Source: Sphingomonas sanxanigenens DSM 19645 = NX02
GTDB taxonomy: Bacteria; Pseudomonadota; Alphaproteobacteria; Sphingomonadales; Sphingomonadaceae
NCBI RefSeq assembly: GCF_000512205.2
Contig: NZ_CP006644.1
Span: 5,725,501 to 5,789,500 of the forward strand
Length of the DNA: 64,000 nucleotides
Reading direction: 5' to 3'
Under the pieces are notes generated by a model. It was not told where the DNA came from, searched no databases, and worked only from the letters and a program-made list of their open reading frames with translations. Made by a program: the position numbers and the translations under genes. Of the stretch, positions 1 to 64,000 are shown one piece after another; the stretch's first letter is position 1, and the number at the start of each line of letters is the position of its first letter.

Positions 1-1
1 C

Positions 2-598
2 CATGCCTGGCTGGAAGCCGGCGGCGTGCCGCGCGACGCGGGCCGGATCGTCCAGCAGTGCGGCGCCGGGCTGATCCCGATCCGACGGGATGGTGAACGC
101 CTCGCCTTCGCGCCGCCGCCACTGCTGCGCGCCGGCGCGGTCGATGCCGTCGCGCTCGACCAGGTGGTCGAGGTGCTGCGCATCGATCCGGCCGATATCG
201 TCGAATGCCGCTGGGCGGACAATGGCCCCGGCTGGATCGGGGTGATGCTGAAGTCGGCGGAGGCGGTGCTCGCCGTCGAGCCGCTGCGCTTCCACGAGGC
301 CCGCATCGAGATCGGCCTGGTCGGCGCGCATCCCGCGGGCGCACCGGTCGACTGGGAAATCCGCACCATCTTCAGCGATGCCACCGGCACCTTGATCGAG
401 GACCCGGTGACGGGCAGCTTCAACGCCGCCGTCGCGATGTGGCTGCGCGAGACCGGCCGCGCGGATGACGCCTATATCGCCGCGCAGGGCACGCGCCTCG
501 GCCGCCGCGGCCGTGTGTTCGTCGACTATGAAGGGGATGTCGCGTGGATCGGCGGCCGGGTGCGGACGATGGTGGCCGGCACGCTCGACGCCGGCTGA
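2..598 (+). CDS. PhzF family isomerase/epimerase, 3' part
   Basis: The frame is already open at the left edge (first complete codon at position 2, ...HAWLEAGGVPRDAG), so the start and the N-terminal lobe lie outside the window; a GTG at 26 is only an internal codon. The 198 visible residues carry the family signature EDPVTGS (bases 396-416) followed by a hydrophobic helix. PhzF-fold proteins are two-lobed cytosolic enzymes related to diaminopimelate epimerase. Most members are not phenazine enzymes and their substrates are unknown, and nothing nearby suggests phenazine synthesis. The family call is firm; the reaction is unknown. Confidence 0.85.
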   Translation, partial: HAWLEAGGVPRDAGRIVQQCGAGLIPIRRDGERLAFAPPPLLRAGAVDAVALDQVVEVLRIDPADIVECRWADNGPGWIGVMLKSAEAVLAVEPLRFHEARIEIGLVGAHPAGAPVDWEIRTIFSDATGTLIEDPVTGSFNAAVAMWLRETGRADDAYIAAQGTRLGRRGRVFVDYEGDVAWIGGRVRTMVAGTLDAG

Positions 599-653
599 CC
601 TCTGGCAATCCGCCTGCGCGACCCCATCTCGGCCATATGCTGAGGAGACGATC

Positions 654-935
654 ATGGTGAAGGCAGTGTGGAATGGCGCGACGATCGCCGAATCGGACGA
701 GACCATCGTCGTCGAGGGCAATCATTATTTCCCGCGCGACGCGGTGAATGCCGAACTGCTGGTGCCGAGCGGGACGACCACCGTCTGCCCTTGGAAGGGA
801 ACGGCGAGCTATTACAGCCTCGTCGTCGATGGCGCCGAGAACCGCGATGCGGCCTGGTACTATCCGGAGACCAAGCCGGCGGCGGACGAAATCCGGGACC
901 GGATCGCGTTCTGGAAGGGTGTGGACGTGGGGTGA
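654..935 (+). CDS. DUF427 family small protein
   Basis: A 93-residue cytosolic protein starting at ATG 654 behind GAGGAG. The pattern FPRDAV, CPWKGTASYYSLVVDG and AAWYYPETKPAADEIRDRIAFWKGV is the compact DUF427 beta fold, of which this is a complete single-domain copy. Its biochemical function is not established. It lies 55 bp downstream of the PhzF-like gene on the same strand and may be cotranscribed with it. Frames that extend further upstream run through the PhzF gene and are not real. Confidence 0.85.
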   Translation: MVKAVWNGATIAESDETIVVEGNHYFPRDAVNAELLVPSGTTTVCPWKGTASYYSLVVDGAENRDAAWYYPETKPAADEIRDRIAFWKGVDVG

Positions 936-945
936 GCTTCATAAT

Positions 946-1062
946 CCCTCCCCTTCAGGACCTTTCAGGGGAGGGAACGGGAGGGGCGGCGCTGCTTTCC
1001 GGCGTTGCCGGAAGCTCGCTCCGCTCGCCTCCACCCCAACCCCTCCTCTGAAGAGGAAGGGC
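946..1062. repeat. 117-bp palindromic element, degenerate copy
   Basis: The left end at 946-975 is an imperfect hairpin (CCCTCCCC...GGGGAGGG) and the right end at 1035-1061 is a second one (CCTCTGAAGAGG core). The centre contains AGCTCGCTCCGCTCGC, nearly identical to the centre of the element at 12767-12883, and the two elements have the same length. It fills the gap between convergent genes (DUF427 and dapD) and could also end both transcripts. Both arms have drifted from perfect symmetry, suggesting an old copy. Confidence 0.75.
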
Positions 1063-1071
1063 TGAAATCGA

Positions 1072-1910
<839 letters not shown>

Positions 1911-1914
<4 letters not shown>

Positions 1915-2579
1915 TCGTCCCCCAGGATCTCATCCAGCCAGGCGCCGATATCGGCGGTTTCGAAATCGATAAAATCATGCGCATGGTCGATATCGCCCAT
2001 CTCGGAGCCGTTGTTGACCCACACCGTGGTCATCCCCAGCGCCTTGGCGGGCCGCAGGTTGCGCGCCATGTCTTCCGCGAACAGCGCGGTCGCCGGATCG
2101 ACGTTCAGCGCCGCCATCATCGTCCGGTAGCTCTCAGGGTTGGGCTTGGGCTGATAGGCGCAGGCGTGGATGTCGTGGATCGCCTCGAACGATTCGCCGA
2201 GACCCAGCCGCTGCAGCACGCGCTGTGCATAAGGCACGTCGCCATTGGTGAAGACGAGCTTGCGGCCGGGCAGCCGCGCCACCGCGCGGACCAGCCGGCG
2301 GTCCTCGGCCAGCGCGTCCATCTCGATATCGTGGACATAGTCGAGGAATTCGTAGGGATCGACATGGTGCGCCGACATCAGCCCCGAAAGGGTGGTGCCG
2401 TGGTTGCGAAAATAGTCCTTCTGCACCCGCCGCGCCTCGACCGGATCGAGATCGAGCAGCCGCGCGACGAAGGCAGTCATCCGCTGGTCGATCAGCCCGA
2501 ACAGGTCCGCCGACGCCGGATAGAGCGTGTTGTCGAGATCGAAGATCCAGGTGCGGATGTGGGCGAGTTCAGGCGGCAT
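1911..2579 (-). CDS. HAD-family pyrimidine 5'-nucleotidase-like phosphatase
   Basis: A 222-residue cytosolic haloacid-dehalogenase phosphatase. Motif I is DLDNTLYP (residues 14-21, nucleophile Asp14). A helical cap follows, then VFTNGD (motif II), the KPNPESY lysine segment and FAEDMARNL (motif IV acid). The DNTLYP variant and overall length match the SdtI/YjjG-like pyrimidine 5'-nucleotidase group, which is usual upstream of dapD in sphingomonads. It is first in a two-gene operon with dapD. The substrate is assigned by family only. Confidence 0.88.
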
Positions 2580-2713
2580 GGTGGGGGTGCGCTTAGCGCC
2601 GGAGCGCCGCTACGTCCATTGTGGCGCAAAGCGCTTTCGCCGCCGATGCGGCGGGTCTACGCTCCGGCGGGGCCGAATGGTGGAGTGTTTGGCCGTGTCC
2701 GGGGGGTATCGAA

Positions 2714-5029
2714 ATGTCCGGTCCAGCCTTGCGTCGCCTTGCCCTTCTCTCGCTTGCGGCCGTGCTGGTCGATGGTTGCGGCGGGGGAGGCGGGGGTGTG
2801 GGAAGCACGCCGGCCCCCGTACCGACGCCGACTCCGACTCCAACACCCGTGCCGACGCCCGTTCCCACCCCGACGCCCACCCCCGCCAACCCCTTCAGCA
2901 CCGCCGAATATCGCGCCTCGCGCGGGCTGGTGCTCGCCAACGCGATTCCTGCCTATCAGGCGGGCGCGACCGGCCGGGGCGTGCTGGCCGGCGTGATCGA
3001 CAGCGGCATCGACATCGACAGCCCCGAATTCGCCGGCCGGATCAGCCCCTTGTCGCGCGACACCGCGGGCAACGCCTCGATCCAGGATGCCGGCGGGCAC
3101 GGCACGGCGGTGTCGACGGTGCTGGCAGCCGCGAAGAATGACAGCCAGGTCCATGGCGTGGCGTTCGACGCGACCCTGCTCGTGCTGCGCACCGACGAGC
3201 CGGGAAGCTGCGCCGCCGACGATCCCGGCAATCCCGACGATGGCTGCACGCACCCCGATCCCGCCATCGCCCGCGCGCTCGACGTCGCGGCTGGCGCGGG
3301 CGCGCGCGTCGTCAACATTTCGCTGGGCGGCGGCGCGGCGGCGCCGGTGCTGCAGCAGGCGATCGCGCGCGCGACCGCGGCAGGGGTCGTCATCGTCTTT
3401 TCGGCCGGCAACGACAGCGCCGACCAGATCGATCCGTTTGCGCGCGTCGCGCTCGATCCGGCGCTTGCGCGCGGCCTGATCATCGTCGCCGGTTCGACCA
3501 ACGCGGCCGGCACCATCTCCGATTTCAGCAACCGCGCGGGCAGCGCGCAGAACGTCTACGTCACCGCGCTGGGCGAGCGCGTTCAGGCGAATGACGAAAG
3601 CGGCCAGACCTTCCTGTGGAACGGCACCTCCTTCGCGGCGCCGCACGTCGCCGGGGCGATCGCGCTGCTCGCGCAGGCCTTTCCGACGATGACCGGCCAG
3701 CAGCTCGTCGAGCTGCTGCTCAGCACCGCGCGCGATGCCGGCGCGGCCGGCGTCGATCCCGTCTATGGCAGGGGGCTGCTCGACATCGGCCGCGCCTTCC
3801 AGCCGCAGGGGCAGACCGCGCTCGCCGGCAGCGGCGTGCCGGTGTCGCTCGATCCCAGCGCGACATTGTCCAGCGCGATGGGCGATGCCGGACAGGGGGG
3901 CGAGAGCCTGCAGGCGGTGGTGCTCGACAAATATGCGCGCGCGTTCGGCATGCAATTTTCCCCCGCGATCCGCGGCGCGACCCCGCGCACCGCGCTCGTC
4001 TCCGCGCTGCAGGCGACCGGGCGCAGCGCCGCGATCGGCGCCGGCGGCACGACCCTGGCGCTCACCATCGCGCCGGGCCGCGACGGTGTAGCGGTCGAGC
4101 GGCTGCTGCTGAGCGGGGACGAAGCGCGCCAGGCGCGCGCGATGGCGGGCAGCGTCGCGACACGGCTCGGCGCCTCGACCGAGATTCGCTTCGCGATCGC
4201 GCAAGGCGCCGACGCGCTGGTTGCGGCGATGGGCGGCCGCGGCAGCCCCGCTTTCCTCGTCGCGCGCGATGCCGCGGGCGATGCCGGGTTCGAGCAGCGC
4301 AGCGACAGCGCCTTCGCGCTCAGCCACCGCATCGGCCGCTTGGGGCTGACCGTCGCCGCCGAGCGCGGCAATGCGCTGGTCTACAGCCGGGAGGGCATCG
4401 ATGCGCTGCGCAACCGGTTTCGCCGCTATGGCTATAGCGCGACCTCGGTCACGCTCGACCGGCGGTTGGGCGGGCTCGCGCTCAGCCTTGGCGCGACGCG
4501 GATGATCGAGCAGGAGACGGTGATCGGCGCGCGCTTCGACGCGCTGTTCGGCGCGCGGGCGGGGCGGAGCTGGTTCGTCGATGGCGGCGCGCGCTGGCAG
4601 GGCGGCCATGGCTGGAGCCTCGGCGCCTCCTACCGGCAGGGCTGGACCCAGGTGCCGCGCGCCGGCGCGCTGGTCGATGGCGCCACGCTCCGCACCACCG
4701 CTTTCTCCGTCGATGCGGGGAAGCGCGGGCTGTTCGGCGGCGGCGATGCGATCGCCGTCCGCTTCGCGCAGCCACTGCGCGTTGCCGATGGCGGGCTGAT
4801 GCTGAGCCTGCCGGCGGGCTATGATTATGCGACGGGCGTGACCGGCTATGCGGTGCAGCGCGTCAACCTTGCGCCGACCGGCCGCGAGCTCGATTATGAG
4901 GTGCGCTACGATCGGCCGCTGGGCCGGGGGCGGATCGGCGCCAACCTGTTCCTGCGCAGCGATCCCGGCAATTATGCGGCGCTGGACGACGATGTCGGCG
5001 CTGCGCTGCGCTTCACCTTAGGCTTCTGA
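2714..5029 (+). CDS. S8 subtilisin-like serine protease with autotransporter-like C-terminus
   Basis: The ATG at 2714 is chosen because it precedes a clean signal sequence (MSGPALRRLALLSLAAVLVD then GCGGGGGG); upstream in-frame codons give no export signal. The 771-residue product has a Gly-rich/PT-repeat linker, then a subtilase domain with Asp96 (GVIDSGID), His129 (GGHGTA) and Ser306 (NGTSFAAPH). The remaining ~400 residues alternate like beta strands and end in ...ALRFTLGF, an outer-membrane barrel-type terminus. The Cys after VDG could be lipidated, although Asp at -2 is unusual. It is probably surface-anchored or secreted. Its substrate is unknown. Confidence 0.88.
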   Translation: MSGPALRRLALLSLAAVLVDGCGGGGGGVGSTPAPVPTPTPTPTPVPTPVPTPTPTPANPFSTAEYRASRGLVLANAIPAYQAGATGRGVLAGVIDSGIDIDSPEFAGRISPLSRDTAGNASIQDAGGHGTAVSTVLAAAKNDSQVHGVAFDATLLVLRTDEPGSCAADDPGNPDDGCTHPDPAIARALDVAAGAGARVVNISLGGGAAAPVLQQAIARATAAGVVIVFSAGNDSADQIDPFARVALDPALARGLIIVAGSTNAAGTISDFSNRAGSAQNVYVTALGERVQANDESGQTFLWNGTSFAAPHVAGAIALLAQAFPTMTGQQLVELLLSTARDAGAAGVDPVYGRGLLDIGRAFQPQGQTALAGSGVPVSLDPSATLSSAMGDAGQGGESLQAVVLDKYARAFGMQFSPAIRGATPRTALVSALQATGRSAAIGAGGTTLALTIAPGRDGVAVERLLLSGDEARQARAMAGSVATRLGASTEIRFAIAQGADALVAAMGGRGSPAFLVARDAAGDAGFEQRSDSAFALSHRIGRLGLTVAAERGNALVYSREGIDALRNRFRRYGYSATSVTLDRRLGGLALSLGATRMIEQETVIGARFDALFGARAGRSWFVDGGARWQGGHGWSLGASYRQGWTQVPRAGALVDGATLRTTAFSVDAGKRGLFGGGDAIAVRFAQPLRVADGGLMLSLPAGYDYATGVTGYAVQRVNLAPTGRELDYEVRYDRPLGRGRIGANLFLRSDPGNYAALDDDVGAALRFTLGF

Positions 5030-5482
5030 CAGCACCGGCGCGATCGTGTTGAGCGCCAGCACCACCGGGGCGGGCGCAGCGAACGCGGGCTGCGGATCGG
5101 CTGCGGGTGCGGGCTCGGGCAGCGGCAGCTGCGGCGGGCCGCCATAGCTGGCGATCAGCAGCAGCGCTTCCGGATCGACGCTGCCCTGTTCGGCGGGCGC
5201 CGGGTCGGCCGGCGCTTCGGTCGGCGGCGCGGCCGCCATCAGCACGGCGGGGACGATCGCGGGGCGCGCCGCCGGCTCCGCCATCGCGAGTTGCACCGCC
5301 GGTTCGGGCGCGGCGACGATGGCGGGTACCTTCGGCGGGTCGAGCGCGACGAACTCGGTCGCGCCGCGCCGTGCGGGATCGACCACGCCTTCTTCCCACA
5401 TCAGCGCGGTGGCGCGCGCACCCGTCCACAACGCCATCACGGCGACGAGGAAGCGGACGGGCGGGGCGGCGAAGGCGCTCAT
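5018..5482 (-). CDS. Ala/Pro-rich single-pass envelope protein, partner of the glycosyltransferase
   Basis: A 154-residue protein with no family I recognise. The ATG at 5482 overlaps the TGA of the glycosyltransferase gene (ATGA), which fixes both the start and the coupling. Residues about 8-26 (PPVRFLVAVMALWTGARAT) form one membrane segment or uncleaved signal; the rest is Ala/Pro-rich and probably disordered in the periplasm. The last 12 bp overlap the convergent protease gene. The position after an NfrB-like gene suggests a reduced accessory subunit of the same envelope machine, which is inference. Confidence 0.6.
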   Translation of the reverse strand: MSAFAAPPVRFLVAVMALWTGARATALMWEEGVVDPARRGATEFVALDPPKVPAIVAAPEPAVQLAMAEPAARPAIVPAVLMAAAPPTEAPADPAPAEQGSVDPEALLLIASYGGPPQLPLPEPAPAADPQPAFAAPAPVVLALNTIAPVLSEA

Positions 5483-6912
5483 AGCGGTACGCTGATATCG
5501 GGAAAGGCGTGCGCCGTCTTGTCCCATTGCGGCGCGGTGCCGCGCTTGATCGCCAGATAGCGGCCGAGCGCGCGCCACGCCGAGAGGATCGCGATCAGGT
5601 TGGCGACCGCGGCGCGCGGGATCGAGATCAGTCCTTCGCGCCAGCCATGTGCGTTGCCCACGAACAGCCCGCGCATCAGCATCCGCCAGATCAGCAGCGC
5701 GGCGTTGATGTTGATCAGCAGCGCCAGCCCGGGGCCGATCTCGCCGGTGGGTTTTCCGGCGGCTGTCCCGGCCAGCACTGTGCCGGTCGCGAGGAAGGCC
5801 GCGACATAGCCGACCGCGATGGTGATGGCGGCGAGCAGCGCGCGCCGGTCGCGCATGCGCATCCAGCTTTCGGCGAGGCTGTCCGTCCAGCCCAGCCGCT
5901 CCCAGCCGAGCAGCGCGATCCCCGTCACCCAGCGGGCCTTCTGGCGGACCGCGGCATCGAGCGTGGCGGGGAAGTAGGCGCGGGTGGCGATCAGGCTGCC
6001 ATCCGCGGCGCGAAGCCGCGCGAAGGTGCCGCGCCCGCCCAGCGCGCTGATCCTGAGGCCGAGCTCATAATCCTCGGTCAGGCTGTCGGCATCGAACGGG
6101 CCATCGTGGCGGCCGTCGGCGATCCGCTCCAGCATGTCGCGTTCGAACGCGCAGCCGACCCCTGCGGCGGGCACCGCCGCGCCGAGCTGTTCGCGGACGA
6201 CGAGCTGCTTGCCATGCGCCTCGGCGAACTCGTCGAGATAATGGCCCGAAACCCAGCGCGATCCGGGCACCGCCAGCGGCAGCACCGGGATCTGGACCAT
6301 CGCATGGGCCTCGATCAGCCGGTCGAACAGGCGCAATTCCTGGGGATGGACGACGTCCTCGGCGTCATGAAGGATGATTGCCTTGGCCCGCTCGCCCCGC
6401 GCCGCTTCGTCGGCGAGCAGCGCCGCCCACACGCCGTTGAGGCAATCCGCCTTGGTCGTCGGTCCCTCGCGGCGGTGGATGACGGGGCGGACGCGCGAGT
6501 CCCGCGCCGCGACGGCTTGGACCACCTCCAGCGTTTCGGGATCGTTGGGATAGCAGCCGACATAGATGCGATAGTCGGGATGGTCGAAGCGGGCGAGGGC
6601 CGCGCGCAGCATCTGGCCGATCACCGCCGCCTCGTCCCACGCGGGCACGAACACCGCGAGCCAGCCCGGCCGCACCGGCGCGGGGAGCGCCGGTGCGGCC
6701 GGCGCGCCGGTCAGGCGCCGCCAGCCGGTGCGGCCCAGCCACAGCAGGTCAACGGCAAGGTCGTCGACGCCGCCGATCAGGAAGGCGATCGCCGCGAACA
6801 GCGCGAGTTCGTGCGCGATCCCGCCCGCCAGTTCCAGCGCCGCATCCAATCGACCATTCCCCCCGTACCTTCCCGCAGTTTTCATCCATAATGGATCGAC
6901 TGCAAGCGACAT
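5479..6912 (-). CDS. NfrB-like inner-membrane glycosyltransferase (GT2 fold)
   Basis: A 477-residue membrane protein. TM helices lie around residues 33-58, and two or more around 362-420. Between them is a GT-A domain with VPAWDEAAVIG, HDAED (182-186), TEDYE (279-283) and RQKARW (323-328), the D/TED/QxxRW set of processive GT2 enzymes. The spacing and the TRAYFP motif resemble the N4-phage adsorption protein NfrB more than cellulose synthase. It probably exports or builds an envelope polysaccharide. It is followed directly by the 154-residue protein and diverges from the macroglobulin gene. ATG at 6912; a second ATG lies nine codons in. Confidence 0.85.
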   Translation of the reverse strand: MSLAVDPLWMKTAGRYGGNGRLDAALELAGGIAHELALFAAIAFLIGGVDDLAVDLLWLGRTGWRRLTGAPAAPALPAPVRPGWLAVFVPAWDEAAVIGQMLRAALARFDHPDYRIYVGCYPNDPETLEVVQAVAARDSRVRPVIHRREGPTTKADCLNGVWAALLADEAARGERAKAIILHDAEDVVHPQELRLFDRLIEAHAMVQIPVLPLAVPGSRWVSGHYLDEFAEAHGKQLVVREQLGAAVPAAGVGCAFERDMLERIADGRHDGPFDADSLTEDYELGLRISALGGRGTFARLRAADGSLIATRAYFPATLDAAVRQKARWVTGIALLGWERLGWTDSLAESWMRMRDRRALLAAITIAVGYVAAFLATGTVLAGTAAGKPTGEIGPGLALLININAALLIWRMLMRGLFVGNAHGWREGLISIPRAAVANLIAILSAWRALGRYLAIKRGTAPQWDKTAHAFPDISVPL

Positions 6913-6990
6913 TAGCCTGGGTTAATTCGCACTGGACTTAAGTGGCGGTGACGGTTCAGTTACCCCCCTAGAGGCGGCGAGGGGAGTTGC

Positions 6991-9900
6991 ATGCGCAAGG
7001 GGTTGATTGCGCTGGCTGCGGCGGCGTTTTGCGGCGCAGTCCTGGGACCGGTGGTGGCGGTTGGCGACAGCGCGCCGCAGGTGGTGCTCGCCACCCCCGG
7101 CATGGGCGGCGGCGCGGTCGAGCGCTACACCGTGCGCTTCTCCGAGCCGATGGTGCCGCTGGGCGATCCCCGCGCGCAGACCCCCTGGAAGATCGACTGC
7201 CCTGTCGGCGGCACCGGCCGCTGGGTGGATACCACCACCTATGTCCACGAATTCGAAAAGCCGCTGCCCGGCGGATTGACCTGCAAGTTCGAGCTGCGCC
7301 AGGGCCTGATGAGCGCGAAGGGCATTGAGGTTGCGGGCGGACGCAGCTTCTCGGTCGACACCGGTGGCCCGACCGCGCGCGCGATCCTGCCCGGCCGCTA
7401 TGATGGCCGGATCGAGGAGGATGGCCAGATCTTCCTCATCGCCGCCAACGTGCCCGCGGATCGCGGCTCGGTGGCGGGCAACGCCTATTGCTCGGTCGAC
7501 GGCATCGGCGAGAAGATCGCGGTCGACGTGCTCGACCCGTCCGTGACGGACAAGATCCTGACCGGCCTGGGCAAGGACACGTACACGCTCGACAATTTCC
7601 TGAGCACGGCCGGCCTGCCCCAGCCGGTGCCGGCGGATGCGAAGGCCCGTGCCGACGCGTTGAAGACGGTCACCGCGCTCAAATGCCGCCGGCCGCTGCC
7701 GCCGGGGCGGGACATGGCGCTGGTGTGGGGCGCCGGCATCCGCAGCGCCGACGGCCGCACCGCTGGCGCCGACCAGCGCTTCGACTTCACCGTCCGCAAG
7801 GCATTCGAGGCGAGCTTCAGCTGCTCGCGGGTCAACCCGCAGGCGGGCTGCAACCCGGTGCTCAAGGCCAGTGTGCAATTTACTGCACCGATCCCGATCG
7901 AGCAGGCAAAGGCGATCCGCATCGAGGCGGGCGGCAAGACGCTGGCCGCCAAGATCGACGATGACGACAAGAATCGCGCGCATATCAGCAGCGTCAGCTT
8001 CGCGGCGCCGCTGCCCGCCGGCACCATCGGCAAGCTGATCCTGCCCGATGGCGTGAAGGATGAAAGCGGCCGCCCGCTCGCCAACGCGCAGCGCTTCCCG
8101 CTCGACGTCCGCTTCGACGTCGCGCCGCCGCTGGTGAAGTTCGCGGCACCCTTCGGCATCATCGAGGCGAAGGAAGGCGGCACGCTGCCCGTCACCGTCC
8201 GCAACGTCGAACCGGCGCTGCAGGGCCGCAGCCAGCCGATCGCCGGCAAGATGCTGGAGGCCGATTCCACGTCGGACGCGGCGATCGCCAGATGGCTGCG
8301 CGAGATCGAGACCGCCGGCGCCAATGATTTCCGCGAGGAAAAGCGCGGCGGCGAGGATGTGACGGTCAACCATACCGGCACCCGCTCGATCCTGACGGGT
8401 GCCGCCGCGGGCAAGGCGATGTCGGTGCCGCTGCCCGGCAAGGGCAAGGATTTCGAGGTCGTCGGCATCCCGCTGAAGGATCCCGGCTTCTACGTCGTCG
8501 AGCTCGCCAGCCCGACGCTCGGCGAAGCGTTGCTCGGCCGCAAGACGACGCGCTATGTGGCGGCGGGCGCGCTCGTCACCAACATGAGCGTCCATTTCAA
8601 ATGGGGCCGCGGCGCCTCGCTCGCCTGGGTGACCGCGCTCGACACCGGCAAGCCCGTCGCCGGCGCCGATGTGCGCGTGTCCGACAGCTGCACCGGCCGG
8701 CTGATCGCGCGCGGCGCCAGCGATGCGCTTGGCCGCGTGCTCATCAAGGGCGGCCTGCCCGAGCCCGAAACCTATGGCGACTGCAAGTCGCAATCCGCCG
8801 ACGCGCCGCACCCGCTGATGGTTTCCGCGCGCAAGGCGGGCGATTTCAGCTTCACCCTGACCGAATGGGGCGAGGGCATCCGGCCCTATGATTTCGACCT
8901 GCCCTATGGCTGGTCCAAGCCCGACGACATCGTCCACACCCTCTTCGACCGCACCTTGCTGCGCGCCGGCGAGACGGTGAACATGAAGCATATCCTGCGC
9001 CGGCCGATCGCAACCGGCTTCGGCTATGCCGAACCGATCGACGGCACGTTGCGGCTGGTCCATCGCGGTTCCGACACGCAGTTCGAAATGCCGCTGAAGA
9101 TCGCCGCGGACGGCATCGGCGAATCGCGCTGGTCCGCCCCCGAAGGCGCGCCGATGGGCGATTACGACCTGCAGATCGTGGTCGGTGAGCGCACGATCTA
9201 TACCGACCAGTCGATCAAGCTGGACGAGTTCCGCCTGCCGACGATGCGCGCGACCGTGACTGGCCCCAAGGAGGCGCAGGTGCGCCCCAAGCGCGTGCCG
9301 CTGGACCTCTTCGTCGGCTATCTCTCGGGCGGCGGCGCGGCATCGCTGCCGGTACGCATCCGCACCGCCTTCACCGCCGACGATCTCGCGCCTGCCGGCT
9401 ATGAGGGATGGAGCTTCGGCGGCCGGCTGCTCGAGGAGGGCACCAAGCCCCTCGACGGCGAGGGCGAGGAGATCGCCCCGCCGCTGCCGCCCGCGCAGAC
9501 ATTGCCGGTCACGCTCGACGCGCAGGGCACCGCGCGCACCGCGATCGACATCCCCGCGACGATCACCGGCGGCGCCCGGATGGTGGTCGAGATGGATTAT
9601 GAGGATGCCAATGGCGAGGTGCTGACCGCATCGCGCCGCGTGCCGATCCATGCCAGCGGCGTTCAGCTCGGCATGAAGGGCGATGGCTGGCTGATGAAGC
9701 AGGACGATATGCGCCTGCGCTTCGTGGCGCTCGGGCTCGATGGCAAGCCGATCCGCGGCCAGCGCATCCGCGTCGACCTCTACAGCCGCGAGATACTGAC
9801 CGCGCGGCGCCGGCTGATCGGTGGCTTCTACGCCTATGACAACCAGGCCAAGGTCACCAAGCTGAGCGCCGAATGCACTGCGATCACCGACAGCCAGGGG

Positions 9901-12756
9901 CTGGCGACCTGCGCGGTCGATCCCGGCGTGTCGGGCGAGGTCTATGCGGTCGCGACGACCGAAGACGGGAATGGCAATGTCGCCCACGCCACGCGTTCGC
10001 TGTGGCTGGCGGGCGATGACGACTGGTGGTTCGGCGGCGACAATGGCGACCGCATGGATCTTGTCGCCGAGCAGCCCGAGTACAAGGCGGGCGAGACCGC
10101 CAGGTTCCAGGTGCGCATGCCCTTCCGCGAGGCGACCGCGCTGGTGACGGTGGAGCGCGAGGGCGTGCTTTCCAGCTATGTCACCCGCCTGTCCGGCAAG
10201 GATCCGGTGGTCGAGGTGGCGATGCCCGGTGCCTATGCGCCCGAGGTCTATGTCTCGGTGATGGCGGTACGCGGCCGTGTCGGCGGGTTCCGCCTGTGGC
10301 TGTCGGACCTTGCGCGGCGCTGGGGGCTGCCCTTCTTCGCGCGTGACGTCGCCAAGCCGACCGCGCTCGTCGACCTCGCCAAGCCGAGCTACCGGCTGGG
10401 CATGGCCAAGGTGAAGGTGGGCTGGGAAGGCCATCGCCTCGCCGTGGCGGTGAAGGCGGACAAGAAGAGCTATGCGGTGCGCGAGACCGCGCATGTCGCG
10501 GTCGAGGTGAAGGGGCCCGACGGCAAGGCGCCCAAATCCGCCGAGATCGCCTTCGCCGCGGTCGACGAAGCGCTGCTCCAGCTTCAGCCCAACGAAAGCT
10601 GGAAGCTGATCGAGGCGATGATGGTCCAGCGGCCGGTGGCGGTGCTCACCTCCACCGCGCAGACGCAGGTCGTCGGCAAGCGCCATTATGGCAAGAAGGC
10701 GGTGGAGGCCGGCGGCGGTGGCGGCGGCGACCTCTCCGCGCTCAACCGCGAGGATTTCCGCCCGGTGCTGCTGTGGCGCGGGCGGGTGCCGCTCGATGCG
10801 GCGGGCCGCGCGCAGGTCGATGTGCCGCTGTCCGACGCGCTGAGTTCGTTCAAGCTGGTGGCGATCGCCACCAGCGGCGCCGGGCTGTTCGGCACCGGCG
10901 AACTGGCGGTCCGGACGACGCAGGATCTGCAGATCCTCTCGGGCATCCCGCCGCTGGTGCGCACCGGCGACCAGTTCGGCGCGACCTTCACGCTGCGCAA
11001 CACCACCGACAAGCCGATGACCGTCACCGCGACGGTGGGCGTGAACCCGGCGGTGGCGCAAGGCCGTCCGCTCACCGTTACCATCCCGGCCGGCAAGGCC
11101 GAGCCGGTGACGTGGCACCTGACCGCGCCCGCCAATGTCGATCGCCTCAACTGGACGGTCGAGGCGAAGTCCGATGGCGGTGCGGCGGACCGGATCAGCG
11201 TGGCGCAGGATGTGATCCCGGCAGTGCCGGTGGAAACCTGGGCGGGCACCCTGGTGCGGGTCGGTGCCGCCAACTTCCCTGTCGCGCCGCCCGCGGGCGC
11301 GCTGCCGGGCACCGGGGTGGTCGACATCAAGCTCAGCGCGACGTTGGCGCCGCCGCTGGAGGGCGTGCGCGCCTATATGGCCGCCTATCCCTATGGCTGC
11401 TTCGAACAGCAATTGTCGCGCGCGGTGGCGCTCGACGATCCGGGGGCATGGACGCGGCTGTCGGGCGAGATCCCCGCCTATCTCGATGAGGAAGGCCTGC
11501 TGCGTTACTGGCCGTCGCCGAGCATCCAGGGATCGGAGGCGCTGACCGCCTATGTGCTGTCGATCACCGCCGAATCGGGCTGGGCGATCCCCGATGGTGC
11601 CCGCGCGAAGATGATCGAGGCCCTGAAGGCGGTGGTGGAGGGCCGGTTGCGGCGCGACACCGCCTATGCCGGCGACCAGCGCCTGCTGCGTGTCGCCGCG
11701 CTCGCCGCGCTCGCCCGCAACGGGGCCGCCGATCCGGCGATGTTCGGCCAGCTCGGCCTCGCGCCGGGCGACATGCCGACGGCGTTGCTCGCCGACTGGA
11801 TGGTCGCGATCGACAGGACGCCGGGGCTCGCCAACGCGCAGGCGCTGCGGCTGCAGGCGGAAAAGGTGCTGCGCACGCGGCTGGTCTACGAAGGATCGCG
11901 GGTCGATCTGGTCGATGCCGGCAACGCGCCGTGGTGGATGATGGTCACCGGCGACGAATCGGTGCTGCGCGCGCTGCTCGCGGTGCTCGGCCGGCCGGGC
12001 TGGGAGGATGACGTGCCCAGGCTGATGGTCGGCGCGGCGCTGCGCCAGAGCCGGGGCCATTGGGATACCACCCCGGCCAATGCCTGGGGCTCGGTCACCG
12101 CGCGCCGCTTCGGCAGCCTCTATCCGGCGAGCGCGATCACCGGGGTGACGATGGCGCGGCTCGGCAGCGAGACCCGCCAGCGCGAATGGCCGCAGGCGGC
12201 GGACGCGGCGCCGCTGCGCTTTCCGCTGCCGGCGGCGAAGACGCCGCTGGTGCTGACCCAGCAGGGCGGGGCGGGGCCGTGGGCGATGGTGCAGGTGAAG
12301 GCGGCGGTGCCGCTGCTGCAGCCGCTCTATGCCGGCTATCGCATGACCAAGCAGGTCAGCGTGCTCGAACAGAAGGTGCCGGGCCGCCTGACCCGCGGCG
12401 ACGTGCTCAAGGTGCGCATCACCGTCGATTCGACCGCCGACCGGCAATGGGTTGTGGTGAACGATCCGATCCCGGGCGGCGCGACGATCGTCGGCACGCT
12501 CGGCGGCCAGTCGCAGCTGCTGGCCGATGCGGCATCGGGCGGGGAGGGTGTGCAGCCCAGCTATGTCGAGCGCGGACGCGATTCGTGGCGCGGCTATTTC
12601 GAATGGGTGCCGCGTGGCACGTTCACGGTCGAATATACCGTGCGGCTGAACGGCGTCGGCCGTTTCAACCTGCCGCCGACGCGGGTCGAGGCGATGTATT
12701 CGCCGGACATCCGCGCGCAGGTGCCCAACGGCCAGATCGCGGTGGCGCTGCGGTGA
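6991..12756 (+). CDS. Bacterial alpha-2-macroglobulin family protein with thioester
   Basis: A 1921-residue exported protein with a signal peptide at residues 1-23 (ALAAAAFCGAVLGPVVA). It has MG-type beta domains, the MG1/MG2 region around 540-800, a bait region near 1220-1250 (Gly-rich GGGGGG stretch), and a thioester motif CFEQ with Cys1470 and Gln1473. The presence of CxEQ marks it as a covalent protease trap like E. coli ECAM/YfhM. Such proteins are usually paired with PBP1C, as here, and are thought to guard the periplasm when the cell wall is breached. Its TGA overlaps the GTG of pbpC (GTGA). Confidence 0.95.
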   Translation: MRKGLIALAAAAFCGAVLGPVVAVGDSAPQVVLATPGMGGGAVERYTVRFSEPMVPLGDPRAQTPWKIDCPVGGTGRWVDTTTYVHEFEKPLPGGLTCKFELRQGLMSAKGIEVAGGRSFSVDTGGPTARAILPGRYDGRIEEDGQIFLIAANVPADRGSVAGNAYCSVDGIGEKIAVDVLDPSVTDKILTGLGKDTYTLDNFLSTAGLPQPVPADAKARADALKTVTALKCRRPLPPGRDMALVWGAGIRSADGRTAGADQRFDFTVRKAFEASFSCSRVNPQAGCNPVLKASVQFTAPIPIEQAKAIRIEAGGKTLAAKIDDDDKNRAHISSVSFAAPLPAGTIGKLILPDGVKDESGRPLANAQRFPLDVRFDVAPPLVKFAAPFGIIEAKEGGTLPVTVRNVEPALQGRSQPIAGKMLEADSTSDAAIARWLREIETAGANDFREEKRGGEDVTVNHTGTRSILTGAAAGKAMSVPLPGKGKDFEVVGIPLKDPGFYVVELASPTLGEALLGRKTTRYVAAGALVTNMSVHFKWGRGASLAWVTALDTGKPVAGADVRVSDSCTGRLIARGASDALGRVLIKGGLPEPETYGDCKSQSADAPHPLMVSARKAGDFSFTLTEWGEGIRPYDFDLPYGWSKPDDIVHTLFDRTLLRAGETVNMKHILRRPIATGFGYAEPIDGTLRLVHRGSDTQFEMPLKIAADGIGESRWSAPEGAPMGDYDLQIVVGERTIYTDQSIKLDEFRLPTMRATVTGPKEAQVRPKRVPLDLFVGYLSGGGAASLPVRIRTAFTADDLAPAGYEGWSFGGRLLEEGTKPLDGEGEEIAPPLPPAQTLPVTLDAQGTARTAIDIPATITGGARMVVEMDYEDANGEVLTASRRVPIHASGVQLGMKGDGWLMKQDDMRLRFVALGLDGKPIRGQRIRVDLYSREILTARRRLIGGFYAYDNQAKVTKLSAECTAITDSQGLATCAVDPGVSGEVYAVATTEDGNGNVAHATRSLWLAGDDDWWFGGDNGDRMDLVAEQPEYKAGETARFQVRMPFREATALVTVEREGVLSSYVTRLSGKDPVVEVAMPGAYAPEVYVSVMAVRGRVGGFRLWLSDLARRWGLPFFARDVAKPTALVDLAKPSYRLGMAKVKVGWEGHRLAVAVKADKKSYAVRETAHVAVEVKGPDGKAPKSAEIAFAAVDEALLQLQPNESWKLIEAMMVQRPVAVLTSTAQTQVVGKRHYGKKAVEAGGGGGGDLSALNREDFRPVLLWRGRVPLDAAGRAQVDVPLSDALSSFKLVAIATSGAGLFGTGELAVRTTQDLQILSGIPPLVRTGDQFGATFTLRNTTDKPMTVTATVGVNPAVAQGRPLTVTIPAGKAEPVTWHLTAPANVDRLNWTVEAKSDGGAADRISVAQDVIPAVPVETWAGTLVRVGAANFPVAPPAGALPGTGVVDIKLSATLAPPLEGVRAYMAAYPYGCFEQQLSRAVALDDPGAWTRLSGEIPAYLDEEGLLRYWPSPSIQGSEALTAYVLSITAESGWAIPDGARAKMIEALKAVVEGRLRRDTAYAGDQRLLRVAALAALARNGAADPAMFGQLGLAPGDMPTALLADWMVAIDRTPGLANAQALRLQAEKVLRTRLVYEGSRVDLVDAGNAPWWMMVTGDESVLRALLAVLGRPGWEDDVPRLMVGAALRQSRGHWDTTPANAWGSVTARRFGSLYPASAITGVTMARLGSETRQREWPQAADAAPLRFPLPAAKTPLVLTQQGGAGPWAMVQVKAAVPLLQPLYAGYRMTKQVSVLEQKVPGRLTRGDVLKVRITVDSTADRQWVVVNDPIPGGATIVGTLGGQSQLLADAASGGEGVQPSYVERGRDSWRGYFEWVPRGTFTVEYTVRLNGVGRFNLPPTRVEAMYSPDIRAQVPNGQIAVALR

Positions 12757-15002
12757 GTAAGGACGAAAGCCCCTCCCCTTCAGGGGAGGGGTTGGGGTGG
12801 GGAATGTCAGGTGATGGTGGTGGAAGGAAAGAGCTCGCTTCGCTCGCCCCCACCCCAACCCCTCCCCTGAAGGGGAGGGGCTTAAAAGGGGAGTTTCGCA
12901 CCCACCTCCTCTGGGCGCTGACCATCACCGTCGCGCTCTCGGCGGCGATCCTCCACTGGTTCACGATGCCGCCGCCGCTGCCGTCCTACCGCGACGTCAG
13001 GGCGGCCTGGCGCCCCAGCGAATCCTGGCTCTACGATCGCAACGGCCGGCTGATCGACGCCGAGCGCGTCGATTTCGCCGCGCGCCGCCTCGCCTGGACG
13101 CCGCTCGACGAGATCGCCCCGGTCGTACCCGAAACGCTGATCGCGTCGGAGGATCGCCGCTTCCGCAGCCATCGCGGCGTCGACTGGCTGGCCTTCGCGG
13201 GTTCGATCCGCGATCGGCTGCGCGGCCAGCGCGCCCGCGGCGCATCCACCTTGTCGATGCAGCTCGCCGCCTGGCTCTCGCCCGATATCGGCGCGCCGGG
13301 CGCGCGCGACTGGCGGGACAAGCTGCGCCAGATGCGCACGGCGCAAGCGCTGGAGGATCGGTGGAGCAAGGAAGAGATCCTCGAAGCCTATCTCAACCTC
13401 GCCGGCTTCCGTGGCGAGGCGCAGGGCGTCGGCGCCGCGGCGCTGACCCTGTTCGGCAAGACCCCCGATGCGCTCAGCCGCTCCGACGCCGCTTTGCTGA
13501 CCGCCTTGCTGCCCGATCCGCGCGCCGATCAGGCCACCGTCACCCGCCGCGCCTGCGCGATCGCGCCCGAACTGGGTTGCGAAGGGCTGCGCATCGCCGC
13601 CGGATCGATGCTGTCGCCCGCGCGGCGGCTGGTGCTCGACCCCGGGCTGGCGCCGCATCTCGCGGTGCGCCTGCTCGACACGCCCGGCCTCAAGGTCACG
13701 ACCACGCTCGATGCGGCCGTCCAGCGCGTCGCCGCCACCGCGCTGCGCCGGCAGTTGCAGGGGCTCGGCAGCGCGCGGGTGCGCGACGGCGCGGTGGTGG
13801 CGGTCGACAATGCGAGCGGCGACGTGCTCGCCTATGTCGGCGGGGTGGGGGGCGAATCGACCGCGGCAGCGGTGGATGGCGCCAACGCCTATCGCCAGGC
13901 GGGCTCGACCCTGAAGCCCTTCCTCTACGCGATGGCGATCGAGAAGGGCTATCTCACCCCTGCCTCGATCCTCGACGATTCGCCGGTGCAGCTCGACACC
14001 GCCTCGGGCCTCTATGTGCCGCAAAATTATGACCGTGCGTTCAAGGGCCCGGTCTCGGTGCGCAGCGCGCTTGCCGGCTCGCTCAACGTGCCGGCGGTGC
14101 GGACCCTGGTGCTGACCGGCGTCGAGTCGTTCCGCGACCGGCTGTGGGATTCGGGCTATCGCGGGCTCACCGAGGACGGCCAATATTACGGCTTCTCGCT
14201 GGCGCTGGGTTCGGCCGAGGTGACCCTGCTCGAACAGGCGGCGGCCTATCGCATGCTGGCGCGGGGCGGCCGCTACGCGCCGCTGCGCATCCGCGCCGGG
14301 GATCCCGAGGGCAAGGCGCGGCCGGTGACGACGCCGCAGGCGGCATGGATCGTCGCCGACATGCTCGCCGATCCCAACGCCCGCGCGCAGACCTTCGGGC
14401 TGGACAGCGCGTTGCGCCTGCCGTTCTGGGCGGCGGTGAAGACCGGCACCTCGAAGGCGATGCGCGACAATTGGTGCGTCGGCTTCTCGGATCGCTACAC
14501 CGTCGCGGTCTGGATCGGCAATCTGGAGGGCGATCCGATGCGCGCGGTCTCGGGCACCAGCGGCGCCGCGCCGGTATGGCGCGATGTGATGCGCGCGCTC
14601 CACGCCGCCCGCCCCTCGCGCGCGCCGAAGATGCCCGGCGGCGTCGAGGCGCGCGCGGTCCGCTTCGCCGACGGCATCGAGCCGCCGCGCCGCGACTATT
14701 TCCTCGCCGGCACCGGCCAGAGCGTCCAGGCGGTGGCGCCGCCCGAGGCGCGGCGGCCGCGCATCGTCAATCCCGCGGCCGGCGCGGTCTATGCGCTCGA
14801 TCCCGACATCCCGGTCGATCGCCAGCGCATCGCGATCCGCGTCACCGGCCTCGCCACAGGGCACCGACTGATGCTCGACAGGCAGGATGTCGGCCCGGCG
14901 AGCGGCGTGCCGCAGATCCTGGCGGGGCCCGGCCTGCATCGGGTGCGGCTGGTGGATCTGGATGGCAAGGTGGTGGACCAGGTGCTGTTCACGATGCGGT
15001 GA
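12753..15002 (+). CDS. pbpC: Penicillin-binding protein 1C
   Basis: A bifunctional peptidoglycan glycosyltransferase/transpeptidase-like protein of 749 residues when read from GTG 12753, which overlaps the macroglobulin stop. Only one TM helix is visible (HLLWALTITVALSAAILHWF), followed by a GT51 domain with Glu133 (EDRRFRSH). The transpeptidase domain has Ser385-x-x-Lys (GSTLKPF), SLN near 443 and KTG 563-565, and a C-terminal BiPBP_C domain follows. All key residues are present. About 40 N-terminal residues before the TM are encoded by a palindromic repeat, so the true start could also be ATG 12804. Confidence 0.92.
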   Translation: MSKDESPSPSGEGLGWGMSGDGGGRKELASLAPTPTPPLKGRGLKGEFRTHLLWALTITVALSAAILHWFTMPPPLPSYRDVRAAWRPSESWLYDRNGRLIDAERVDFAARRLAWTPLDEIAPVVPETLIASEDRRFRSHRGVDWLAFAGSIRDRLRGQRARGASTLSMQLAAWLSPDIGAPGARDWRDKLRQMRTAQALEDRWSKEEILEAYLNLAGFRGEAQGVGAAALTLFGKTPDALSRSDAALLTALLPDPRADQATVTRRACAIAPELGCEGLRIAAGSMLSPARRLVLDPGLAPHLAVRLLDTPGLKVTTTLDAAVQRVAATALRRQLQGLGSARVRDGAVVAVDNASGDVLAYVGGVGGESTAAAVDGANAYRQAGSTLKPFLYAMAIEKGYLTPASILDDSPVQLDTASGLYVPQNYDRAFKGPVSVRSALAGSLNVPAVRTLVLTGVESFRDRLWDSGYRGLTEDGQYYGFSLALGSAEVTLLEQAAAYRMLARGGRYAPLRIRAGDPEGKARPVTTPQAAWIVADMLADPNARAQTFGLDSALRLPFWAAVKTGTSKAMRDNWCVGFSDRYTVAVWIGNLEGDPMRAVSGTSGAAPVWRDVMRALHAARPSRAPKMPGGVEARAVRFADGIEPPRRDYFLAGTGQSVQAVAPPEARRPRIVNPAAGAVYALDPDIPVDRQRIAIRVTGLATGHRLMLDRQDVGPASGVPQILAGPGLHRVRLVDLDGKVVDQVLFTMR
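12767..12883. repeat. 117-bp palindromic element inside the 5' end of pbpC
   Basis: Two perfect 36-bp inverted arms (12767-12802 and 12848-12883) flank a 45-bp centre. Each arm is itself built around a palindrome (CCCCTCCCC TTCA GGGGAGGGG). Length and centre match the element at 946-1062. It carries no stop codon in the pbpC frame and is translated as SPSPSGEGLGWG (left arm) and APTPTPPLKGRG (right arm). It sits just after the coupled GTG start, so its hairpins lie in the translation-initiation zone of pbpC. Confidence 0.9.
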
Positions 15003-15018
15003 CGGGGCGCTCTATGGT

Positions 15019-15209
15019 CCCTCGCCCCTTTTGGGGAGAGGGACGGGTCCGTGCAGCGGACCAGGGAGAGGGGCAGTCGCGCCAAGCGCAAAGGTTTTGA
15101 CGGGCTCGCTCCGGACGGCGACCGACAAGGCAGCGGCGCTGCACCCCCCGAGCCTTTACGCCTCGCGCGACTTCCCCTCTCCCCGTCCTTCTCCCCAAAG
15201 GGGCGAGGG
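15019..15209. repeat. 191-bp nested palindromic element
   Basis: The ends at 15019-15046 and 15183-15209 are near-perfect inverted copies (CCCTCGCCCC..GGGGAGAGGG type). Inside are a hairpin GGTCCG/CGGACC around 15046-15062 and an inner inverted pair AGTCGCGC/GCGCGACT, giving a hairpin-within-hairpin layout. It lies between the convergent pbpC and AI-2E permease genes and may act as a bidirectional terminator. It is longer than the 117-bp copies and appears to be a second subtype of the same family. Confidence 0.8.
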
Positions 15210-15237
15210 GGCGCGGCGGCAGCCCCGCTCAATCCGT

Positions 15238-16431
15238 TCACGATGCGTGATTCGATAGCGCATCAAGGGAGGGGCGACCCAGCCATCGCGCCCACCACCG
15301 CCGCGGCGGCGGCTCCGCCGAAGCCTCGGCCGCCGCTTCCGCGGCCTGCGCCTCGGCCGCATCGCGCTCGTTCGCCTTGCGCGCATTTTCTTCCGAGCTG
15401 CGCTCCAGCGCGACCTTGATCATCGCGACGATCGGGTCGGCGAGCGCCAGCCCGAGGATGCCGAACAGCGCGCCGAACAGCAGCTGCGCGCCCAGCACCA
15501 GCGCTGGGGCAAGATCGACGGTGCGCTTCGCGACCATCGGCACGATCAGATAGGCGTCGATCGACTGGACGAAGACATAGACGAACAGCGCCCACAGCCC
15601 GGTCTCCCAGCCCGCGGAAAAGCCGACCAGCACCATCAGCACGCCCGACATGATCGCGCCGATGTTGGGCAGGAACACCAGAAGCCCCGTCAGGATGCCG
15701 AGCAGCGCCGCCATCGGCACGCCCCACCAGGCGAGCAGCGCCCAGGTGGCGGTGCCTTCCACGAACATGCCGATCAGCCGGCCGAACATCAGCCGCCGCA
15801 TCGTGTGGCCCATCCGCGCCGAGGTGACGTAGAACTGCCTGCGCTGCGAGATCGGCAGCATCCAGGCGACGCCCCGCTCGTACAGCCGCGGCTCGGTCGC
15901 CACGAAGATGCCGATGACGATGATCATCGCGATCGAGGAGATCGCGCCCAGCGCGCTGCCCACCGCCGAGGTCAGCCGGCCGAGCGAGCCGAGCAATTGC
16001 CGGCCGATCTCGTCGATGCCGCCCTGGCCGCGGCCGATGAGGCCGTTCGCCGCCGCCCAACCGGTGATCCGGTCGAACTGGTGCGCGACCACAACGCGCA
16101 GCGTCTCCGCCTGCGCGGCGAGCTGGGTGCCCGCGAAATAGAAGGTCCAGAGGATGAAGGCGAGGCCGGAGAGCGTGACCAGCGCCAGCCGCCAGGGGCG
16201 GGCGATCGGCAGCACGCGCCCCAGCAGGCGGGTGCCGCCGTCGAGCAAGGCGGCGAAGACGAGCCCGCCGATGATCAGCAGCAGCGGCTGGGCGAGGAAG
16301 GCGATCAGGACGATCGCGAGGGCGAGCCCCAGCCATACCGAAGCGCGCTTGAGTTCCCGGCGGACGACCGGATCGTGCAGTTCCGCGGGTCCCGGCGCCT
16401 CGTGATGCTCGGCGTCGGGACCATCGGTCAT
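15238..16431 (-). CDS. AI-2E/PerM family transporter
   Basis: A 397-residue polytopic inner-membrane protein. Hydrophobic segments pair up near residues 28-80, 165-185 and 215-345, with the family-typical LVFLPNIGAIMSGVLMV loop region and ALVLGAQLLFG. The C-terminus is an Ala/Glu-rich cytosolic tail (about 345-397) with a possible coiled coil. The PerM/YdiK family includes the TqsA autoinducer-2 exporter, but most members have unknown substrates. The start at 16431 overlaps the lepB stop (ATGA), making it the last gene of the pyrE operon. A longer upstream frame runs through lepB and is rejected. Confidence 0.9.
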   Translation of the reverse strand: MTDGPDAEHHEAPGPAELHDPVVRRELKRASVWLGLALAIVLIAFLAQPLLLIIGGLVFAALLDGGTRLLGRVLPIARPWRLALVTLSGLAFILWTFYFAGTQLAAQAETLRVVVAHQFDRITGWAAANGLIGRGQGGIDEIGRQLLGSLGRLTSAVGSALGAISSIAMIIVIGIFVATEPRLYERGVAWMLPISQRRQFYVTSARMGHTMRRLMFGRLIGMFVEGTATWALLAWWGVPMAALLGILTGLLVFLPNIGAIMSGVLMVLVGFSAGWETGLWALFVYVFVQSIDAYLIVPMVAKRTVDLAPALVLGAQLLFGALFGILGLALADPIVAMIKVALERSSEENARKANERDAAEAQAAEAAAEASAEPPPRRWWARWLGRPSLDALSNHAS

Positions 16432-17324
16432 TTTTTCTCGGCCTCGTCCGGATGCAGCCCGGTTCCGGCGCGACCGGAACGGAAGGCGGTGAACCAGCTC
16501 AACGGGTTCCACCACTCGGACGTTCCATCCAGCGAGAAGGTGATGAATTCGGCGCGGCCGCCGATATTCTCGATCGGCAGCGGGCCGCCGAGCCCGCGCT
16601 GCTCGATCGGCACCCGGCTGTCGGCGGACATGTCGCGATTGTCGCCCATCAGGAAGACGTGGCCGGCGGGCACGGTCAGCGGCGCCATCTCGTCGGTCGG
16701 CCGCCAGCCCAGGTCGATGGTGTCGTAGCTGCGGCCGTTGGGCAGCGTCTCGCGCACGATCGGCAGCTCGCAATAGGCCTTGCCGTCGGCACCCGTCACC
16801 TGCAGCCCGGGCCAGTAATCGGGCTCGCACGGGACGTTGGGGTCGACCGCGAGCATCAGCGGCTTCTTCTGTTCGCGCTTCACCGGCACGCCGTTCAGGA
16901 TCACGGTGCCGCCGCGCATCTCGATGCGGTCGCCGGGCAGGCCGATGACGCGCTTGATATAATCCTCGTTCTGGTCGGTCGGCTTGACGATCACGATGTC
17001 GCCGCGCTCGGGCACGCTGCCGAACAGCCGGCCCTTGATGAAGGGCAGCACGTGGAAGGTCGGCGAGACATAGGACCAGCCGTAAGGATATTTGCTCACC
17101 ACCAGCCGGTCGCCCTGGATCAGGATCGGCATCATCGACGGCGAGGGGATGTAGAACGGCTTGGCGACCAGGCTGTGGAAGGCGAGGACGGCCAGGATCA
17201 GCAGCACGATGCCGCGCAGCTCGGCGCCCCAGTCGGTCTTCTGCTTGGCTTTCTTCGCCGACGCGTCGGCGGCGGCGGGAGTGGCGGACGCGTCCGCGGC
17301 ATGATTGGCGTCGGCGTCGCTCAC
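16428..17324 (-). CDS. lepB: Signal peptidase I
   Basis: A 298-residue type I leader peptidase. One membrane anchor at about residues 33-52 is preceded by a Lys/Ala-rich cytosolic tail. Motif [10 protein letters not shown] carries the catalytic Ser, motif [14 protein letters not shown] the general-base Lys, and motif [12 protein letters not shown] is intact. It cleaves signal peptides of secreted proteins on the periplasmic face. It overlaps acpS upstream and the AI-2E permease downstream by 4 bp each. In many alphaproteobacteria rnc and era follow lepB; they do not here. Confidence 0.96.
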
Positions 17325-17743
17325 GCCTGGAACTCCTGCGATGAGACGGGGATCGCCTCGATGATGACGAAGGCCTGCGCCCAGGGATGGTCGTCGGTCA
17401 TCGTCAGATGCACATGGGCGGCGTGGCCCGGCGGGGTCAGCGCGTCAAGCCTCGCCTGCGCGCCGCCCGTCAGCTTCAGCGTCGGCGCGCCGGACGGCAG
17501 GTTGACCACGCCGATGTCGCGGAGGAACACGCCCTGCGAGAAACCGGTGCCGACTGCCTTCGAAAACGCCTCCTTGGCGGCGAAGCGCTTGGCATAGGTG
17601 CCGGCGCGGGTCAGCGGCCGGCGCGCGGCCTTGGCGCGCTCCAGATCCGTGAACACGCGCTGTTCGAATCGCTCGCCGAACCGGTCGAGCGAATTCTGGA
17701 TCCGCTCGATATTGCACAGGTCGGACCCGAGGCCGATGATCAT
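17321..17743 (-). CDS. acpS: Holo-[acyl-carrier-protein] synthase
   Basis: AcpS transfers 4'-phosphopantetheine from CoA to apo-ACP. The 140-residue length is normal. [15 protein letters not shown] at the N-terminus holds the Mg-binding Asp, and [11 protein letters not shown] holds the second metal ligand Glu and the basic residues. Starts and stops overlap the NADAR gene upstream and lepB downstream by 4 bp each. Coupling with pdxJ and lepB is the usual alphaproteobacterial order, apart from the NADAR gene inserted in front. Confidence 0.96.
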
Positions 17744-18222
17744 CCCCGTTCCTTCAATAGCGTCTCGCGCAGATCGGTGAGAACCTCACCCAGCCAGTTC
17801 GTGCCGCGCCACCGTGCCCGATTGCCGGCATCGGGATGGTCTTCGGCCAGGCCAATGCCCCAAATGCGATCGAACGGGCTTGCCTCGACCAACGTGGTGC
17901 CGCGCGTGGCAAGCAGCAATTCGAGCAGATCGTCGTGCGTGGTGAATTTCGCGCGATTCCCGGCGAGGACGATTGCCTTGGCGTGCGCATTCCAGCGATC
18001 CGCATCGAAATCGCTCACCTTGCGGCCAAGCGCCTTCTGCTCGCGCGGGCTCTCGGTCGCCATGATCGCGTCCAGCGTCTCGTCGTCGCCGAACAGGCGC
18101 GCCTTGCCCGCCATCATGTATTGTTCGGCGGTGACATAGCGAAGGCCATCGAGTTCGAACGGGCTGGGATGCCATTGCGAGAACGGGCCGTTCCAAAAGA
18201 AGGTAAACTGCTCGATGATCAT
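17740..18222 (-). CDS. NADAR domain protein (YbiA-like N-glycosidase family)
   Basis: A 160-residue single-domain cytosolic protein. [35 protein letters not shown] and the terminal [16 protein letters not shown] are the NADAR/YbiA signature. Characterised members hydrolyse N-glycosidic bonds, either of damaged riboflavin-pathway intermediates or of ADP-ribosylated guanosine as the antitoxin of a DarT partner. No DarT-like gene is adjacent, so the metabolic role is favoured. It is wedged between pdxJ and acpS with ATGA overlaps on both sides, a position not standard for this operon. Confidence 0.88.
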
Positions 18223-18947
18223 CGCGCCGCGTCCATCGCGTCGCGCATCCGTGCGATGCTGGCGTGGAGCCCGTCGAAGATCGCCTCGCCGATCAGGAAA
18301 TGGCCGATATTGAGTTCGGCGAGCTGCGGGATCGCGGCGATCGGGCCGACATTGTCGTAGGTGAGGCCGTGGCCGGCGTGCGGTTCGATGCCGTTCTTGG
18401 CGGCGAGTGCGGCGCCGTCGGCGATGCGGCGCAGTTCGGCGACCGCGGCCTCGCCCGTCGCATGGGCATAGGCGCCGGTGTGGAACTCGACGACGGGGGC
18501 GCCGAGGCGCAGCGCCGCGTCGAGCTGGCGGTTGCTCGCCTCGATGAACAGGCTGACGCGGATGCCGGCGGCGGTCAGCGTATCGACGATCGGGCGCAGA
18601 TGATCGAACTGGCCGGCGGCGTCGAGCCCCCCCTCGGTCGTGCGCTCCTCGCGCCGTTCGGGGACGATGCAGGCCGCGTGCGGGCGATGCCGCAGCGCGA
18701 TCTCCAGCATTTCGGGCGTCGCCGCCATTTCGAGGTTTAGCGGCAGGCTGATGCCGTCCATCAGGCGGTGGATATCGCCGTCGGTGATGTGGCGGCGATC
18801 CTCGCGCAGATGCGCGGTGATGCCGTCGGCGCCCGCGTCGGCGGCGAGCAGCGCCGCCTTCACCGGATCGGGATGGCCGCCGCCGCGCGCGTTGCGGATG
18901 GTCGCGACATGGTCGATGTTGACGCCAAGCCGCAGCTTTCCGGTCAT
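18219..18947 (-). CDS. pdxJ: Pyridoxine 5'-phosphate synthase
   Basis: PdxJ condenses 1-deoxyxylulose 5-phosphate with 3-amino-1-hydroxyacetone phosphate to form pyridoxine 5'-phosphate, the last step of DXP-dependent vitamin B6 synthesis. It is a 242-residue TIM barrel with [16 protein letters not shown] at the N-terminus, [12 protein letters not shown] and GHGLTYDNV, all family hallmarks. It overlaps pyrE upstream and the NADAR gene downstream by 4 bp each. No unusual features. Confidence 0.97.
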
Positions 18948-19525
18948 GCGGCGCGGCTCCCCGGCTTCATCGCGGGGATGGCGGCGAGTTCGGGCGGCAG
19001 GTCGGCTGGGTCGTAGGTCGGGATCGACAGGGTCAGCAGCGGGAAGAAGGGCACGCCGAGATCGGCCTTGCCCGCCGAGCGGTCGACCAGCGCGCCCGCC
19101 GCGATGGTCTCGCCGCCCGCCGCTTCGATCGCCTTGATCGCCTCGCGGGAGCTCAGGCCGGTGGTCACGACGTCTTCCATCATGAACACCTTCTGGCCCG
19201 GCTTCAGCCGGAAGCCGCGGCGCAGCTCGAACACGCCCTCGGGCCGTTCGAGGAACATCGCCTCCACGCCCAGCGCGCGGCCCATCTCATGCCCGCAAAT
19301 GACCCCGCCCATCGCCGGGGAGACGACGACATCGATCGCCGTCCTGATATCGCGCGGAATCCGTGCGACCAGCGCTGAGGCGAGGCGGCTGGCGCGCATC
19401 GGCTCCATCAGCACGCGCGCGCACTGCAGGTAGCGCGCGCTGCGCAGGCCCGACGAGAGGATGAAATGGCCCTCGAGCAGCGCATCCGCGGCCCTGAATT
19501 CGGCCATGATCTCTTCGTCGGTCAT
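18944..19525 (-). CDS. pyrE: Orotate phosphoribosyltransferase
   Basis: PyrE joins orotate and PRPP to make OMP in pyrimidine synthesis. ATG 19525 ([19 protein letters not shown]) gives 193 residues, the usual size; the much longer upstream frame is antisense to coxB. The PRPP-binding motif is [16 protein letters not shown], and the hood region [15 protein letters not shown] is present. It is first in the six-gene operon running to the AI-2E permease and diverges from coxB across about 200 bp. Confidence 0.96.
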
Positions 19526-19610
19526 TCCCTTGCCCTTCGCTTTTGCCCGCGTCGCCAGATAGGGCGCGCGGGCGCGTGCGGCAACTGCGAGAAAATCTGC
19601 GGCGAACCGC

Positions 19611-19639
19611 TTGAGACGCTGGGGGATGCTGCCTATAAG
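19611..19639 (+). promoter_or_regulatory. Sigma-70-type promoter of the cytochrome oxidase operon
   Basis: The -35 hexamer TTGAGA (19611-19616) and -10 hexamer TATAAG (19634-19639) are separated by exactly 17 bp, close to consensus. Transcription would start near 19646, about 75 bp before coxB. The intergenic region is divergent (pyrE starts at 19525). This was judged by eye; no start-site data are available. Confidence 0.6.
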
Positions 19640-19723
19640 CGCCAGCAAAATAAGATGCCGGACCGGGACGCCGTTGGGGCGATGACCGGTGCGGGGTGGG
19701 ACACACAACAGGTCGGGATGCCT

Positions 19724-20797
19724 ATGAAACTGGTGAAGTCGCTCTTCCTCGCGTTCAGCCTGGTGGGTGCAGCGGTAGCGGCCCAAGCGGCACCCGCGGC
19801 GCCGACTGCAGCGCCCAGCGTCGCCACCGCGCCGGCGCCGGTGATCGAGCCCGGTGCCGTTCCGGCGCCTGCGCCGAGCCCGGCTCCGCCGGCCTTCGTC
19901 TCGACGGCCAGGCCCGATCCGCACATCGGCCAGCCCTCGCCGGGCGGCTATACGCTGCCGGTGCAGGTGACGCCCAACGGCAGGCGTGCGCTGTGGATGC
20001 ACAATTATGTGCTGATGCCGGTCATCGTCTTCACCTCGCTGCTGGTGCTTGGGCTGCTCGCCTGGGTGGCGATCCGCTACCGCGCCAGTGTCAATCCGAC
20101 CCCTGGCAAGACGACGCACAACACGCTGATCGAGGTGATCTGGACGCTGGTGCCGGTGCTGATCCTGGTCGCGATCGCGATCCCGTCGATCGGGCTGCTG
20201 GCGGCGCAGTTCAAGACGCCGCCCAAGGATGCGGTGACGCTCAAGGTGATCGGCAACCAGTGGTACTGGAACTACCAGTATCCCGACCATGGCGATTTCG
20301 AGCTGACCTCGAACATGCTGCCCGATGCCGAGGCGAAGAAGCGCGGTGAACCCCGCCTGCTCGCGGTCGACGAGCGGGTGGTGCTGCCGGTCGGCGTGCC
20401 GATCCGGGTGCTGGTCACCTCCAACGACGTGATCCACAGCTGGGCGCTTCCCGCCTTCTGGGCGAAGATGGACGCGGTGCCGGGCCGCATCAACGAACTG
20501 AGCTTCACGATCGAGCGGCCGGGAATCTATTACGGCCAGTGTTCCGAACTGTGCGGCGCCCGCCACGGCTTCATGCCGATCGCGGTCGAGGCGGTGAGCC
20601 CCGCGCAGTTCGCGCGCTGGGTCGCCTCCAAGGGCGGCACGATGCCGAGCGCGGCGCCGGCCCCCGCCGCGGCGGCCGAGGTCGCCCCCGCCGTCGAGGG
20701 CGCTGTGCCGGAAACCGCCAATGCCACCGAAGCGGCCGAAGAGCCCGCAGCCAACGCCACCGACGCGCCCGCCGCGGCCAACACGACCGAGGGCTGA
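19724..20797 (+). CDS. coxB: Cytochrome c oxidase subunit II
   Basis: Subunit II accepts electrons from cytochrome c through the binuclear CuA centre. [22 protein letters not shown] is a cleavable signal, so ATG 19724 is preferred (ATG 19718, two codons earlier, is possible). A Pro/Ala-rich stretch and two TM helices (about residues 97-175) precede the cupredoxin domain. CuA ligands are visible: His238, Cys273, Cys277, His281 and Met284 ([14 protein letters not shown]). The C-terminal Ala/Glu-rich tail of about 45 residues is a lineage-specific extension. It heads the oxidase operon. Confidence 0.96.
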
Positions 20798-20802
20798 CAA
20801 GA

Positions 20803-22482
20803 ATGACCGAAGCCACACTGCCCGCCAGCCATTTCGAAGCGCATGACGATCATGCGCACCACGATGCCGATCACAAGCCGGCCTTCTTCTCCCGCTGGTT
20901 CATGTCGACGAACCACAAGGACATCGGCACGCTCTATCTGATCTTCGCGATCTTCGCCGGCATCGTCGGCGGCGCGATATCGGGCCTGATGCGCGCCGAA
21001 CTGGCCTCGCCGGGCATCCAGTACCTGCCGACCTGGGCGTCGATGATGATGGGTACCGAGGCGACGATGGATCAGGCGCTCCACATGTGGAACGTGCTGA
21101 TCACGGCGCACGGCCTGATCATGGTGTTCTTCATGGTCATGCCCGCGATCATCGGCGGCTTCGGCAACTGGTTCGTGCCGATCATGATCGGCGCGCCGGA
21201 CATGGCGTTCCCGCGGATGAACAATATCAGCTTCTGGCTGCTCATCCCGGCCTTCCTGCTGCTGCTGGGCTCCTCCTTCGTCTCCGGCGGCACCGGCCTC
21301 GGCGCCGGCACCGGCTGGACGGTCTATGCGCCGCTTTCCACCAGCGGCTCGGTCGGCCCCGCGGTCGACATGGCGATCCTGTCGCTTCACATTGCCGGCG
21401 CAAGCTCGATCCTGGGCGCGATCAACTTCATCACCACCATCTTCAACATGCGCGCGCCGGGCATGACCCTGCATAAGATGCCGCTGTTCGTATGGTCGGT
21501 GCTGGTCACCGCCTTCCTGCTGCTGCTCGCGCTGCCGGTGCTCGCCGCGGCGATCACCATGCTGCTGACAGACCGCAATTTCGGCACCACCTTCTACGAT
21601 CCGGCGGGCGGCGGCGATCCCGTGCTGTACCAGCACCTGTTCTGGTTCTTCGGCCACCCCGAAGTCTACATCATGATCCTGCCGGGCTTCGGCATCGTCA
21701 GCCAGATCATCGCGACGTTCAGCCGCAAGCCCGTGTTCGGCTATCTCGGCATGGCCTATGCCATGGTCGCGATCGGCGTGGTCGGCTTCATCGTGTGGGC
21801 GCACCACATGTTCACGACCGGCATGAGCGTGAACACCAAGATGTATTTCACCGCCGCCACGATGGTGATCGCGGTGCCCACCGGCATCAAGATCTTCTCG
21901 TGGATCGCGACGATGTGGGGCGGCTCGCTGAGCTTCAAGACCCCGATGGTCTGGTCGATCGGCTTCATCTTCATGTTCACCGTCGGTGGCGTGACCGGCG
22001 TCGTGCTTGCCAATGGCGGCATCGACGACATCATGCACGATACCTATTATGTCGTTGCCCACTTCCACTATGTGCTGTCGCTGGGCGCGGTGTTCTCGCT
22101 GTTCGCAGGCTTCTACTACTGGTTCCCGAAGATGTCGGGCCGGATGTACAGCGAACTGCTCGGCCAGCTCCATTTCTGGGTGTTCTTCATCGGCGTGAAC
22201 ATCCTGTTCTTCCCGATGCATTTCCTGGGCGTGGAAAATATGCCGCGGCGCTATCCGGATTACACCGATGCGCAGGCCTATTGGAACGGCATCGCCAGCC
22301 ATTATGGCTACACCATCATGGCGGCCGGTGTGCTGATCTTCCTCGTCAACGTGTTCTGGTCGCTGTTCGCCGGACGCAAGGCCGAGGGCAATCCGTGGGG
22401 CGAGGGTGCCACGACGCTCGAATGGACGCTGCCGAGCCCGCCGCCGTTCCACCAGTTCGAGACGCTGCCGCGGATCGATTGA
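20803..22482 (+). CDS. ctaD: Cytochrome c oxidase subunit I (aa3-type)
   Basis: The catalytic subunit, carrying heme a and the heme a3-CuB centre and pumping protons. ATG 20803 follows coxB by 5 bp and gives 559 residues, a normal length, with a His-rich N-terminus ([11 protein letters not shown]). It has twelve TM helices, WFFGHPEVY (the CuB His/Tyr cross-link), the paired histidines of the CuB site in [10 protein letters not shown], and the heme His pair in [10 protein letters not shown]. Conserved K-channel and D-channel segments are also seen ([31 protein letters not shown]). Confidence 0.98.
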
Positions 22483-22485
22483 GTT

Positions 22486-22521
22486 CGGGCTCCCGGACGC
22501 CTAAAGGGCGGCGGGAGCCCG
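22486..22521 (+). terminator. Strong hairpin in the ctaD-ctaB gap
   Basis: A perfect 10-bp stem CGGGCTCCCG/CGGGAGCCCG (22486-22495 and 22512-22521) encloses a second short stem CGCCT/GGGCG with an AAA loop. It fills most of the 48-bp gap between ctaD and ctaB. No U-tract follows, so it is more likely a processing/stabilising or partial-termination structure that lowers expression of the assembly genes relative to the subunits than a full terminator. Confidence 0.55.
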
Positions 22522-22530
22522 TTAACGAGA

Positions 22531-23445
22531 ATGTGCATGGCGACCAGCCCTCTTCCAGTCCTTCCCGTCACCGCCGACTGGCGGGACTTCCTTGCGCTGA
22601 CCAAGCCCCGGGTGATGACGCTCGTCGTCTTTACGGCCTTGTGCGCGTTGCTCGCGGCGCCGGGGCACATCCACCCGGTGCTTGGCTTCACCGCGATCCT
22701 GTGCGTGGCGCTGGGCAGCGGCGCTTCCGGCGCGCTCAACCAGTGGTATGAGTCGGATATCGACGCGCGGATGAAGCGCACCGCCGCCCGCCCGCTCCCC
22801 GCCGGGCGGATGGACCGCGACAGCGCGCTGCATTTCGGTGTCGGGCTGGGGGCGTTCTCGGTGCTGACGATGGGACTGGCGGTCAACTGGGTCGCCGCCG
22901 CGATCCTGCTCGCCGCGATCCTGTTCTACGTGCTCGTCTATACGGTGTGGCTGAAGCGGGCGACGCCGCAGAACATCGTGATCGGCGGTGCCGCGGGCGC
23001 GTTCCCGCCGCTGATCGGCTGGGCGGCGGTGACGGGCGAGGTCTCGACCTTGCCGGTTCTGCTGTTCGTGCTCGTCTTCCTGTGGACGCCGCCCCATTTC
23101 TGGTCGCTCGCGCTCTTCGTCCGCCCCGATTATGCCTCGGCGGGCGTGCCGATGCTGCCGGTGGTCGCGGGGGAGCGGACCACGCGGACGCAGATCCTGC
23201 TCTATACCGTGCCGATGGTGGCGGCGGCGATCGCGCCCTGGCCGCTCGGCCTGGCGGGTGCGGTCTATGGCGTTGCCGCGGTGGCGCTCAACGCCGTGTT
23301 CCTGTTCTACGCCGTCCGCGTGGCGATGAGCCGCGAGACCGATCCCGCGCTGATGAAGCCCGAACGCCGCCTGTTCGGCTTCTCGATCCTCTATCTGTTC
23401 GCGCTGTTCGGCGCGCTCGTCGCCGACCGGTTGTTGCTCGCATGA
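22531..23445 (+). CDS. ctaB: Protoheme IX farnesyltransferase (heme O synthase)
   Basis: CtaB/CyoE attaches a farnesyl group to heme b to give heme o, the precursor of heme a for the oxidase encoded around it. A 304-residue UbiA-family protein with about nine TM helices, the diphosphate/Mg motif [20 protein letters not shown] and the second aspartate loop region [16 protein letters not shown]. Starts at ATG 22531 or ATG 22537. Its TGA overlaps the ATG of the next small gene. Confidence 0.96.
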
Positions 23446-23567
23446 CGCCGGAGGAACTCGCGGCGATCCGTGCGCGCCAGAAGTCGCGGGCGCTGGTGAC
23501 GGGGGTGCTGCTCGGCGCGCTCGTGGTGCTGTTCTTCCTCATCACGATCGCCAAGCTGAGCGGCTGA
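23442..23567 (+). CDS. Small membrane protein, CoxF-like position
   Basis: A 41-residue protein starting at ATG 23442, which overlaps the ctaB stop (ATGA) and so fixes the start. A basic N-terminus ([17 protein letters not shown]) precedes a single TM helix ([22 protein letters not shown]). Small one-helix proteins occur between ctaB and ctaG in many alphaproteobacterial oxidase operons and are annotated CoxF or hypothetical. A role in oxidase assembly or stability is inferred from position only. Confidence 0.75.
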
Positions 23568-23577
23568 CGCGCATATC

Positions 23578-24123
23578 ATGACGCCCAACGAGCGCCGCAA
23601 CCTTCGGACCCTGATCGCCGGCGTCGCCCTGGTTTGCGGCATGGCCGGGCTCGGATTCGCGTCGGTGCCGCTCTATCGCATGTTCTGCCAGGCGACCGGG
23701 TGGGGCGGCACCACCCAGCGCGCCGTCGCGGCGCCGGGTGCGGTCGCCGGACACGATGTGGTGGTGCGCTTCGACGCCAATGTCGCGCCGTCGCTCGGCT
23801 GGTCGTTCAAGCCGGAGCAGACGCGCGAAACGGTGAAGATCGGCGAACGCTCGATCGCCTTCTTCACCGCGACCAACCTCACCAACCATCCGATCACCGG
23901 CACCGCGACCTTCAACGTCGCGCCGACCAAGACCGGCGCCTATTTCGCCAAGATCCAGTGCTTCTGCTTCACCCAGCAGACGCTGAAGCCCGGCGAGACC
24001 GTGCGCATGCCGGTGATCTATTATGTCGACCCCGCGATGCTCAAGGACGAGGACGCGCGCGATGTCGAGGAAATCACCCTGAGCTACACCTTCTTCCCGG
24101 CGGAGAAGGCCGATCCGAGCTGA
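23578..24123 (+). CDS. ctaG: Cytochrome c oxidase assembly protein CtaG (Cox11)
   Basis: CtaG delivers copper to the CuB site of subunit I. A 181-residue protein with one TM helix near the N-terminus (LRTLIAGVALVCGMAGLGFAS), then SVPLYRMFCQATGWGGTTQ and a periplasmic immunoglobulin-like domain with the copper motif CFCFTQQ. It lies between the small CoxF-like gene and ctaE, as in related genomes. Confidence 0.96.
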   Translation: MTPNERRNLRTLIAGVALVCGMAGLGFASVPLYRMFCQATGWGGTTQRAVAAPGAVAGHDVVVRFDANVAPSLGWSFKPEQTRETVKIGERSIAFFTATNLTNHPITGTATFNVAPTKTGAYFAKIQCFCFTQQTLKPGETVRMPVIYYVDPAMLKDEDARDVEEITLSYTFFPAEKADPS

Positions 24124-24186
24124 GTTCCGGGTGGACCGGAAACCGCACAGAAGCTAAGCAAACGCAATAGATAACGGGGACGATGC

Positions 24187-25074
24187 ATGGCTGGCCACAA
24201 GAACCACGACTATCACATCCTGCCACCCTCGATCACGCCGCTGATGGGCTCGATGTCCGCGCTGGTCATGGCGGTCGGCGCGATCATGTGGATGCATGGC
24301 GGCCATGTCTCTCCGGAAAAGGCCAATGGCGGCGGCTGGATCTTCTTCGCCGGCCTCGCGGGCGTGCTGTTCACGATGTACACGTGGTGGTCGGACGTGG
24401 TGCGCGAGGCGCATGCCGGCGACCATACCCCGGTCGTCCAGCTCCACCTGCGTTACGGCATGATCCTGTTTATCGCCTCCGAGGTGATGTTCTTCGTCGG
24501 CTGGTTCTGGGCCTGGTTCGATTTCTCGCTGTTCCCCGCCGCGCTGGAATTCGCGGACGGTTCGGCGACGAACCTCGTCGGCCAGGCCGGCGCAGCGGCG
24601 GCGGAAACCTGGCCCCCCAAGGGCATCGAGGTGATCGATCCGTTCGGCTTCCCGCTGCTCAACACGCTGATCCTGCTGTGCTCCGGCACCACCGTCACCT
24701 GGGCCCACCATGCGCTGCTGCACGGCGACCGGGACGGGTTCAAGAAGGGCCTGTGGCTCACGATCATCCTCGGCGTGATCTTCAGCTGCATTCAGGCCTA
24801 TGAATATGCGCATGCGCCCTTCCCCTTTTCGGGGATCAACTATGGCGCAGCCTTCTTCATGGCGACCGGCTTCCACGGCTTCCACGTGCTGGTGGGCACG
24901 ATCTTCCTGACCGTCTGCCTGATCCGCGCCTATAAGGGCCACTTCACCCCGCGGCAGCATTTCGGCTTCGAGGCGGCCGCCTGGTACTGGCACTTCGTCG
25001 ATGTCGTCTGGCTGTTCCTGTTCGTCTCGGTCTATGTCTGGGGCGGGTGGGGCGCGCCGGTCCACGCGGGCTGA
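24187..25074 (+). CDS. ctaE: Cytochrome c oxidase subunit III
   Basis: A 295-residue seven-helix subunit that stabilises the oxidase core. MAGHKNHDYHILPPSITPLMGS at the start, FWAWFDFSLFPA, TVTWAHHALLHGDRDGFKKGL, TGFHGFHVLVGT and AAWYWHFVDVVWLFLFVSVYVWG are all typical. ATG 24187 is in frame; the ATG four bases earlier is in another frame. A 63-bp gap separates it from ctaG. Confidence 0.98.
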   Translation: MAGHKNHDYHILPPSITPLMGSMSALVMAVGAIMWMHGGHVSPEKANGGGWIFFAGLAGVLFTMYTWWSDVVREAHAGDHTPVVQLHLRYGMILFIASEVMFFVGWFWAWFDFSLFPAALEFADGSATNLVGQAGAAAAETWPPKGIEVIDPFGFPLLNTLILLCSGTTVTWAHHALLHGDRDGFKKGLWLTIILGVIFSCIQAYEYAHAPFPFSGINYGAAFFMATGFHGFHVLVGTIFLTVCLIRAYKGHFTPRQHFGFEAAAWYWHFVDVVWLFLFVSVYVWGGWGAPVHAG

Positions 25075-25181
25075 CAGCGGGGCAGCGCTACGAAACGGAT
25101 GAACGCGTTGGGCGCGGCGGCATCGATCCGTCTTGCAAGCGGCTGCGATTGGGCAGACACCATCGGCATGACGGTGACATC

Positions 25182-25574
25182 ATGCCGGTGACAGGGTCGC
25201 CCACCATTGCCCAGGCGGCGCTTCATGGGCTGTGCCCGCGGTGCGGGGCGAAAACCCTGTTCGACGGCATCGTCCGCTTTGCGGTGAAGTGCCGTGCCTG
25301 CGGGCAGGATTTCCGCCGCTTCAACGTGGGTGACGGCCCCGCCGCCTTCCTGACCTTCGGTATCGGGGCGCTGATCGTGGCGCTGGCGATCGCGCTGGAA
25401 CTCACGGTGCATCCGCCGGTGTGGGTCCATATCGCGCTGTGGCTGCCGCTGACTGCGCTGGCGACGCTCTATTCGCTCAGGATCGCCAAGGCGGCGATGC
25501 TTGCGCTGGAATATCGCAACAAGGCGCGCGAAGGGCGCATCGGAGACGGCCGAGGCGACGACGACAGCGAATGA
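25182..25574 (+). CDS. DUF983 family membrane protein
   Basis: A 130-residue protein. Two CxxC pairs near the N-terminus (CPRCG at about 18 and CRACG at about 38) suggest a zinc ribbon. Two TM helices follow (FLTFGIGALIVALAIALEL and HIALWLPLTALATLYSLRI), with a charged tail after them. DUF983 proteins sit next to SURF1 in alphaproteobacterial oxidase operons and are presumed to help oxidase biogenesis; the mechanism is unknown. The TGA overlaps the SURF1 start. ATG 25182 is chosen because the upstream extension has no recognisable sequence. Confidence 0.9.
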   Translation: MPVTGSPTIAQAALHGLCPRCGAKTLFDGIVRFAVKCRACGQDFRRFNVGDGPAAFLTFGIGALIVALAIALELTVHPPVWVHIALWLPLTALATLYSLRIAKAAMLALEYRNKAREGRIGDGRGDDDSE

Positions 25575-26209
25575 AGCGCCCTGTGCCGATCCTGGCGACC
25601 CTGGTCGTGGTCGCAGCCGTCGCGACGATGATCTGGCTCGGCGTGTGGCAGCTTCAGCGCCGCGCCGAAAAGGATGCGCTGCTCGCGCTCTACCGCGCCA
25701 ATCTCGGCAAGCCGGCGGTCAGCTTTCCGGTGCTGCCGCCGGTCGCGGACGAGATGCTGTTTCGCCGTTCCTCGCTGATCTGCCTCGCGGTCGGGAGCTG
25801 GCAGGTGGAAGGCGGCCGCGCCGCCGACGGCAGCACCGGCTATCGCCATATCGCCCGCTGCCGCACCGGTGCCGAAGGTCCCGGCGCGCTGGTCGACATG
25901 GGGCTGGCGGCCGACCCCAAGGTGAAGCCGGTATGGAACGGCGGCCCGGTCAGTGGCACGATCACCACTGCGCCGTCGCACGAATCGGCACTCGGGCGAT
26001 TGGTCGGCGGGGGAGGGGAGCCGCGCGTGGCGATGCTGGTGGCCTCCGAGCCGGCGCCGGGACTCAGGGCCTCCGCGCCGCCCAGCACGGACAATGTGCC
26101 CAACAACCATCTGGCCTACGCCTTCCAGTGGTTCTTCTTCGCTGCCGTCGCGCTGGTGATCTACGTGCTGGCGCTGCGACGGCGAAACCGGCGCAGCGAT
26201 GCCGCCTGA
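25571..26209 (+). CDS. SURF1 family cytochrome oxidase biogenesis protein
   Basis: A 212-residue SURF1/Shy1 homologue implicated in heme a insertion into subunit I. It has two TM helices at the termini (about residues 6-26 and 182-204) flanking a periplasmic domain, with the N-terminal signature GVWQLQRRAEKDALL and the C-terminal NNHLAYAFQWFFFA. It is last in the oxidase assembly operon proper; the start overlaps DUF983 (ATGA) and the stop overlaps the next gene by 11 bp. Confidence 0.92.
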   Translation: MKRPVPILATLVVVAAVATMIWLGVWQLQRRAEKDALLALYRANLGKPAVSFPVLPPVADEMLFRRSSLICLAVGSWQVEGGRAADGSTGYRHIARCRTGAEGPGALVDMGLAADPKVKPVWNGGPVSGTITTAPSHESALGRLVGGGGEPRVAMLVASEPAPGLRASAPPSTDNVPNNHLAYAFQWFFFAAVALVIYVLALRRRNRRSDAA

Positions 26210-26813
26210 CGTCGTGAGTGCGGCGCTGGCCGCGACCGGCCGCATTTTGCTCGTCCTCGATCTTGACGAAACGCTGATTCATGCAAGCGAGAGTGAACTC
26301 CATCGCGAGGCAGATTTCTCGGTTTACGGCTATCACGTCTATCGGCGCCCGCATCTCGACGCGTTCATCTCCGAATGCACACGCCATTTCGACGTGGCGG
26401 TGTGGTCTTCGGCCTCCGACCCTTATGTCGCAGCGGTGGTCGAGCGTATTTTTCCTGACCCGTCGATGCTGCAGTTCGTCTGGGGTCGCAGCCGGGCCAC
26501 GCTCAGGCGCTTTTCGACTCCCGACGATGCCTATTTCCATTGGCCACATGATCACCGGCATTTCCTTAAGCCGCTTGCCAAGATTTCTCGGCGCGGCCGC
26601 TGGCGACTGGAACGCATCCTGATCGTCGACGACACCCCGGAGAAATGCGTACGCAACTATGGCAACGCGATCTATGTCCGGCCGTTCGAGGGTCAGGATG
26701 AGGATCGCGAATTGCCGGCGCTCGCGCGCTACCTTCATTCCCTGCGCGATCACGACAATGTGCGGACGATCGAAAAGCGGCGATGGCGCGCCACGCCCGG
26801 TGTCACGGACTGA
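26199..26813 (+). CDS. FCP1/NLI-interacting-factor-like phosphatase
   Basis: A 204-residue HAD-superfamily protein of the FCP1/SCP type, best known from eukaryotic RNA polymerase II CTD phosphatases. Motif I is LVLDLDETLIHA (DxDET); VAVWSSASDPY and the late motif ILIVDDTPEKCVRNYGN follow. Bacterial homologues are sporadic and their substrates are unknown. It overlaps the SURF1 stop by 11 bp, but codon choice is less GC-biased than in its neighbours (for example GATCTTGACGAAACGCTG), and with the next gene it interrupts the usual SURF1-thrC junction, suggesting acquisition. Confidence 0.85.
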   Translation: MPPDVVSAALAATGRILLVLDLDETLIHASESELHREADFSVYGYHVYRRPHLDAFISECTRHFDVAVWSSASDPYVAAVVERIFPDPSMLQFVWGRSRATLRRFSTPDDAYFHWPHDHRHFLKPLAKISRRGRWRLERILIVDDTPEKCVRNYGNAIYVRPFEGQDEDRELPALARYLHSLRDHDNVRTIEKRRWRATPGVTD

Positions 26814-26821
26814 CCGGAGCT

Positions 26822-27343
26822 ATGCCGAGACCACCATTTAATGACCCTGTTCAGCGGTCGTTCGAGCCGGTGTTCGGGCATCCCGCATGGGGGGTGAGCC
26901 GAGGCCACGGCAGCTTCCTGACCATGGAGTTCGGAGATCCGGAACTTGTGGTTCATGAATGGCCAAGCGGGCTTCGTCGCAGTGTCAATGTCCACGGTGC
27001 CTGGCACCTCTGGATCTATTGCTGCCGCTGGACGCTGTCCGATAAGGGCGGCCGGCTCGCGGAACGTGATGATGCAGACGGCGAGATCGATCGTGCCGTC
27101 CATCTGCTCAATGGCCAGAAGCTGATCGGGGTTGAGATCGATCGTACCAGCGCCGAGACTCGCTTCCTCTTCGACCTCGGTGGCCTGCTCGCAACGTCAC
27201 CCAATCCAAACAATAGCGATGACCCCGATGTCCAGTGGAAGCTGATGACGGCGGAGACCTGCTTCAAGGTCAGGGCCGATGGGTGTTTCAGCCTGGGTTC
27301 GATGAAGGCGCGCCCCGGCGAGGAAAGCTGGGAGCGCCTTTGA
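26822..27343 (+). CDS. Hypothetical cytosolic protein following the FCP1-like gene
   Basis: A 173-residue protein I do not recognise. ATG 26822 lies 8 bp after the phosphatase stop. There is no signal or TM helix. The sequence alternates like a beta-rich small domain: FLTMEFGDPELVVHEW, HGAWHLWIYCCRW, LNGQKLIGVEID and FLFDLGGLLATSPN, reminiscent in style of immunity-type or DUF6188-like proteins, though I cannot confirm a match. It shares the atypical codon use of the phosphatase; the two probably form one acquired unit. Confidence 0.7.
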   Translation: MPRPPFNDPVQRSFEPVFGHPAWGVSRGHGSFLTMEFGDPELVVHEWPSGLRRSVNVHGAWHLWIYCCRWTLSDKGGRLAERDDADGEIDRAVHLLNGQKLIGVEIDRTSAETRFLFDLGGLLATSPNPNNSDDPDVQWKLMTAETCFKVRADGCFSLGSMKARPGEESWERL

Positions 27344-27464
27344 CCGACAGCGCGCGTGCGGGCTTCGTCACCGCCCGGCGGGCCACAGACAAATGCCGCT
27401 GTAATGCCCCGCAGGTTCGCTATGCTTGCCGTGATTGCCGGGCGTCGCTAAGCCCGCCCGCAAC

Positions 27465-28871
27465 ATGCGCTATATCAGCACCAGGGGGAGCGCGCCGGCG
27501 CTCGATTTCGAGGCGGTGACGCTGGCGGGGCTCGCGTCGGACGGCGGGCTGTACATTCCGGAGGCGTGGCCGCGCTTCAGCGCGGATGAGATCGCGGCGC
27601 TCGCCGGGCTGTCCTATGTCGAGACGGCGGTGCGCGTGATGGCGCCGTTCGTCGGCGATGCGCTCGGCGAGGATGAGCTGCGTGCGCTGTGCACGCAGGC
27701 CTATGGCCGCTTCTCGCACGATGCGGTGACGCCGCTCGTCCAGCTCGATCATCGCCACTGGCTGCTCGAACTGTTCCATGGCCCCACCCTGGCGTTCAAG
27801 GATGTCGCGCTGCAACTGCTCGGGCTGCTGTTCGAGCGCTTCCTCAGCCAGCGCGACACGCATCTGACGATCGTCGGCGCGACCAGCGGCGACACCGGCT
27901 CGGCCGCGATCGACGCGGTGGCGGGCCGCGCGAAGATCGACATCTTCATGCTGCATCCGGCGGGCCGCGTCTCCGACGTTCAGCGCCGCCAGATGACGAC
28001 GATGCTCGCGCCAAACGTCCACAACATCGCGATCGAGGGCAGTTTCGACGATGCCCAGGCGATGGTGAAGGCGCTGTTCGCCGACAGGGAATTCACCGGC
28101 CGCTTCGCGCTGAGCGCAGTCAATTCGATCAACTGGGCCCGGCTGATGGCGCAGGTGGTCTATTATTTCTACGCCGGCGTCCGTCTCGGCGCGCCTGGCA
28201 AGGCGATCGCCTTCGCGGTGCCGACGGGCAATTTCGGCGACGTGTTCGCCGGCTATGTCGCGGCGCAGATGGGGCTGCCGGTGGAGCGGCTGATCGTCGC
28301 CACCAACGTCAACGACATCCTGCACCGCGCGCTTTCCACCGGAGACTATTCGACGGGTCAGGTCGTGCCGACCGCGACCCCCTCGATGGATATCCAGGTC
28401 AGCTCCAACTTCGAACGGCTGCTGTTCGACCTCGGCGCGCGCGAAGGCAGCGCGATGGCGGCGCAGATGCAGGGGTTCGAAGCCAGCCGCGCGATGAAGC
28501 TCACCAACGCGCAGCGCGAGGGCGCGGCAAAGCTTTTCGCCAGCGCGCGGATCGATGCCGATGCGATGTCGCTGGCGATGCGCTGGGCGAACGAGCGGGC
28601 CGGGCAGATCCTCGATCCGCACACCGCCGTCGGCCTCGCCGCGGCGATGCACCATGCCGACGAGATCGATCCGGCGGTGCCGATCGTCACCCTGGCGACG
28701 GCACATGCCGGCAAGTTCCGCGACGCGGTCGAGCGTGCCACCGGCATTCGGCCGGGCCTGCCCGCGCGCGTCGGCAGCCTTTTCAGCCGCGAGGAGCGTT
28801 TCGTGACGCTCCCCGCGGATCTCAATGTGGTCAAGGCGTGGATCGCGGAGCGGGCCACGCCCTCGGCATGA
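27465..28871 (+). CDS. thrC: Threonine synthase
   Basis: A PLP enzyme converting O-phosphohomoserine to threonine. MRYISTRGSAPALDFEAV at ATG 27465 is the typical start and gives 468 residues (the group-II bacterial/fungal length). The PLP lysine is in PTLAFKDVALQL; the phosphate-binding loop is TSGDTGSAA and the substrate region is NSINWARLMAQ. The ~120 bp in front of it contains no gene. The stop overlaps the methyltransferase start by 4 bp. Confidence 0.97.
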   Translation: MRYISTRGSAPALDFEAVTLAGLASDGGLYIPEAWPRFSADEIAALAGLSYVETAVRVMAPFVGDALGEDELRALCTQAYGRFSHDAVTPLVQLDHRHWLLELFHGPTLAFKDVALQLLGLLFERFLSQRDTHLTIVGATSGDTGSAAIDAVAGRAKIDIFMLHPAGRVSDVQRRQMTTMLAPNVHNIAIEGSFDDAQAMVKALFADREFTGRFALSAVNSINWARLMAQVVYYFYAGVRLGAPGKAIAFAVPTGNFGDVFAGYVAAQMGLPVERLIVATNVNDILHRALSTGDYSTGQVVPTATPSMDIQVSSNFERLLFDLGAREGSAMAAQMQGFEASRAMKLTNAQREGAAKLFASARIDADAMSLAMRWANERAGQILDPHTAVGLAAAMHHADEIDPAVPIVTLATAHAGKFRDAVERATGIRPGLPARVGSLFSREERFVTLPADLNVVKAWIAERATPSA

Positions 28872-29740
28872 GCCTCGTCACGCTCGTCGGCGAGCCCTGG
28901 GCCGACTATGGGCTGGTCGATTGCGGCCATGGCCGCAAGCTCGAACGCTATGGCCCCTACCGGTTCATCCGTCCGGAGCCGCAGGCGATGTGGGCGCCCG
29001 CCGATCCGGACTGGCAGGCGCATGGCGAATTCGTGCCGGGCGCGGATGAGGATGGCGGCGGCCGCTGGCGCTTCGACAAGCCGGTGCCGCGCGACGGCTG
29101 GAAGCTGGGGTGGGAGGATGTCGCCTTCACCGCCCAATGCACCCCGTTCCGCCATCTCGGCTTCTTTCCGGACATGGCGCCGGTGTGGGCATGGATGCGT
29201 ACGCAGTTCACCGGCAAGCCCGATCCGGCGATGATGAACCTGTTCGGCTATACCGGTGTCGGCAGCCTCGCGATGGCCGCGACGGGGGCGCAGGTCACTC
29301 ATGTCGACGCGTCGAAGAAGTCGGTCGAGGCGGCGAAGGGCAATGCCAAGCTTGCGGGGCTGGCCGACAAGCCGGTGCGCTGGATCGTCGACGACGCGGC
29401 CAAGTTCGTCGCGCGCGAGGGGCGCCGCGGCCGGCGCTATGACGGCATATTGCTGGATCCGCCCAAATATGGCCGTGGCCCCGAGGGCGAGGTGTGGAAG
29501 CTGGAGGAAGGCCTGCCCGGCCTGATCGCCGACTGCCGCAAGCTGCTGGATGCGGATTCGCGCTACCTGTTTCTCACCGTTTACGCCGTGCGGATGTCGG
29601 CGCTGGCGATCGGCGAACTGGTGTCGCAGGCGTTCGCGGATCTGCCGGGGACGGTGGAATGCGGCGAACTCGCGACCCGCGAGGAGGCGCGGGGCCTGCT
29701 GCTGCCGACCGCGATCTTCGCGCGGTGGCGGCGGACCTGA
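28868..29740 (+). CDS. Class I SAM-dependent rRNA-methyltransferase-like protein
   Basis: A 290-residue protein with a Rossmann-fold methyltransferase domain: NLFGYTGVGSLAMAATGAQVTHVD (motif I), then LLDPPKYGRGPEGEVW, the DPPK motif seen in the RlmI/RlmK group. The N-terminal ~100 residues lack an obvious PUA domain. The target is probably RNA, by family. ATG 28868 overlaps the thrC stop (ATGA), indicating coupled translation, a common arrangement in sphingomonads. Confidence 0.88.
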   Translation: MSLVTLVGEPWADYGLVDCGHGRKLERYGPYRFIRPEPQAMWAPADPDWQAHGEFVPGADEDGGGRWRFDKPVPRDGWKLGWEDVAFTAQCTPFRHLGFFPDMAPVWAWMRTQFTGKPDPAMMNLFGYTGVGSLAMAATGAQVTHVDASKKSVEAAKGNAKLAGLADKPVRWIVDDAAKFVAREGRRGRRYDGILLDPPKYGRGPEGEVWKLEEGLPGLIADCRKLLDADSRYLFLTVYAVRMSALAIGELVSQAFADLPGTVECGELATREEARGLLLPTAIFARWRRT

Positions 29741-29751
29741 GGACCGCCGCC
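29727..29751 (+). terminator. GC-rich hairpin after the methyltransferase gene
   Basis: Perfect 8-bp arms GGCGGCGG (29727-29734) and CCGCCGCC (29744-29751) flank the stop codon region, followed by TTCG. It lies between the convergent methyltransferase and SDR genes. Terminator function is likely, but no U-tract is present. Confidence 0.45.
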
Positions 29752-29779
29752 TTCGTGAGGCCCGATCCGGGCGCCGCCG

Positions 29780-30541
29780 TCAGCGGGGTGCCATGCGGAT
29801 CGCGCCGTCCAACCGGATCACCTCGCCATTCAGCATCGGGTTGGCGAGGATCGACTCGACCAACTGCGCATATTCGGTCGGGCGGCCGAGCCGGCTCGGG
29901 TGCGGCACCTGCGTGCCCAGCGAATCCTGCGCCGCCTGCGGCAGGCCCATCAGCATCGGCGTGAGGAAGATGCCCGGCGCGATCGTCATCACCCGGATGC
30001 GGTGCTGCGCGAGGTCGCGCGCGGCGGGCAAGGTGAGGCCGACGACGCCGCCCTTGGACGAGGCGTAGGCAGCCTGGCCGATCTGGCCGTCATAGGCAGC
30101 GACCGAGGCGGTGTTGATGATCACGCCGGCTTCCTCGCCCTCGACCCCCGCCGCGATGATCCGCGCCGCCACCTTGGAGAGCAGGTTGAAGGTGCCGATC
30201 AGATTGACCTCGATCGCCTTGCGATAGGCGGCGAGGGGATGCGGCGTGCCATCCTTGGCGACGATGCGGATCGCCGGCGCGATCCCGGCACAGTTGACCA
30301 GCACGCGCGCCGGCCCATGCACCGCCTCGGCGGCGGCGAGTCCCTTGTCGGCACTCTCTTCGTCGGTGACGTCGACCCGGAAGAACGCGCCGCCGATCGT
30401 CTCGGCGGTCTTGCGGCCGACCTCCTCGTTGAGATCGAACAGCGCGACTTTCGCGCCCTTGGCCGCAAGCATCCGCGCAGTGGCCTCGCCGAGCCCCGAC
30501 GCGCCGCCGGTGACGACCACGCCCACACCGCTGACATCCAT
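29780..30541 (-). CDS. Short-chain dehydrogenase, HSD17B10-like (3-hydroxyacyl-CoA dehydrogenase type)
   Basis: A 253-residue cytosolic NAD-dependent SDR. The cofactor motif is TGGASGLGEA, the active-site Ser is in NTASVAAYDGQ, and the Tyr/Lys pair is in YASSK; it closes with GRPTEYAQLVESILANPMLNGE. Overall similarity is to the 3-hydroxy-2-methylbutyryl-CoA/3-hydroxyacyl-CoA dehydrogenase group used in branched-chain amino-acid and fatty-acid breakdown. It diverges from a TetR gene across 113 bp holding a palindrome, so local repression is plausible. ATG 30541 is preferred over an ATG six codons upstream. Confidence 0.9.
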   Translation of the reverse strand: MDVSGVGVVVTGGASGLGEATARMLAAKGAKVALFDLNEEVGRKTAETIGGAFFRVDVTDEESADKGLAAAEAVHGPARVLVNCAGIAPAIRIVAKDGTPHPLAAYRKAIEVNLIGTFNLLSKVAARIIAAGVEGEEAGVIINTASVAAYDGQIGQAAYASSKGGVVGLTLPAARDLAQHRIRVMTIAPGIFLTPMLMGLPQAAQDSLGTQVPHPSRLGRPTEYAQLVESILANPMLNGEVIRLDGAIRMAPR

Positions 30542-30608
30542 CTCCGATCCCCTTCTCACGCGCGCGGGCCGCGCGATCGCGCACTTCCCTACCCGCTGGA
30601 ATTATGGT

Positions 30609-30620
30609 TACTCATGAGTA
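30609..30620. promoter_or_regulatory. Candidate TetR operator
   Basis: TACTCATGAGTA is a perfect 12-bp palindrome 34 bp before the TetR ATG and 67 bp from the SDR ATG, in the only divergent gap between them. TetR proteins usually bind palindromes of this size in such gaps. Its function is inferred from position and symmetry. Confidence 0.55.
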
Positions 30621-30654
30621 GCTGTCGCAGGCCGGCAGCGCTGTCAAGGTTGCG

Positions 30655-31284
30655 ATGTCCGCCGAACTGCCCGCATTCCCCTTTCGCCCGGTTCGGATGA
30701 CCGATGAGGAGCGCCGCGGGAAACGCGCCGCGCTGCTGCTGGCGGCGGTGCGTATGTTCAACGAGCGCGGTTTCCACGCGACCTCGCTCGACGATGTCGC
30801 TGCGTCGCTCGGCGTGACCAAGCCGGTGATCTATCATTATCTCGGCAACAAGGATCAGGTGCTGTTCGAATGCGTCCGCATCGGGCTCTACGAACTGCAG
30901 GTCGCGGCGGAGCAGGCGCGGTGCAGCCCCGGCACCGGGCTGGACCGGCTGCGCGCTTTCCTGCGCCGCTATGGCGCCATCATCATGGATCATTTCGGAC
31001 GATGCGTGGCCCGCACCGGCGACGAGCAATTGTCGGCCGAGGCACGCGCCCGCTTCCGTGCGCTCAAGCGCGAGATCGACGACGCGCTGAGGGCGATGAT
31101 CGCGGAAGCGGCAGCGGACGGATCGGCGACGGTGCCGGACGTACGGACCGCCGCCTTCGCTTTTGCGGGCGCGCTCAACTGGACGGCACGCTGGCATCGG
31201 CCCGAGGGCGAGGCCGGCGCCTCCGACGTGGCGGCGGCGATCGTCGACATCCTCTGCGCCGGGATCACCCCGCGCGCCGCGTGA
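30655..31284 (+). CDS. TetR/AcrR family transcriptional regulator
   Basis: A 209-residue regulator. The N-terminal helix-turn-helix (RGFHATSLDDVAASLGVTKPVIYHYLGNK, about residues 39-67) is intact, and the C-terminal ~140 helical residues resemble a TetR_C ligand domain as in acyl-CoA-responsive regulators. It diverges from the SDR gene with a candidate operator between them, suggesting control of acyl-CoA or branched-chain catabolism. It ends 9 bp from the convergent aroC stop. Confidence 0.9.
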   Translation: MSAELPAFPFRPVRMTDEERRGKRAALLLAAVRMFNERGFHATSLDDVAASLGVTKPVIYHYLGNKDQVLFECVRIGLYELQVAAEQARCSPGTGLDRLRAFLRRYGAIIMDHFGRCVARTGDEQLSAEARARFRALKREIDDALRAMIAEAAADGSATVPDVRTAAFAFAGALNWTARWHRPEGEAGASDVAAAIVDILCAGITPRAA

Positions 31285-31293
31285 GGTCGCGGT

Positions 31294-32360
<1,067 letters not shown>

Positions 32361-32364
<4 letters not shown>

Positions 32365-32777
32365 ATCTCCCTCTCCCCTCGGGGGAGAGGGAGGGGAGCC
32401 GGGTGGGAGGGTGAGGGCACGAGCGCCGAACGTATCACCGAGGTCACGCCCTCCAGATTGTCCATCACATCCGCATTCGTAAAGCGCAGCACCCGATATC
32501 CTTCACTCGCGAGATAAGCCGTTCGGCGCGCATCGCGGGCAACCGCCTGCTCACCAGCATGGGTGTCCCCGTCGACTTCCACCACCAGCCTCGCCGCCTG
32601 GCAGACGAAATCGCCGAAATATGGGCCCAAGCGCTGCTGACGGCGGAATTTCGCGCCGTCAAGTGCACTGCGGCGCAGGGCAGACCACAGGCGTTGCTCC
32701 GCCGGGGTCGCATCGCGGCGGAGCTTGCGGGCGCGGTCGATGGAGCCGTCTCGGATGTCGAAGCGTGATCCGGACAC
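32361..32777 (-). CDS. DUF559 endonuclease-like protein, copy 1
   Basis: A 138-residue single-domain protein of the DUF559 family (PF04480-type, related to the Vsr/PD-(D/E)XK nuclease fold). [17 protein letters not shown] is the N-terminal helix, [13 protein letters not shown] carries the acidic core, and [19 protein letters not shown] the final strand and helix. The last residues ([12 protein letters not shown]) are encoded by a palindromic repeat. The gene lies between two nested inverted-repeat pairs and its TGA overlaps the aroC ATG. Nuclease activity has not been shown for most members; a role in moving or maintaining the repeat is inferred. Confidence 0.88.
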
Positions 32778-32921
32778 TGGCCCTCACCCTCCCATCGCTG
32801 CGCGACGGGCCCCTCCAGTTTCGCTCGCATAGCGGGCCGATTGTGCCCCCGGCACAATCTGTGGAATGCCGGGGGCATTCCACACCCGCTCTGCGACCGA
32901 AACTCCCCCGAGGGGAGAGGG
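32369..32921. mobile_element. Composite palindromic element carrying DUF559 copy 1
   Basis: The outer perfect 19-bp inverted repeats are 32369-32387 and 32903-32921, each within a hairpin whose stem has CCCTCTCCCC/GGGGAGAGGG. The inner perfect 15-bp inverted repeats are 32404-32418 (TGGGAGGGTGAGGGC) and 32780-32794. The DUF559 start lies just inside the inner right repeat, and its 3' end runs through both left repeats. The right flank holds extra hairpins at 32839-32882. No target-site duplication was identified by eye. It interrupts the fabI-aroC pair. Confidence 0.75.
32839..32882. repeat. Twin hairpins with complementary loops
   Basis: Two adjacent perfect 9-bp stems: GATTGTGCC-CCC-GGCACAATC (32839-32859) and TGGAATGCC-GGG-GGCATTCCA (32862-32882). 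The CCC and GGG loops are complementary and could pair with each other. They are enclosed by further arms (AGTTTCG/CGAAACT; GCGGG/CCCGC). They lie between fabI and the DUF559 start. Confidence 0.8.
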
Positions 32922-32931
32922 TTTCGTCCGC

Positions 32932-33731
<800 letters not shown>

Positions 33732-33735
<4 letters not shown>

Positions 33736-34715
33736 TTGGCCGTAGCTCCCTGCTCGTCGGGTTTGGTTTCGCCGTCCTTTAGACCGACTACCGGTATTTC
33801 CGCCAGTGCGGCGTTGAGTTCGGCGCCGATGACGACGCCCAGGCCGACGAGGAAGAAGAAGACCAGCGCGATCATCACGCCGGCCAGGCTGCCATAGGTC
33901 AGATCATAGGATCCGATGTTGGAGAGGACGATGGGCATCGCCGCGGTAACGCCCAGCCACCACAAGGTGGTCATCATCGCCCCCGGCCATTTCGGATAGG
34001 CACGGCTGCGATAGGCGCGCGGGGTGAGCCAGTAATAGAGCATGTACATCGCGCCGAACAAGGCGATGCCCGGCGCGGTGCGGCCGGCCGCGATCAGCGC
34101 GGCGGTATCGTCCGCAAAGGGAATGACGCGGCGGATGAACTGCTCGACGCCGACCAGCACGACCTGGAAGCTGAACGCCACCATCAGCAGGATCACCGCG
34201 CCGATGATCATGCCGATCGATCCCAGCCGATATTCCCAGAACGGCCGGTTGCTGCGCACGCCATAGGCCCGGCGCAGGATATCCCGGATCGTCTCGATGA
34301 AGCTCGCGGTGGTCCACAGCCCGATCAGTGCGCCGAACCACAACAGATTGCCCGTCCGTGCATTGAGCACGTCGTTGATCGGCTGCTTGAGCACGGTCGC
34401 AACGCCGGGCGGGACCGTGCGCAGGAAGGCGTCCACCGCGAGGATGCCGTCGCGCGTGCGTCCTGCCAGGCGGGCGATCGCGGCGGCGACGATGAAGAAG
34501 GGAAACAGCGTCAGCAGCGCCAGATAAGCGAGGTTGCCGGCGTGGATGAGGCCGTCCGAATAAACGCCCACCGCCACGCGCTTCAGGATTTCGATCGTGC
34601 GCCGGCCGGGCCTGAACCGCGCATATTGCTTGTCCAACTGCCCGCCGAGGCTCGCACGCGCCGCCTCCAGCCGCGTGCGCCGTTCCTCGGGCGACTGCGG
34701 GGAGATTTCCGGCAT
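33732..34715 (-). CDS. YihY/BrkB family membrane protein
   Basis: A 327-residue polytopic inner-membrane protein with six hydrophobic segments between residues about 55 and 310, preceded by a charged cytosolic N-terminus. GNLAYLALLTLFPFFIVAAA and LLWFGALIGLWTTASFIE are typical of the YihY/BrkB (formerly RNase BN) family, whose function is unresolved. ATG 34715 is chosen because the longer frame would overlap the J-protein gene. Its stop overlaps the fabI start. Confidence 0.9.
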
Positions 34716-34722
34716 CCGCCGA

Positions 34723-35664
34723 TCAGCCGTCCATCGCCGCGCGCGGATTGCGCCGCGCCCTGTCGCCCCAGCTCTCGGCGAAGGCGATAAGGTCCGCATC
34801 ATCCTTGGGCAGGTCGATCACCAGCGTGACGAGCTGGTCGCCGCGGCCGCCCTCCCGGGTGTGGAAGCCCTTGCCCTTGAGGCGCAGCACCTTGCCGGAG
34901 CTCGATCCCCTGGGGATGTTGAGCATCACCGCCCCGTCGACCGTGGGCACCTTCACCGGGCCGCCGAGCACCGCCTCGTCCAACGTCACCGGCAGCTCGA
35001 TCCGCACGGCATCGCCATCGCGGGTGAAGAAGCGGTGGGGCTCGACCTCGATCGTCACGATCGCGTCACCGGCACCACCGGGGCCGGGCTGTCCCTTGCC
35101 GCCCAGCCGCATCTGGGTGCCGGTCTCGACGCCGTTCGGCAGCTTGAGGTCGATCGTCTTGCCGTCCTGAAGGGTGATCCGCTGCGGCTTCAGCGCCGCC
35201 GCGTCGGCGAAGGGCACGCGCAGCCGGTAGGACACATTGGCGCCTTTCGCCGGCGGCGCCGCACGCGCACCGCGGCCGAAGCCGCCGCCCGGGCCGCGCT
35301 GGCGCGCGCCGGCGCCGCCGAACAGTCCGTCGAAGATGTCGCCGAGATCGTCGGTGGAGAATTCGAAGCCGCCGGCGCCCTGCTGGCCCCGGAAACCGCC
35401 GCCGCCGCCCGGCCCGCCGCCATAGCCGAACGGCATCGTCGGGTTGCCGTCCGCATCGATCTCGCCGCGGTCGAAGCGGGCGCGCTTGTCCTTGTCGGTC
35501 AGCAGGTCATAAGCGGCGGTCACCCGGCCGAAACGCTCCGTCGCGGCGGGATTGTCCTTGTTGCGGTCGGGATGGAGTTCTTTCGCAAGCTTCCGATAGG
35601 CCTTCTTGATCTCGGCCTCGTCGGCGCCGCGCGCCACTCCAAGCGTTGCGTAAGGATCAGCCAT
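34723..35664 (-). CDS. DnaJ-class co-chaperone, CbpA-like
   Basis: A 313-residue type II J protein. The J domain at residues 3-70 has the HPD triad (ELHPDRNKDNPA). A long Gly/Phe-rich linker (about 78-140, GGGPGGGGGFRGQQG) and two C-terminal beta-sandwich domains follow, with no zinc-finger, so it is CbpA-like rather than DnaJ. It stimulates DnaK and binds unfolded clients. It ends 7 bp before the YihY start, forming a likely operon with YihY and fabI. Confidence 0.93.
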   Translation of the reverse strand: MADPYATLGVARGADEAEIKKAYRKLAKELHPDRNKDNPAATERFGRVTAAYDLLTDKDKRARFDRGEIDADGNPTMPFGYGGGPGGGGGFRGQQGAGGFEFSTDDLGDIFDGLFGGAGARQRGPGGGFGRGARAAPPAKGANVSYRLRVPFADAAALKPQRITLQDGKTIDLKLPNGVETGTQMRLGGKGQPGPGGAGDAIVTIEVEPHRFFTRDGDAVRIELPVTLDEAVLGGPVKVPTVDGAVMLNIPRGSSSGKVLRLKGKGFHTREGGRGDQLVTLVIDLPKDDADLIAFAESWGDRARRNPRAAMDG

Positions 35665-35709
35665 TACATCCCATCGTAGAAAAGGTTCGTTTGGTGGGAG
35701 ATAGTGATC

Positions 35710-36606
35710 CTATCGCGAGACCGCCACCATCTGCTTGGGCGCCACGTCCACCGAGACGTCCATATGCTGCGCGCCGGAGCCCAGGAAGATGCCGTCGACC
35801 GGCGCGATCTCGGCATAATCGCGGCCGATGGCGGTGACGATATGGTCGTTGGCCATCCAGATGCCGTTGGTGGGATCGACGCCGACCCAGCCGACCTCCG
35901 GCCCGCACCACACCAGCACCCAGGCGTGGGTGGCGTCCGCACCGACCAGCCTTTCCTTGCCGGGGGGCGGGATGGTGCGGATGAAGCCGCTGACATAGGC
36001 GGCCGGAAGGCCCAGCCCGCGCATGCCGGTGATCATGATCTGCGCGAAATCCTGGCACACGCCGCCGCGCTTGGCGAAGGCCTCGGCGGGGCGGGTCTCG
36101 ACCATCGTCGCCTTGGGATCGAACTTGAAGCTCTTCCGGATGCGCACGGCGAGCGCGAAGGCGGCCTCGCGGATCGGCCGGTCGGGCCGCAGGGTCTCGG
36201 CGCACCAGTCGGTGATCGCGCGGTCATGCGGGATCAGCGGGGTCGGGAACAGATAGTTGGCCGGGCCCTCGGGCCCGAGTTCCGGATCGAGCCGCGCGGC
36301 GCGGGCGATCTCGGCGACGGTGGGATCTTCCGGATCGGGCGCCTGCGCCGGCCGGTCCACCTCCATCAGCGCGCGGCTGACGATCTCGATCCGGTCCACC
36401 GCCTGCGGCACCACCATCCGCGTGACATTGGCGAGCACCGCGCCGGCCCGCGCGGTGTGGAGTTCGCCGCCGGGCTCCACGCTCAGGTCATAGTCCAGCA
36501 GCCGCTGGCCCGCCCACGCGATCGGCTTCAGCCGCAGGTTGCAGCGCGCGAACAGCACCGGCACGTCATAATCGAAGCGGGTGGTGTGGGTGATGTCGTA
36601 GAGCAT
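35710..36606 (-). CDS. Transglutaminase-like cysteine protease-fold protein
   Basis: A 298-residue cytosolic protein. The N-terminal beta domain MLYDITHTTRFDYDVPV is the bacterial transglutaminase N-region; the catalytic triad Cys (GGVCQDFAQIM), His (ATHAWVLVW) and Asp (GVDPTNG) is intact. It is encoded 11 bp downstream of the ATP-grasp/alpha-E fusion, a linkage described as a putative peptide-ligation/modification module. The chemistry is unproven. The longer frame upstream is antisense noise within the ATP-grasp gene. Confidence 0.92.
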   Translation of the reverse strand: MLYDITHTTRFDYDVPVLFARCNLRLKPIAWAGQRLLDYDLSVEPGGELHTARAGAVLANVTRMVVPQAVDRIEIVSRALMEVDRPAQAPDPEDPTVAEIARAARLDPELGPEGPANYLFPTPLIPHDRAITDWCAETLRPDRPIREAAFALAVRIRKSFKFDPKATMVETRPAEAFAKRGGVCQDFAQIMITGMRGLGLPAAYVSGFIRTIPPPGKERLVGADATHAWVLVWCGPEVGWVGVDPTNGIWMANDHIVTAIGRDYAEIAPVDGIFLGSGAQHMDVSVDVAPKQMVAVSR

Positions 36607-36617
36607 CCGCGGTCGGC

Positions 36618-39134
36618 TCAGGCGAGCGTCAGGCCGTGGGCGCGAAGCGGCTCGCTGCCCTGGAGGAAGAAGCGCCGCGAGATCGCATCCGATATTCCCA
36701 TCAGCCGCTCTTCGATGCGCGTGAGCGCGGCGGCGTCGAACGCCTCCACCGGGGTGATCACCACCGTCGCCGCCAGCGCCGCGGCGCGCGCTTCCTGATC
36801 CTCGGGCACGCCATCGTCGTCGAGCTTGGGCAGTTCGCGCAAGGTGCGGCAGATGCGCTCGACCTGGAAGGGCAGGCCGCGCGGGTTGGAGGTGTCGAGC
36901 AGCACCAGGTCGCGCACCGGCAGCAACGCCACGCCGGTCTGGTAGCGCTGGCGATAGCCGATCTGGCTGTTGGTGAGTTCGAGCAATGTCGAAAGATCGT
37001 CGACGGTGGCCTTGGGCCCGCCGGCGAAGGTGCGCGCCAGCCGCGCGACCGACATCGCCCGCTCGACCCGGCGGCCCATGTCGTGGAAGTTCCAGGCGGC
37101 GGTGCGGCCCATATGCTCCGCGGCGAGCCCCATCAGCGCCGCGAAGCGCTGCTGTAGAACGCTCGCGCGTGCGTTCATGCTGCTGTCGCCGGGATAGCCG
37201 GCGTCGAGCAGGCGCCAGAAGTCGATCGCCAGCCGGTCGCGCGAAACCTCGCCGATCGCGCGGGCGCGGCTCAGCAGGCTGCGCACGCTGTCTTCCTCGG
37301 CGATGTCGTCGAGCGCGGCATGGGCGAGGTTGACGATGTCGGCGGCGCCCGATTCGGCGCGGCGCGCGGCGGCGCTGCCCTTGATCAGCAGCCGGCCGAG
37401 CTTGTCGATCGTGGCGGGCGCGAGCGCGGCACCGCCATCCGCGTCGATGCTGCCCCCGATCGCGGCACGAACGAGCCCGAGGATCGCCTCGCCCCGCTCG
37501 AGATAGCGGCCGAGCCAGAACAGATTGTCCGCCACGCGGCTCGGCAAGGTGCCGGGGTTGCGCCGGATGCGCACCTGATCGCCCGATTGCAGCAAGGTCA
37601 CCGGTTCGACCGGGCGGGTGGCGACGATGCTGACGTCGGCGGACCATGTGCCCTCGCCGATCACCACCGCCCGGCTGTCCTCGTGCCGGCCGATCCGCGC
37701 GAAACCGCCGGGCATCACCTGCCACTGGCCATGGGCGTCGCATGCGGCGAACACGCGCACGGTGAAGGGGCGCGGCACCAGCGCGCCCTTGGCATCGACC
37801 GTGGGCATGGTCGAGACGCGGACGACCTCCTGGCCGACATAGTCCATCGGCCGCCGCGCCATATCTTCCAGCAGCTGCTTGCGCGCCTTGGCATCGAGTT
37901 CGGCGGCGGCGCGCGGGCCGACGCCCTCGAGCCCCGGCGGCAAGGTTTCGAACGCCGGCGCGATCACCATCGTGTCGAGCGCGGCGCGGACATGGTCGAA
38001 CTCGGGCTGCTGGCCGCACCACCAGGTGGCGATGTTGGGCAGCTTGAGCGGTTCGCCGAGCAGCGCCGAGGCGAGCCGCGGCAGGAAGGCGCTGACCGCG
38101 TTGGATTCGAGCACGCCCGATCCGGGGCTGTTGGCGACGACGACATCGCCCGCCGCCATCGCGTCGATCAGCCCCGGCACCCCGATCTGCGAGCGCGGAT
38201 CGAAAGCGAGCGGATCGAGCAGCCGGGGGTTGAGCTGGCGCCACAGCGCGTCGACGCGCTTCAGCCCCTCGATGGTGCGGACATAGAGCCGGTCCTCATG
38301 GACGGCGAGGTCGTCGCCCTCCACCAGCAGCAGCCCGAGATAGCGCGCGAGATGCGCCTGTTCGGCATAGCTCGGGTTGTAGCGGCCGGGCGTCAGCAGG
38401 CCGATGCGCGGATCGGCGCGATGGCACATCGCGCCCAGCCCGGCGCGGACCGCGGAGAAGAAAGCGGCGAGGCGCTGGATGTTGAGCCGCGTCTGCAGCC
38501 CGCCCAGCACGCGCGAGACCGCCAGCCGGTTCTCCAGCGCATAGCCGGCGCCCACCGGCGCGCGCAGATGGTCGGCGAGTACGCGCCATTCACCATCGGG
38601 GCCGCGCGCGATATCGACCGCATAGAAGGTCAGGTGGCGGCCGCCCGGCGGGGTCAGCCCCACCATCGGCCGCATGAAATAGGGATTGCCGGTGATCAGC
38701 GCCGCCGGGATATGCCCCTCGCGGGCCAGCTTCTGCGCACCATAGATGTCGGCGAGCAGCATATCCATCAGCCGCGCGCGCTGCGCCACGCCCTCGGCGA
38801 TGCCGCTCCAGTCCGCCTCGGGGATCAGCAGGGGCACCGGCGAAACCGGCCAGGCGCGCTCCTCGCTTTCGCCGGGCATGCGATAGCCGGTACCGATCTC
38901 GTCGGCCTGCCGCTGCACACGATCGCGGATCGCGCCCAGATCGCCGCCGGCGATACCGGCGATCTCGTCGAACAAGGTCGCCCAGGCGTCCGCCGCGGTC
39001 CCTTGCGATTCGGTCAGCACGTCCCCGCCGCCGGTGGCCGCGCGATAGTCGGCAACCCAGCGCTCGGAGATGCTTTCCTCCTGCGGAAGAGCCAGGGTCA
39101 TCGCCTCAGCCATGCGTCGGGCCGCGGCGATCAT
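36618..39134 (-). CDS. Fused circularly permuted ATP-grasp and alpha-E protein
   Basis: An 838-residue protein. Residues about 25-500 form the circularly permuted ATP-grasp (DUF404/407) domain (LLVEGDDLAVHEDRLYVRTIEGLKRVDALWRQ, VVANSPGSGVLESNAV); residues about 510-830 form the all-helical alpha-E (DUF403) domain (SRVADNLFWLGRYLERGEAI...). These are often two separate genes. Together with the transglutaminase they make the predicted amide-ligation system whose product is unknown. Start candidates are ATG 39134, 39113 and 39101; the first is listed. No leader or TM helix. Confidence 0.92.
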   Translation of the reverse strand: MIAAARRMAEAMTLALPQEESISERWVADYRAATGGGDVLTESQGTAADAWATLFDEIAGIAGGDLGAIRDRVQRQADEIGTGYRMPGESEERAWPVSPVPLLIPEADWSGIAEGVAQRARLMDMLLADIYGAQKLAREGHIPAALITGNPYFMRPMVGLTPPGGRHLTFYAVDIARGPDGEWRVLADHLRAPVGAGYALENRLAVSRVLGGLQTRLNIQRLAAFFSAVRAGLGAMCHRADPRIGLLTPGRYNPSYAEQAHLARYLGLLLVEGDDLAVHEDRLYVRTIEGLKRVDALWRQLNPRLLDPLAFDPRSQIGVPGLIDAMAAGDVVVANSPGSGVLESNAVSAFLPRLASALLGEPLKLPNIATWWCGQQPEFDHVRAALDTMVIAPAFETLPPGLEGVGPRAAAELDAKARKQLLEDMARRPMDYVGQEVVRVSTMPTVDAKGALVPRPFTVRVFAACDAHGQWQVMPGGFARIGRHEDSRAVVIGEGTWSADVSIVATRPVEPVTLLQSGDQVRIRRNPGTLPSRVADNLFWLGRYLERGEAILGLVRAAIGGSIDADGGAALAPATIDKLGRLLIKGSAAARRAESGAADIVNLAHAALDDIAEEDSVRSLLSRARAIGEVSRDRLAIDFWRLLDAGYPGDSSMNARASVLQQRFAALMGLAAEHMGRTAAWNFHDMGRRVERAMSVARLARTFAGGPKATVDDLSTLLELTNSQIGYRQRYQTGVALLPVRDLVLLDTSNPRGLPFQVERICRTLRELPKLDDDGVPEDQEARAAALAATVVITPVEAFDAAALTRIEERLMGISDAISRRFFLQGSEPLRAHGLTLA

Positions 39135-39229
39135 GCCGCTCGATCCGAGTCGCTTGCTGATACTGCTTCAAGTCTCGCTCCCACACCCCGACGCGATCCA
39201 CATTGACGGTTGCGCCGATCGGACGCAAC

Positions 39230-39245
39230 ACGTGAATAATCACGT
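39230..39245. promoter_or_regulatory. Palindrome upstream of the ATP-grasp operon
   Basis: ACGTGA-ATAA-TCACGT is a 6-bp inverted repeat with a 4-bp AT spacer, about 95 bp upstream of the ATP-grasp start in an otherwise GC-rich 127-bp gap. Symmetry and position suggest a regulator site or a small hairpin; the cognate protein is unknown. Confidence 0.4.
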
Positions 39246-39261
39246 AATCGGCGCGCCCGTA

Positions 39262-39807
39262 TCAGCGATCGTGGAGCAGCGCGTCGATCGCTTCGACGGA
39301 CTTGAGGTTGCGCGCGGTGACGGTCGATCCCGCGCATGTGTCGATAAAGGCCGGCGAAAGCTTGGTATTCGCGACGCCGCCGCTGCCATAGTCGATCCAC
39401 AGCGCGCCACCGGCTTCGCTGATCCGTTCGCCCGCCTGCGCCCGCTCGGCGATCGCTTTGCCGGCACCCGGCTTCAATATGCGGCGGGGGAGGGCGAGGT
39501 GGAGCATCTTCGGCAGCGCATCGGCATCGCCCTCGAAGGGATTGGCTTGCAGACACGCGCGCCATTGGGCGGCGCTGCGGACGATGACGTCGCAGGCGAA
39601 GCCGAAGCGCCCGGGCAGCGCCGCTTCAAGCGCGATCGCGATCGTCTCGGCATCCTCGGTCGACCCGAACATTGCGTTGCCGCTGGCGATATAGGTCCGG
39701 GGATCCTCGAAGCCGAGTTCGCCGCACAGCGCCCGCAGGGCGGCCATCGGCACCTGGCGATGGCCGCCGACGTTGATCCCGCGCAGCAGCGCCACCCAGC
39801 GCGTCAT
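39262..39807 (-). CDS. DUF1697 family protein
   Basis: A 181-residue cytosolic protein. WVALLRGINVGGHRQVPMAALRALCGELG and TYIASGNAMFGS at the N-terminus are the DUF1697 hallmarks; the length is typical of the family. The function is not known. It is transcribed away from gmk (57 bp divergent gap) and sits upstream of, but 127 bp from, the ATP-grasp operon. Confidence 0.93.
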   Translation of the reverse strand: MTRWVALLRGINVGGHRQVPMAALRALCGELGFEDPRTYIASGNAMFGSTEDAETIAIALEAALPGRFGFACDVIVRSAAQWRACLQANPFEGDADALPKMLHLALPRRILKPGAGKAIAERAQAGERISEAGGALWIDYGSGGVANTKLSPAFIDTCAGSTVTARNLKSVEAIDALLHDR

Positions 39808-39864
39808 GCCGCGGGCCGACCGACTCGGCGTTGACGAACCGGCTTCCCCACGTCACTAGCGGCC

Positions 39865-40521
39865 ATGCCCGAGTCCTCCGCTTCGGTTCGCGACCCGTTC
39901 AGGCGTCGCGGCGTCCTCTTTGTCCTTTCATCGCCTTCCGGTGCCGGCAAGTCCACCATCGCGCGCAAGCTGCTTGCGGCGGAACCGGGGCTCGAAATGT
40001 CGGTCTCCGCGACCACTCGCGCCATGCGGCCGGGCGAAGTCGACGGGAAGGACTATCATTTCGTCGACATCGAACGCTTTCGCCACATGGCGAACAATGG
40101 CGAGTTCCTGGAATGGGCGCACGTCTTCGGCCATCGCTACGGCACGCCGCACGAGCCCGTCGACCGCGCGCTGGAGCAGGGCCGCGACGTGCTGTTCGAC
40201 ATCGACTGGCAGGGCGCGCAGCAGCTTTTCCAGCAGGCCGGCGGCGATGTCGTCCGCGTCTTCATACTGCCGCCGGGGCTCGACGAGCTGCGCCGCCGCC
40301 TGATCGCGCGCGGCACCGACAGCATGGACGTGATCAACGCGCGGATGGAGCGGGCGGCCGCCGAGATCGGCCACTGGGACGGCTACGACTATGTGCTGGT
40401 CAACGACGATGTCGAGCATTGCTTCAACTGCGTGCAGACCATTCTGCGCGCCGAGCGCCTGAAGCGCAGCCGCCAGCAGGGGCTGATCGGCTTCATCCGA
40501 TCGATGGTGAAGGAACGCTAG
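39865..40521 (+). CDS. gmk: Guanylate kinase
   Basis: Gmk phosphorylates GMP to GDP using ATP. It has 218 residues with the P-loop SSPSGAGKSTIARKLL at about 20-36, the GMP-binding segment SVSATTRAMRPGEVDGKDYHFV, and DIDWQGAQQL. An AACGC/GCGTT hairpin overlaps the stop codon. A weak TTGACG hexamer at 39831 may be its -35 element, but no convincing -10 is seen. Confidence 0.97.
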   Translation: MPESSASVRDPFRRRGVLFVLSSPSGAGKSTIARKLLAAEPGLEMSVSATTRAMRPGEVDGKDYHFVDIERFRHMANNGEFLEWAHVFGHRYGTPHEPVDRALEQGRDVLFDIDWQGAQQLFQQAGGDVVRVFILPPGLDELRRRLIARGTDSMDVINARMERAAAEIGHWDGYDYVLVNDDVEHCFNCVQTILRAERLKRSRQQGLIGFIRSMVKER

Positions 40522-40596
40522 GGCGTTTCCTGCGCGGAACCTGTTTCGGCCTTGCCTTGTTCGGGTGTAGCATCGGGCGACACAGGGGAGGACGGC

Positions 40597-41166
40597 ATGA
40601 TCAGGACGGTTTTGGCGGGGCTGGTCGGCGGCTTCGCGCTCTATATGGTGGGCTTCGTCTTCTGGGGCACACCGCTGTCCGCGCTCGCCTTCTCCAAGGT
40701 CGATGCGACGCGCAGCGCGGCGGTGCAGCGCGCGCTCTCGCAGAACCTCACCGAGGCGGGCACCGGCACCTATCTGATCCCCGATCCCTCGAGCCAGCAG
40801 GGCACCACGTCGTTCGGCCAGGGTCCGATCGCGACGGTGCATTTCAACACCGGCGGCTTTCCGGTCGTCGATGCCGGCGCGCTCACCGCCGGGCTGGTGC
40901 TGGCGCTGGTCGTCGGCCTGTTGATCGCCTTCGCGCTCGCCATCGTCGCGCCGCGGCTGCCGGTGTTCGCGGATCGCGCCAAGCTGGTGATCATCGCCGC
41001 AACCGCGATCCTCGCCTGGACGCATCTCGGCCAGCCGTTGTTCAACCATGCGCCCTGGGGCCATTTCATCTATCTGTTCGTGTCCGACCTGCTGGGCTTC
41101 GTCGCCTGCGGCCTGATCGTGGCGAAGATGCTGCCGGTGCGAGGGCTTGCCGCCGAGACGCTCTGA
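40597..41166 (+). CDS. Four-helix hypothetical membrane protein
   Basis: A 189-residue protein preceded by a good ribosome-binding site (GGGGAGG, 8 bp before ATG 40597). TM helices lie near residues 3-22, 86-110, 120-140 and 150-172; a periplasmic loop of about 60 residues follows helix 1 (KVDATRSAAVQRALSQNLTEAGTGTY). I recognise no named family. It is transcribed alone between gmk and a convergent methyltransferase, so it is probably monocistronic. Confidence 0.75.
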   Translation: MIRTVLAGLVGGFALYMVGFVFWGTPLSALAFSKVDATRSAAVQRALSQNLTEAGTGTYLIPDPSSQQGTTSFGQGPIATVHFNTGGFPVVDAGALTAGLVLALVVGLLIAFALAIVAPRLPVFADRAKLVIIAATAILAWTHLGQPLFNHAPWGHFIYLFVSDLLGFVACGLIVAKMLPVRGLAAETL

Positions 41167-41205
41167 GCCGATCCAGCACGGCGCCGCCCCTCTCGCCCGC
41201 CGCAC

Positions 41206-41228
41206 CATCCCGGCTCTAGGCCGGGATG
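41206..41228. terminator. Bidirectional hairpin between convergent genes
   Basis: A perfect 9-bp stem CATCCCGGC/GCCGGGATG with a TCTAG loop sits between the membrane-protein stop (41166) and the methyltransferase stop (41245). The symmetric GC-rich stem suits termination from both sides; there is no strong T-run. Confidence 0.55.
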
Positions 41229-41244
41229 ATCGAAGTGCGGCTGT

Positions 41245-41994
41245 TCACGCCGCCCGGCGTTCGCCGATCAGCGTGCCCTTGGTGCCGGATGTGTCGAGGC
41301 GGAAATCGAAATCGGGCCAGCGCTTGCGCCAGCGCTGTGCGACGATGCGCTCGCCGGGGCGGGCGCCATCGTCGAGCATCACGAGTCCGCCCGGGGCGAT
41401 GCGGTCGAACAGCGCCTCGGCCGCACCGCGGATATAGGGGTGGATGCTCCAGGGCGGCCCATCGATGATCAGCAGGTCGATGCGCTCGGGGATGTGATCC
41501 AGCTTGTACCACAACCCGTGCCAGTCGCGCGGCGCCGGGGCGAGCGGCGCATGCCGCATGTCGGCGTCGAGGCTATGGTCGAGCAGCCATTCGTGGGTCG
41601 CGGCGACGAAATCGGCATGCTGGTCGAAGCTGGTCAGCCGGCCGCCGCCGTGAAGCTGCAGCGCCCGCGCGGTGACGAGGCTGGAGGCGCCGGCGCCAAG
41701 CTCCACCACCTGCGCCGGCCGGCGCATCTCGACCACATCGACGATATGGTGGAGCAGCGCGGTATCCGCCTTCCAGCTCCCGAGATTGGGCAGCGCGTCC
41801 TCGGGCAGGTCGAGCCGCGCGAGCAGCCGCTGCTTCTCGGCACGGGTGCCGCCCGAAAGGCTGCGCAGCAGCCAAGGCCAGCCGACCGCGCCGAAGAACA
41901 GGATATGCGCCCAGTCGAGCGCCGAGGTCGCATAGCCCGCGATCGCGTCGGCCTGGGCACGGGGGAGTAGGCCGGTGGCCTCGCGGGTCGTCAT
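41245..41994 (-). CDS. Class I methyltransferase-like protein (Methyltransf_24 type)
   Basis: A 249-residue cytosolic protein. VVELGAGASSLVTARALQLHG is the SAM-binding motif I, SFDQHADF motif II, IDLLIIDGPPW motif IV, and GGLVMLDDGARP closes the fold. The N-terminal ~75 residues are helical with a hydrophobic stretch (WAHILFFGAVGWPWLL). The substrate is not apparent, and members often act on small molecules or sugars. It is transcribed in the same direction as purA but 90 bp away, so a shared transcript is possible. Confidence 0.75.
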   Translation of the reverse strand: MTTREATGLLPRAQADAIAGYATSALDWAHILFFGAVGWPWLLRSLSGGTRAEKQRLLARLDLPEDALPNLGSWKADTALLHHIVDVVEMRRPAQVVELGAGASSLVTARALQLHGGGRLTSFDQHADFVAATHEWLLDHSLDADMRHAPLAPAPRDWHGLWYKLDHIPERIDLLIIDGPPWSIHPYIRGAAEALFDRIAPGGLVMLDDGARPGERIVAQRWRKRWPDFDFRLDTSGTKGTLIGERRAA

Positions 41995-42084
41995 CGCGTC
42001 ACTGCGTGCGCGCTCGCGGGGCCGAATACAAGGCCGTCACCGTCTTTCCGTCGCAGCTATGAACCCGTTGGCCAGCGGGGTGGC

Positions 42085-43374
42085 TCAGTCGGTGAAGGGA
42101 TCGCGCACGAGGATGGTGTCCTCCCGCTCGGGCGAGGTCGAAACCAGCGCGACGGGGCACCGGATCAGCTCCTCGATGCGGCGGATATATTTGATCGCCT
42201 GCGCGGGAAGCTGCGCCCAGCTGCGGGCGCCGGCGGTCGATTCCGACCAGCCTTCCATCGTCTCGTAGATCGGCTCGACGCCGGCCTGGTCTGCGGCGTG
42301 GGCGGGGAAATGATCCAGCGTCGCGCCGTTCAGGCGATAGCCGGTGCAGATCTTCACCGTCTCGAATCCATCGAGCACGTCCAGCTTGGTCAGCGCGATG
42401 CCGGTGATGCCGGAAACCGCGGCGGACTGGCGCACCAGCACCGAATCGAACCACCCGCAGCGGCGCTTGCGCCCGGTGACGGTGCCGAACTCGCGGCCGC
42501 GCTCGCCGAGCCGCTGGCCGGTCTCGTCCTCGAGCTCGGTGGGGAAGGGGCCCGAACCGACGCGCGTGGTGTAGGCCTTGACGATGCCGAGCACGAAGCC
42601 GACCGCCGACGGACCGAGACCCGATCCGCCCGCCGCGGTGCCCGCGATCGTGTTGGATGAGGTGACGAACGGATAGGTGCCATGGTCGATGTCGAGCAGC
42701 ACGCCCTGCGCGCCCTCGAACAGGATGCGGTCGCCGCGGCGACGCGCCTCGTTGAGGCTCAGCCATACCGGCCGCGCATAGGGCAGCACCACCGGGGCGA
42801 TCTCGCGAAGGTCCGCCAGCAGCGCGTCGCGGTCGATCGGCGGCTCGCCGAAACCGGCGCGCAGCGCGTCATGATGCGCGGTGAGGCGGTCGAGCTGCGG
42901 CCCGAGACTGTCGAGATGCGCGAGGTCGCACACCCGGATCGCGCGGCGGCCCACCTTGTCCTCATAGGCCGGGCCGATGCCGCGGCGGGTGGTGCCGATC
43001 TTGCCGGCGCCCGAAACATCCTCGCGCAGCCCGTCGAGGTCGCGATGGAAGGGCAGGATCAGCGGGCAATTCTCGGCGATGTGGAGGTTGTCCGGCGTGA
43101 TCGTCACGCCCTGCGCGCCCAGCTTCGCGATCTCTTCGCGCAGGTGCCACGGATCGAGCACCACGCCATTGCCGATGACCGAGAGCGTGCCGCGGACGAT
43201 GCCGGACGGCAGCAGCGAAAGCTTGTAGACCTGCTCGCCGACGACCAGCGTATGCCCGGCGTTGTGACCGCCCTGGAAGCGCACGACGCACTGCGCGCGC
43301 TCGGCGAGCCAGTCGACGATCTTTCCCTTGCCCTCGTCACCCCATTGGGCGCCGATCACGGTCACATTGGCCAA
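42085..43374 (-). CDS. purA: Adenylosuccinate synthetase
   Basis: PurA joins IMP and aspartate with GTP in AMP synthesis. It has 429 residues, with the GTP P-loop [21 protein letters not shown] at the start, [10 protein letters not shown], the [14 protein letters not shown] loop and the C-terminal [19 protein letters not shown]. No unusual features. In related genomes it often follows hisZ; here an opposite-strand hydrolase gene intervenes. Confidence 0.98.
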
Positions 43375-43452
43375 ACTCTATCTCCCGGGCGCGAACAGCC
43401 GAGGCGCGTTTAGTCAGTGTCGCGGCGAGCGTCCAGCAGTGTCGCAAAACTG

Positions 43453-43539
43453 TCAATCAGTCGTCGAACCGGCAATGATGGTGAGGCGCCGGATCTCGGG
43501 GATGTGGATGCTGAACAGGAACATGCTCCACCATTCCAT
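43453..43539 (-). CDS. Possible 28-residue ORF or gene remnant
   Basis: Within the 278-bp gap between purA and the hydrolase gene, the minus strand reads MEWWSMFLFSIHIPEIRRL... then a stop. The frame stays open upstream of the ATG with protein-like sequence (ETVSAFYFAPG) until another stop near 43600. Aromatic-rich, membrane-like composition is unusual for GC-rich spacer. It may be a micro-protein or the 3' end of a decayed gene. No clear ribosome-binding site is seen. The rest of the gap shows nothing else. Confidence 0.25.
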   Translation of the reverse strand: MEWWSMFLFSIHIPEIRRLTIIAGSTTD

Positions 43540-43652
43540 GCCCGGGGCGAAATAGAAGGCGGAGACAGTCTCCGTTGTGGCTCCACGGAAATCTCCGGTT
43601 CAGCCGCGCTGCCATAGCGAGCCGCTGTGAACGACCGTGCAGGGAGTAAGGC

Positions 43653-44537
43653 GTGCTGATACCGCTCCGGATCTTCGCGGCGGGCGCGATGCTGATCGCG
43701 GCGCTGGGTGTCGGTGTACGGTCATGGGCATCGGCGCCCGTGGAGCGGGCCTATGGCAGCGATCCGCGGCAGCGGCTCGATTTCTATCCGGCGGAGGGGG
43801 GCGATGCGCCGCTGATCGTCTTCGTCCATGGCGGCGGCTGGTCGGCCGGCGACAAGCGTATGGCTTCGGGCGAGAAGCCCGACCATTTCGTCGCGCGCGG
43901 CTTCGCCTTCGCCTCGGTGAATTATCGCCTCGTGCCCGATGTCGGCGTTGCCGATCAGGCGGCGGACGTCGCGAGCGCGATCGCCTGGCTCCAGCGGGAG
44001 GCACCGCGGCTGGGCGTCGATCCCCGGCGCATCGTGCTGATGGGGCACAGCGCGGGCGCGCATCTCGCGGCGCTGATCGCCACCGACCCCGCCTATCTGC
44101 GCGATGCGGGCGCGCGGTTCGAGACGGTGCGCGGCGCGATCCTGCTCGACGGGGCGGGCTATGACATCGCCGAGCGCATGCGCGATGCCGGGCCGTTCGA
44201 ACGGCGGCTCTATGAGCGCGCCTTCGGCACCGATCCCGCGCAATGGCGCCAGCTCTCCCCGGCGACGCACGCGGCGGCGCCGAACGCGGCCGGCTGGCTG
44301 CTGCTCCACGTGCGCGACCGCATCGAGTCGCAGCAGCAGGCGGATGCGCTGGCGGTGATGCTGCGCGAGGCCGGCAACACCGCGATCGTCGACGGCTTCG
44401 ACACTTCCCACGGTCGACTCAACCGCGACCTCGGCACCGAGGGCGACCGCGCGACGGCGGTGGTGGATGCGTTTCTCGACAGCTGCGTCGATCGCAACCC
44501 GTCGGAGATCATGGGTGTGTGCACGCCGCGGCGGTAG
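43653..44537 (+). CDS. Exported alpha/beta-hydrolase (esterase/acetylhydrolase type)
   Basis: A 294-residue protein starting at GTG 43653 behind AGGGAG. A membrane or signal segment covers residues 1-27 (LRIFAAGAMLIAALGVGVRSWASA). HGGGWSAGDKRM is the oxyanion-hole motif, GHSAGAH the nucleophile elbow, and the catalytic acid and His lie near VRDRIESQQQ and DTSHGRLN. This is the BD-FAE/hormone-sensitive-lipase-like group acting on small esters. It sits on the opposite strand between hisZ and purA, interrupting their usual neighbourhood. Confidence 0.87.
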   Translation: MLIPLRIFAAGAMLIAALGVGVRSWASAPVERAYGSDPRQRLDFYPAEGGDAPLIVFVHGGGWSAGDKRMASGEKPDHFVARGFAFASVNYRLVPDVGVADQAADVASAIAWLQREAPRLGVDPRRIVLMGHSAGAHLAALIATDPAYLRDAGARFETVRGAILLDGAGYDIAERMRDAGPFERRLYERAFGTDPAQWRQLSPATHAAAPNAAGWLLLHVRDRIESQQQADALAVMLREAGNTAIVDGFDTSHGRLNRDLGTEGDRATAVVDAFLDSCVDRNPSEIMGVCTPRR

Positions 44538-44565
44538 GGCGGGCGGCAAGTCGGGCGGGGTCGGC

Positions 44566-45675
44566 CTAGACCGCCACCACCGCTCCGCGCTCGAACCGGT
44601 GCGTGCAGCCCAGTGCCGCGGCATCGTCATCTCCGTCGAGCGCCGCCACCGTCGCCCAGCCGTCCGCGCGCAGCCCCTCGACCGCGCCGGCATCCGCATC
44701 GAGCGGAACGAAGATGCGCTGGCGCGGCTTGCCGCCGAGGCCGGCGTCGATCAGGGGGTCGGGATAGAGCGAGAAGCCGAGCGCGGGTTCCTCGCGCCCG
44801 TCCGGATGGAGCACGGTATAGCTGCCGCCGCGGCCGATCTCGCCCGAGACGCCCTCGGCGAACAGCGAGAAGCCGAACCAGCTCTGATATTCGAAGCCGT
44901 GGCGCTCGGTGGGGTCGAGCGTCAGCGCCGCCTTGCCCGCCACCGCGGTCGTGATCGCCTCGATCCCGGCGATGCGCGAGGCGAGCACGCCGCCCGCGTC
45001 GATCGCGCGCAGCCGGTCGAGCGCCTGCGGGAAGGGGCCGGCGGCGTCGATCAGCGGCAAATAGCGGTCGAAGCCGGCGGCGGCGAGGCCGCCGGCATCC
45101 TTGGCGTCGAGCAGCGCGCGGGCCCGGTCGATCCTGCCCGCCTCGATCGGGAAGGGGCCGGCAGCAAGCGTATCGACGAGATCGGGCAGGGTGATGTCGA
45201 GGGTGATGCCGGTAACGCCGGCGCGCTCCAGCGCGGTCAGCGCGAGGCTGACGATTTCGCGCGCGGCGGCGATGTTGTCGGTGCCGACGATCTCGGCGCC
45301 CACCTGCATCATCTCGCGCTCGGGGCGGAGCTGCGTCGCCTTGAGCTTGAGCACCGGGCCGCCATAGGCCAGCCGCAGCGGCCGCGCGCGGTGCGCCATG
45401 CGGGTGACGGCGATGCGCCCGACCTGCGCGGTGATGTCCGGCCGCAGCGCCAATGTACGTTGCGAGACCGGATCGATCACGCGCAGCAGATCCTGCGGGC
45501 GCGAGGATTTGAGGCGGCCGACCAGCGTGTCCTCGAACTCCGCCAGCGGCGGCGAGACGCGCTCATAGCCCCACGCCTGCGCGACATCGAGCGCGCGCCA
45601 GACGAGCCGGGCGAGCGCGTCGGCGTGCGGGGGCAGGCGATCGCGCAGGCCTTCGGGAAGGAGGCCCACGCTCAT
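44566..45675 (-). CDS. hisZ: ATP phosphoribosyltransferase regulatory subunit
   Basis: HisZ is a catalytically dead histidyl-tRNA-synthetase paralogue that forms the ATP-PRT complex with short-form HisG (first step of histidine synthesis). It has 369 residues, with GLRDRLPPHADALARLVWRAL at the start, RPDITAQVGRIAVTRMA and FSLYPDPLIDA. hisG is not in this window. ATG 45675 overlaps the DUF559 stop (ATGA); its Shine-Dalgarno AGGGAG, 5 bp upstream, belongs to the palindrome at 45683-45705. Confidence 0.95.
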   Translation of the reverse strand: MSVGLLPEGLRDRLPPHADALARLVWRALDVAQAWGYERVSPPLAEFEDTLVGRLKSSRPQDLLRVIDPVSQRTLALRPDITAQVGRIAVTRMAHRARPLRLAYGGPVLKLKATQLRPEREMMQVGAEIVGTDNIAAAREIVSLALTALERAGVTGITLDITLPDLVDTLAAGPFPIEAGRIDRARALLDAKDAGGLAAAGFDRYLPLIDAAGPFPQALDRLRAIDAGGVLASRIAGIEAITTAVAGKAALTLDPTERHGFEYQSWFGFSLFAEGVSGEIGRGGSYTVLHPDGREEPALGFSLYPDPLIDAGLGGKPRQRIFVPLDADAGAVEGLRADGWATVAALDGDDDAAALGCTHRFERGAVVAV

Positions 45676-46070
45676 TTCTGCTCCCTCTCCCCTATGGGGA
45701 GAGGGCCGGGGAGAGGGGCAGTTTCCAGGCCCAGCGCGATCTCGATGACCTGCGCCACGCCGTCGATATTCCCCATCACATCCGCATTGGTGAGCCTGAT
45801 CACCCGATACCCCGCTTCTTCGATCCTGCGCGTCCGTGCGGCGTCATAGTCGATCTGGCGACTATGTGTATCCCCATCGATCTCGATCGCGATCTTGCGC
45901 ATTCGCGCAGCGAAGTCGGCGATGAAGGAGCCGATGACGACCTGTCGCGAAAATTTAACACCGGCAAAACGATGCCCGCGAAGCAGAAGCCAGAGCTTCT
46001 GTTCCGCGGGCGTCTGGGTGGTGCGCATGGTTTTGGCATGCGCCAGCAGGCGTTCGTTTCGCTTCGGCAC
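45672..46070 (-). CDS. DUF559 endonuclease-like protein, copy 2
   Basis: A 132-residue paralogue of the protein at 32361-32777. Shared features are TPAEQKLW, IAIEIDGDTHSRQ, and GYRVIRLTNADVMGNIDGV. It is read from GTG 46070, which lies inside the inner inverted repeat; ATG 46028 (118 residues) is the alternative but removes the N-terminal helix. The C-terminus APLPGPLPIGEREQK is encoded by the left palindrome. Its TGA overlaps the hisZ ATG, exactly as copy 1 overlaps aroC. It sits between serA and hisZ. Confidence 0.87.
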   Translation of the reverse strand: MPKRNERLLAHAKTMRTTQTPAEQKLWLLLRGHRFAGVKFSRQVVIGSFIADFAARMRKIAIEIDGDTHSRQIDYDAARTRRIEEAGYRVIRLTNADVMGNIDGVAQVIEIALGLETAPLPGPLPIGEREQK

Positions 46071-46128
46071 TGCCCCTCTCCCTGCTGGCGCTGCGCGCCA
46101 GCTTTCCCTCTCCCCGGAGGGGAGAGGG
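45683..46128. mobile_element. Composite palindromic element carrying DUF559 copy 2
   Basis: The outer hairpins at 45683-45705 and 46106-46128 share the identical 10-bp stem CCCTCTCCCC/GGGGAGAGGG with different 3-bp loops (TAT, GGA). The inner perfect 14-bp inverted repeats are 45709-45722 (GGGAGAGGGGCAGT) and 46069-46082. Between the right inner and outer repeats is an extra hairpin GCTGGCGC-TGC-GCGCCAGC (46084-46102). The architecture is the same as 32369-32921 but the inner repeats differ in sequence. Confidence 0.75.
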
Positions 46129-46141
46129 AAGCAAGGCAGTA

Positions 46142-47719
46142 TCAGAACCGCAGCGCCTTGGCGCGCTTCACGCCGGGGAGGTTGCACACGCTCCACAGCA
46201 ACGGTTCCGGCACCGGGGTGTCGACCGACAGCAGCAGCGCCGCTTCGCCGCGGGTCGAGCGGCGGCCGAGGTGGAAGGTGCCGATGTTGACGTCGGCCTC
46301 GCCCAGCGCGCTGCCGATGCGGCCGATGAAGCCCGGCGCGTCCTCGTTGACGATGAACAGCATATAGCCGTCGAGATCGGCCTCCATGCGGATGCCGTGC
46401 AGCTCGACGAGGCGCGGCGCGGCATCGCCGAACAGGGTGCCGGCCACCGAGCGCTCGCCCTCGGCGGTGGTCACCGTCACGCGCACCAGCGTGTGATAGT
46501 CCCCCTCGCGGTCGTGGCGCACTTCGCGCACGTCCAGCCCGCGCTCCTTGGCGAGGTAGGGCGCGTTCACCATGTTCACGGTGTCCGAATAGACGCGCAT
46601 CAGCCCCGCCAGCACCGCACCGGTGATCGGCTTGGCGTTGAGGTCGGCGGCGGCACCTTCCAGCTCCACCGCGATGCCTTGGATGGGGTCGCTCTCGAGC
46701 TGGCCGACGAGCGCGCCGAGCTTTTCGGCGAGGCCGAGATAGGGCTTGATCTTCGGCGCTTCCTCGGCGCTCAGCGACGGGATGTTGAGCGCGTTGGTGA
46801 CGCCGCCATTGACCAGATAATCGGCCATCTGCTCGGCGACCTGCAGCGCGACATTGACCTGCGCCTCGCTGGTCGACGCGCCGAGGTGCGGCGTGGAGAT
46901 GAAGTTGGGGGTGCCGAACAGCGGGCTCGCCTTGGCCGGCTCCTCGACGAACACGTCGAGCGCGGCACCGGCGACATGGCCGCTGTCGAGCGCCGCCTTC
47001 AGCGCCACTTCGTCGATCAGGCCGCCGCGCGCGCAGTTGATGATGCGCACGCCCGGCTTGCACTTGGCGATATTCTCGGCCGACAGGATGTTGCGGGTGC
47101 TGTCGGTCAGCGGCGTGTGCAGCGTGATGAAGTCCGCCTTGGCGAGCAGCTCTTCGAGCGTCGCCTTCTCCACACCCAGTTCGACCGCGCGCTCGGGGGT
47201 GAGGAACGGATCGTAGGCGACCACTTTCATCTTCAGGCCGAGCGCGCGATCCGCGACGATCGAGCCGATGTTGCCCGCGCCGATCAGGCCCAGCGTCTTG
47301 TTGGTCAGCTCCACGCCCATGAAGCGGTTCTTCTCCCACTTGCCGGCCTGGGTGGAGGCATCGGCTTCGGGGATCTGGCGGGCGAGCGCGAACATCAAGG
47401 CGATCGCATGTTCGGCGGTGGTGATCGAGTTGCCGAACGGCGTGTTCATCACGACCACGCCCTTCGCCGAGGCGGCGGGAATGTCGACATTGTCGACGCC
47501 GATGCCCGCGCGGCCGACGACCTTGAGGTTCGGCGCGGCGGCGAGCACGTCGGCGGTCACCTTGGTCGCCGAACGGATCGCGAGGCCGTCATACTGGCCG
47601 ATGATCGCGATGAGGCCGGCCTTGTCGAGACCGGTGATCTCGTCGACTTCGCAGCCGCGCTCGCGGAAGATGCGGGCGGCCTGGGGGTCCATCTTGTCGG
47701 AAATCAGTACCTTGGGCAT
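46142..47719 (-). CDS. serA: D-3-phosphoglycerate dehydrogenase
   Basis: SerA oxidises 3-phosphoglycerate in the first committed step of serine synthesis. The 525-residue long form has a Rossmann NAD domain (GLIGAGNIGSIVADRA near 145), the catalytic Arg in NCARGGLIDE, and the His in TPHLGASTSEAQ. An intervening ASB domain and a C-terminal ACT domain (about 453-525) suggest serine feedback. A 118-bp palindromic element separates it from serC upstream. Confidence 0.97.
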   Translation of the reverse strand: MPKVLISDKMDPQAARIFRERGCEVDEITGLDKAGLIAIIGQYDGLAIRSATKVTADVLAAAPNLKVVGRAGIGVDNVDIPAASAKGVVVMNTPFGNSITTAEHAIALMFALARQIPEADASTQAGKWEKNRFMGVELTNKTLGLIGAGNIGSIVADRALGLKMKVVAYDPFLTPERAVELGVEKATLEELLAKADFITLHTPLTDSTRNILSAENIAKCKPGVRIINCARGGLIDEVALKAALDSGHVAGAALDVFVEEPAKASPLFGTPNFISTPHLGASTSEAQVNVALQVAEQMADYLVNGGVTNALNIPSLSAEEAPKIKPYLGLAEKLGALVGQLESDPIQGIAVELEGAAADLNAKPITGAVLAGLMRVYSDTVNMVNAPYLAKERGLDVREVRHDREGDYHTLVRVTVTTAEGERSVAGTLFGDAAPRLVELHGIRMEADLDGYMLFIVNEDAPGFIGRIGSALGEADVNIGTFHLGRRSTRGEAALLLSVDTPVPEPLLWSVCNLPGVKRAKALRF

Positions 47720-47733
47720 GGATTTTTCCTAAG

Positions 47734-47851
47734 CTCCCTCTCCCCTATGGGGAGAGGGTTGGGGAGAGGGAGAGTCCGGGCGAGGCGCCGATGATCGGGG
47801 TGGGCGGATACTGCCCCTCTCCCCAACCCTCTCCCCAGAGGGGAGAGGGAG
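47734..47851. repeat. 118-bp palindromic element, compact copy between serC and serA
   Basis: The 37-bp inverted arms (47734-47770 and 47815-47851) differ at one base; the centre is 44 bp. The outer part of the left arm is identical over 25 bp to the left end of the DUF559-carrying element at 45683, tying the compact and nuclease-bearing forms together. Each arm is a CCCTCTCCCC/GGGGAGAGGG hairpin plus a GGGGAGAGGG half-site. It lies in the serC-serA spacer, 15 bp before the serA ATG. Confidence 0.9.
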
Positions 47852-47869
47852 GGCGCACGCGCGCCGGTC

Positions 47870-48997
47870 TCAGGCCTTGGCCGTCTCGTAGGCCCAGTCG
47901 AGCCAGGGCCCGAGCGCCTCGATATCGGCGGTGTCGACGGTGGCGCCGCACCAGATGCGCAGGCCCGCCGGGGCGTCGCGATAGCCGGCGACGTCATAGG
48001 CGGCGTCCTCGGCTTCGAGCAGCGAGGCGATCTTCTTGATCAGCGCCTCATCGGCACCCGCGACGGTCAGGCAGACGCTCGTCGTCGAGCGCGAGGCCGG
48101 GTCCGCGGCGAGATGGCCGAGCCACGCGCGGTCCTCGACGATCTTGTCGAGCGCCGCGGCGTTGGCGTCGCTGCGCGCGATCAGGCCGTCCGCGCCGCCC
48201 ACCGACTTCGCCCATTCGAGCGCTGAAATCGCATCCTCGACGGCGAGCATCGACGGGGTGTTGATCGTCTCGCCCTTGAACACGCCCTCGGCGAGCGCAC
48301 CCTTGGAGACGAGGCGGAACACCTTCGGCAGCGGCCAGGCGGGGGTGTGGGTTTCGAGGCGCTCGACGGCGCGCGGGCCCAGGATCAGCACGCCATGGCC
48401 GCCCTCGCCGCCCAGCACCTTCTGCCAGGAGAAGGTGGCGACGTCGATCTTGTCCCACGGCAGATCATAGGCGAACACCGCGCTGGTCGCGTCGGCGAAG
48501 GCCAGGCCCGCGCGGTCGTCGGCGATCCAGTCGCCGTTCGGCACGCGCACGCCGCTGGTGGTGCCGTTCCAGGTGAACAGCACGTCGTTCGACCAGTCGA
48601 CCTGGGTCAGATCGGGAAGCTGGCCGTAATCGGCGCGCAGGATCGTCGGATCGAGCTTGAGTTGCTTGACGGCATCGGTGACCCAACCTTCACCGAAGCT
48701 TTCCCACGCCAGCGTCGTCACCGGGCGGGCGCCCAGCATCGTCCACATCGCCATCTCGAACGCGCCGGTATCCGAACCGGGGACGATGCCGATGCGATGG
48801 GTATCGGGCAGGCGCAGCAGCTCGCGCATCAGGTCGATGCAATATTTGAGGCGTGCCTTGCCGATCTTCGACCGATGCGAGCGGCCCAGCGATTCGGGAT
48901 TCAGCTTTTCAGCGGACCAGCCCGGCGGCTTCGCGCAGGGGCCGGAAGAGAAGTAGGGGCGCGCGGGCTTGGTGCCCGGGCGGGTAATCGTCGTCAT
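47870..48997 (-). CDS. serC: Phosphoserine aminotransferase
   Basis: SerC transaminates 3-phosphohydroxypyruvate to phosphoserine with PLP. ATG 48997 (MTTITRPGTKPARPYFSSGPCAKPPGW) gives 375 residues and has AAGGAGAG 5 bp upstream. The PLP lysine is in TFSWQKVLGGEGGHGVL; the sequence follows the long alphaproteobacterial SerC subtype. It is first in the serC-serA operon. The longer upstream frame covers the structured leader and is rejected. Confidence 0.96.
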   Translation of the reverse strand: MTTITRPGTKPARPYFSSGPCAKPPGWSAEKLNPESLGRSHRSKIGKARLKYCIDLMRELLRLPDTHRIGIVPGSDTGAFEMAMWTMLGARPVTTLAWESFGEGWVTDAVKQLKLDPTILRADYGQLPDLTQVDWSNDVLFTWNGTTSGVRVPNGDWIADDRAGLAFADATSAVFAYDLPWDKIDVATFSWQKVLGGEGGHGVLILGPRAVERLETHTPAWPLPKVFRLVSKGALAEGVFKGETINTPSMLAVEDAISALEWAKSVGGADGLIARSDANAAALDKIVEDRAWLGHLAADPASRSTTSVCLTVAGADEALIKKIASLLEAEDAAYDVAGYRDAPAGLRIWCGATVDTADIEALGPWLDWAYETAKA

Positions 48998-49068
48998 GCA
49001 GTCTCTCCTTGCAGAGAGCACGCGCCGCGTTGGGACGGCGTGGCCCGTCGGCGCTTCTAGTGGCGCCG
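48998..49068 (-). promoter_or_regulatory. Structured serC leader (serC RNA motif-like)
   Basis: Read on the minus strand, three hairpins precede the serC ATG: CGGCGC/GCGCCG (49049-49068), CGCCG/CGGCG (49023-49040) and CTCTC-TGCAAG-GAGAG (49003-49018). The last holds the Shine-Dalgarno AAGGAG in its loop and stem. A conserved serC RNA motif is known upstream of alphaproteobacterial serC; position and hairpin layout agree, but the match to its consensus was not tested. It probably controls initiation. Confidence 0.5.
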
Positions 49069-49158
49069 GCGGGGGTGTCAATTGGAATGGGGCGTGGGGT
49101 GGAGAACTTCAAATCAACAAACTGATTTTCAAGGAGAAATTCTAGTCATTCTCCGTTC

Positions 49159-49239
49159 GTCCCGAGCGAAGTCGAGGGACGAGTCGCGTGACGGATGCCG
49201 GGTTGCACTTCGCCAATGTCCCTCGACTTCGCTCGGGAC
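49159..49239. repeat. Exact 22-bp inverted repeat pair (second repeat family)
   Basis: 49159-49180 (begins GTCCCGAGCGAAG) and 49218-49239 (ends CTTCGCTCGGGAC) are perfect reverse complements separated by 37 bp; each unit is itself an imperfect palindrome. It lies in the 318-bp gap between serC and the mannose-6-phosphate isomerase gene, which holds no gene besides the serC leader. It is unlike the CCCTCTCCCC family in sequence. It can fold as one long hairpin after the isomerase stop region. Confidence 0.85.
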
Positions 49240-49315
49240 CAACAGGTGGGGGTGACGGTTCGGTATTGCCGAGAGCCGTGCCTGCGGACCGGTGGCAAAA
49301 CGGATGGGGGTAAGC

Positions 49316-50149
49316 CTAGAACTCCAGCCGCTCCGGCCCTGGATAGGAAAACAGGATGTCCGCCCCCGGCGCCACGCTGATCGCGGCACCGCCATCCACC
49401 GCCCAGCATTCGCCGGCCTCCCATGCCGCGCCGTCGATCGTGCCGCTGCCCGTCACCGGGATGAACAGTCCCGGCCGGTCCGCGGGCAAGGTCACGCTGC
49501 GCTCGCCATCCCATGACCAGCGTTCGAGCACGAACTTGCCGCCCTCGCACAGGATCGTCCGCCCGGGCGCCACGACGACGCTCTTGTCCTCGACCGCGAA
49601 GGGCACCGCGTCCGACACCGCGACGCCGTCGGTCAGATGCAGTTCGCGCGGGCGGCCATAGTCGTAGAGGCGATAGGTGAGGTCGACATTCTGCTGGACC
49701 TCGACCAGCGTCAGCCCCGCGCCGATCGCGTGGACGGTGCGCGCGGGCGAGTAGATCACGTCGCCGGCCTTCGCCGGCTTCCAGTCGACCAGATGCTCGA
49801 TCGAGCCGTCGAGCGCCGCGGCGCGCAGCTCGTCGCCGGTCAGCGGCTTCACCGTGCCCAGCGCGATCGTCGAATCGGGTTCGGCGGCCAGGATCACCCA
49901 GGCCTCGTCCTTGCCGCGCGGATAGCCGGAGGCGCGCGCCGCCTCGTCGTCCGGATGGACCTGGATCGAGAGCTTCTCGCTGGTGAAGAGATATTTGACG
50001 AGCAGGTCGGGCTCGGACCCGTCGAGCGTCTGGAACCACACCTCACCCACCGGATCGCCCTCGGGCGCGGGGTCGGGAAAGCCGGGCCACAGCGTGTGGC
50101 GGCCCCAGGGTTTCTCTACTCGATGGGTCTTGAGACGGATCGCAGACAT
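49316..50149 (-). CDS. Class I mannose-6-phosphate isomerase-like protein
   Basis: A 277-residue cupin-fold zinc enzyme interconverting mannose 6-phosphate and fructose 6-phosphate, feeding GDP-mannose and polysaccharide synthesis. RVEKPWGRHTLW opens the fold; KLSIQVHPDDEAA carries the Gln/His zinc ligands, and YSPARTVHAIGAGLTLVEVQQNVDLTYRLYDYGRPR the later metal-binding Glu/His and active-site residues. It is shorter than E. coli ManA, matching the short Gram-positive/alphaproteobacterial type. ATG 50149 is used; an ATG eight codons earlier is possible. Confidence 0.88.
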   Translation of the reverse strand: MSAIRLKTHRVEKPWGRHTLWPGFPDPAPEGDPVGEVWFQTLDGSEPDLLVKYLFTSEKLSIQVHPDDEAARASGYPRGKDEAWVILAAEPDSTIALGTVKPLTGDELRAAALDGSIEHLVDWKPAKAGDVIYSPARTVHAIGAGLTLVEVQQNVDLTYRLYDYGRPRELHLTDGVAVSDAVPFAVEDKSVVVAPGRTILCEGGKFVLERWSWDGERSVTLPADRPGLFIPVTGSGTIDGAAWEAGECWAVDGGAAISVAPGADILFSYPGPERLEF

Positions 50150-50233
50150 GGGGCCTCCTCGCAGGTGCAGCATAAGCGCAAGCCGCGAGGAGGGGAAGGG
50201 ATCAGCGGCGCCGGACGCGCGCCGCCAACCCGT

Positions 50234-51013
50234 TTATTTGCCGCGCTTCTTGCGGTGCGTCTCGAGATCGAGAACCGCGGTGTCGGCACCCTCGGGCAGC
50301 AGGCCCAGACGGCGCGCGACTTCCTGATAGGCTTCCACCTCGCCGCCGAGGTCACGGCGGAAGCGATCCTTGTCCAGCTTCTCGTTGGTTTCCATGTCCC
50401 ACAGCCGGCAGCCGTCGGGGCTGATCTCATCCGCCAGGATGATGCGGGCATAGTCATTGTCGTAGATGCGGCCGAATTCGAGCTTGAAGTCGACCAGGCG
50501 GATGCCGATGCCGGCGAACAGGCCGCTCATGAAATCGTTCACACGGATCGCCATGTCGGCGATGTCGTGCATCTCTTCCTGGCTGGCCCAGCCGAAGCAC
50601 GCGATATGCTCCTCGCTGATCAGCGGGTCGCCCAGCGCATCGTCCTTGTAATAATATTCGATGATCGTGCGCGGAAGCTGCGTGCCTTCCTCGATCCCCA
50701 GCCGCTTGCTGATCGAACCGGCGGCGACGTTGCGGATCACCACCTCGATCGGGACGATTTCGACCTGGCGGATGAGCTGCTCGCGCATGTTGAGCCGGCG
50801 GATGAAGTGGGTCGGCACGCCGATATTGCCGAGCAGGGTGAAGATATGCTCGGAAATACGGTTGTTGAGCACGCCCTTGCCGTTGATCGTGCCCTTCTTC
50901 TGGGCGTTGAACGCGGTGGCATCATCCTTGAAGTACTGAATCAGCGTGCCCGGCTCCGGGCCTTCGTACAGGATCTTGGCCTTGCCTTCGTAAATCTGGC
51001 GGCGGCGGGACAT
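50234..51013 (-). CDS. purC: Phosphoribosylaminoimidazole-succinocarboxamide synthase
   Basis: SAICAR synthetase ligates aspartate to CAIR with ATP in purine synthesis. [22 protein letters not shown] at ATG 51013 is the family N-terminus (a second ATG two codons upstream is possible); it has about 259 residues. Motifs [25 protein letters not shown] and [13 protein letters not shown] are intact. It is 84 bp upstream of the mannose-6-phosphate isomerase start on the same strand, with no obvious functional link. Confidence 0.97.
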
Positions 51014-51114
51014 CGGCATGCTCCAAAAGGCAGTTCGCCCCGGACGCGCAACGGACTCGCGCGCGACCGGGGCGGTTTGGCGGGGCGTATAACGGATGTA
51101 CCCGTGAGGCGCAA

Positions 51115-51969
51115 TCAGGCTGCCGGTGGCGGCGTCTTCGCGACCGCCGCGCGACGCCTGCGACGGATGATCCAGACGATCAGGCCGATCACCAGCGCCC
51201 AGGGCAGGCCGCCGACCACCAGCACCATCAGCCCGGCGATGCTGACGCCCAGCACCTGCGCCAGATTGGCGCCCGCCTCACGGATCGGGCGGGAAAAGCC
51301 CGATCCGCCGGATGCGCCATAATCGACGTCGATCTCGGACATGCTCACCCGCCCGCGCATCTCTGCGAGCCAGCTCTGTGCGGCGTCGATCTCCTCCTGC
51401 ACCTCGGCCACCTTGCGCTCCGCCTCGACCAGTTCGGCGACGGTGCCGTTGCGGCTCTGGAGCAACTGCATCAGCCGCGCCGACAGCGCCTGCTTGGAGC
51501 GCAGCCGCGCCTCGGTATCGACGATCTTCTTGGAAAGATCCTCGGAAGTGGTGCTGCTCTCGTCGAGCGCGCCGCCGGCACCGTTCACCGCCTTGGACAG
51601 TTCAGCACCGAAATTGCGGGCGATCCGCGCCTCGACCTGCAGCTTGAGCGAACCGGAAGCGCCGCCGCCATCGGCGGAGCTGCGCTGCATTTCGACCACC
51701 TGGCAGCGCGCCGGCCCCAGCCTGTCGCACGCCGCGACATGCGCCTGCTGCACGTCCGCGATCTTGCCTGCCGGCACGTTGAACCCGTAGCGATAGGAAT
51801 AGGCAATCTGCGGCAGCACGACCTTGACCGCCCCGCCCTCCTTTGCGGCATCGGCGGGCGCCGGCGCGGCCGCCTCCATTGCCTCGGAGGGCGCTCCGCC
51901 CTCGGGCGCTTGCCCGCAAGCGGCGAGCGGCGCCAGGATGGCGAGGGGTATGAACCGAGCAAAATTCAT
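51115..51969 (-). CDS. DUF4349 lipoprotein
   Basis: A 284-residue envelope protein. A lipoprotein signal with lipobox LAAC (Cys18) leads into an acidic Ala-rich stretch, then a beta-rich DUF4349 region ([17 protein letters not shown]...), a coiled coil (about residues 150-205, [21 protein letters not shown]...[18 protein letters not shown]) and a C-terminal TM helix ([20 protein letters not shown]) ending in Arg-rich sequence. A lipid anchor plus TM helix suggests both ends in the inner membrane. Paralogue of the next gene; function unknown. Confidence 0.85.
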
Positions 51970-52094
51970 CGCGGGCTCCCGATCGTTGGACGGTCAGTGT
52001 CCGGTCGCCGCCACGGCCGGTCAACCGCGGCGGTGTGCGACCTTTTCTAGGGATAGGGGATAGCCCTGCTCATGGAGGCCGGTGGTGACCAAGG

Positions 52095-53036
52095 TCACGC
52101 CTCTGCGATTGCCGGTGCCGAAAGCCTGCGGCGCGCGAGAACAGGCTGCACTGCCATCCACACCAGCCAGCCGATCCCGAGCAGCGCAGCCCAAGGCGCA
52201 GTTGCCGAGAGGATGATGATCAGCGATCCGACGCCGCCAATGAAGCTTTCGCCCGCTGTCGTCAGCGCCGCGCTCAGTGCACCCTTGGCTTCGGGCTTCG
52301 CCACCGCTGCGCTCGCGGCATAGGTGAAGCGCATCGGCGTTGCGGTCAGCGCGTTTGCAGAGCGTTCGCCATCGGCGCGCAGCTCGTTGAGCAGCGATCT
52401 TTGCCGGGAAAGCTCCGCCGCGAACTGCTGCGCAAGCTCTGGCACGTTGCGCGATCGAGCCAGTTCTCCTTCGAGCCGGCGGATCTCGGCCTGCACCCGC
52501 CGGGCGTCCCGATCGACGTTCTCCGCCGCGGCAGCGGTATCGACGCCGACGATCGCGCTTGAGACCAGCTTGCCATCCGCGCGGGTGACGGCGGTGATGC
52601 CATCCTTACCGAAGCTGCGCGCGATCGCCGGATCGAGCTTGACCGCAAGCATCGCCGAGACCGCGCCGCCTTCACCGACCGCATATTGCATGCCCGCGAC
52701 GCGACAGCGCGCGGCGCCCAGCGCCTCGCAAGCGGCGGCATGGCCTTCCTGCACGGCGGCGATGCGCTCGCCGGGCAGGCGGAACGCATAATCATAGTTG
52801 AACGCGACGCCGCGGGCACGCTGACCAGCATCGGAACTGTCCGCGATCTCCAGCGCCGGTATCGATCCGGAGAAAGGGGCAGTGACGGCGGCAGCCGGCG
52901 ATGATTCGCTCATTACCTGCAAGTCCATCTGTCGCTGCACCCGCTGCTCACGCTGCCTGAGATTGTGAAAGCTGAACACCGCTGCCACGATCAGAAATGC
53001 GATGCCGGCCAATCCCCCGAAAACGAGCTTGCGCAT
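52095..53036 (-). CDS. DUF4349-like membrane protein, paralogue
   Basis: A 313-residue protein with the same plan as its downstream neighbour: an N-terminal membrane segment (VFGGLAGIAFLIVAAVFSF, no lipobox), YDYAFRLPGERIAAVQEGHAAACEALG matching [27 protein letters not shown], a coiled coil (DRDARRVQAEIRRLEGELARS), and a C-terminal TM helix (IIILSATAPWAALLGIGWLVWMAV). The tandem duplicates have diverged, with a 125-bp gap. ATG 53036 starts the TM segment; an ATG seven codons earlier is possible. Confidence 0.8.
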   Translation of the reverse strand: MRKLVFGGLAGIAFLIVAAVFSFHNLRQREQRVQRQMDLQVMSESSPAAAVTAPFSGSIPALEIADSSDAGQRARGVAFNYDYAFRLPGERIAAVQEGHAAACEALGAARCRVAGMQYAVGEGGAVSAMLAVKLDPAIARSFGKDGITAVTRADGKLVSSAIVGVDTAAAAENVDRDARRVQAEIRRLEGELARSRNVPELAQQFAAELSRQRSLLNELRADGERSANALTATPMRFTYAASAAVAKPEAKGALSAALTTAGESFIGGVGSLIIILSATAPWAALLGIGWLVWMAVQPVLARRRLSAPAIAEA

Positions 53037-53171
53037 AGTCCCCTCCAGCACAGTCATAGAAATGTTATAACGTCACGTCACCCGCGATCGGTCAAGCGGC
53101 GTATGCATCCGATCCGGTGCGAACCGGATAAGCCATCAAGCCAAGTATTGCATCGATCGTGCGCCTATGTC

Positions 53172-53227
53172 CGCATGGGCGCATGGGCGCATGGGCGCAT
53201 GGGCGCATGGGCGCATGGGCGCATGGG
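53172..53227 (+). repeat. 8-bp tandem repeat (CGCATGGG x7)
   Basis: Seven perfect copies of CGCATGGG are followed by one imperfect copy (CGCACGGA). The unit is not a multiple of three, so each copy gained or lost shifts the reading frame; all frames read as Met/Ala/Trp/His/Gly/Arg heptads without stops. It lies directly before a decayed esterase tail. The rest of the 460-bp gap between 53037 and 53496 shows no gene. Confidence 0.95.
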
Positions 53228-53240
53228 CGCACGGACGGGG

Positions 53241-53426
53241 ACGGATTCGCGCAACCTCGCCGCGCAGACGGCGGATTCTTTCATTGCGCTGGCGACGCGG
53301 GGCGATCCCAATAGCGGCGCGCTGCCGGCCTGGCCGCACCTCGATCTGGCGCGGCGGCCGACGATGATCTTCGATCGCGCCGTGCGCATGAAGAATGATC
53401 CGCGGCGCGAGGAACGACTGCTGTCG
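53241..53426 (+). pseudogene. C-terminal remnant of a type-B carboxylesterase
   Basis: In frame with ACG 53241 the sequence reads DSFIALATRGDPN, LPAWPHLDLARRPTMIFDRA and NDPRREERLL, which is the conserved last ~60 residues of the carboxylesterase/para-nitrobenzyl esterase family (W/F-A-x-TGDPN...WP...R-x-TM-x-F...DPRxxER). Nothing of the catalytic domain precedes it; instead the 8-bp tandem repeat abuts the fragment, and the frame runs on into the next gene without the usual stop. It is a truncated, non-functional relic. Confidence 0.75.
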
Positions 53427-53496
53427 TCGCGGCCCCGATCAAGCCGGGCGGCTGACACGGCCTTGCCCCCGCGGCACGGTATTCTAAACCGGCGGC

Positions 53497-55152
53497 ATGA
53501 AGATCCTGTCCATCGCCTCTGCCGCCGCGCTGCTTGCCGGCACCGCCCAGCCCGTCCTCGCGCAGGATGCGGGGGCTGCCGCCCGCATCGAACAGACCGT
53601 CCGCACCCTCGCCTCCGACACGTTCGAGGGCCGCGCGCCGGGAACGGTGGGGGAGGAGCGGACGGTCGGCTATCTGATCGCGCGCTTCCAGCAATTGGGG
53701 CTGGAGCCGGCGGGGCCGAACGGGCAGTGGCTGCAGGCGGTGCCGCTGCTCCACACCCGGCTGGGCACGCCGAAGACGCTCGCGGTTACCGGCCCGGCCG
53801 GCGCCGTGCCGCTGGAGACGGGCAAGGACATCTATGTTTCCACCATCCGCCCCGACGATGCGGCGGTGATCGACGCGCCGTTGGTGTTCGTCGGCTATGG
53901 CGTGAAGGCACCCGAGCGCAAGTGGGACGATCTGAAGGGCGTCGACCTCAAGGGCAAGGTCGCCATCTTCCTCGTCAACGATCCCGATTTCGAGGCGAAG
54001 CCGGGCGAGCCCGCAGCCGGTAAGTTCGGCGACCGGACGATGACCTATTATGGTCGCTGGACCTACAAGTTCGAGGAAGCGGCGCGGCAGGGCGCGGTCG
54101 GCGCGCTGATCGTCCACGACACCGCCGGCGCCGGCTATGGCTGGAACGTCGTCGTCAGCCCCGGCGGCGAGAATTACGATATCGCCCGCAAGCCCGAGGA
54201 TCTCACCAGCGTGCGGCTGCAGGGCTGGCTGTCGGACGCGGCGGCGCGGGCGCTGCTCGCATCGGCGAAACTCGATCTCGACACGCTCAAGGCGGCGGCG
54301 CGCACGCCCGGCTTCCGGCCCGTTGCGCTGGCGGGGCTGCGCTTCAAGGCGGAGGTACCGGTCGCGCATGAGGTGGTGACCAGCCACAATGTGCTCGGCC
54401 GGATCCCCGGCACCACCCGCGCCGACGAGGTGGTGATGTATGGCGCGCACTGGGATGCCTATGGCAAGGGCAAGCCCGATGCGCAGGGCCGCATCTATCG
54501 CGCCGGCGCCAATGACGATGCGCTCGGCCTCGCCGGCATGCTTGAGATCGCGCGCGACATGAAGACCGGCCCCGCGCCGGCGCGCAGCGTGGTGTTCGCG
54601 GCATGGACGGCGGAGGAACGCGGCCTGCTCGGCTCCGAATATTACGCGTCCAACCCGGTCTATCCGCTTAACCGCACCGTCGCCAACCTGACGCTCGATA
54701 TCCTCCAGACCGCCGGCTCGGCCAACGACGTCGTGCTGGTCGGCAAGGGGCAGAACAGTCTCGAGGACGACATGACCCGCGTCGCCGCGACGCAGGGGCG
54801 GCGGGTGACGCCCGAGGGCCTGCCCGAACGCGGCCTCTTCTACCGCGCCGACCATTTCTCCTTCGCCAAGCGCGGCGTGCCGGTGATGCTGCTGATGGGC
54901 ATCGCCGGCGCCTCCGACCTCAAGCAGGGCGGGGTGAAGGCCGGGCAGGCGTGGATCGATGCCTATACCGGGCAATGCTACCATCAGGCCTGCGACCAGT
55001 GGGGGCCGGACTGGAACCTCGACGGGGCTGTGCAAGATATTGCACTGGCCGGCACGATCGGCGCGGAACTGGCGCGATCGGACGCATGGCCGGTGTGGAA
55101 GGCAGGCTCGGAATTCCGCGCGGTGCGGGAGGAGAGCCTGAAGGCGCAGTAG
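53497..55152 (+). CDS. M28 family zinc aminopeptidase, exported
   Basis: A 551-residue periplasmic or secreted peptidase. The signal peptide MKILSIASAAALLAGTAQPVLAQ is cleaved after about 22. A PA-type insert domain is likely at about 110-260 (APLVFVGYGVKAPERKWDDLKGVDLKGKVAIFLV). The M28 metal-binding core is GAHWDAYG (His), GANDDALG (bridging Asp) and TAEERGLLGSEYY (catalytic and metal Glu pair); a late CYHQACDQW supplies the final His. The family removes N-terminal residues from peptides. It is followed by a convergent fucosidase gene. Confidence 0.92.
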   Translation: MKILSIASAAALLAGTAQPVLAQDAGAAARIEQTVRTLASDTFEGRAPGTVGEERTVGYLIARFQQLGLEPAGPNGQWLQAVPLLHTRLGTPKTLAVTGPAGAVPLETGKDIYVSTIRPDDAAVIDAPLVFVGYGVKAPERKWDDLKGVDLKGKVAIFLVNDPDFEAKPGEPAAGKFGDRTMTYYGRWTYKFEEAARQGAVGALIVHDTAGAGYGWNVVVSPGGENYDIARKPEDLTSVRLQGWLSDAAARALLASAKLDLDTLKAAARTPGFRPVALAGLRFKAEVPVAHEVVTSHNVLGRIPGTTRADEVVMYGAHWDAYGKGKPDAQGRIYRAGANDDALGLAGMLEIARDMKTGPAPARSVVFAAWTAEERGLLGSEYYASNPVYPLNRTVANLTLDILQTAGSANDVVLVGKGQNSLEDDMTRVAATQGRRVTPEGLPERGLFYRADHFSFAKRGVPVMLLMGIAGASDLKQGGVKAGQAWIDAYTGQCYHQACDQWGPDWNLDGAVQDIALAGTIGAELARSDAWPVWKAGSEFRAVREESLKAQ

Positions 55153-55159
55153 GTTTTGA

Positions 55160-55184
55160 GGAGAGGGGCGCCGGCCCCCTCTCC
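55160..55184. terminator. Hairpin between the convergent peptidase and fucosidase genes
   Basis: A perfect 9-bp stem GGAGAGGGG/CCCCTCTCC with a 7-bp GC loop lies between stops at 55152 and 55189. It resembles a single half of the CCCTCTCCCC palindrome family and probably terminates both genes. Confidence 0.55.
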
Positions 55185-55188
55185 ACCC

Positions 55189-56604
55189 TCAAACGCTCCT
55201 CTTTCCCCCGACATTCACTCCATAGCGCGGCCATTCCGGACGGATCAGGTGGTGGCGTACATAGGGGGTGCCTTCGCAGGTCACCTCGATCACCGTCGTC
55301 GGATCGTCCGGGGCCTGTTCGGGCAGGCCGGTGAAGCGGAGTGCGATATCGTCCTGTTCGAATTTCACCGGCTGGCCGGTCTTGAGCAGCCGCGCCGACA
55401 GCGCCTTGCAGCGGACGCCGCCGACCGCGACGACGGTCTCCTGTGCCAGCGCGTCGAGCCATTGCGCCGCCGGGCTTTTCGACGGCCAGAAATAGACGTG
55501 GATGTAGAGCGTGTTCCCGGCCTTGGTGAAGTTGGTGTAGTTGCCGAACGCGCCCGCGGCGCGGCCATCTGAATCATAGATCGCTGCGCCGTTGGTCTCC
55601 AGCCAGTTGCCGACGCGCTCGAGCGTCTCGACCGATGCCTGCGGCACGGTGCCGTCCGCCTGCGGACCGATGTTGAGCAGGAAATTGCCGCCCTGCTGGA
55701 CGCACAAGGTGAGGTCGTTGACGATCCGCCTGGTGCTCTTCCACTCGTCGTCGGATCGCTGATAGCCCCAGCCGAGGTTCATCGTCTCGCAGGTTTCCCA
55801 GGCGCGCTCGGCGGCGGCGACGCGGTGCTCGGGCGTCGAGAAATCGCCATCGAGCCCGTTGCGGTTGTTGACGATGATGTCGGGCTGCAGTTCGAACACC
55901 ATCCGGTTCATGTCGCCGGCGCGCCATTGGTCCGGGGTGAGCGGCCAGTCGACATCGTACCAGAGGATGTCGATCTTGCCATAGTGGGTCAGCAGTTCGC
56001 GGATCTGCGCGTGCGCGAAGGCGACGAAGCGGTCGCGCGCCGCGGGATCGTCCTTGCAGCGCGCGCCATCGGGATGGTGCCAGTCCATCAGCGAATAATA
56101 GAAGCCGACGCGCAAGCCCTCGGCACGCGCGGCATCGACGAACTCACGCACGATGTCGCGCTTCGCCGCCTGCTGCGCGCTGTTATAGTCGGTCTGCTTC
56201 GTGTCCCACAGGCAGAAGCCTTCATGATGCTTGGTGGTCAACACCATGTAGCGCTGGCCCGCGCGCTTCGCGAGCCGGGCCCATTCGCGCGCGGCGCCCG
56301 GTTTCGGCATGAAATGCCGTGCGAGCTTCTCATAGTCGGGGATCGGGATGCCTTCGGATTCCATCACCCATTCCTGATGGCCGATCAGGCTGTAGAGGCC
56401 GTAATGGATGAACATCCCGAACTTGGCGTCATGCCACCAGCGCATGCGGCGTTCGCGAGTCCGTTCCTGGATGGCGAGGCGGGCGGAGGCGGTCGCGCCG
56501 CTGCCGCCGTCCTTCTCCTGCGCGTCGGCGCGCGGGGTCGCCAGCGCGAGCAGGCCGATGCCGGTCGCGCCCATCATGCCGCGGCGGTCGATCCGGTGAT
56601 CCAT
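55189..56604 (-). CDS. Alpha-L-fucosidase (GH29), exported
   Basis: A 471-residue enzyme starting at ATG 56604 behind GGAGGGG. The N-terminus DRRGMMGATGIGLLALATPRADA looks like a Tat-type signal. The GH29 barrel shows KFGMFIHYGLYS, LTTKHHEGFCLW and KIDILWYDVDW, where the Asp after Trp-Tyr is the expected nucleophile; VQQGGNFLLNIGPQADG is another family signature. It releases terminal alpha-L-fucose. It is the first gene of the minus-strand pair beside the LamG genes, pointing to use of fucose-containing glycans. Confidence 0.93.
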   Translation of the reverse strand: MDHRIDRRGMMGATGIGLLALATPRADAQEKDGGSGATASARLAIQERTRERRMRWWHDAKFGMFIHYGLYSLIGHQEWVMESEGIPIPDYEKLARHFMPKPGAAREWARLAKRAGQRYMVLTTKHHEGFCLWDTKQTDYNSAQQAAKRDIVREFVDAARAEGLRVGFYYSLMDWHHPDGARCKDDPAARDRFVAFAHAQIRELLTHYGKIDILWYDVDWPLTPDQWRAGDMNRMVFELQPDIIVNNRNGLDGDFSTPEHRVAAAERAWETCETMNLGWGYQRSDDEWKSTRRIVNDLTLCVQQGGNFLLNIGPQADGTVPQASVETLERVGNWLETNGAAIYDSDGRAAGAFGNYTNFTKAGNTLYIHVYFWPSKSPAAQWLDALAQETVVAVGGVRCKALSARLLKTGQPVKFEQDDIALRFTGLPEQAPDDPTTVIEVTCEGTPYVRHHLIRPEWPRYGVNVGGKRSV

Positions 56605-56767
56605 GATGTCCCCTCCTTCGATCATTTTCGATCTGTCTGGCTATCGGAGGGAAGCGTGGCATCGCGCGCAAGGCGGCGCAAGTTGCATATGTAAAAGTCG
56701 TTTGAGAATCTGTGATGTCGAAACGCGGCCGCCCCAGCCAACGGAAACGCCAACGGCCCGTCTCGGA

Positions 56768-57466
56768 TCAGCGCAGGCTCAGCACGAACCCGCCCGGCCG
56801 CTTCGCCGTGCCCCTCACGAACGCCGCCTGCCGCACCGCACCCCTGAACGGATTGACCCGGTTCATGCGGATGCCGACCGAGGCCTTGCCAGGTCCCTGC
56901 GGCTTGAACGGTACCGCCGCCTCCGCCTGCACCGCGCCGTTGACGTATGATCGGTAGGTCGTGCCGTCATAGGTCTGAGCGACATGATACCATTCGCCGA
57001 CGGGGAAGCGTTTCCCGGGCACGATCAGTGCCTGATTGTAGCCGTCGCCGCGCATGAACGCGTCGAGATACCAATGATCCTCGACCACGCGGATCTCGAA
57101 CAGCATCCGGGTGGTGCCGGTGCCGGGCGGAACCGGCGGGGTCTGGTCGCTTTCGAGATGGAACCAGCGCTGCTCGAAGGCGCCGCCATCCGGCCGGAAC
57201 AGCGCCTCGAAGGTGAAGCGCTCGGCGCCGGCGAGGGGGTGATGGTCGATGAACAGCGCGTCCTTCTCGCCATCGAAGGTCAGCGCCGCGCCGAGCGGGG
57301 AATCGACGAGGATCGGCGCGCCCTCGACGCGGATGGTGTGGCCGCCGATGCGGGCGAGATTGTCGAACGTCCAGATCTCCGCGCGCGCGCGGGCGCGCGC
57401 CGGGGATGCGACGAGAGTGGTGGCGAGCGTGCCGATCAGCATGTCACGGCGGGTGAGGATGGGCAC
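56768..57466 (-). CDS. Exported LamG/concanavalin-like domain protein
   Basis: A 232-residue protein. GTG 57466 is chosen for its strong AAGGAGAG site 5 bp upstream; a longer frame begins inside a palindromic repeat and is rejected. The N-terminus TRRDMLIGTLATTLVASPARA is a Tat-like signal. The rest is one LamG jelly-roll (RFTFEALFRPDGGAFEQRWFHLES, WYHVAQTYDGTTYRSYVNG), a carbohydrate-binding or glycosidase-accessory fold. It lies between the fucosidase gene (same strand) and the large LamG protein (divergent). Confidence 0.82.
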   Translation of the reverse strand: MPILTRRDMLIGTLATTLVASPARARARAEIWTFDNLARIGGHTIRVEGAPILVDSPLGAALTFDGEKDALFIDHHPLAGAERFTFEALFRPDGGAFEQRWFHLESDQTPPVPPGTGTTRMLFEIRVVEDHWYLDAFMRGDGYNQALIVPGKRFPVGEWYHVAQTYDGTTYRSYVNGAVQAEAAVPFKPQGPGKASVGIRMNRVNPFRGAVRQAAFVRGTAKRPGGFVLSLR

Positions 57467-57488
57467 CGGCTCTCCTTCTTCCTTAAGT

Positions 57489-57510
57489 CCTTCCCCCAAA
57501 GGGGAGAGGG
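57489..57510. repeat. Single half-palindrome of the CCCTCTCCCC family
   Basis: CCTTCCCCCAAA followed by GGGGAGAGGG forms one imperfect hairpin in the divergent gap between the two LamG genes, 23 bp upstream of the GTG of the smaller one. No second arm was found nearby; it is a solo half-element. It would fold in the 5' untranslated region of that gene. Confidence 0.6.
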
Positions 57511-57605
57511 TCAAACATAGCAAATCGGGGTTGCCCGTGACACCGGTTTCCAACTACCCAGCAGACGAAAACAAGCCGATGGTCGCCCGCCCCTGGAGAG
57601 TATCC

Positions 57606-60600
57606 TTGACCCGTTTCCGCACTGCCTCGCTGCTCTCGCTCGCCACCGCGCTCATTGCCGGCACCGCGCATGCCCAGAGGGTCGATGGCCAGCGTGCCGA
57701 CGGCCCGCGTGAGGATGCCGGCCTTCTCTTCCGCGCCTCGGTGGACGAAAGCCTGAACGCAGACGTCGCGGGCGGCGATCCGGTGCCCAATTTCCGCAGC
57801 AATGTGAAGGTCGTGCCCAACGGGGCGATCGGCGGCGCGGCGGAATGGGCGGACGATGGCTATGTGGCGTGGAAGGCGCCGGGCAACATGCAGGCGGCGC
57901 GCGGCACGCTCGCCTTCTTCTGGCGCGCGCGGCAGCCGGTGGGGGAGGCGCCGTTCGTGATCTTCCGCGCGGGCTATGCCGATCATTCGAGCTGGGACAT
58001 GGCCTTCCTGCGCATCGACTGGAACGGCAAGGGCTTCGACGCCTTCGTCACCGACGCCAATCTCTCGCGCCTGCGCGTTTCCTTCGCGCTGCCGGCGCTG
58101 CCCGATCCCGCCGCGTGGCACCACATCGCCTTCGGCTGGGACGAGACGAGCGGCGTGCGGCTGTTCGTCGACGGACAGGAGGTGGCGAAACTCGACCAGA
58201 AGGCCGATCTCGACGCCGGGCTCGACAGTTTCGGCCTCGCCGGCCGGGTGCTGTCCCCGCACCAGGTGCAGAGCCGCTACAATTTCATGCGCGGCTCCGA
58301 CCTCGACGAGATCCGCATCTATGGCCGGATGCTCGATGCGCCTGCCGTCGCCGCGCTCGCGGCAAAGCAGGAGCCGGCGGTGCCCGCGGCGGCGCCGGCG
58401 CAGGACGCCGCGCGCCGCGCCGCCTGGGCGCACCGCCATGGCTGGGATGCCGGCGCGCCGCCGCTGCTGGAGGATCCCGTCACCCGCATCCGCAAGGTCG
58501 AGTTCGCCGACGCGAAGGACATGAAGGAATGGATGTGGAAGGGCGTGGACGGCATCGCCGAGACCACCTGGCCCGGCGTCTACAACCGCTCCAAACTGCC
58601 GGGGCGCGACGATTATTTCCAGCTTCCCGACTGGAACGTCTATGTCGAGGGCGGCAAGACCTATCGGCTGACCGTGCCCGCGGGCGAGCGCTTCAACCGC
58701 GTCGAACTGCGCGGTGCCGCCTATGGCACGCTCGACTGGTCGGACGGGACGGAATCGCAGACGCTGGCGACGCGCAAGGCGGGCACCGTGCGCAGCGTCG
58801 ATACGTTCGCGGCACGCACCGGCGGCACCTTGAGCTTCACCAACACGATGCAGGAACAGCCGATCCAGGAAATCTGGGCCTATGATGTCGGCAAGGGCGT
58901 GGTACCGGAGGGCAGTTTCCAGCTCGACTACACGATCCGCAGCGCGGTTGCGCCGCGGCTGGAAATCCTGAACGGACTCAACGCCTTCATCGCCGGGCGT
59001 TATGCGCCCGAAGAGCGCAGCACCGTGCTCGCCATGCCGACGTCGGGCGTGCGCGCTGCGGTGGGCGCGGGCGCGGCGGGGGCGAGCGGCGCTGCCGAGC
59101 GGATGAAGGGCGCGGCGCCGATCGTCCATGTGCTGATCCCCGCCAGCTTCGGCCCGGCCCCCGCCGACCAGCCGGTGGCGCGCGCCTGGGATTATGGCTG
59201 GCAGAACATCCATGACGGGCTGGACGGCATCGCGATCGACCTGCCGGCGCTGAAGGTGAAGGGCGACGGCAAGGGGCTCGTGCCGCTCAACATCAGGATC
59301 AAGGATCCGATCTGGCCGGGACGCGACATGATCGACGTCTCTGTCTCGGTGCGCGCCGGAGAAGCGCGGACGTTGTGGCTCGACCTGCGCGACCGCATCC
59401 TCTCGCATGACAGCCTCTCTCTGACGGTCGCATCCGCCGCCGCCGATTTCGACGCCGCCAGCCTCGACGGCACCCGCATCCGGCTGGTGTTCAAGCCGCG
59501 CAAGGATGCGGTGAAGGAGTATGTCGCCGACCGCTTCAACCAGGTGAAGGACAATTGGGCCTTCCTGGTCGAGGAACATACCGCGTCGCGCCGCGCGCCG
59601 CTCTACGACCGCATCTTCGGCGACGTTTCCGATCTGCTCCGCGTCGATCCCGACAATGAACTGGCGCGCGGCTATTGGGCGGACATCAATTACCGGCCGG
59701 AGAATTTCCCGCCGGTCGTGCTGCCCCAGGCCCCCGCGGGGGTGCCGCTGTGGGCGTTCCGGCAGGTCGAGGATCTCAAGCTGGTCGGCCGCTTCGTCAA
59801 CTGGTGGATCGACAATCGCCAGGTTCCCTATGGCGATTTCGGCGGCGGCCTGTCCGACGACACCGATCTTACCCAGCAATGGCCGGGGCTGGCGCTGATG
59901 GGCGTCGACCCGGACAGGATCAACGCCTCGCTGCGCGCGCTGTCGGACGCGGTCTACAAGAACGGGATGATCACCAACGGCCTCGGCACGATCGAGACCG
60001 ATGAGCTCCACGTCTATGAGGAAGGGCTCAACAGCAATGCCGAGCGGCTCTACCTCAACTGGGGCGAGCCCTTGGCGGTGGAGCGGCTGATGGAGAATGT
60101 CGACGGCCTCTCGCGGGTGCTGCTGCGCAACCCGGCGGGCCATGTCCATTTCGCGTCGAGCTGGTTCGGCGGGCGCAAGATCTACCGCGACGATCCCTGG
60201 TCCTGGCAGAAGCCCTATGGCTTCACCGTCATGCACGTGCCGACGATGCTCGCCGCGTTCAACGGCAATCCGGTCGCGACGAACCAGATCACCGGGATCA
60301 TGGACGGCTGGATGGCGCATGGACGCAAGGACGAGAAGGGTCTCTGGTCGTATCCGAACGAGATCAACTGGAACACCGACAAGGAGCGCGCCGGCGACGG
60401 CGGTGGGGCGACAATCGTGCTGCAGACCGCCTGGGCGGCGTGGCGGCTGACCGCCGACACCAAATATCTCCAGCCGATCGAGGCTCGGGTGGCGCGCGCG
60501 GGGCCGGGTTCGATCGCCGAACTGGGGGATAATCTGTTCGATCGCCTCGCCCAGGGCGATGCGTGGCGCAGCACGCTCGCCAATTCGAAGAGCAACGACG

Positions 60601-61460
60601 CTTTCGCGCTCTACGCGCGCTGGGCCGCGACCGGTGATACCGCCGCGCTGGCCAAGCTGCACGGCGACGCGATCGTCGAGCGCCAGCAGCGCATGTATAT
60701 GAACACCGAGGGGCATTGGTGGTCCGACCGGGTCGATTCCCCCAGCGACATCCTCCAGCGCGAACGGCTGGGCGCGGTGGCGCTGAGACGCAACATGCAC
60801 TGGCCGACCCATTTCGTCAGCTGGCGGTTCGATCGGCCCGGCGGCGCGGAACGGGTCGCGATCCTCGTTCCCGGGGCGCGGCCGGACAAGCTGCGGGTGA
60901 TCGGCTACAACCTCTCCGCGGTCGAGCAGCGCGCGACGATGTCCACGTGGAACGTGATCGCCGGCACGTGGCGCGTCCGCCGCTACACCACGCCCGACGA
61001 CGGCAAGACCCTGGTGCCCGCCGGCGAATCGCATGACGTGACCTTGGAACGCAGCGCCAATACCGAGGTGCGCTTCACCCCCGGCGAGACCGTGGTCTAT
61101 GAATTCGAGCTGCTGCGCCCCTCGACCCCGGTCGAGCAGCGCCCGGACCTCGGCATCGGCACGCAGGACATCGCGGTGAAGCGCCGGCGCGTGTCGCTGA
61201 CCGTCCACAGCCTCGGCAGCCAGCCGGTCGCGGGCGGCCGCGCGGTGCTGCGCGGGGCCGATGGCGTGGAGGTGGCAAGTGCACCGATCCCGGCGCTGGA
61301 GGCACCGCTCGATCTCAAGCCGCGCACGGTGGCGGTGACGTTCAAGCTGCCGTCGAAGGTGGATGCCGAGACGCTGACCGCGGAGGTTTTACTGGCGGAG
61401 GATGCGCCGGAACTGACGCGGCAGAACAATCGCGTGCCGCTGGCGCTGCGGCAGAAATAG
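57606..61460 (+). CDS. Large exported LamG protein with putative alpha/alpha-toroid region
   Basis: About 1284 residues. TTG 57606 has GGAGAG 5 bp upstream and begins a clean signal (TRFRTASLLSLATALIAGTAHA); ATG 57579 is an alternative. Residues about 40-255 are a LamG domain (GTLAFFWRARQPVGEAPFVIFRAG, WHHIAFGWDETSGVRLFVDGQEV). The middle has beta domains; about 690-1080 is helical with GDFGGGLSDDTDLTQQWPGLALMG and DELHVYEEGLNSNAERLY, resembling a toroid glycosidase or lyase. The C-terminus is Ig-like. The catalytic family could not be named; neighbours suggest glycan degradation. Confidence 0.75.
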   Translation: MTRFRTASLLSLATALIAGTAHAQRVDGQRADGPREDAGLLFRASVDESLNADVAGGDPVPNFRSNVKVVPNGAIGGAAEWADDGYVAWKAPGNMQAARGTLAFFWRARQPVGEAPFVIFRAGYADHSSWDMAFLRIDWNGKGFDAFVTDANLSRLRVSFALPALPDPAAWHHIAFGWDETSGVRLFVDGQEVAKLDQKADLDAGLDSFGLAGRVLSPHQVQSRYNFMRGSDLDEIRIYGRMLDAPAVAALAAKQEPAVPAAAPAQDAARRAAWAHRHGWDAGAPPLLEDPVTRIRKVEFADAKDMKEWMWKGVDGIAETTWPGVYNRSKLPGRDDYFQLPDWNVYVEGGKTYRLTVPAGERFNRVELRGAAYGTLDWSDGTESQTLATRKAGTVRSVDTFAARTGGTLSFTNTMQEQPIQEIWAYDVGKGVVPEGSFQLDYTIRSAVAPRLEILNGLNAFIAGRYAPEERSTVLAMPTSGVRAAVGAGAAGASGAAERMKGAAPIVHVLIPASFGPAPADQPVARAWDYGWQNIHDGLDGIAIDLPALKVKGDGKGLVPLNIRIKDPIWPGRDMIDVSVSVRAGEARTLWLDLRDRILSHDSLSLTVASAAADFDAASLDGTRIRLVFKPRKDAVKEYVADRFNQVKDNWAFLVEEHTASRRAPLYDRIFGDVSDLLRVDPDNELARGYWADINYRPENFPPVVLPQAPAGVPLWAFRQVEDLKLVGRFVNWWIDNRQVPYGDFGGGLSDDTDLTQQWPGLALMGVDPDRINASLRALSDAVYKNGMITNGLGTIETDELHVYEEGLNSNAERLYLNWGEPLAVERLMENVDGLSRVLLRNPAGHVHFASSWFGGRKIYRDDPWSWQKPYGFTVMHVPTMLAAFNGNPVATNQITGIMDGWMAHGRKDEKGLWSYPNEINWNTDKERAGDGGGATIVLQTAWAAWRLTADTKYLQPIEARVARAGPGSIAELGDNLFDRLAQGDAWRSTLANSKSNDAFALYARWAATGDTAALAKLHGDAIVERQQRMYMNTEGHWWSDRVDSPSDILQRERLGAVALRRNMHWPTHFVSWRFDRPGGAERVAILVPGARPDKLRVIGYNLSAVEQRATMSTWNVIAGTWRVRRYTTPDDGKTLVPAGESHDVTLERSANTEVRFTPGETVVYEFELLRPSTPVEQRPDLGIGTQDIAVKRRRVSLTVHSLGSQPVAGGRAVLRGADGVEVASAPIPALEAPLDLKPRTVAVTFKLPSKVDAETLTAEVLLAEDAPELTRQNNRVPLALRQK

Positions 61461-61500
61461 GGGGCGAAAGGAGCGCGACTATCGAGGTGCGCTCAAAGCG

Positions 61501-61523
61501 CTCTCCCGCACTTGGCGGGAGAG
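61501..61523. terminator. Hairpin with T-rich tail after the large LamG gene
   Basis: A perfect 9-bp stem CTCTCCCGC/GCGGGAGAG with an ACTTG loop is followed on the plus strand by GGTTATTT. It sits between convergent stops (61460 and 61550). It is the best terminator-like structure in the window and a relative of the palindromic repeats. Confidence 0.65.
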
Positions 61524-61549
61524 GGTTATTTCGTGATGCTTCTGCACTA

Positions 61550-62461
61550 CTACCGCAGCCAGCCCTCGGCACGATACCAGTCCGCCGTCGCCTTCAGCCC
61601 GTCGCGCGTGTCGGTTTCCGCGCGCCACAGGTTGGCCGGCGGCTGGCGGATCGCGGTGCTTACCCAGTCCGGGTGGCACAGATAGCCGACGCGGTCGCCG
61701 GTCAGCTTGGCGCGCGTCCGCCGCGTGGCGCGGTCGATCGCGGAGGCGACGCGGAGCAGCGGGCGCGGGGTATGGATCGCGCGGACGCGGCGGCCGACCG
61801 CAGCGCCGATCGCCTGCGCGAACCCCTCATGCGTCCAGCCACCGGCAACGCCGTCGTCCACCTCGTAGATCTGGCCGGTGCCGGCGCGCGCCGTTGCCAA
61901 CGTCAGCAGCAGACGCGCGAGATCCTCGACCGCGACCACCGAGAAGCGGCCGCGCGGCGGCAGCATGATCACGCCGCGCCGCGCCATGCGGAACAGGTCG
62001 AGCATTTCGGTGTCGCCGGGGCCGTAGATCGCGGGCGGGCGCACCATCGACCAGTCGAGCCCGCTGTCGGCCACCGCATCCTCGGCGCCGGCCTTGGACC
62101 AGCCATAGATCGACAGTGCCGGCTCGCGCGCGGAGAGCGAGGAGACGTGGATGAAGCGGGTGACGCCTTCGTCCTTCGCCGCGCGGACCATTGCGCGCGT
62201 GCCTTCGATATTGCCCGCGGCGAAGCCGGCGCGGTCGGGCGCGTTGACCACGCCGGCGACGTGGATCACCGCGTCGGCGCCCCGCGCCAGCTCGGCGAGG
62301 CTCGCCGGCCTGTCGAGCGCGCCCGCGATCCAGGTAACGCCGGCGGTGTCCGGCTGCGGCCGGCGGGTCAGCGCACGGACATGGTGGCCCCCGGCCACCG
62401 CCATCCGCAGCACGGTCCTGCCGACGAAGCCGGTCGCGCCGGTCAGCGCGAGCACGCTCAC
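61550..62461 (-). CDS. NAD(P)-binding epimerase/dehydratase-like protein (NDUFA9-type)
   Basis: A 303-residue extended SDR. ALTGATGFVGRTVL is the nucleotide-binding motif, and YGWSKAGAE the Tyr-x3-Lys pair; RFIHVSSLSAREP and VRPPAIYGPGDTEM are typical of the complex-I NDUFA9/atypical SDR5 group. The Tyr and Lys are present, so activity is possible, but the substrate is unknown. ATG 62461 overlaps the proB stop (ATGA), so it is cotranscribed with proB. Confidence 0.87.
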   Translation of the reverse strand: MSVLALTGATGFVGRTVLRMAVAGGHHVRALTRRPQPDTAGVTWIAGALDRPASLAELARGADAVIHVAGVVNAPDRAGFAAGNIEGTRAMVRAAKDEGVTRFIHVSSLSAREPALSIYGWSKAGAEDAVADSGLDWSMVRPPAIYGPGDTEMLDLFRMARRGVIMLPPRGRFSVVAVEDLARLLLTLATARAGTGQIYEVDDGVAGGWTHEGFAQAIGAAVGRRVRAIHTPRPLLRVASAIDRATRRTRAKLTGDRVGYLCHPDWVSTAIRQPPANLWRAETDTRDGLKATADWYRAEGWLR

Positions 62462-63576
62462 AGCAATGCCATATGGTCGCGGTGGACGAGGGCTGTGCGC
62501 GGCGCGTAGCCGAGGATCGCCTCGATCGCGTCGCGCCGCTTGCCGACGATGCGCGCGGCATCCTCGCTGTCATATTCGGCAAGGCCGCGTGCGATCGCCT
62601 GCCCCTGATGGTCGACGATCTCGATCAGGTCGCCGCGCGCGAAGCGGCCGGCGACGGTGGTGGCGCCGGCCGCGAGCAGGCTCTTGCCGCCCGCCAGCGC
62701 GTTCGCCGCGCCGGCATCGACCGCAATCTGCCCGCGCACCGTCAGCCGCCCGGCGATCCAGCTCTTGCGCGCGCGCGGTTTCATCGCAGCGGTGAAGACG
62801 GTGCCGCAGCCGCCGGTAGCGAAGCGCGCCAGCGGGCGCTCATGCTTGCCCGAGACGATCGCCAGCGCGGCGCCCGCGCCGGTCGCGATCCGCGCCGCCT
62901 CCAGCTTGGAAGCCATGCCGCCGGAGCCCATGCCCGACGAGGTGCCGCTGCCGCCCATCGCGACGATCTGGCGGTCGATCCGGTCGACCCGTTCGATCCG
63001 CGTCGCATCGGCGTGGACGGTCGGGTCGCGGTCATAGAGCCCGTCGACGTCCGAAAGCAGGATCACGCCTTGCGCATGCGCCGCCTGGCCGACGCGCGCG
63101 GCCAGCCGGTCATTGTCGCCGAAGCGGATCTCGGTGGTGGCGACGCTGTCATTCTCGTTGATCACCGGCACCACGCCCAAGGTCAGCAGCCGGTCGAGCG
63201 TGGCGGTGGCGTTGAGATAGCGCCGCCGATCCTCGAGATCGTCGAGCGTGACCAGCATCTGCGCGGCGGTGAGGCCGTGGCCGTGGAGCAGTTCCGCCCA
63301 GCAGCCCGACAGCGCGATCTGCCCGGTCGCGGCGGCGGCCTGCGCATCCTCGAGGCTCGCGCGCCCGCCCTTCGGCAGGCCGAGCCGCCGCGCGCCCAGC
63401 GCGATCGCACCGGAAGAAACGACGATGATCCGCTGGCCCGCGGCATGGCGCTCGGCGATGTCAGCGACGAGCGAGGCCAGCCAGTCGCGCCGCAGCGTGC
63501 CGGAGGGATCGACGAGCAGCGAGGAGCCGACCTTGATGACGAGGCGCGGGCAGAGCGCAGGGGTGAAGGGATTCAA
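62458..63576 (-). CDS. proB: Glutamate 5-kinase
   Basis: ProB phosphorylates glutamate in the first step of proline synthesis. The 372-residue long form has an amino-acid-kinase domain (LVIKVGSSLLVD, VSSGAIALGARRLGLP, NENDSVATTEIRFGDNDRLAARV) and a C-terminal PUA domain (about 280-355). The start is TTG 63576 (MNPFTPALCPRLVIKVGSS). The GGAG Shine-Dalgarno 7 bp upstream lies inside the palindrome at 63580-63602. It is downstream of obgE, the usual order. Confidence 0.96.
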   Translation of the reverse strand: MNPFTPALCPRLVIKVGSSLLVDPSGTLRRDWLASLVADIAERHAAGQRIIVVSSGAIALGARRLGLPKGGRASLEDAQAAAATGQIALSGCWAELLHGHGLTAAQMLVTLDDLEDRRRYLNATATLDRLLTLGVVPVINENDSVATTEIRFGDNDRLAARVGQAAHAQGVILLSDVDGLYDRDPTVHADATRIERVDRIDRQIVAMGGSGTSSGMGSGGMASKLEAARIATGAGAALAIVSGKHERPLARFATGGCGTVFTAAMKPRARKSWIAGRLTVRGQIAVDAGAANALAGGKSLLAAGATTVAGRFARGDLIEIVDHQGQAIARGLAEYDSEDAARIVGKRRDAIEAILGYAPRTALVHRDHMALL

Positions 63577-63579
63577 TTC

Positions 63580-63764
63580 CCTTCTCCCCTTGGGGGAGAA
63601 GGATACGGAGACTTGGCGCCGTAGGCGCCTAGTCGGCGTTGGAGGAGGGGTGCGCGCCGCAGGCGCGCGCGGCGCTTCGCGCCGCTTTCCCCTCTCCCAG
63701 CTACGACTAGGGCGCTGCTACGCACCGCCCAAGTCTTCGCAACCCTCCCCCCCAAGGGGGAGGG
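63580..63764. repeat. 185-bp hairpin-chain element between obgE and proB
   Basis: The end hairpins are CCTTCTCCCC/GGGGAGAAGG (63580-63602) and CCCTCCCCC/GGGGGAGGG (63743-63764). Between them are several perfect small hairpins with 3-bp loops (GGCGCC-GTA-GGCGCC, GCGCGCC-GCA-GGCGCGC, GCGGCGC-TTC-GCGCCGC), bracketed by longer near-inverted arms (GACTTGG.../...CCAAGTC; CGCCTAGTCG/CGACTAGGGCG). It fills the whole spacer inside an operon and carries the proB ribosome-binding site at one end. Confidence 0.85.
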
Positions 63765-63772
63765 AGGCAAAA

Positions 63773-64000
63773 TCAGATCGGAGACCATTCGCCGGGTCCC
63801 TCGCCGCCCTCGTCCTCGTCCATTTCGCCCGGCGCGTTCGCCTCCGCCGGGCCGATCTCGGCGACCAGCCGGTCGAGCACCGCGTCCACGCCGACGCCGG
63901 ACACGCCGGACATCGGGAACACCTCGGCACCGCTCGCCTCGCGCAGCGCCTGGGCGATCTCCTCGACCAGTTCGGCGTCCAGCGTGTCGCTCTTGTTCAG
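63773..64000 (-). CDS. obgE: Obg family GTPase, C-terminal part
   Basis: 75 codons are visible, entering at the right edge in frame with LNKSDTLDAELVEEI. LNKSD is the guanine-specificity (G4) motif; FPMSGVSGVGVDAVLDRLV is the G5 region (the SA-type loop). The acidic C-terminal tail EMDEDEGGEGPGEW is typical of alphaproteobacterial ObgE. The glycine-rich N-terminal domain and P-loop lie outside. Obg is an essential ribosome-associated GTPase; its linkage to proB is conserved. Confidence 0.92.
   Translation of the reverse strand: MNKSDTLDAELVEEIAQALREASGAEVFPMSGVSGVGVDAVLDRLVAEIGPAEANAPGEMDEDEGGEGPGEWSPI

Follow-up and report, generated by a model that had tools for sequence, protein, structure and literature searches.

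Intrastrand triplex motifs were described by Holder et al. 2015 (PMC4666352) as a hairpin followed by a mirror third strand, and 23 of them are listed in E. coli K-12. In that study no transposase or integrase near the motifs was reported, DUF559 was not named, and stable triplex in vitro was shown for the E. coli motifs (PMC4666352). REP/REPIN families linked to RAYT transposases are also known (PMC3116915, PMC8266576). A search of the openly accessible journal literature revealed no tie between DUF559 and palindromes, and the same scope gave nothing relevant on COG2852/PF04480 or on ycjD with triplex. DUF559 is listed in Pfam as a domain of unknown function.

The locus analysed here lies between serA and hisZ in the window, that is, the whole stretch of 64,000 nucleotides that was analysed, and its features are summarized in Table 1. 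Inverted palindromes CCCTCTCCCCnnnGGGGAGAGGG with inward polypurine tails bracket a DUF559 gene, the GTG start of which is at the edge of the 5' inner repeat. An earlier note on this DNA had described 10-bp outer stems and a perfect 14-bp inner repeat around the nuclease gene before hisZ, an ATGA shared by the DUF559 TGA and the hisZ ATG, and a protein C-terminus encoded by the palindrome; all three were found as described, the C-terminus APLPGPLPIGEREQK being read through the 3' repeat. The inner repeats are not an independent feature, since each is a mirror copy of the stem's purine arm. Small hairpins comparable to the one on the serA side were also found in gene-less copies. The earlier note had further assigned the same architecture to the copy before aroC, and the general plan does hold there, but that copy has one intact outer palindrome, the opposite one being truncated (about 32903-32921), and an inner repeat of 15 bp (32404-32418 / 32780-32794).

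Table 1. Positions of the DUF559 genes, their repeats and the neighbouring genes in the window
Feature	Position	Strand	Remarks
DUF559 (PF04480) Vsr/homing-endonuclease-like nuclease gene	45672..46070	(-)	132 aa; GTG start at 46070-46068
3' outer palindrome CCCTCTCCCCTATGGGGAGAGGG	45683..45705		10-bp perfect stem; overlaps 3' end of DUF559 gene
3' inner polypurine tail GGGAGAGGGGCAGT	45709..45722		mirror 'third strand' of stem; points into DUF559 gene
5' inner tail ACTGCCCCTCTCCC	46069..46082		perfect 14-bp inverted copy of 45709-45722; edge of start codon inside
Small GC hairpin, serA side	46083..46105 (about)		between inner and outer repeat
5' outer palindrome CCCTCTCCCCGGAGGGGAGAGGG	46106..46128		10-bp perfect stem
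ATGA overlap	45672..45675	(-)	nuclease stop TGA 45674-45672 over hisZ ATG 45675-45673
hisZ, downstream host gene	44566..45675	(-)	
serA, upstream host gene	46142..47719	(-)	
Gene-less copy, 114 bp, adjoins serA	47736..47849		same outer palindromes, similar inner tails
Second DUF559 gene, before aroC	32361..32777	(-)	same layout
aroC-copy palindrome CCCTCTCCCCTCGGGGGAGAGGG	32369..32391		sole intact outer palindrome of aroC copy

In the window the palindrome was counted 8 times, where 0.01 occurrences were expected, and the 6.58-Mb host genome has about 81, compared to 0 for the reversed control pattern; the layout is thus excluded as a product of chance. Many of the genomic sites are inverted pairs 90-170 bp apart without a gene, as in the copy adjoining serA, and such gene-less pairs are far more numerous in the host genome than gene-bearing ones. 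An alignment of 14 of them showed the inner GGGAGAGGGGCAGT in several as well, and did not define the extended termini of the gene-less copies. A third full DUF559 gene lies between sufB and sufC (L003), with a different flanking palindrome, CCCCTCCCCTTCAGGGGAGGGG. The palindrome around this gene belongs to a second repeat family with a CCCCTCCCCTGAAGGGGAGGGG core, which was also observed at 1013-1067 and 12832-12886 of the window, and a tandem 8-bp repeat (TGGGCGCA-like) in seven registers was seen at 53152-53237. The Rfam search gave sub-threshold hairpin matches only, and the genus search for congeners of the host returned the host genome alone.

The occurrence of such repeats at other DUF559 genes was analysed in loci selected independently of the repeats, on the similarity of the protein. 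Scanning genome contigs of the Sphingomonadales at the protein level gave 79 DUF559 loci, of which 76 were testable. A pyrimidine/purine hairpin within 200 bp was found on both sides of 55 of these 76 genes compared to 2 of 4,599 control windows from the same loci, and the hairpin density near the DUF559 gene was about 21 times higher. With the loci from whole genomes of the class and the phylum added, 203 DUF559 genes from Pseudomonadota were testable under a strict exact-stem rule; 152 had a palindrome upstream, 141 downstream and 116 on both sides. The palindrome sequence varied widely among the loci (CCCTCTCCC, CCCTCCCCC, CCTTCCCCC, CCCCTCCC and others). The stem arms of the two ends agreed in 87% of the loci outside the Sphingomonadales scan compared to 35% with ends swapped between loci, and the loops were exact reverse complements in 36% of loci compared to 2% in permuted pairs. 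Of 293 palindromes, 227 had the mirror copy of the stem arm, i.e. the third strand, on the gene side and 44 had it on the far side (sign test 6e-36), whereas about 12 gene-side copies were expected from shuffled flanks. The order of a pyrimidine/purine hairpin followed by a mirror-repeat third strand is therefore seen at the DUF559 ends. As judged from their sequence, the ends flanking DUF559 genes are inverted motifs of the intrastrand-triplex type, and those of one locus form a matched pair pointing inward. That a GC-rich palindrome and a small gene coincide by accident, an explanation which has nothing in its favour beyond the small sample of the window, is refuted by the control windows and by the cross-genome test given below, and was accorded practically no weight.

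The DUF559 protein of the window matched PF04480 with an E value of 3e-32 and 111 bits, compared to a curated cut-off of 20.6. Foldseek placed its AlphaFold2 model (pLDDT 82) nearest to the putative endonuclease 3hrl and the homing endonuclease I-Bth0305I (3r3p, E 4e-5), followed by Vsr (1cw0, E 3e-3). The sequence profile matched 3r3p at 5e-4, in agreement with the fold result, and the predicted fold is that of Vsr-like and homing endonucleases. The invariant residues include E23, E63, D65, G66, D67 and H69 (numbering of the window protein). On the enzyme tree the palindrome type changed 30 times compared to at least 45 times in shuffles. Near enzyme relatives from other host families agreed in palindrome type in 74% of cases, compared to a random value of 34%, and host ancestry is only partly controlled in this comparison.

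The relation between palindrome abundance and the enzyme was analysed in 289 alphaproteobacterial genomes using a single palindrome pattern, and genomes with ten or more palindromes were taken as palindrome-rich. A full DUF559 gene was present in 35 of the 43 palindrome-rich genomes compared to 33 of the 246 others (OR 28, p 9e-19); with one genome per family the corresponding counts were 18/20 and 17/138 (OR 64). The partial rank correlation of palindrome count with DUF559, given genome size, was 0.62. The other Pseudomonadota (213 genomes) gave the same picture, with DUF559 in 18/24 palindrome-rich genomes compared to 13/189 (OR 41, p 3e-13). Since a single pattern misses other palindrome types, DUF559 genomes with few matches are to be expected. 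Palindrome-rich genomes without a DUF559 match (8 of the 43 alphaproteobacterial and 6 of the 24 other ones) count against a mobile unit; some of these absences are probably false negatives, because the control list of the family search missed E. coli although K-12 carries ycjD. Across the genomes compared, and as far as pattern counts can tell, high palindrome numbers are seen mainly in the presence of DUF559.

True Vsr (PF03852) and RAYT were considered as the linked enzyme and both were rejected. For true Vsr, which was not found in the host genome, the odds ratio with palindrome abundance was 2.8, and in genomes of 3 Mb or more it was 1.6 and not significant, while DUF559 keeps an odds ratio of 17.6 there. 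For Y1_Tnp, the RAYT type, no link to palindrome abundance was seen in the 289 alphaproteobacterial genomes (OR 1.2, partial correlation -0.01), and the sole Y1_Tnp gene of the host genome has no flanking palindrome of this kind. That gene (L020, G000:C1 near 104431) is bracketed by direct TATTGTGTCCCCGAAAT-like repeats. These data bear on the explanation that a RAYT or another transposase moves both the gene-bearing and the gene-less units in trans, with DUF559 as cargo kept for a host or defence role. The existence of RAYT-linked REP/REPIN families and the presence of one Y1_Tnp gene in the host speak for this explanation, but the gene is unflanked, its presence across genomes is uncorrelated with the palindrome and no other gene was seen between the ends; a separate mover of this kind was considered improbable.

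The 199 DUF559 loci with both flanks fell into 114 gene contexts. One unit (L164, about positions 1152-1607; genus of G012) was compared with 61 genomes. The matches of its upstream flank end at or before 1149, and those of the downstream flank start near 1630. The unit itself has matches at other places, as one block. Ten homologous units in eight genomes of the genus, including L164 and L181 of G012, align palindrome to palindrome at 65-74% to L164, with the breakpoints at the palindromes and a DUF559 ORF in 10/10. Their 1-kb flanks gave no tblastx match except short DNA repeats of 34-56 bp, and the orthologous-locus positive control does match. Several genomes of the genus also contain units of 102-159 bp that lack the gene but have this palindrome and the GGGGGTGGGT / ACCCACCCCC tails of the gene-bearing ones. 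The alignments show discrete DUF559 units with constant ends at non-homologous sites, as in transposable elements and MITEs, along with gene-less relatives. Homology among the ten covers the whole unit, ends included, so that the ends and the gene would travel together. No target-site duplication was visible by eye in the ten units, and no base-resolution empty site was found for a DUF559-bearing unit, the empty sites in E. coli concerning gene-less units; both negative results count against a mobile unit. CTAG or CTAA was observed directly before the left palindrome in five of the ten (L164, L181, L359, L360, L361). Two further DUF559 units of one genome (L363 and L364, G694) have about 45 bp of immediate flank in common, which suggests either longer true ends or a common target.

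In E. coli K-12 the DUF559 gene ycjD (1351407-1351760) has sapF and fabI as its neighbours. At a distance of 168 bp downstream of ycjD is the triplex motif that Holder et al. list as no. 9 (1351204-1351239), and the ycjD stop is overlapped by a degenerate motif. A clean empty site at ycjD was rejected, as E. coli strains without the gene hold another operon there; at two such fabI-sapF loci (L291 and L292) a TetR/efflux operon was seen instead. Three gene-less E. coli motif pairs were polymorphic for presence and absence between strains with nearly identical flanks, the ends and the direction of the change being ambiguous. At fepB-entC in XH988, 186 bp are missing and the flanks are 99.4% identical; a 3-bp TAA repeat at one gene-less site is ambiguous as a target-site duplication.

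The palindrome pairs might instead be an older family with its own mover, in which a free-standing, homing-endonuclease-like DUF559 protein cuts the middle of a pair and its gene is copied in by repair. The position of I-Bth0305I among the closest solved relatives, the great excess of gene-less over gene-bearing pairs and the tracking of the enzyme by repeat type would all agree with a passenger of this homing type. Against it stand the abundance of the palindromes mainly where DUF559 is present, the missing association with RAYT and the homology of ten units over their full length, ends included, and it was judged unlikely.

The earlier note had argued from two unrelated loci for a mechanistic link, perhaps insertion at or choice of start codons. 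Its first part, a nuclease-repeat association beyond chance, is upheld by the 116 of 203 DUF559 genes flanked on both sides, the control windows, the gene-side third strand, the 114 gene contexts and the cross-genome correlation. The enrichment it had proposed to look for was also observed: an NTGA overlap of the DUF559 stop with the next long ORF occurred in 73/201 cases compared to 9.2% of control ORFs (OR 5.6), and the downstream palindrome overlapped the DUF559 CDS in 108/141. The start-codon mechanism itself was not supported. Outside the closely related Sphingomonadales set the overlap was found in 25/124 (20%). A DUF559 gene precedes hisZ in six of 30 hisZ loci and is absent from the others; in relatives lacking it the hisZ start is unchanged (ATGACC in L229, ATGAGC in L236), and serA and hisZ overlap directly in L235. 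The ATGA that provides the DUF559 stop was therefore already there in the next gene. Start-codon targeting was rejected though the overlap is enriched, since the next gene's own ATGA explains it; the start-codon idea is mostly a by-product, and the overlap is best read as an insert tolerated between ORFs, probably not a targeting rule. The C-terminal tail is read in different frames among copies (PLPxPLPxGERE, PLSQPSPQRGEGF, PSPQPSPQGGRE), in agreement with a repeat that is read through.

Nor is the copy between serA and hisZ a recent insertion, since the same context recurs in 49/199 loci compared and, being common to many Sphingomonadales, is old. The dN/dS of the serA-hisZ copies is about 0.25 with dS near saturation, and by these estimates the copy is under purifying selection and vertically inherited. 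Such a long-lived single-copy gene looks domesticated, which counts against a mobile unit. This conservation, as well as Caulobacter VsrA, a DUF559 protein linked to DNA damage in a methyltransferase mutant (PMC12907096), would be in accordance with a Vsr-like repair or stress nuclease gene favoured next to terminator- or attenuator-like hairpins in operons, the repeats being regulatory and not mobile. Regulatory hairpins would not be expected to form matched inverted ends that point inward, to lie in discrete units with unrelated flanks or to have gene-less copies throughout the genome, and the control windows of the same loci were without such palindromes; a purely host function was thus regarded as very unlikely.

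The feature is probably a mobile composite unit, in which a DUF559 nuclease gene lies between inverted triplex-type palindromes acting as its ends. The nuclease would act on these ends and drive the movement. It may recognise the folded ends, for example when single-stranded during replication, and may nick the hairpin feet and so start excision or copying. The gene-less blocks would be non-autonomous derivatives that are mobilised in trans, in the way proposed for REPINs and RAYTs. The unit would couple to the next gene via that gene's ATGA. This coupling, together with read-through of the ends, may be what makes placement just before or after housekeeping ORFs tolerable. To our knowledge no transposition chemistry has been described for a 132-aa nuclease alone, which counts against the mobile unit. 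A broader proposal would make DUF559 proteins the enzymes dedicated to the mobility of a widespread, so far unrecognised class of elements with inverted triplex-motif ends, and the triplex repeats of E. coli and many other Pseudomonadota non-autonomous derivatives of that class, with transposition carried out by a Vsr-type nuclease on folded DNA; it is put forward tentatively, with our opinion close to balance and inclined slightly to doubt. DUF559 is the best candidate so far for the spreader of a widespread bacterial hairpin-repeat family without a known mover. A nuclease that lies between the repeats, predicts their abundance across the phylum and appears to move with them is a candidate answer to what moves the motifs of Holder et al., and the question can be approached in E. 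coli K-12 since it carries ycjD. If true, this would give DUF559 a role and provide a second, enzymatically unrelated example of the REPIN/RAYT arrangement.

Among the known systems, I-Bth0305I and Vsr have the same fold as that predicted for the DUF559 protein, but the DUF559 gene is placed between palindromes instead of inside an intron or intein. The MITEs and RAYT-associated TIRs ('TIRtrons', PMC3733652) likewise have terminal inverted repeats and short gene-less relatives; they differ in that no target-site duplication was established here and the enzyme is neither a DDE nor a Y1 transposase. With the intrastrand triplex motifs (TM, TMECO; PMC4666352) the ends have in common the sequence type, e.g. 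CCCTCGCCCCTTTGGGGAGAGGGTTAGGGTGAGGGG, and the inverted pairs, the difference being the nuclease gene between the motifs. The REP/REPIN and RAYT (TnpA-REP) system is similar in having short palindromes in inverted pairs at dozens to hundreds per genome, and inverted pairs in many copies per genome were found here as well; it also has a low-copy enzyme gene bracketed by the same repeats and gene-less pairs presumed to be moved in trans. In contrast, DUF559 is Vsr-like and unrelated to the Y1 HuH transposases, the stems of its units are pyrimidine/purine with a mirror third strand, and palindrome abundance here tracks DUF559 and not Y1_Tnp. A GTAG/CGTC tag at the stem foot was not seen by eye beside the gene-less host copies or the ten homologous units. 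As both the enzyme and the tag differ, the unit is not a member of REPIN/RAYT, though by analogy it appears to work like one. The best reading is a REPIN/RAYT-like mobile unit, with a putative homing-endonuclease-like enzyme in the place of RAYT.
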